A stretch of 23,017 nt of DNA, from IMG/VR virus record IMGVR_UViG_3300027896_000239, positions 1 through 23,017 of that record. The stretch is one strand, 5' to 3'. Both the position numbers and the translations under genes were made by a program. Shown here in pieces: positions 1 through 23,017 of the stretch. The first letter of the stretch is position 1, and each line of letters starts with the position of its first letter. The notes under the pieces are model-generated. The model did no database searches. It was not told the DNA's origin and saw only the letters and a program-made list of their open reading frames with translations. The stretch comes from a virus.

Positions 1-1035
1 GATTATTATGGAAATCAAGAACTTGGAATTCCTCCATATTATGTACAAGTTAAATTTCCAGCTAATTATGACACATCTGGTTTAGATAGATGGTATCCGC
101 CATTGCTTGATGTTCATAATTTATCGTTACCACAAGTTGGTGAAGAAGTGTTAGTTATATTTGTAACATCTGGAGATAAAAGCATGGGATTTTGGATCTC
201 TAGATCTGATTGTCATCAAACTTTTTCGACAAACGCTTTTAAACATATGGATTTTAGTGCAGTAGATACAGACCAAAATACGTCTGCTGGTTTTCAAAAT
301 CAATTATATGGTTTTGGAAATACAAAAGATGACGTTATAGAAACTGCAGATGTTGAGCCCGAAATATTTTATCCTACACCTTATCTCAGAATGAAACCAG
401 GTGATGTATTTATGCATGGTAGATCTAATACACATGTTATAAATACATTTGATACAAAAAATTATAAAGGTGTTATTGACATATTAACAGAAATTGAAGA
501 ATCTAAAAAAGAATTTTATGAACAAGAATTTCATGTTAATAGTAATGGCGCAAGAGCTTTATTCACTACATTAAGTAATTTAGATAAAATTGTTATTTAT
601 GATGATTTAACAAAGAAATTTGAATCTGGTTTTGGTGATTCACAAGATGACTCATATGCATTGATACAAGCTAACCAAATAAGATTAATAGCACCAAATG
701 GAAATACTGTTAATCATATAATATTAGCAGAAAAATATAGGAATTGGTTATCAAAATTTATAAGTAATATAAACTCTATTTTAGTTGATATGACAAAACA
801 ATTGAAAGATTTAAATACTAGCTTTTATAGTTTTGAAACAGCTTTAAATTTGCATACTCATATTGCAGCAACAGGGCCAACTAGTGCTGTAATGCCTACT
901 CAAGTTAGTACAAATGATGTTCGTAATGCAATAAATCCATTAATTGATAGTATTAATAAACTAAATGACACAATGTATAAGAATTTAAATTCATTAAATG
1001 ATGATGCTTTTTCAAAAAATGTAGCAGCGAATTAA
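1..1035 (+). CDS. Baseplate central spike / hub protein, gp5/gpV-like OB-fold (5' partial)
   Basis: The reading frame is open from the first base, so the gene begins upstream; a TTG at 103 is internal, because coding character continues before it. The visible 344 residues open with an OB-fold-like stretch (YYVQVKFP, then RWYPP, then LPQVGEEVLVIF and a GDKSMGFW turn), the pattern of the OB domain in T4 gp5 and P2 gpV spike proteins. The C-terminal part has the HTHIAATGPTSAVMPTQ motif (about residues 285-301 of the fragment), typical of the end of such spike proteins, followed by a helical tail. No lysozyme domain is visible in this part. It would sit at the tip of the tail tube and help pierce the host envelope. 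The gp25-like and gp6-like genes downstream support a baseplate role. The fold assignment is inferred from motifs only. Confidence 0.8.
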   Translation, partial: DYYGNQELGIPPYYVQVKFPANYDTSGLDRWYPPLLDVHNLSLPQVGEEVLVIFVTSGDKSMGFWISRSDCHQTFSTNAFKHMDFSAVDTDQNTSAGFQNQLYGFGNTKDDVIETADVEPEIFYPTPYLRMKPGDVFMHGRSNTHVINTFDTKNYKGVIDILTEIEESKKEFYEQEFHVNSNGARALFTTLSNLDKIVIYDDLTKKFESGFGDSQDDSYALIQANQIRLIAPNGNTVNHIILAEKYRNWLSKFISNINSILVDMTKQLKDLNTSFYSFETALNLHTHIAATGPTSAVMPTQVSTNDVRNAINPLIDSINKLNDTMYKNLNSLNDDAFSKNVAAN

Positions 1036-1036
1036 T

Positions 1037-2074
1037 ATGTCAATACCAAATTTGCCAAATATTCCAAATATCCAAAAAGTTACTATTCCATCTTTGCATG
1101 GTCCGACTATAACAGCAGAAAAAATAAGTCTTGCTCCTATAGCTTTGCCACCTGTTAAATTACCAAATATTGATGTTCCAAAACCATCTGTGAGTTTACC
1201 AACAGTACCGCCGTTTCCAGCACCTCCGGCGTTGCCAGGTTCACCTATAAAAGACAAGTTAACTGCGTTAAGTGTTCCGTCACCTCCTGGTGTTTTTGCG
1301 ATTGGTGTTGTCATTGCAATGCTTGGAATGTTAGCCAAGATGACAATTGATCTTAAAAGTGCAAAAATAACAATTCCTGGTGCTGATGAATTTGGTGATC
1401 AATTCAAAGATTTAGCAACTCCTCCACCAGCTCCATTACCAGTGACATTACCTATTATAAAACAATTAAGTAATAGTTATAATGAAATTAATCAACCTGT
1501 ATTAGAAGCTTTAGTTAATGTTGATAGCGTTCCAACAAATTATACTTTTAATTTTAATGACACTAATGATTTTTCTAATAGTCTTGATACATATACTGGT
1601 GTTGTAAATGACGCGAGTGATACAACTATAAAAGCTACTGTGATTGATGAATTAGTAAATAAGAAATCTTATTATTATAGACTTTCTTTACAAAATGCTA
1701 ATGGTAATGCAGTTAGTGATACAAAAACTTTAACTTTTATTGGACAAGTTATTAAAGATATGCCATTAATACATTCTTTAAGTAATACATTTAACAAAAA
1801 TGGATTTCCTATATTTAACGCTAATGTTAATGTTAGTAGTGTACCGACAAGATACACTTTTGAAATTGGTAAAGTAGTTGATGATTTAAATCCAATTAAA
1901 CTTGTTGGTTTTGTAAACGCACACGATAATGTTGATATTAGTGCGACTTTAAATGATAAACAATCAGAAGAATTAATGTCTGGTGTTCAATATTTTTATG
2001 ATTTAAAATTAGAAAATATAAATGGATCTGAAGTAAGTCAAACATTGTCATTTATAGCTGGTGAGACTAAATAA
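1037..2074 (+). CDS. Proline-rich baseplate-region protein with two internal repeats
   Basis: I do not recognise a family. The start ATG follows the spike gene stop by one base, so the two are probably translated together. Residues 1-84 are very rich in proline and aliphatic residues. Residues 85-101 form a hydrophobic Gly/Ala/Val/Ile/Met segment that could be membrane-interacting or a buried helix. A second proline cluster (about 129-139) leads into two tandem repeats of roughly 95 residues (about 139-233 and 241-340). Each repeat begins P-x-I-x-x-LSN-x-x-N, continues VNV-x-SVPT-x-YTF, and ends with a Y-x-L-x-L-x-N-x-NG strand and a TL(T/S)F(I) strand. This resembles fibronectin-type or Ig-like beta-sandwich repeats. 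Its place between spike and gp25 suggests a virion part close to the spike, possibly a tape-end, spike-associated or host-envelope-contacting protein. That role is inference. Confidence 0.75.
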   Translation: MSIPNLPNIPNIQKVTIPSLHGPTITAEKISLAPIALPPVKLPNIDVPKPSVSLPTVPPFPAPPALPGSPIKDKLTALSVPSPPGVFAIGVVIAMLGMLAKMTIDLKSAKITIPGADEFGDQFKDLATPPPAPLPVTLPIIKQLSNSYNEINQPVLEALVNVDSVPTNYTFNFNDTNDFSNSLDTYTGVVNDASDTTIKATVIDELVNKKSYYYRLSLQNANGNAVSDTKTLTFIGQVIKDMPLIHSLSNTFNKNGFPIFNANVNVSSVPTRYTFEIGKVVDDLNPIKLVGFVNAHDNVDISATLNDKQSEELMSGVQYFYDLKLENINGSEVSQTLSFIAGETK

Positions 2075-2088
2075 TATTGGAGATGTAA

Positions 2089-2478
2089 ATGCTTAGTGCT
2101 CCTCAAATAAATTTTAAATTACCTTTAAATGTTGGTAATTTAGGTGCTTTTGAAATGAATGATAACACAAAAGATGCTGTTAGAGAGAATTTAAAACTTA
2201 CTATATTAACAACAAAAGGTGAAAGAGTTATAAATGATGTAGGATCTAAGTATAACTTTGATGTTTTTACTCAGACAAAAGAAGAAGTGCAAACAGCTAT
2301 TATAAGCCATACTAATGAAATAATTAATACATATTTTCCTTTTTTACAAATAGATAGTTTAGACGTTTTTACTCAAGATGATAATAATGCTATAGAAGAC
2401 AATCAAGTTTATGTTAAGCTTATATACTCATTTAAAGGTATAGAAGGCTTTTCAGATCAAATAAATTTTGCGATTTAA
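2089..2478 (+). CDS. Baseplate wedge protein, gp25/gpW-like
   Basis: This 129-residue protein fits the GPW/gp25 family in size and pattern. After a short lead it shows AVRENLKLTILTTKGERVINDVGSKY (about residues 23-48), the family's hallmark of a helix followed by L-x-T-x-(K/R)GER and an invariant glycine. The helix TAIISHTNEIINTYFPFLQI follows, and a closing beta strand ends KLIYSF. Members sit at the baseplate rim against the first sheath ring and help start sheath assembly. A GGAG Shine-Dalgarno lies about 10 bases before the ATG. The next gene is the gp6/J-like partner, the usual order in contractile tails. Family assignment is confident; the location is known for the family, not shown here. 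Confidence 0.9.
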   Translation: MLSAPQINFKLPLNVGNLGAFEMNDNTKDAVRENLKLTILTTKGERVINDVGSKYNFDVFTQTKEEVQTAIISHTNEIINTYFPFLQIDSLDVFTQDDNNAIEDNQVYVKLIYSFKGIEGFSDQINFAI

Positions 2479-2492
2479 TATAGAGAAAATAA

Positions 2493-4295
2493 ATGGCAAC
2501 ACAATCAGAATTAAAAAGAATTGCAGATATAAAATATATAGCTAGAGATTTTGATACTTTAGTAACTGTTTTGAAGAATCATTTAAAATATCAATTTCCA
2601 GATAGTTATAAAGATTTTTCTGACACTTCTAGTGGTATAGCATTTCTTGAATTAGTAGCTTATGTTGGTGATATATTAAATTTTTATATAGATAAACAAT
2701 TTAATGAATTATTTTTAAGTACTGCACAAGAAAGAAAAAATTTAGTTGCAGTTGCTAAAAATTTAGGTTATCAAATAAGAGGAAAAAGTGCATCTAATGC
2801 TCAATTAAATGCTACAGTAACATATCCAGCGACTGGTTCTGATACTGCTAATTTAGAGTTTGTAGTTTTAAAGGGATCACAAGTAACAACATCTAATGGA
2901 GTAAAATTTGAAATAGTTAATGATATAGATTTTTCTTCTACGTCTAATAGAACTGTTTCAGTAAATGGTGCTAATACAACAGTAAGTATAACTGGGAATA
3001 CTGCTGTAAATGGTGAAACAAAACAAATATTAGTTGATGTACAAGATCCAGTTTCTTTTTATAAGATAACATTGCCAGATCAAGATGTACTTGAAATAAC
3101 TTCTGTAACTTCTTCTGATTCTAATACTTGGTATCAAGTAGATTATCTTGCACAAGAAAATCAATATCATGGAGTTCAGAATGATTATTCTACTAGTTCT
3201 TCCGTACCTTTTATTTTAACATTAAGAAAAGTACCAAGACGATTTATAATAGAAAAAAATGAAAATAATATAACAACTTTGACTTTTGGATCAGGAACTA
3301 TATCTACTTCAGATGATGATTTTATTCCGAATCCTTCTGACTTTTTGTTGCCTTATACAATACGTGGTATAGAAGATGGCTTCACTATACCAGATATTGA
3401 TCCAGAGAATTTTTTGAATACGGGTACTTTAGGCGCTGCTCCAAATCATACTACTATGACGATAAAATATAGAACTGGTGGTGGGTTAGCATCTAATGTA
3501 GCTTCTAATGCTATACAATATTTTAGCAACTTACAGTATAGGTTTGTTATTAGTACGTCATTATCTGCATCTCAAAGAAATAGAGCTATAAGTTCTTTAT
3601 CTATAAAGAATCCTTATCCTGCAATTGGTGGACAAGATGAAGAAACAAACGAAGAAATAAGGCAATATGCTTCAAAATCATTTGCTGCTCAAAATAGAGT
3701 TGTAACAATACAAGATTATATTGTTAGATCTATGACTATGCCATCTCAATTTGGTGCACCATTTAGAGTACAAGCTAGAAGAGATTTTAATAGTGATTTT
3801 GGTATACAAATAATAGTTATAGGAAGAGCTCTTGACGGAACATTATGTAAGACTCAAGACCAATTAAAAATAAATTTAGGTAATTATTTGTCTAAATTTA
3901 AACCAATATCTGATAGTCTAAATATAACAGATGCAAATATAATTAATTTAAGAGTATCATTTGGTATAGTAGTAAATACTGCGTATAATAGAGATCTTGT
4001 TTTAGGAAACTGTTTGATAATGTTAAAAGATTATTTTAAAATTGATAATTGGCAAATGGGAGAATCTATAGTGTTATCAGATATAAGTTCTGAGTTGATG
4101 AGAATACAAGGAGTCATGTCTGTAACGAATATTGGAATAGATAATTTAGTAGATATTTTTAACGGAAATACATATTCTAGTTATAATTTTTCTATAGCTG
4201 GTCATATGAAAAATAATATTTTAACTTGTGATCAAGATGAAATTTTTGAAGTAAAATATCCAGATCTTGATTTGATCGGTGGAATTGTTAGTTAA
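2493..4295 (+). CDS. Baseplate wedge protein, gp6/J-like
   Basis: This 600-residue protein begins with the N-terminal pattern of T4 gp6-like wedge proteins: IARDFDTLVTVLKNHL, then SSGIAFLELVAYVGDILNFYID, then NELFLSTAQERKNLVAVAKNLGY (about residues 16-94). The central part is beta-rich, with a FGSGT-like turn near residue 270. The later PYPAIGGQDEETNEEIRQYA (about 371-390) and RVVTIQDYIVRS segments are the conserved core of baseplate J-like proteins. The protein dimerises around the baseplate to form the ring that fires sheath contraction, as known for the family. It follows the gp25-like gene by 14 bases, with a weak GAG Shine-Dalgarno. I see no truncation; the length is close to that of T4 gp6. 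Confidence 0.9.
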   Translation: MATQSELKRIADIKYIARDFDTLVTVLKNHLKYQFPDSYKDFSDTSSGIAFLELVAYVGDILNFYIDKQFNELFLSTAQERKNLVAVAKNLGYQIRGKSASNAQLNATVTYPATGSDTANLEFVVLKGSQVTTSNGVKFEIVNDIDFSSTSNRTVSVNGANTTVSITGNTAVNGETKQILVDVQDPVSFYKITLPDQDVLEITSVTSSDSNTWYQVDYLAQENQYHGVQNDYSTSSSVPFILTLRKVPRRFIIEKNENNITTLTFGSGTISTSDDDFIPNPSDFLLPYTIRGIEDGFTIPDIDPENFLNTGTLGAAPNHTTMTIKYRTGGGLASNVASNAIQYFSNLQYRFVISTSLSASQRNRAISSLSIKNPYPAIGGQDEETNEEIRQYASKSFAAQNRVVTIQDYIVRSMTMPSQFGAPFRVQARRDFNSDFGIQIIVIGRALDGTLCKTQDQLKINLGNYLSKFKPISDSLNITDANIINLRVSFGIVVNTAYNRDLVLGNCLIMLKDYFKIDNWQMGESIVLSDISSELMRIQGVMSVTNIGIDNLVDIFNGNTYSSYNFSIAGHMKNNILTCDQDEIFEVKYPDLDLIGGIVS

Positions 4296-4310
4296 TAATG
4301 GAGAATAAGA

Positions 4311-5732
4311 ATGGGAATATATAGAATCCCACTTTCTGGCGATACTTTTATAACACAAGAATATCTTTCTGGAAATGCTGGAAAGGATCCTGTTTTAGAT
4401 GTGGGTGTTAAATATACTATAATTGACGATAGTAGATATATTCAAAGAATACTAGGTATAATCGATTTAAGTAATAATAGTGATTTACAAGCTAAAATAA
4501 ACGATAGTTCTATTCCAAATCCAGTTGTTGATAGTACTGTTACTGCAATGTTAAAAATGTTTAATGTTGTTCGTGGACAAACACAAGCAAAAAGTTTTTC
4601 ATTAGACGTTTTTCCATTAACTAGTGAATGGAATGAGGGTTCTGGATATGGTTTTAATGACGACAATGCATTATATATAACTGGATATGCTAATTATGTT
4701 TCTAGAAAATCTGGTTTGAATTGGACTGTTAGCGGTGGAGATTATTTAATTGATTCTAATTCTGCGACTCAATCATTTGATACAGGCAGTGAAGATTTAT
4801 CTGTTGATATAACAAATATGTTAAAGAATTGGTTGTCTGGTGCTTCTGCTAATTATGGTTTTCTAATTAAAATGAAAGATATTTATGAGGGTCCTTCTTA
4901 TTCGGCATCAGTTGATCAATATAGAAAAAGTTTCTTTGGCAAAGAAACGAGATTAATGAAGTGGCCAAGAGTAGAATTAACGTGGAATGATCAAATAAAA
5001 GATTATAGGAATATCTTTAATATTGGTGGAAGTGGATATCTATATTTTTATAATATAATTAATGGTGCATATGTAGATTTAGCTAATAATGGCGACTTTC
5101 CTGGGAGTGTTGCTATTGAGGGTGTCACATCTACTACATCTAATTCTTGGGTGACTGTAAGTAGTAATCTTACTTCTTTAGTTGGAACAAGAGTTAAACG
5201 TGGCATTTATAGAGTCACCATTCCTCATTTACCATATGTTTTATGGAACACATATAAATTATTTAGAGATAAATGGACAATAACTAGTGAAGTTAGTTTT
5301 ATTTCTTCATCTGCTGTTTCTAATATAAATGTCATTAGTCCTTTTGCTTTTAATACTTATACAGATGTTTATTATAATGATTATAAACTTAATTTAAGAA
5401 ATTTTTCTAATGAATATGAAAAAGGAGCAAAGTTAATAATTAGATTATTTTTGAAAGATTTATCAAAAACATATCAAACACTGACTGCTTCAAGTTCTGC
5501 TTTTATTTCTGAAGTTACTGATAATGGTTATTATAGAATATTAACAGATAAAGAAGAGATAGATATAGATTGGCAACCATTAGATTTTGATAAAAATGGA
5601 AATTTCTTTACATTAGATACTGCTAATTTAACGAAAGATTATAATTATAAAATAGATTTTAAATTAAATATAAAAGGACAAATTTTGTATTTTGATGGTG
5701 ATAACATATCATCTAATTTTAGAGTAATATAA
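4311..5732 (+). CDS. DNRLRE-like structural protein of the baseplate block
   Basis: The first roughly 235 of 473 residues resemble a DNRLRE-type beta-sandwich. The sequence starts with a DTFITQEYLSGNAGKDP strand pair, continues through RILGIIDLS and the FPLTSEWNEGSGYGF stretch, and then shows DLSVDITNMLKNWLSG followed by NYGFLIKM, the characteristic 'VD(I/V)T..V..W..G..NYGF' signature. The segment ends MKWPRVELTWND. The rest is beta-rich and unassigned. DNRLRE domains are usually found on surface proteins, so in a phage baseplate this may be a wedge-associated or arm protein. It lies between the gp6-like and tail-protein-I-like genes, where T4 has gp7 and P2 has gpI. A GGAG Shine-Dalgarno precedes the ATG, and the stop overlaps the next start by one base (TAATG). 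Confidence 0.7.
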   Translation: MGIYRIPLSGDTFITQEYLSGNAGKDPVLDVGVKYTIIDDSRYIQRILGIIDLSNNSDLQAKINDSSIPNPVVDSTVTAMLKMFNVVRGQTQAKSFSLDVFPLTSEWNEGSGYGFNDDNALYITGYANYVSRKSGLNWTVSGGDYLIDSNSATQSFDTGSEDLSVDITNMLKNWLSGASANYGFLIKMKDIYEGPSYSASVDQYRKSFFGKETRLMKWPRVELTWNDQIKDYRNIFNIGGSGYLYFYNIINGAYVDLANNGDFPGSVAIEGVTSTTSNSWVTVSSNLTSLVGTRVKRGIYRVTIPHLPYVLWNTYKLFRDKWTITSEVSFISSSAVSNINVISPFAFNTYTDVYYNDYKLNLRNFSNEYEKGAKLIIRLFLKDLSKTYQTLTASSSAFISEVTDNGYYRILTDKEEIDIDWQPLDFDKNGNFFTLDTANLTKDYNYKIDFKLNIKGQILYFDGDNISSNFRVI

Positions 5733-8700
5733 TGGCTAATAGCACTACTGGATCTTTTTCTGGTAATTTTCGTAATTTAAATGAGTTATATAGATCATTT
5801 TTAGACGCTCAAACTTTGAGTTCTTATCTTGCTAACTCTTCTATGAGCGCTGATAAGTCTGCAAAACCATTAGTTAACTATAGTAATTTTAAAGAACATA
5901 TATTCTTTGATAAAGCTATAAGAAAATTAGAATCTGCTTTTAATAAAATCTTTAATAATTATCCTATAGGTATATCTGCTACACCAGTCGCATCATTAAC
6001 AGGTAAAGATGTTGCTGCTGTAAATTTATTCTTAAATGATTGTACTGATTTTGAAAAATATGTTGTAAATTATTTAGGTGGAGCAATATCAGAAGTAACA
6101 AATCAAAAACCTACAGTCACAGCAGCTGCAATTGTTAATGGTGTAACTAATCCATTAATAGTTATCTATAGAAATCTAAATAATTCAATATCTGGTTCTC
6201 AAGCTACATTAACGTCTAATCTGTATAACATGGCATTAAATTTTGATAATGGTTTTAATGCTATACAGAACATATCACTAACAGCAGATCATGATATTGC
6301 TTATATTAATAATGATGAAGAAATCATAAGTAGAATATTACCAAGCGCTGTATCAGAAAGAATATCTAGATCACATGATTTTACGGAATTAATTCCAGAT
6401 GCGTATTTTTATAACGATATCGATAATAATTTAGAACGTTATCTTGCTGTAATGGGAAGAACTTTTGATGAAATTAAATTATATATTGATGAATTAGTTA
6501 ATCTAAATACAATATCGTGGGACAAATATCATAGAACACCAGAAGGCTTATTTCAAACATTATTAGCTAAACAATATGGTGTTGATATAATATCTAATAC
6601 ATTAAACGAACAAATTAATTCTTATTTAAGATCTGTAAATAATAAATTACCATCATATAAAGTAGCAAATGTAATCTTTAATAGAATACTAAATAATTTA
6701 ATATTCTTATTAAAAAGAAAAGGCACTAAAGAAGCTCTACAATCTATTATAAGGATATTTGGACTTCCAACAGATTATATTACTTTAAATAATTATGAAT
6801 ATTATGGTGAAGAGCAAGTAAGAAATAAAGTAGATTTTGTTAATACTAGAGTGTTAGATAGTAATACAACTAGTGGTAAAATAATATTTGATCCGCCTTT
6901 GTCTAGTTATTTTGCATTTCCTGGTGATTTTACAATAGAGGCTAGAGTAACTTTAACTGGTGCTTATAATCAACCTAATAGTGGTATAATATTTTGGTAT
7001 GGCAATTCTACAAGTGGATATCATTTAGCTTATAAAGATGGTCAATTTTTCTTTAGAGTTAATGATATCACAGTTAAAACTTCAACAGCAGATGCTACAA
7101 CAGTTGCCAATGCGATGCAATCTGGTTGGGTTAATGTATTTGGTGAACGATATCAAAATTTAGCTACTGTATATGCTTCTTGGATTGACACAACTGTCAC
7201 AACTGGTACTTTGAATACTGTGCAGTCTAGTGGTGCTGACTATGTTGATACAGTCATCCTTAGTGGAGTAACAAGTTGTTTATCTGGTTTTATGTTGGGC
7301 TCATCTGGCGGAGCTAGTGCTTTTATTGGCTTTTTGCAAGAAGTAAAAGGTTTTACAGTTCCTTTATCTGACACAGACAGATATGAACACACAAAGAATT
7401 TTGAAAGTGTTTCTGTTACTAATACTTCTAGTGGTTCTGCTTCGTCTTTACGTTTTTGTTTCAAATTAAAAGAAAATAAAACTATTATTGATCCTTATAA
7501 TTATATCATAGATAGTAGTGGAAATTCTGTTACTGGTCACTTTAATAGTTCTTTATCTGGTTTTAATCCTTATGCATTATATGAATTAGAAAGAAAAGAA
7601 ACTGAGTATTCTACTTTCGGTGGTTTTGTTGATGACAATATGGAATTTACTATTAATGATCCAACTACAAATAGTAAAGTTGTCAATAAAGGTGTAATTG
7701 TGATGTCGTTTGCTCCTATAGAAGCTGTTAATAGAGATATAGAAAATGTTTTAGGCAATTTTAATTTAGGAAATTTAATAGCAGATCCAAGAAACTTTTT
7801 AAGTTCTGCATCTGGATATGATTATTATCCTGCTATGATTGCTACAGCTGATAATGTATTTAGAAGATATAATAATAGTAGATTAAATTTTAATTCATAT
7901 ATAAAAGCTATAGATGAATTTAGTCCTGTTGTGCAAGCTTTAATACAAATTGCAGATCAATTTATACCAGCTAGGTCTAAACTTGTTTCTAAAGGTACAT
8001 TCATTGAGTCTCATATTTTAGAAAGAAATAGGAATAAACAATCAAATCTTAATTATATTTCTGAAGATGACGCTACGACTGCTACAGCAAAGCAATTACA
8101 ACAGTTTTATGAAGATGAAACGCTTGATAGTCTGTTTGATTTGATAAACGATCCAATATCATCTCAATATTGGGATGATCCTGTTAGAGAATGTTTAGTT
8201 AGAGCATTAAATAATCCTTTAACATCTATAGATAACATAAATAATGCAATTGGTTTAAATTCGATTGATATGATATTTGATTCTTCAAGTTATTTTGCAT
8301 TTACTGGTGATACATCTATATATATTAGTAGTTCTGGATTTGGTAACTCTAAAAATGTTGTTTATAAATTAAGTCAAAATAATTTTATTTTACCATATAT
8401 ACAAGAAATTGCTAATCCAAAAGATGTCGCTATATTATTTACAACAAATAGAAATGTTATAGAAAATTCATTTTCGTTATCTGCTCAAGAAGATAGATTA
8501 ACTATAACTGGAAATGCTAAACTAATTAGAACTAATACTGGTAAGGTTATTACTTCTCAGAACAATACATTTAGATTAGAATTTCCAAATGATAATGGTT
8601 TCAATCTTATATCTTTAACTGCAAATGGAACAACTTTAAATGGTTTATATTCTGAACATATTTTAAATAGTAAAGCTGGTATTGATTTTAAGATTACTAG

Positions 8701-8863
8701 TAATGAATGGGATACATCTAGAGGTATCCAAAATTTAAGGATAGTAAATTTAATAAGTGGTAATTCACAAGAATTTCCATTAATAATATTAGCCACTACA
8801 GCAGATGCTGCTAATCTTGCTGGAGGTCAGTTAGTTATAAAAGTTGGAAAAGCAGTTGTTTAA
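5732..8863 (+). CDS. Large baseplate wedge protein: tail-protein-I-like with LamG-like insertion
   Basis: This is the largest protein of the window, 1043 residues. Residues about 205-350 match the tail protein I pattern. A DxxxLERYLAVMGRTFDEIK helix is followed by FQTLLAKQYGVD and the marker KRKGTKEALQSIIRIFGLP (328-346). Residues about 385-550 look like an inserted LamG/concanavalin-like sandwich: FAFPGDFTIEARVTLTG, then SGYHLAYKDGQFFFRVND, ending FIGFLQEVKGFTVPL. After it comes FSPVVQALIQIADQFIPARSKL (about 728-749), with a helix containing LERNR, as seen in wedge proteins that attach fibres. A further beta-rich C-terminal region is unassigned. Position and motifs suggest a gp7/gpI-type wedge arm linking baseplate to fibres. 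Translation is probably coupled to the previous gene through TAATG. Confidence 0.75.
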   Translation: MANSTTGSFSGNFRNLNELYRSFLDAQTLSSYLANSSMSADKSAKPLVNYSNFKEHIFFDKAIRKLESAFNKIFNNYPIGISATPVASLTGKDVAAVNLFLNDCTDFEKYVVNYLGGAISEVTNQKPTVTAAAIVNGVTNPLIVIYRNLNNSISGSQATLTSNLYNMALNFDNGFNAIQNISLTADHDIAYINNDEEIISRILPSAVSERISRSHDFTELIPDAYFYNDIDNNLERYLAVMGRTFDEIKLYIDELVNLNTISWDKYHRTPEGLFQTLLAKQYGVDIISNTLNEQINSYLRSVNNKLPSYKVANVIFNRILNNLIFLLKRKGTKEALQSIIRIFGLPTDYITLNNYEYYGEEQVRNKVDFVNTRVLDSNTTSGKIIFDPPLSSYFAFPGDFTIEARVTLTGAYNQPNSGIIFWYGNSTSGYHLAYKDGQFFFRVNDITVKTSTADATTVANAMQSGWVNVFGERYQNLATVYASWIDTTVTTGTLNTVQSSGADYVDTVILSGVTSCLSGFMLGSSGGASAFIGFLQEVKGFTVPLSDTDRYEHTKNFESVSVTNTSSGSASSLRFCFKLKENKTIIDPYNYIIDSSGNSVTGHFNSSLSGFNPYALYELERKETEYSTFGGFVDDNMEFTINDPTTNSKVVNKGVIVMSFAPIEAVNRDIENVLGNFNLGNLIADPRNFLSSASGYDYYPAMIATADNVFRRYNNSRLNFNSYIKAIDEFSPVVQALIQIADQFIPARSKLVSKGTFIESHILERNRNKQSNLNYISEDDATTATAKQLQQFYEDETLDSLFDLINDPISSQYWDDPVRECLVRALNNPLTSIDNINNAIGLNSIDMIFDSSSYFAFTGDTSIYISSSGFGNSKNVVYKLSQNNFILPYIQEIANPKDVAILFTTNRNVIENSFSLSAQEDRLTITGNAKLIRTNTGKVITSQNNTFRLEFPNDNGFNLISLTANGTTLNGLYSEHILNSKAGIDFKITSNEWDTSRGIQNLRIVNLISGNSQEFPLIILATTADAANLAGGQLVIKVGKAVV

Positions 8864-8878
8864 TATTTATTATAAATA
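8864..8878 (+). promoter_or_regulatory. AT-only palindrome containing a TATAAATA late-promoter-like octamer
   Basis: Right after the stop of the wedge gene there is a 7-bp inverted repeat with a one-base centre, TATTTAT-T-ATAAATA. Bases 8871-8878 read TATAAATA, the octamer of T4-type late promoters. It lies about 20 bases before the next start and just ahead of an AGGAG Shine-Dalgarno at 8885. In DNA this AT-rich such an octamer can arise by chance, no sigma-gp55-like gene is visible, and the leader would be very short. This is a weak candidate. Confidence 0.2.
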
Positions 8879-8897
8879 AATAATAGGAGTACGAAAA

Positions 8898-9485
8898 ATG
8901 GGATTTATCGATTCAACTTCGGCGAGTGTTGAAGCAGTCTTGACAAGAAGAGGTAAAGAACTACTTGCTAGAAATGACGGTTCTTTTAAAATTGCTAAAT
9001 TTGCTTTTGGTGACGATGAAGTAAATTATCAATTGTATAATATAAGTACAGACAATGATTCTGGTATTTTAAATTTACCTATATTAGAACCTAGTTCAAA
9101 TGAAAACGCTGCTTTAAGATATAGATTAATAACTTTACCAAAAGGAGCAGTTTCTATTGCTACATTGCAAGTTTTACCGAATTATGTGCAATTAGCAGGA
9201 ACAAATTCTAATGATGGTTTAACAAGAGCTGTAATAATTGTACAAACAATTGGTGGTGTTGACAATACTTATACTGTTATATCTAGAGATCCTACAATGG
9301 TAAGTGCAAATGTCACAAGTCAAGGTGCTATATTACCTGGTCAAGCAACTGATATCGGGTCACAAGGAATTGTGTTAGTTGAATCTGCTGGTAGAAAGAG
9401 TGGTCAAACAATTGTTGATATAATAGGTAATGACACTGGTGCTGCTGCAACTGTTGTGGTGTCTATATTTGCTGAATCAAAATAA
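8898..9485 (+). CDS. Structural protein, FIDS/LTRRG paralogue 1
   Basis: This 195-residue protein has an N-terminal signature shared with the next gene: M-x-FIDS-x-S, then A-x-LTRRG-x-ELLA, then a FAFGDDE-x-NY block (about residues 35-44). The signature resembles unnamed virion proteins I associate with the tail-fibre regions of marine and environmental myophages; that is memory of a pattern, not a search. The C-terminal part is a beta-rich domain ending GNDTGAAATVVVSIF. No catalytic motif is seen. The FAFGDDE block might bind metal or join to a neighbour. The position just before the fibres suggests an adaptor or fibre-attachment component. AGGAG precedes the ATG at good spacing. The exact role is unknown. 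Confidence 0.75.
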   Translation: MGFIDSTSASVEAVLTRRGKELLARNDGSFKIAKFAFGDDEVNYQLYNISTDNDSGILNLPILEPSSNENAALRYRLITLPKGAVSIATLQVLPNYVQLAGTNSNDGLTRAVIIVQTIGGVDNTYTVISRDPTMVSANVTSQGAILPGQATDIGSQGIVLVESAGRKSGQTIVDIIGNDTGAAATVVVSIFAESK

Positions 9486-9503
9486 TAATATTGGAGTAAT
9501 AAT

Positions 9504-10130
9504 ATGTCATTTATCGATTCTAGTTCAAGCGTCATACAAGCGACATTAACAAGACGTGGTAGAGAATTGTTAGCAACAGATAGTTCTAAATTTAGTATAA
9601 CTCAATTTGCTTTTGGTGACGATGAAATGAATTACACTTTTTTTGACGGATCTAGTCCTGATGCTGACAATTCTGCAATGTTAGCGCTTCCTGTTATAGA
9701 GCCTGCTTCAGAAAATTTAAGTCCATTAAGATGGGGAGTTGTTACATATAAAGCCGGTAATCTTAGTGTTGCTGACATAGAAGTTCCTAAAAAACCAGAT
9801 GGAACTGATAGAAAATTAACTTTTATCACAGGTGTTCAAAATTTACTTACTGTTAGAACATTAAGAGCTTATGATAATTTATATTATGTAACATCAAATG
9901 ATCCAAATGTAGTTGCTCCTATTAGAGATCAATTTACTTCTATACAAGATACCACTAAATTTGATTTACCACAAAGTCAATCTAAGGGAGAGTTATTGTT
10001 TAATGTTCCTGGCCATGCTGGTGATACAACGACTATAACAGTAAAAGGTAATAATTCTGGAATTATAAAAGTTCTTAAAGTACAACTTTATGACACTATA
10101 GAAGAAGCTCATGCAGATGCTTTTAATTAA
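9504..10130 (+). CDS. Structural protein, FIDS/LTRRG paralogue 2
   Basis: This 208-residue protein is clearly related to its upstream neighbour. About 27 of the first 45 residues agree, including FIDS, LTRRG, ELLA and FAFGDDE. The middle has diverged, and the C-terminal domain keeps the same strand layout (GELLFNVPGHAGDTTTITVKG, then GNNSG). The pair looks like a tandem duplication, each copy with its own GGAG-type Shine-Dalgarno. The C-terminus is longer and acidic (EEAHADAFN). The two may form a hetero-oligomeric collar or attach two kinds of fibre to the baseplate, but that is inference from duplication and position. No known enzyme domain is visible. Confidence 0.75.
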   Translation: MSFIDSSSSVIQATLTRRGRELLATDSSKFSITQFAFGDDEMNYTFFDGSSPDADNSAMLALPVIEPASENLSPLRWGVVTYKAGNLSVADIEVPKKPDGTDRKLTFITGVQNLLTVRTLRAYDNLYYVTSNDPNVVAPIRDQFTSIQDTTKFDLPQSQSKGELLFNVPGHAGDTTTITVKGNNSGIIKVLKVQLYDTIEEAHADAFN

Positions 10131-10175
10131 AAATCTTATATTTAGAGATATTAGTAAATAAAATGGAGTATTAAA

Positions 10176-11048
10176 ATGAATTTAAATGCACTTGATTCAT
10201 CAAATGATGTTGTAAATACATATTTAGATGTACCTAATGTATTAACTACTCTAAGCACTACTGCTGGAGCTGCAGCTAGTGGAGTTTGGTTGATGGTTTT
10301 GAACTCTACTAGTGCAGGGCTTCTTCCAAGAGTTGATTGCAAAGGACTTCTTTCTAATATTGGTATTAGTGCTGCATTTAGAATGTTAGCTAATTATTTT
10401 TATGGAACTGGAACATATATAATTGATGCTAATAATGGTGTAACACAAAATACTACAATTAAAGCCATTCAATTCTCAAGACCATATATGAATGAAGGTT
10501 TGTATAAAGGAACTATTACAGCAGTTATAAATGCAGAAGCTGCAGGAGCATTAACATCTATTGATGTTCCTGATCAAAATTCTGAAGGTTCTGCATTTGG
10601 TTTAACTGGTGCTATGGTTGATATGTGGAATCCTACAAGTAGATGGGGAACTGTATTCTATGATTATGGTGTGATAGTATTTAGTAATAGTCAAGGAACA
10701 ACTGGCGCAATATTTTCTGCAGGTGGTGCTAGTGGATTTAATTGGGGTGCTACTGCTATAAATGGTATTTATCTTTCTAGTTTAGCTTATAAAACAAGAA
10801 ATATATTAAAACGTTCAATATATTTTTGTAGAGCAAAAAATAAAGAGTTTAATTATACATTTAATCCAACAGCTAGACAATCTAATGGGACTGTATTACA
10901 ATCTTTATCTGCTAATCCTACAACTTATATAACAACTATTGGCCTATATAATGATGCAGATGAATTAATAGCTTTAGCAAAAGTTAGTCCAGCTAAAAAG
11001 AAGAGTTTTAATTCAGAAGCAGTATTTAGAGTACAACTTGACTTTTAA
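10176..11048 (+). CDS. Short tail-fibre scaffold protein with YITT-GLYN C-terminal module
   Basis: This 290-residue protein carries at its end (about 247-290) the module TTYITTIGLYN, a D-EL-x-AL-AK strand and a final V-x-LDF strand. The same module closes the genes at 12384 and 13700. Before it is FYDYGVIVFSN (about 165-175), the counterpart of FYDLGIVILDN in the gene at 12384 and YYDLGIVAIHG in that at 13700. An upstream AIQFSRPYMNEGLYKGTITAVIN segment resembles VISIKKEKYGDFIRANTLSAI in the gene at 13700. No LamG or other large insertion lies between the two parts, so this looks like the bare scaffold. It probably connects to the baseplate or forms a short fibre. A GGAG Shine-Dalgarno is present. 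Confidence 0.7.
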   Translation: MNLNALDSSNDVVNTYLDVPNVLTTLSTTAGAAASGVWLMVLNSTSAGLLPRVDCKGLLSNIGISAAFRMLANYFYGTGTYIIDANNGVTQNTTIKAIQFSRPYMNEGLYKGTITAVINAEAAGALTSIDVPDQNSEGSAFGLTGAMVDMWNPTSRWGTVFYDYGVIVFSNSQGTTGAIFSAGGASGFNWGATAINGIYLSSLAYKTRNILKRSIYFCRAKNKEFNYTFNPTARQSNGTVLQSLSANPTTYITTIGLYNDADELIALAKVSPAKKKSFNSEAVFRVQLDF

Positions 11049-11059
11049 TAAGGCGAATA

Positions 11060-12382
11060 ATGGCAGGCGGTAATCAAGAAGATAAACAGCAAACAAGAGA
11101 TACAGGTAAAACATCTATCTCACAAGATTTAGCTATTGTTGGAAATGTATCAATAAACAATCCAATAGAATATAAAATCTTATCGTCAACTAGTGAACAA
11201 TATTCTGAAGTTGGACAAATTAATAAAGTTTATATTAATGATACTAATGTATTAACATCATTAGTTGCTTTTATTAGAGGTGTTCAAAAAGATTTTGCAA
11301 CTGGAAGTTATCCAGCAAATGCTTTGTTTTATTATTCTGGTGATTTTCGTCCTGTTGCTACTGGTTCTGCGACTGCATTATATGAGTTACTTAGAGGTTA
11401 TTTGTATAGAAATGATGATGATATGACAGTACATACTATAACTTCTGTAATTCAAAGTAAAACATCTACATCTGCATTAACAGGATTTAGAATGTTAATG
11501 TTTGATAAAAGTATAAAAGCTGATATGATAAAACCAAATAGTTTTAGATTATCAATAGCTCCTTATTCAACAACAGTTCCAAAACCAACGGCATTATTTT
11601 TATCTAATTCTGCTATTATAGATAATGTTACAACTGGATCTTATGCTCAAATAGCTGGTATTAATAGCTTGCTTGGTAGTTTATCTACTGGCGTTGTTGG
11701 ATCAGTTTTAACTGGTTTTACTGTTAGGATGAAAATTCGACCACGTCCGAGTGGTTCTAATATTCAAACATTATTTCATAGAAGAGTAGCTGATTATGCA
11801 ATGTCTGCACAAGACTGGGTAGCATGGTTAAAAAGCTTTTTTGGAGGCTCTCCTGATCCGCATGGAACTGATAATAGTATTGCATTATGGAAATATGGAA
11901 ATTTAAATAATTTTAATACATGGTTTGCTGTACAATCAGTAAATTTTGGTACATTTGATTATTCTCAGTATTTGCTTCCTGGAGTATCTGGTGGTGGATC
12001 TGCTTATCTTAATTCATTTAGTGCAATTTTTTATATGTATAATATAGGCGGTGCTCAAATATTTTGGGCAGCTAGTGCGAATACTAATACTTTTGGTGTA
12101 GATGTTGATCCTTCTCATATGTATAATTCTGTTACTTATACATGGTTATCTTTATGTTCTAGTATGACATCTACAACTTTGAAATCTACTGTTGCTTACC
12201 CATTTAATGTTTCTGGCCCTGTAACTGCATATCTTAATCAAAATATATTTAGATATACTGCAGCTTCTGGAGCTTCTCCAAGTTATTTAGGTGCAAATGT
12301 TGTTATATATAATCAACCTAATAGTTTGCAAAAAGCTAGGGATCTTCCAGCATCTATACCTTTTTATATATTAGCGCAATAA
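11060..12382 (+). CDS. Tail-fibre protein, N-terminal-half type (anchor plus LamG-like start)
   Basis: This 440-residue protein begins polar and disordered (MAGGNQEDKQQTRDTG). It then has an anchor-like region containing FRMLMFDKSIKADMIKPNSFRLS (about 148-170), the counterpart of segments in the genes at 10176 and 13700. From about residue 215 it is beta-rich and looks like the first strands of a LamG/concanavalin sandwich: LTGFTVRMKIRPRPSG, then TLFHRR, then IALWKYGNLNNFNTWFAVQS. It ends at IPFYILAQ without the YITT-GLYN closing module. The next gene starts one base later and supplies a LamG-like second half plus that module, so the two may be one fibre made as two chains. Function in receptor binding is inferred. 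A weak AAGGCG precedes the ATG. Confidence 0.7.
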   Translation: MAGGNQEDKQQTRDTGKTSISQDLAIVGNVSINNPIEYKILSSTSEQYSEVGQINKVYINDTNVLTSLVAFIRGVQKDFATGSYPANALFYYSGDFRPVATGSATALYELLRGYLYRNDDDMTVHTITSVIQSKTSTSALTGFRMLMFDKSIKADMIKPNSFRLSIAPYSTTVPKPTALFLSNSAIIDNVTTGSYAQIAGINSLLGSLSTGVVGSVLTGFTVRMKIRPRPSGSNIQTLFHRRVADYAMSAQDWVAWLKSFFGGSPDPHGTDNSIALWKYGNLNNFNTWFAVQSVNFGTFDYSQYLLPGVSGGGSAYLNSFSAIFYMYNIGGAQIFWAASANTNTFGVDVDPSHMYNSVTYTWLSLCSSMTSTTLKSTVAYPFNVSGPVTAYLNQNIFRYTAASGASPSYLGANVVIYNQPNSLQKARDLPASIPFYILAQ

Positions 12383-12383
12383 C

Positions 12384-13700
12384 ATGATAACACAAGATCA
12401 ATTATACGCAAGAAGAGATAATCCAGATACATATCAACCTTGGGATGGTGTGTTAGCTGGATTTGATAAAACTGCTAAAAGAATATTTTTTGTATTACAA
12501 GATGCTAGAGAAACTGAGACTCCGTGGATTAATTCTGCTTCTTCTTGGACTGATATAGCCTTTGATTATGTTGATTTATTTGATAGTAAATATCATAATG
12601 TTATGTTTGCTTGGTGTATGAGTTCTGTTTTAACATCACCAATAAATGGAACTTATCAAGATGTAATTAGAAAAGGATTAATTGGTGTTGATAATTTTAT
12701 ATTTTATCCAATGGATGACGGATATTCATCAATATCTGGTAAGTCTACTCCTTTTACTTTTGCTTTTGATAATGCTGGTAATCCCACTAATTGGTCATTT
12801 GGTGGTTATTATCCAGATAGAGATTCTGCAACTTCAAAATCTACAAATCCAAAAGCAATTAAATGTTTTAATGGAGAAATAGAAAGTATTACAATTTGGG
12901 ACACAGTTTTAACTGCTGATGCTGTTTTAAATAGCAATTCTTTAGTTCAAAGTGATGTTAATGGGACTTGGGGTGCTGCTGCAAGAGGTGATCATCCTTT
13001 AACTAGTAGTAGTTTAGCAAATTATAAAAGTAATTGTGTTGCTCATTTTCAAATGAGAGAAGGAACTTTAACAAATAGACTAATAGTAGATCAAGCAGGA
13101 ACTACAGTGTCTGGTAATCAAACTGCTCCTACAACTGGGCATACATTATACTTTATTGGTGGTAATTCTAATTTATTTGGTTTATGGGATTATATTATAT
13201 ATGATGTTGCTCAAGGTAATCCAACTATAAGTTTTTCAAATGGATATTTACAATTTGTTGATGAAGCTGGATTAATAAGAAATATAGGAACTATTTTTTA
13301 TGATTTAGGAATTGTTATATTAGATAATGAATACGTTAATTCTATTACCAATACTGCTTCTGGTTTACCCTTTTTACAAACTATATCAACTTCTGGAATG
13401 GGTTTTGCTAATTTAACTGGTTTTAATATTCATTACGTTAATTATGATAGTGTAAATACATTTCAAAGATTAATTATGACTACAAAAGCAGAGGGTGATG
13501 AATTTAACATAACGCAAAATCAAACAGGTATTATAAAACAAACTGGTGAGCAATTATTAACTACTAATCCTGGAACTTATATCACAACTGTTGGTTTATA
13601 TAATGCCGCAAATGAATTACTTGCAGTTGCAAAATTAGATAGACCTATTAGAAAAGATGAAGATCATACAGTAACAATAAATATTAATATAGACTTTTAA
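12384..13700 (+). CDS. Tail-fibre protein, C-terminal-half type (LamG-like end plus YITT-GLYN module)
   Basis: This 438-residue protein lacks the anchor segment seen in neighbouring fibres. It shows late LamG-type strands: WTDIAFDYVDLFDSKYHNVMFAW with a following ING turn (about residues 53-91), and IKCFNGEIESITIWDTVLTADAV (about 160-182). A linker follows, then FYDLGIVILDN (about 304-314), and the closing module TYITTVGLYN-x-x-x-ELLAVAKL to a final IDF. Its start lies one base after the stop of the previous gene, in another frame, with no Shine-Dalgarno, so it is probably made by termination-reinitiation. The stop overlaps the next start (TAATG). Likely it folds with the 11060 product, which would provide the anchor. 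A hydrophobic overlapping frame near 12682 is a shadow. Confidence 0.7.
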   Translation: MITQDQLYARRDNPDTYQPWDGVLAGFDKTAKRIFFVLQDARETETPWINSASSWTDIAFDYVDLFDSKYHNVMFAWCMSSVLTSPINGTYQDVIRKGLIGVDNFIFYPMDDGYSSISGKSTPFTFAFDNAGNPTNWSFGGYYPDRDSATSKSTNPKAIKCFNGEIESITIWDTVLTADAVLNSNSLVQSDVNGTWGAAARGDHPLTSSSLANYKSNCVAHFQMREGTLTNRLIVDQAGTTVSGNQTAPTTGHTLYFIGGNSNLFGLWDYIIYDVAQGNPTISFSNGYLQFVDEAGLIRNIGTIFYDLGIVILDNEYVNSITNTASGLPFLQTISTSGMGFANLTGFNIHYVNYDSVNTFQRLIMTTKAEGDEFNITQNQTGIIKQTGEQLLTTNPGTYITTVGLYNAANELLAVAKLDRPIRKDEDHTVTININIDF

Positions 13701-15781
13701 TGGCAGACGCATCATACATAGCTCCTTATATAGGTTCACAAGATTTAGAACCTTATCATAGTAGACCAAAGAATAGATATCTTAATTCAACAGTTGCATT
13801 AAAACGTCTTGATGCTATAACTGACATTCATTTTGATAGAGCAACTGTAAATTATATAGGAAAATTAGTAGCTCCAGAGCCAACGTTATCATCTTGGACA
13901 GTTCATACAACTAGTTCTAATTCTGCTTATGCTTTTGCAATAGGACAGATAATGTTAACAAGAGATATATTACCAAAATTACCTATTACACCTACTAGTT
14001 CTTTGACAGCATTTAATCTTATTTTTAGAAATTCTACTACAGCTTTAGATATAACAAATGATCCATTGTTAGGCTTAGGAAAAATTGGTGTTATATCTAT
14101 AAAGAAAGAGAAATATGGAGATTTTATAAGAGCCAACACTCTTTCTGCTATTACTAAAAATCAACAATATATTAAAGATGCAGGATCTGCTTCTAAATTA
14201 CATGGGATAATGGTTCAAGAAGGACCTGGTTTTGTTTCTTTAACTGGTTCTTCTTATTTTGCTGCTATTGATGCTTGGACAGGATATAGTAGTGGAATAA
14301 TGTTTCCAGATGGTCTTAATTGGGCTTGGAATTCTTATCTTGCTGGTGGAGATACTAGTGGTTGGATATCTTATGGAAATCCTTCTTTTTATTTAACTTA
14401 TATTCCTTTAAGATGGTGGGGTGTTTTAGTTGGAAATGGTGGTACTTATTCTGGTGTTGGCGTTACTGGAACTTTGACATCTAATAAACTATTTTGTGTT
14501 GCATCATATGGAAATACATCTGGTGCAGCTAATGATATTGTTTTAGTTGCTCAAACTGCTTCTACTTCTATTACTGCTAATACTGATGGAGGTGGTGGCG
14601 GTATTAGAACTCTTGTTGCTAATTTTACAACTCCAACAACAGGAACTGTAACTGCATTTTTTATGTGTAGAAGTGGAGCTAGTACATCACGTTTAGATAT
14701 GTTAGAGATAAGAGAACAAACAGATTGGACATTTCAATTATGGCAAAAATCTAGTCCTACTCAAACTGATGGATCAACTATAGCTAGTAAGGCTCTTCAT
14801 TATATTAATGGAATTGGTTGGAGTATGGGAAGAGTTGCCGGAACACCTAGACTTGTTATGACTTTTTGGGATGATCAACAAAACTACGATCAATTAGCAT
14901 CTCCTGTTGGAGTTAATATAAACACGGGTAAATGGCAATTATTAACATTTTCATTTAGTAGAAGTGCTGGTGCTAAATTATATATTGACACTACATTAGT
15001 AGACCAAAGAAATCCTTGGACACTTGCTTCTATGATTAATTCTCATCAATTTAATATTGGTGTGAATATGGATCAAGCTGGTTTTTATAATGGTAATATA
15101 GGTGAGATGTTATGGATTAAAGAATATGCAGTTTCTCAACAAGACATTATAAACACGTATACATATGGAATGCCAACTGGTTATCATAATGCAGTAACTG
15201 TTGCTCATTATTATTGGATGGGTAATAGTGATTCTACTAATTATATGACAAATGTAGGATATAGTGACGCTCCTACTTTAGTACATTATGGATTAGGTCG
15301 TTTTCCATCTCAATTAAATGCTCTTTCTGCTGGATATATTTATTATGATTTAGGAATTGTTGCTATTCATGGTCCTTCTACTGCTTTAATTGATGCTATA
15401 TCTTCTGTTAGTTCTGTTAATTATCAATCATCTATAAAGATGACAACATTAGCAGCTTTTTGTAGTGCTCAAACAAGAGAATTAAATTATTCTACAAATG
15501 ATACTGCTTTTTATATTCCATCAATTACAGCAGATCCAACTTTTGAATCTACTACAGCATTAGATGATTTCGTATCAAGTGGATTTCAATGGGGTCAATG
15601 GCCAGCAACTGCTGATCATTCGAAATATTATCTTAGAGAAACACAAAATCGTACACCTTATATTACAACTGTTGGTCTTTATAATGAAGAAAATGAATTA
15701 TTATTAATCGGAAAATTAGCTCAGCCTATACGAAAACCAAAAAATATTCCAATAACTATAAAAGTTCAATTTGACTTATAA
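13700..15781 (+). CDS. Long tail-fibre/adhesin with carbohydrate-binding-like and LamG domains
   Basis: At 693 residues this is the full-length version of the fibre design. Residues 1-165 form an anchor region ending GVISIKKEKYGDFIRANTLSAI. Residues about 180-345 look like a carbohydrate-binding jelly roll: AIDAWTGYSSGIMFPDG, many Gly/Ser/Thr strands, then SRLDMLEIREQ. Residues about 345-490 are LamG-like, with WQLLTFSFSRSAGAKLYIDT from W412 and GFYNGNIGEMLWIKEYAVS near 461. The closing part holds YYDLGIVAIHG and the YITTVGLYN module from Y654 to the final FDL. LamG and CBM-like folds bind sugars, so this is the best candidate for the host receptor-binding protein. No Shine-Dalgarno is seen; translation is likely coupled to the previous gene. 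Confidence 0.75.
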   Translation: MADASYIAPYIGSQDLEPYHSRPKNRYLNSTVALKRLDAITDIHFDRATVNYIGKLVAPEPTLSSWTVHTTSSNSAYAFAIGQIMLTRDILPKLPITPTSSLTAFNLIFRNSTTALDITNDPLLGLGKIGVISIKKEKYGDFIRANTLSAITKNQQYIKDAGSASKLHGIMVQEGPGFVSLTGSSYFAAIDAWTGYSSGIMFPDGLNWAWNSYLAGGDTSGWISYGNPSFYLTYIPLRWWGVLVGNGGTYSGVGVTGTLTSNKLFCVASYGNTSGAANDIVLVAQTASTSITANTDGGGGGIRTLVANFTTPTTGTVTAFFMCRSGASTSRLDMLEIREQTDWTFQLWQKSSPTQTDGSTIASKALHYINGIGWSMGRVAGTPRLVMTFWDDQQNYDQLASPVGVNINTGKWQLLTFSFSRSAGAKLYIDTTLVDQRNPWTLASMINSHQFNIGVNMDQAGFYNGNIGEMLWIKEYAVSQQDIINTYTYGMPTGYHNAVTVAHYYWMGNSDSTNYMTNVGYSDAPTLVHYGLGRFPSQLNALSAGYIYYDLGIVAIHGPSTALIDAISSVSSVNYQSSIKMTTLAAFCSAQTRELNYSTNDTAFYIPSITADPTFESTTALDDFVSSGFQWGQWPATADHSKYYLRETQNRTPYITTVGLYNEENELLLIGKLAQPIRKPKNIPITIKVQFDL

Positions 15782-16193
15782 TCTTAGAAAAATATTAAAA
15801 GAGATATATAAAAAAATTCAAAATGCTTCAGAAGCTGGTAAGCGTACTTTGATAGCATATGATGGTAGGTTGTATGATATGAATGTTTCTTATTTAAAAA
15901 ATGACATAGAAACACATCTTGGTGTAATAAGAGCAGAATATCCTAACACTTATAAAAGAATAGAAGATGATAGTCCGCATGAAACAATGCAAAAAGCATT
16001 AAAATTAGGATTTATTAGAGCTAATTTTTGGGGTCAACATGAAGCACAATTAGAATTTGATTTTTTGACCGAAAAAGCTAAGATGACTTTATATAAATTA
16101 TTAAAAGAAAAAAATATTCATCAAATAGTTTTAGATGAAAAAGGTAGAAGTTATTCTATGTATATAGACGATTTTATAGAAAAATATTTATAA
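15771..16193 (+). CDS. Unknown protein of 140 residues after the fibre block (TTG start uncertain)
   Basis: I do not recognise a family. The longest reading starts at a TTG that overlaps the end of the fibre gene by 11 bases and has no Shine-Dalgarno. The first ATG is near residue 37 (MNVSYLKND), but the preceding residues look protein-like (LRKILKEIYKKIQ, RTLIAYDGRLYD), so a non-ATG start is plausible. The middle has a helix-turn pattern, SPHETMQKALKLGFIRANFWGQ, followed by EFDFLTEKAKMTLYKLL, which reads as a small alpha/beta fold. A lysine-rich C-terminus ends the protein. It lies before the promoter-like element, so it is probably the last gene of the structural transcript. It could be a late regulatory or morphogenesis protein; this is unsupported. 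Confidence 0.6.
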   Translation: MTYNLRKILKEIYKKIQNASEAGKRTLIAYDGRLYDMNVSYLKNDIETHLGVIRAEYPNTYKRIEDDSPHETMQKALKLGFIRANFWGQHEAQLEFDFLTEKAKMTLYKLLKEKNIHQIVLDEKGRSYSMYIDDFIEKYL

Positions 16194-16198
16194 ACTAG

Positions 16199-16227
16199 TT
16201 TACTTTTTACAATATTTATATTATATT
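16199..16227 (+). promoter_or_regulatory. Promoter-like element A before the polymerase region
   Basis: TTTACT (16199-16204) and TATATT (16222-16227) are separated by 17 bases, fitting a sigma-70-type -35/-10 pair. The same two hexamers at the same spacing, with TAG before and TTA after partly shared, occur at 20942-20970. The element begins 5 bases after the stop of the 140-residue gene and would start transcription near 16234, giving a leader of about 200 bases to the polymerase gene. TAnnTTT-type promoters of Bacteroidota would also partly fit, but Shine-Dalgarno use in this genome argues against that host group. Confidence 0.5.
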
Positions 16228-16298
16228 TAAATACAACATAAACGAGAGGTTTTAGACACATCAATGTTCACTTAATAAATAAAACAATTATTTTTAAA

Positions 16299-16400
16299 AT
16301 GGCTGAAGAAGCAAAACTTGCTATCGAAAGTAGCTTGGATCGTGTAATTTACTTTTGTACAAAAATAAAATTCTACAAAAGTAAAGATTTAGTCTTATAA
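16299..16400 (+). CDS. Possible 33-residue upstream ORF in frame with the polymerase
   Basis: An ATG at 16299 opens a 33-codon frame beginning MAEEAKLAIESSLDRV and ending KSKDLVL at a TAA (16398-16400). It is in the same frame as the polymerase gene, with only 12 sense codons between this stop and the polymerase ATG. The first 17 codons use CTT, ATC, AGC, TTG and CGT, unlike the TTA/AGA-heavy genes around it. There is no Shine-Dalgarno. It overlaps the structured segment entirely, so the base pairing may explain the unusual composition. It could be a leader peptide, a remnant of a longer N-terminus, or chance. I favour the RNA reading. Confidence 0.2.
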   Translation: MAEEAKLAIESSLDRVIYFCTKIKFYKSKDLVL

Positions 16401-16426
16401 GGGCTTCTTCTTGTTCTTCGAACAAA
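16299..16426 (+). ncRNA. Candidate structured leader RNA upstream of the polymerase gene
   Basis: This segment folds into a closed structure on paper. An outer 8-bp stem pairs GAAGAAGC (16305-16312) with GCTTCTTC (16403-16410). Inside are a small hairpin GCUAU-CGAAA-GUAGC (16320-16334) and a perfect 12-bp hairpin, TTTACTTTTGTA (16348-16359) with TACAAAAGTAAA (16374-16385) around a 14-base loop. A 6-bp hairpin TTGTTC-TTC-GAACAA (16411-16425) follows, 11 bases before the polymerase ATG. There is no U-run, so it is not a plain terminator. It could be a free phage small RNA or a cis element controlling polymerase translation, which lacks a Shine-Dalgarno. I match it to no known RNA family. Confidence 0.4.
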
Positions 16427-16436
16427 AATTACTATA

Positions 16437-17768
16437 ATGGTTAATAAACTTTCAATTTCACTCACATATAATAAACATTACAACATTAAATCAATGATGT
16501 GTTTCGATGGGAGTAATGTTTTCGATTACGCAATAGAATCATTAGAAAATTCATTTTTATTAGATTTATTCAATAGAAATGATGAAATTGTTGTGTTTGA
16601 TATAAAACAATTTTTGAAATTATACTGTCATAAAAATATAGAATTATGTCCAGCTAAAGTAAAGAAATTATATTCTGTTAAATTAGCTCATCATTTAAAA
16701 GATTCTAATAATAAAAATATAGAAATAACTGATATATTTGATAATCAATATATAAAAGCTAATATTGATAGAATAAAATCATTTATTAAAATATATACTC
16801 TAGACAAATATTTAGATTTGATTCCAGATTATATACTACGAAATTATAATATAGCTTGTGCTACAGCTTTATATAATTATGAATTCAATATAGATAATAT
16901 ATATTATTATCATGATTTAAAATACAGTATATACATGCTAGCATTATGTGAACAAAATGGCATTAAATGTTTATCTAAAGATGTAAAGAATATAAATGGA
17001 TTTATATATCCAGATTATGAATATGATTCTACATACACAGGTAGATTACAAAATAAATATCCTATAAACCTCCAGAATCTTTCTAAAGATGATGTTATAA
17101 GGAAGCAATTAGTCTCTAGATATGATGGTGGTAAAATTTTATTAGCAGATTGGGATTCTATAGATCTTAGAGTATTATTTGCAATGGCACACGAGATGAT
17201 ATTCACACCAGATTTGCATTCAGAAGTAGCAAAAATAGTATTAGAAAAAAATATAATAACAGAAGAAGATAGAAAAAAGATAAAAGAGATAAATTTTAGT
17301 ATTGTATACAGTGCAGGATTAGATAGTGTAAGTCAAAAAACTGGAATACCTAAAGAAGAATTGATTGAATTGTTAAAGAAATTATTCATAAGATTTAATA
17401 ATGTAAAGAAATTTGTTGTGGAAACAAGAGATTTTGTTTTAAATAATGGATACGCGAAGTCTTATTTTGGTAGAAAACGATTTTTAAATAAAGATGAGAC
17501 AACTAAGTTTGTTAATTCTACTATTCAAATGACATCTGCTGATATATGTATGAGAGCTATAGATGGAATACAAAGTGAAATAGGTGATTTTCAATTTATT
17601 AAATTAATACCATACATAGTTTATGATAAATTAGCTATAGATTGTCATCCAAATTGGGTAGAAGATGGTGCAAAAGTTTTAAATAAATTAATGAGTTATT
17701 ATGCTCCAGGAAAATTAGGAGCAAAAGTGAATTTTCCTATTAAAATAGAATATAGAGAAACACTATGA
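16437..17768 (+). CDS. Family A DNA polymerase with variant motif C and decayed exonuclease domain
   Basis: Residues about 200-443 match the Pol I palm and fingers. TGRLQN (201-206) is followed by NLQNL; motif A is DWDSIDLR (238-245), with the metal Asp D238; motif B holds R279, K283, F287 and Y291, equivalent to E. coli R754, K758, F762 and Y766. GYAKSYFGRKRFL and a TSADI helix follow. Motif C reads VYDKLAID (395-402), with D397 kept but the usual VHDE changed to VYDK. The steric-gate Glu of motif A is Asp (D243). About 100 N-terminal residues resemble a shortened 3'-5' exonuclease: VFDIKQFLKLYCHKNIEL aligns to the exo II region, but the catalytic Asp is Phe and no DTE exo I motif is seen. 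It probably replicates phage DNA without its own proofreading. No Shine-Dalgarno precedes the ATG. Confidence 0.88.
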   Translation: MVNKLSISLTYNKHYNIKSMMCFDGSNVFDYAIESLENSFLLDLFNRNDEIVVFDIKQFLKLYCHKNIELCPAKVKKLYSVKLAHHLKDSNNKNIEITDIFDNQYIKANIDRIKSFIKIYTLDKYLDLIPDYILRNYNIACATALYNYEFNIDNIYYYHDLKYSIYMLALCEQNGIKCLSKDVKNINGFIYPDYEYDSTYTGRLQNKYPINLQNLSKDDVIRKQLVSRYDGGKILLADWDSIDLRVLFAMAHEMIFTPDLHSEVAKIVLEKNIITEEDRKKIKEINFSIVYSAGLDSVSQKTGIPKEELIELLKKLFIRFNNVKKFVVETRDFVLNNGYAKSYFGRKRFLNKDETTKFVNSTIQMTSADICMRAIDGIQSEIGDFQFIKLIPYIVYDKLAIDCHPNWVEDGAKVLNKLMSYYAPGKLGAKVNFPIKIEYRETL

Positions 17769-18256
17769 TAAAAGAATCTATGATAGACCCTTCTCCGTTT
17801 ACTCCTGATGATGTAATCTCTCATTATCATGATAGATCAGTTTGGGGTGAGCAGAGAAAAGAACCAAGACCAAGAGCATTGTCTAATAATAAAACATTAG
17901 AAAATTTATATAGAGTTCAACAATTGTATTATGATATAATGGAATTAGTTGATGATAAAATTAGAGAAAAATATGGACATGATGAAAAAAATCTAAAAGA
18001 AGTAAGATTGAAAATGCAAAATAGAGCAGATAATAAAGTTAGATCAGACAATCAAGGACAGTTATTTGTTCAGATAGGTAGACTTTATTACACTGGAAGT
18101 GCTAAAGAATATGAAAAATATTTTAATTCTACAAAAAAAGCATTTAATTCAGTCCTTAAAGAAATATCTAAAGAATTATCAGATACAATAAATGATAAAG
18201 CATTTGCGGAAGATGGAAAACCATTGAAATTAGATCAGTTACAGGAGAAAAAGTAA
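17765..18256 (+). CDS. Unknown helical protein following the polymerase
   Basis: I do not recognise this 163-residue protein. It is polar and highly charged, with a disordered-looking start (DPSPFTPDDVISHYHDRSVWGEQRKEPRPRAL) and then long amphipathic helices (LENLYRVQQLYYDIMELVDDKIREKYG, and a C-terminal STKKAFNSVLKEISKELSDTI). No cysteines or enzyme motifs are evident. Its ATG overlaps the polymerase stop (ATGA), and its own stop overlaps the next start (TAATG), so the three are likely co-translated. That could mean a replication accessory role, but nothing in the sequence shows it. Confidence 0.75.
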   Translation: MIKESMIDPSPFTPDDVISHYHDRSVWGEQRKEPRPRALSNNKTLENLYRVQQLYYDIMELVDDKIREKYGHDEKNLKEVRLKMQNRADNKVRSDNQGQLFVQIGRLYYTGSAKEYEKYFNSTKKAFNSVLKEISKELSDTINDKAFAEDGKPLKLDQLQEKK

Positions 18257-18663
18257 TGAAAAAGAATATATTGTTAGCATCATTTATAAAAAGAGATAAG
18301 TTAGACGAAGCATTAGATATTTTGAAAAACACTAATAAAGTATTAAATAATAAAGTATTCGTGCTTAGAGATTCAGCGAATAAAAATAAACTTATATTAA
18401 CTTATAATATACTAATAGAAGATGATAAAATTGATTTTGATAAGCTAATAAAAGGGACTATATCTTTACATAGAAAGAAAGAAACAAACACTCTTTATAC
18501 TTTAAATGCTTTAAATGAAGTTGTTAAATCAGAAAATGATAATAAATTAGACGAAAGTTATGTTATACAATGGGAAAAACATAGAAATTGTATATTGATT
18601 GCTCCAAAGAATAAAGGATTAATTAAAATTAAAACAGTTTTAGAATCTGTTAAAAATATATAA
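18256..18663 (+). CDS. Unknown small alpha/beta phage protein
   Basis: This 135-residue, lysine-rich protein has strands NKVFVLRDSANKNKLILTYNILI (about 32-54), a TISLHRKKETNTLYTLNALNEVV segment (about 70-92), and then SYVIQWEKHRNCILIAP (about 103-119). The pattern of a 'LTYNI' strand, then 'H+..TNTL(Y/F)T(L/I)NALN', then '(I/L)xWxxxxNxxLI' reminds me of uncharacterised proteins found near replication genes of other myophages. That is a recollection, not a search result. A good Shine-Dalgarno (GGAG) lies inside the end of the upstream gene. The function is unknown. Confidence 0.75.
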   Translation: MKKNILLASFIKRDKLDEALDILKNTNKVLNNKVFVLRDSANKNKLILTYNILIEDDKIDFDKLIKGTISLHRKKETNTLYTLNALNEVVKSENDNKLDESYVIQWEKHRNCILIAPKNKGLIKIKTVLESVKNI

Positions 18664-18673
18664 TGAGGAAAAT

Positions 18674-20401
18674 ATGAAGAAACAAGATATTACAGTATCA
18701 GTTGTGGTTTTAGCAGAAGGTGCACCTGAACAAGCTATAGACAAAACTTTAAAAGATATTTTTTCACAAACTTGGAGAAATATAGAAGCTATTGTTACAT
18801 ATACAAAAGGAAAAGATTTTGATGCAATGAAAGACAGATGGCTAACATTTCCAGCTAATATATTTTGGTGTGAGTGCGATAATGTTGGTGAATTGTTAGT
18901 TAAACCTTTTGAATTTTGTAAAGGTGACTATATTTTTTATAAAAGCGTTAATCCAATCATTTGGTACCCAAGGCATGTTGAGCACCATTTAGAAATGTTT
19001 GAAGAGTCTAGATTTGAAGGAAAATGGTCTTATTCTTTACTAGAGATGAAAGATGCTGGTGTTCAAGAACCAATGAATAATATTGGTTGGAGAATTGATA
19101 TGCCAAAAATTGAACAAGCATTATTTGATGAATTTTGTCATTCTAAAGATGTAAAAGTTGATTGGAACACATGTATAGCTCAACAAAATGGCGTAACACA
19201 ATTCGTTCCAGGATTACTTTTAAAAACTCTTAAAAATTACAGATTAGTTAATCCAAAAGAAATAACTATAACTTTTTATGTGTCTCAACAACAACAGCAA
19301 CAAGTTGTATTAGGTGCACCAGCAAATGATAATATTAAAGAAACAATAGCTGAAATAAACGGAGACATGATTATAACAAAATCATATCCAACTATTGTTG
19401 GAAATGTTCAATTTTCTGAAAGAAATAAAAATTTGTTAAGTCAAGTCAACGCAGACGAAGTTTTTAATATTGCTGTTAAGAGATCAATGGGTATGGGTGA
19501 TGTATTATTGACAGAACCTGTGATTAGAGCTCTTAAAAAGAAATATAAAAATGCAAAAATTAAGTTATTCACTACTGCTTATTCTACAGCAGATCAACTT
19601 GTTAAACTATTTCCTGCTTTAGATAGTTTTGAAATAATTGGACAAGATAAATTAACAACAGATTATTTATCAACAGTTGAAGGATTTAATCTTAAATTTG
19701 ATCTAGATTTATCGTATGAATCAAGACCAGGTGTTAGATATATTGATGGATATCTTGAAGTATGTGGATTTACAGAAGAATTACAAGAAGTAAATGGTGA
19801 ATTAGCTATAACAAGAGGTGTTAATGATGATGATTTAATTCCACAATTGAATTATAACAAAGAACCTATTATCAAAGAAAAATATATTTCAGTTGAATTA
19901 TTGGGTTCAGGATGGGGCGGTAAAGAATGGCCAGTTGAAAAATGGAATAACATATTAACAAAAATTAAAAATATGGGTTATAAATTTGCATATATTTCTA
20001 ATGTAAAAATGGGATTATATACGCAAAATGTAGATTATGTTAATACTGAAAATAATTTTAATACAGTTTTAAATTATGTAAAATATGCAGATTTTCATAT
20101 TGGAAGTGACGCTGGTCCATTACACATAGCATCTGCTTTTAATAAACCAACATTTATAATTTCTGGAGCAGCTCTATCTAAATATACTACGCCTTCAAAG
20201 AAAGTATTCTCTGTGTCAAAAGAAGGATTAGATTGTTTAGGTTGCAAACATAAGATTTTTTATGAACAAAATGGACCTAATTTAACATTTGTGCCTAGAT
20301 GTACAAATCCTAAACAATATGAATGTATGCAAGCTTTAGAAGTAGATTATGTTTTAAATAAATTTGAAGAATTTTTAAAGGTTAATAATATACAGGTGTA
20401 A
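18674..20401 (+). CDS. Two-domain glycosyltransferase: degenerate GT2 fused to GT9 (heptosyltransferase-like)
   Basis: Of the 575 residues, 1-200 have a GT2-like start (ITVSVVVLAEG, then IDKTLKDIFSQTWRNIEAIVTY, then FCKGDYIFYKSVNP). The DxD that should follow GDYIF is replaced by KSVN, so this half is probably inactive. A CAA-repeat-encoded linker with six glutamines (Q205-Q210) leads to a GT9 domain (about 265-575): SMGMGDVLLTEPVIRAL with G273-D276, SGWGGKEWPVEKWNNIL, and SDAGPLHIASAFNKPTFI with D479 and H484. A cysteine-rich tail (CLGCKH, then RCTNPKQYECMQAL) matches heptosyltransferase C-termini. GT9 enzymes add heptose or related sugars to LPS core from nucleotide sugars. In a phage this could remodel the host surface against superinfection; that role is inference. 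GAGGA precedes the ATG. Confidence 0.85.
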   Translation: MKKQDITVSVVVLAEGAPEQAIDKTLKDIFSQTWRNIEAIVTYTKGKDFDAMKDRWLTFPANIFWCECDNVGELLVKPFEFCKGDYIFYKSVNPIIWYPRHVEHHLEMFEESRFEGKWSYSLLEMKDAGVQEPMNNIGWRIDMPKIEQALFDEFCHSKDVKVDWNTCIAQQNGVTQFVPGLLLKTLKNYRLVNPKEITITFYVSQQQQQQVVLGAPANDNIKETIAEINGDMIITKSYPTIVGNVQFSERNKNLLSQVNADEVFNIAVKRSMGMGDVLLTEPVIRALKKKYKNAKIKLFTTAYSTADQLVKLFPALDSFEIIGQDKLTTDYLSTVEGFNLKFDLDLSYESRPGVRYIDGYLEVCGFTEELQEVNGELAITRGVNDDDLIPQLNYNKEPIIKEKYISVELLGSGWGGKEWPVEKWNNILTKIKNMGYKFAYISNVKMGLYTQNVDYVNTENNFNTVLNYVKYADFHIGSDAGPLHIASAFNKPTFIISGAALSKYTTPSKKVFSVSKEGLDCLGCKHKIFYEQNGPNLTFVPRCTNPKQYECMQALEVDYVLNKFEEFLKVNNIQV

Positions 20402-20402
20402 A

Positions 20403-20714
20403 ATGATTAAAACAGTACAAATGGATAAACATATATATTCTTTAGAATTTGTTGATGAAAATGGAAAATATCATTATGTATATTTTAATGATGATAATAA
20501 ATCTGAACTAAAAAGTAAAACTAAAGAATATAAAAAGAACGGAACTTTAACATTTATATCAATTAAAGGAACTTCTGCTATAAGTGATACATATAATCCT
20601 CAATATGTTAGAGTTTCTAAGGTCCTCGAAATGTATATAAAGGAGGAAGATAATGAGCGAGAAACGGTACCTGATGCAGGGCAAAGTAGCACCATACAAG
20701 ATTCCGAAGTGTGA
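20403..20714 (+). CDS. Unknown small protein overlapping the next gene
   Basis: This 103-residue protein starts one base after the glycosyltransferase stop, with AGGTG as a possible Shine-Dalgarno. The first part is beta-like (HIYSLEFVDENGKYHYVYFNDDN), then TLTFISIKGTSAISD and VRVSKVLEMYI, after which the tail is acidic and polar. The last 62 bases also encode the start of the next gene in another frame, and that gene's Shine-Dalgarno is embedded here as the codons for KEE. The tail (from about residue 84) is therefore constrained by, or recently extended into, the downstream gene. No family is recognised. Confidence 0.65.
   Translation: MIKTVQMDKHIYSLEFVDENGKYHYVYFNDDNKSELKSKTKEYKKNGTLTFISIKGTSAISDTYNPQYVRVSKVLEMYIKEEDNERETVPDAGQSSTIQDSEV
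20641..20646 (+). promoter_or_regulatory. Strong Shine-Dalgarno embedded in a coding sequence
   Basis: AGGAGG lies 6 bases before the ATG at 20653, inside the upstream reading frame. It is one of the best ribosome-binding sites in the window and decides the start of the paired-CxxC gene, despite its 62-base overlap with the gene before it. Confidence 0.75.
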
Positions 20715-20937
20715 AGAATGTGAAATAATATGGGGTGTTAAATTATACTTTGACGAAAAAACTAGTGAGGTATTGTCTGAATATATTAATTTTAATGTAA
20801 CATATGACATAAATAAAGAAGATAAATCTTATAAAAGAAAGATGAAATGCTCAAGATGTAATTTTGAAAAAATTGAGAATGCTATATTTTCTACAGAGCA
20901 AGAATTTTTAGAAGCTATTGAAAAAATAGGTAAATAA
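20653..20937 (+). CDS. Small protein with paired CxxC motifs (putative zinc-binding)
   Basis: This 94-residue protein has two CxxC pairs, CEEC (C20-C23) and CSRC (C66-C69), separated by a 42-residue beta/loop region, and a basic stretch KSYKRKMK just before the second pair. This is the layout of a zinc ribbon, in which the four cysteines would hold one zinc. A helix (STEQEFLEAIEKIG) closes the protein. Such proteins may bind nucleic acids or act as regulators, but no family is identified. The second promoter-like element begins 5 bases after its stop, so it probably ends a transcription unit. Confidence 0.7.
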   Translation: MSEKRYLMQGKVAPYKIPKCEECEIIWGVKLYFDEKTSEVLSEYINFNVTYDINKEDKSYKRKMKCSRCNFEKIENAIFSTEQEFLEAIEKIGK

Positions 20938-20941
20938 ATAG

Positions 20942-20970
20942 TTTACTTTTGACGAAAAATGTATTATATT
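20942..20970 (+). promoter_or_regulatory. Promoter-like element B, matching element A
   Basis: TTTACT (20942-20947) and TATATT (20965-20970) with a 17-base spacer repeat the hexamers and spacing of element A (16199-16227). The element begins 5 bases after a stop codon, as element A does. Transcription starting near 20977 would leave a leader of only about 10 bases before the ATG at 20987, which would cut into the AAGGA Shine-Dalgarno. The true start may therefore be a few bases earlier, or the element may have another role. Confidence 0.5.
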
Positions 20971-20986
20971 TATAAGGAATAAAAAT

Positions 20987-21238
20987 ATGAAAAAAGGTAA
21001 TATTAGAGCTTGTATTAATCTTCTTAGAGAAGCAAAGACTATAGAAGATCTAGTTTTAGTTAGAACTATATTAGTACAAGAAAACGCAATGAATCAAAGT
21101 CTAGAATTTGCAATTAGAGCTTATGATAATAAGAATATGGGTGATATGACAAATTTTATATTCGGACCATCGCCTTTAGGTTCTGGACAGGGTTTGATAG
21201 CAGACTTAATAAAATTAGCAGAAGAAAGAGGAGAATAA
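20987..21238 (+). CDS. Unknown 83-residue protein, first gene of a small-gene cluster
   Basis: It begins with an Arg/Leu-rich amphipathic helix (KGNIRACINLLREAKTIEDLVLVRTIL), continues with a second helix (QSLEFAIRAYDN), has a glycine-rich loop (FIFGPSPLGSGQGL) and ends in a helix LIADLIKLAEERGE. No enzyme motif or family is recognised. AAGGA precedes the ATG. Its stop overlaps the next ATG (TAATG), and the end of the gene carries that gene's AGGAG. It is the first gene after promoter-like element B, so it may be expressed early and strongly. Confidence 0.7.
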   Translation: MKKGNIRACINLLREAKTIEDLVLVRTILVQENAMNQSLEFAIRAYDNKNMGDMTNFIFGPSPLGSGQGLIADLIKLAEERGE

Positions 21239-21357
21239 TGAGTAAAGAAGAAGTAGCATTAGAATTAACTAAAATATATTTTAAAAGTTGGGCTTCTGTA
21301 GGTCTTAAAGAATTAGAAGAAGTGTATTTTGGATTTTTAAATAAAATAAAGGAATAA
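21238..21357 (+). CDS. 39-residue small protein
   Basis: The ATG overlaps the previous stop (TAATG) and sits after a good Shine-Dalgarno (AGAGGAG). The peptide is mostly one amphipathic helix pair, beginning MSKEEVALELTKIYFKSW and ending YFGFLNKIKE, with tandem TAA stops (21355-21360). Small phage proteins with the pattern 'EE(I/V)A.ELT' and a terminal 'Y..FL..I' helix are familiar in phage early regions; that is my recollection only. The strong start signal and tight coupling argue that it is real in spite of its size. Confidence 0.65.
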   Translation: MSKEEVALELTKIYFKSWASVGLKELEEVYFGFLNKIKE

Positions 21358-21361
21358 TAAT

Positions 21362-21601
21362 ATGATAAGCGAAGAAATTCGTCAGTTTTTAACAGAAAAA
21401 TATGGTTTTGAAGTTGGCAATTTTGTAGTTATAGCAGAAGGTAAAGACGAAGAAGATTTGAATTATACACTTGCCGGACCAACAATGAAAATATCTGGAT
21501 TGCTTTCGTGGATGAACACATTTGTAAATACAAGCGGATTTAAACACAACTATAAAGAAGATTCAAGAAAAACTACTGAAGAAAATAACATATACACATG
21601 A
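21362..21601 (+). CDS. Unknown 79-residue protein
   Basis: This acidic protein has a helix (SEEIRQFLTEKYGF) followed by strands (VGNFVVIAEGKDEEDLNYTLAG) and a second helix (KISGLLSWMNTFVNTS), then a polar tail. No family is recognised. AAGGA lies at the end of the upstream gene. Its last bases overlap the ATG of the next small gene (ATGA). Confidence 0.65.
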   Translation: MISEEIRQFLTEKYGFEVGNFVVIAEGKDEEDLNYTLAGPTMKISGLLSWMNTFVNTSGFKHNYKEDSRKTTEENNIYT

Positions 21602-21720
21602 ATTATTTCATAATTTATTGCGCATTGTGGACTATATATCTTTGTATTTGTATATATAGTTTATTTAGTAAAAATAAAATAGAAGCAATGTGGGACGAAA
21701 GCACTAAATTTTGGGATTAA
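21598..21720 (+). CDS. 40-residue single-pass membrane peptide
   Basis: The ATG overlaps the previous stop (ATGA). Residues 2-23 are strongly hydrophobic (YFIIYCALWTIYLCICIYSL), then a short basic stretch (SKNK) and a soluble tail rich in Trp and acidic residues (EAMWDESTKFWD). This is a single transmembrane helix with a positive flank, probably with the C-terminus inside the cytoplasm. The length is at the low end for holins. It could be a small inner-membrane effector, a superinfection-exclusion peptide or a lysis accessory. The function is unknown. No separate Shine-Dalgarno is seen. Confidence 0.5.
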   Translation: MNYFIIYCALWTIYLCICIYSLFSKNKIEAMWDESTKFWD

Positions 21721-21727
21721 AAATTAA

Positions 21728-23017
21728 ATGATTCATTTAATAGCTCGTTGTGGTATCGGTGATATTATATCTCACCTTGCAAGAATTGACGATATAAAAC
21801 AAAGATATGGAGATGAAGTCAAATTTTGGCTTGGTGGTTATAATGAAATACCAAAATTGTGTAAAGAATTGCTTAATTTCAACAAGATTGACGCAGAAGT
21901 AGTTAAAGGTTGGAATGCAATTCAACAGAATGACATGATTTTGAAATATGTTAAGAATAAAGCTGCAGATAAAGATGTCATTATAGACTTAAATTTTGAA
22001 TCTGATATATTCTCTAATAGAACTCCAGATTTCTATAAGTATGATATGAAGTTTCCATTCGATTATAACGGAGAAGCTTTTGATGATACTTTCTTTAAAA
22101 CAGGACAAATCATAGGTTTGCAGATAAAAACGACTACTGGAGCTCCAGATTTTGATCATGGTGGTCAAAGATTTTGGTCTATAGATAATTGGAAAAAACT
22201 TATAGACATATTAGTCAGAAATGGTTATAAGGTTGCTATATTCGGTGGAAAGAATGATAGTGGAGACATAAAAGAATCTGAAAAAGTTAAAATATATTGT
22301 GGAAAAATTAACATACAACAAACAATATATGCTATAAAACAATGTTCTAAATTTATTGGAACAAATTCTTGGATGTGGGAAGCCGCTGCATTTAGCGGAA
22401 TATCTACTATATGTTTATATTTTACAAATACTTTCTTTTTACCATTACATATTCCATTTAAATATTCAGATATTCACAAAAATTTATACATAGAAACAAA
22501 TCCAACAGTCACACCAGAAAAAGTTTTTAGTTCATTTAATTTTAATGAAGATGCTAAAATATCTGCTTGCATTATAACTCAAGACGAAGCTGGTTTATTA
22601 AATAGTTGTTTACAAAATCTAAAAGGATACGTAGATGAAATTGTTATTGTAGACGGTGGTTCTAAAGACAATACTGTAGAAGTTGCTAAAACGTATACAG
22701 ACAAAATATTTTTTAGACTATTTGACAATCACATGAATCAAAAGAATTTTGCATTAGAACACGCAACTTATGAATGGTCTTTAATTCAAGACACAGATGA
22801 ATATTATGAATATGGATTTTTGAATAATATGAAGAAGTATATTGCTCAAAATCCTACAGTAGACATGTTTTTAACTCCAAGAATTAATATCATAGAAGAT
22901 CTAGACGACGAATTAGTTAGAAAATATAATTGGAATGTGCAACCATTTTTTAAATGGATTAATTATCCAGATCCTCAAGAAAGATTATTTAAAAAATGGT
23001 TGCACATTCCAATTATA
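21728..23017 (+). CDS. Two-domain glycosyltransferase: degenerate GT9-like fused to GT2 (3' partial)
   Basis: The frame is open for 430 codons to the window end, so the gene is truncated there. Residues 1-255 look GT9-like: LIARCGIGDIISHLARI with G9, G11 and D12, then WSIDNWKKLIDILVRNGYKVAIFGG, then KFIGTNSWMWEAAAFSGI. In the last motif the expected D-x-G-x-x-H is N213-S-W-M-W, so sugar-donor residues are changed. Residues from about 278 are a GT2 of the WaaE/LgtF type: ISACIITQDEAGLLNSCL, DEIVIVDGGSKDNTVEVA with D309, QKNFALEHA, and the metal motif D355-T-D357-E, then YPDPQERLFKK. The GT2 half looks intact. The domain order is the reverse of the gene at 18674. The last 31 codons are inside an inverted repeat and may not be the true gene end. 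No Shine-Dalgarno is seen. Confidence 0.8.
   Translation, partial: MIHLIARCGIGDIISHLARIDDIKQRYGDEVKFWLGGYNEIPKLCKELLNFNKIDAEVVKGWNAIQQNDMILKYVKNKAADKDVIIDLNFESDIFSNRTPDFYKYDMKFPFDYNGEAFDDTFFKTGQIIGLQIKTTTGAPDFDHGGQRFWSIDNWKKLIDILVRNGYKVAIFGGKNDSGDIKESEKVKIYCGKINIQQTIYAIKQCSKFIGTNSWMWEAAAFSGISTICLYFTNTFFLPLHIPFKYSDIHKNLYIETNPTVTPEKVFSSFNFNEDAKISACIITQDEAGLLNSCLQNLKGYVDEIVIVDGGSKDNTVEVAKTYTDKIFFRLFDNHMNQKNFALEHATYEWSLIQDTDEYYEYGFLNNMKKYIAQNPTVDMFLTPRINIIEDLDDELVRKYNWNVQPFFKWINYPDPQERLFKKWLHIPII
22925..23017. repeat. Perfect 31-bp inverted repeat at the window end
   Basis: Bases 22925-22955 and 22987-23017 are exact reverse complements over 31 bp, with a 31-base spacer. The right arm ends on the last base of the window, so the repeat may be longer. 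Both arms lie inside the glycosyltransferase frame. The left arm encodes YNWNVQPFFK, part of a normal-looking protein. The spacer encodes YPDPQERLF, a motif expected in this GT2 type, but the right arm turns the protein into KKWLHIPII, where the family usually continues differently. This is the pattern of an inverted chimera or contig-end artefact, although a true palindrome cannot be excluded. Confidence 0.9.

Follow-up and report, generated by a model that had tools for sequence, protein, structure and literature searches.

The window, by which we mean the whole 23,017-base viral record analysed here, carries all of its recognised genes on the plus strand, in an order that runs from a tail module through a family A DNA polymerase gene to a series of small genes and glycosyltransferase-like genes (Table 1). 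Judged by the baseplate wedge protein, the nearest annotated phages are Flavobacterium phage immuto (36% identity) and Microcystis phage Mel-JY01 (34%), and with matches as distant as these the phage has no close relative in collections. Our analysis concerns the gap directly upstream of the polymerase gene, which sits at the change of module, where the tail genes give way to the polymerase. A sequence-only reading of the window had singled this gap out as the sole large one, and 16194-16436 is indeed the only clearly non-coding gap longer than 50 nt, the others of about 125 nt being filled by open-reading frames.

Table 1 Features of the window discussed in the text, in order of position.
Feature	Position	Strand	Remarks
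Baseplate wedge protein	2493-4295		Tail module
Last tail-side gene	15771-16193		Directly 5' of the gap
Non-coding gap, 243 nt	16194-16436		Flanked by gene 15771-16193 and the polymerase gene
Putative promoter, TTTACT-N17-TATATT	16199-16227	+	Inside repeated block TAGTTTACTTTT...TATTATATTTA
33-aa open-reading frame	16299-16400	+	In the polymerase frame; no Shine-Dalgarno
Closing stem GAAGAAGC/GCTTCTTC, 8 bp	16305-16312 with 16403-16410
Small hairpin GCTAT/GTAGC	16320-16324/16330-16334
Perfect 12-bp inverted repeat TTTACTTTTGTA/TACAAAAGTAAA	16348-16359/16374-16385		14-nt loop
Terminal 6-bp hairpin TTGTTC-TTC-GAACAA	16411-16416/16420-16425		9 bp on the minus strand
Compact family A DNA polymerase, 443 aa	16437-17768	+	Pfam DNA_pol_A, E 9.5e-37; phrog_17
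Third TTTACT-N17-TATATT site	16635-16663	-	Antisense within the polymerase gene, directed into the gap
Second putative promoter copy, TTTACT-N17-TATATT	20942-20970	+	Within the 49-nt gap upstream of gene 20987
Unlisted small open-reading frame, 39 aa	21238-21357		Fills gap 21239-21361; overlaps upstream neighbour
Unlisted small open-reading frame, 40 aa	21598-21720		Fills gap 21602-21727; overlaps upstream neighbour

The two small frames that account for the other gaps overlap their upstream neighbours by 1-4 nt; codon use backs the 39-residue frame and not the 40-residue frame, which would encode a small membrane-protein-like peptide. The gap upstream of the polymerase had also been described as richer in G and C than its surroundings, which is true of 16299-16410 (31% G+C, against 20-25% in its neighbours) and untrue of the gap as a whole (24.7%, against 28.9% for the window), the first 105 nt being AT-rich at 18% G+C. 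As had been claimed, no Shine-Dalgarno sequence precedes the start codon at 16437; most genes that do not overlap a neighbour have GGAG/AGG-like sites. No intrinsic terminator, that is a G+C-rich hairpin followed by a run of T, is present in the gap on either strand, and ARAGORN returned no tRNA or tmRNA match.

Motif C of the polymerase reads VYDK rather than VHDE. The first 100 or so residues of the protein have no profile match and are not confidently modelled, and codon use is poor over roughly the first 25 codons of the annotated open-reading frame, so that the annotated start is doubtful and the true start may lie downstream of 16437. This uncertainty is one of the points in favour of a coding reading of the gap, in which the 33-residue frame, placed in the same frame as the polymerase and separated from it by one TAA, would be a small gene or the decayed N-terminus of the polymerase; its first 16 codons, moreover, score like those of genes. 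Against shuffles, however, the 33-residue frame reaches only p = 0.17 for its codon score and p = 0.05 for its length, it is without a Shine-Dalgarno sequence or a protein match, and continuing the translation past the stop yields no improvement against the polymerase profile, the residues so gained modelling at a pLDDT near 30. The frame is probably not a gene, and we hold the coding reading to be very improbable. A further candidate, an exonuclease domain encoded in frame upstream of the polymerase start, was rejected, there being no Pfam exonuclease match, no gain in profile score and a poor model.

At the upstream end of the gap the promoter-like element named by the sequence-only reading was confirmed as TTTACT-N17-TATATT, and the same arrangement was found again upstream of gene 20987, where 20938-20986 is the only other promoter-sized gap. 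The flanks of the two plus-strand sites are 74% identical, and when the two gaps were compared over 37 nt their best match had 29 identities (29/37), which none of 300 shuffled pairs reached. Three sites of this form occur in the window where 0.04 would be expected. The spacing of the two hexamers falls within the 16-18 nt of sigma-70-type promoters, with 9 of 12 consensus positions matched, and as other sigma-70-like sites near the gap are no commoner than in shuffled sequence, the argument rests on the recurrence of the promoter and not on its match to the consensus. It is this recurrence that supports a promoter-led and probably untranslated stretch before the polymerase gene, the part of the sequence-only proposal that stood. 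The promoter at 16199-16227 would start a transcript near 16234, which would carry an untranslated leader of about 200 nt into the polymerase gene. We therefore read the gap as the promoter and untranslated leader of a polymerase operon, with a probability of roughly 0.75. The third site, on the minus strand, lies in coding sequence and is without most of the block common to the two plus-strand promoters, and as a promoter it may be a chance occurrence.

The most distinctive feature downstream of the promoter is the 12-bp inverted repeat, which, as first described, is perfect; it is the longest perfect hairpin in the window, and 0.15% of shuffled gaps contain one as long. Within its arms are two copies of TTTACTTTT in opposite orientation, a 9-mer which is also found at the left of both plus-strand promoters. 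The window contains six copies of TTTACTTTT where 1.5 would be expected, and four of them are inside the two promoter gaps (292 nt together). As the symmetry of the hairpin dictates its second copy, the link to the promoters rests on one common 9-mer. Because the arms are inverted copies of a promoter 9-mer, a DNA control element is favoured at least as much as an RNA. On the simplest reading, the inverted repeat at 16348-16385 would be a DNA element made of two inverted TTTACTTTT copies, at which a host or phage regulator might bind and so tune transcription into the polymerase gene. We put this forward tentatively, as an interpretation of the gap as promoter and control region with the repeat as operator that falls somewhat short of even odds; its observed part consists of the recurring promoter block, the inverted repeat and the common 9-mer. 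If true, it would show the point at which the replication genes of an AT-rich phage are turned on, and would supply a promoter signature for this phage group.

An external precedent for a DNA operator was found by scanning IMG/VR for TTACTTTTGTA...TACAAAAGTAA, which matched six contigs. In five of the six, prophages unrelated to this phage, the near-identical repeat separates two divergent genes, of which one is a Cro/YdaS-like regulator; as these five represent one prophage lineage they count as one precedent, not five, and the prophage repeat is a precedent for a DNA operator rather than homology. The likeness to a CI/Cro-type prophage operator thus consists in nearly the same inverted repeat, but there the repeat lies between divergent regulator genes, whereas here no regulator gene was recognised in the window, nor was there a match to an HTH or repressor gene among the neighbours scanned. 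A similar comparison applies to sigma-70-type phage promoters accompanied by an operator-like inverted repeat, such as those controlling early or middle operons, which share with the gap hexamers 17 nt apart at two gene starts and an inverted repeat near the promoter; here, however, the repeat lies 120 nt downstream of the promoter and not over it, and no repressor or activator gene is known. Also against the operator reading, the TTTACTTTT motif is not above expectation among relatives, and an operator accounts neither for the fold of the minus strand described below nor for the absence of a Shine-Dalgarno sequence before 16437.

Two other views of the repeat were rejected. The TACTTTTG arms do not fit a Bacteroidota-type promoter (TAnnTTTG), as judged by eye no -33 TTTG lies at the right distance, and the genes of the window use Shine-Dalgarno sequences. 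The hairpin weakly matched a Chondrocystis plasmid (E 0.01), which raised the prospect of a conserved element, but a flank scan of 85,000 genomes gave 34 hits spread over many phyla, as expected from chance in AT-rich DNA.

The 8-bp closing stem, the small hairpin and, 11 nt short of the ATG, the 6-bp hairpin, which together with the 12-bp hairpin had been taken for a structured leader, are all present. As a plus-strand RNA the leader nonetheless folds weakly, with z-scores of -1.64 (16230-16436), -1.78 (16234-16436) and -1.27 (16234-16470). The core at 16299-16428 reaches z -2.9, falling to -0.55 once the 12-bp hairpin is removed, when 29% of shuffles fold as well, so that on this strand no measurable contribution comes from the closing stem or the small hairpin. 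The multi-part plus-strand structure of the earlier proposal is therefore not borne out: the 12-bp hairpin is its one component clearly above chance, and folding is stronger on the minus strand. Rfam, which had been suggested as a check of the gap as an RNA, gave no match: nothing in the window reached a gathering score in Rfam 15, and in a permissive search of the gap the best match had E 2.7, far below the gathering score of that family. A group I intron, considered because a TAGTC segment resembles an S element, was rejected, the complementary GACTA being absent and Rfam showing nothing.

These folding values bear on the idea that the gap encodes a cis-acting RNA leader on the plus strand, with a hairpin before the ATG that controls translation of the polymerase. 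Such a leader has a precedent in T4, whose DNA polymerase represses its own translation by binding an RNA hairpin operator of gene 43 (PMC3014915), and it would fit the promoter in front, the ATG without a Shine-Dalgarno sequence, the nearby terminal hairpin, a 12-bp hairpin above chance and the z-score of the core. As in T4, a hairpin lies upstream of the start codon of a phage DNA polymerase, but the T4 enzyme belongs to family B and this one to family A, the T4 loop is UAAC while the loops here are UUC and 14 nt long (PMC3014915), and here the hairpin has no Shine-Dalgarno sequence to occlude. The weak structure of the whole leader and its return to chance without the 12-bp hairpin also speak against an RNA leader, as does the finding that, among 54 distant polymerase genes with a measurable upstream region, only one has a perfect upstream hairpin of at least 10 bp. 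We regard control by a plus-strand leader as rather unlikely.

The minus strand gave the stronger signal. Over 16296-16428 it folds at z -4.75, a value matched by none of 200 shuffles, and its z-scores of -4.6 to -4.75 compare with about -2.9 on the plus strand. In a tiling of both strands (410 tiles, 820 tile-strand values) the minus-strand tile at 16299 had the lowest value of all (z -5.25) and its plus-strand counterpart ranked seventh, ranks that are inflated because this tile was placed by hand after the structure had been seen. Removal of the 12-bp hairpin leaves z -2.3 (p about 0.02) on the minus strand. On this strand the closing stem is prolonged, beyond a 6-nt bulge, by a 6-bp helix that includes one G-U pair. 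The advantage of the minus strand is due to two pairs, one in the closing helix and one in the terminal hairpin, that are C.A mismatches on the plus strand and G.U pairs on the minus. The values are suggestive that, if the gap encodes an RNA, the minus strand fits better than the plus. Two plus-strand tiles inside tail genes, 10491-10602 and 14523-14634, fold similarly low (z -4.4 and -4.7), hence such values also occur in coding DNA.

Counter-transcribed RNA control of replication genes is best known from plasmids. By analogy with plasmid copy control, a promoter at 16663-16635 could drive a structured antisense RNA over the polymerase start, folding in 16428-16299 and limiting polymerase synthesis; the likeness lies in a candidate antisense promoter within a replication gene and in a predicted RNA that would cover its leader in folded form. 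The minus-strand fold, the structure that it keeps without the 12-bp hairpin when the plus strand keeps none, and a third promoter-like site directed into the gap, of a form so rarely expected in the window, argue for such an RNA. Every recognised gene, however, is on the plus strand, the lowest-scoring tile was a chosen one, the candidate promoter has the shortcomings given above, and no terminator-like site or relative was found. We consider antisense control distinctly unlikely; if true, a replication gene of a phage would here be under the control of a counter-transcribed RNA. A replication origin, in which a transcript would prime unwinding at an AT-rich, hairpin-bearing site beside the polymerase gene, would suit a location bordering the replication module, the promoter, the hairpin and the AT-rich first 105 nt, but GC skew shows no change of sign at the gap and neither iterons nor an initiator gene were seen nearby, making an origin highly improbable.

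Comparison with related sequences was confined to distant ones. Searches for homologues of the gap by blastn (phages and plasmids), by exact 21-mer in IMG/VR and with a covariance model gave weak matches only (E 0.19 or worse). The covariance model, built from the single minus-strand sequence and scanned against 137 loci and 10 whole records, returned a meaningful E-value for itself only. For the gap, the polymerase and the adjoining genes the searches returned no relative above about 30% protein identity: the polymerase and the genes at 15771-16193, 17765-18256 and 18674-20401 gave no close relative in IMG/VR or GTDB genomes, and a single-sequence search of GTDB genomes with the polymerase found no relative. 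An alignment-based search with the polymerase recovered 80 loci at about 30% identity or less, too distant to be of use for aligning leaders; polymerase relatives in phages and IMG/VR are altogether no closer than this, and relatives of the baseplate protein share 26-36% identity only.

Two repeats elsewhere in the window were recorded in passing. At the very end of the record, within a glycosyltransferase-like gene, a perfect 31-nt inverted repeat (22925-22955 and 22987-23017, 31 nt apart) is probably artefactual, produced by fold-back during amplification or assembly, and the last bases of the record are accordingly untrustworthy. Three tail-fibre-like genes have in common a 136-nt 3' end (10914-11049, 13566-13701 and 15647-15782) at 63-71% identity, which looks like a duplicated or swapped C-terminal module.
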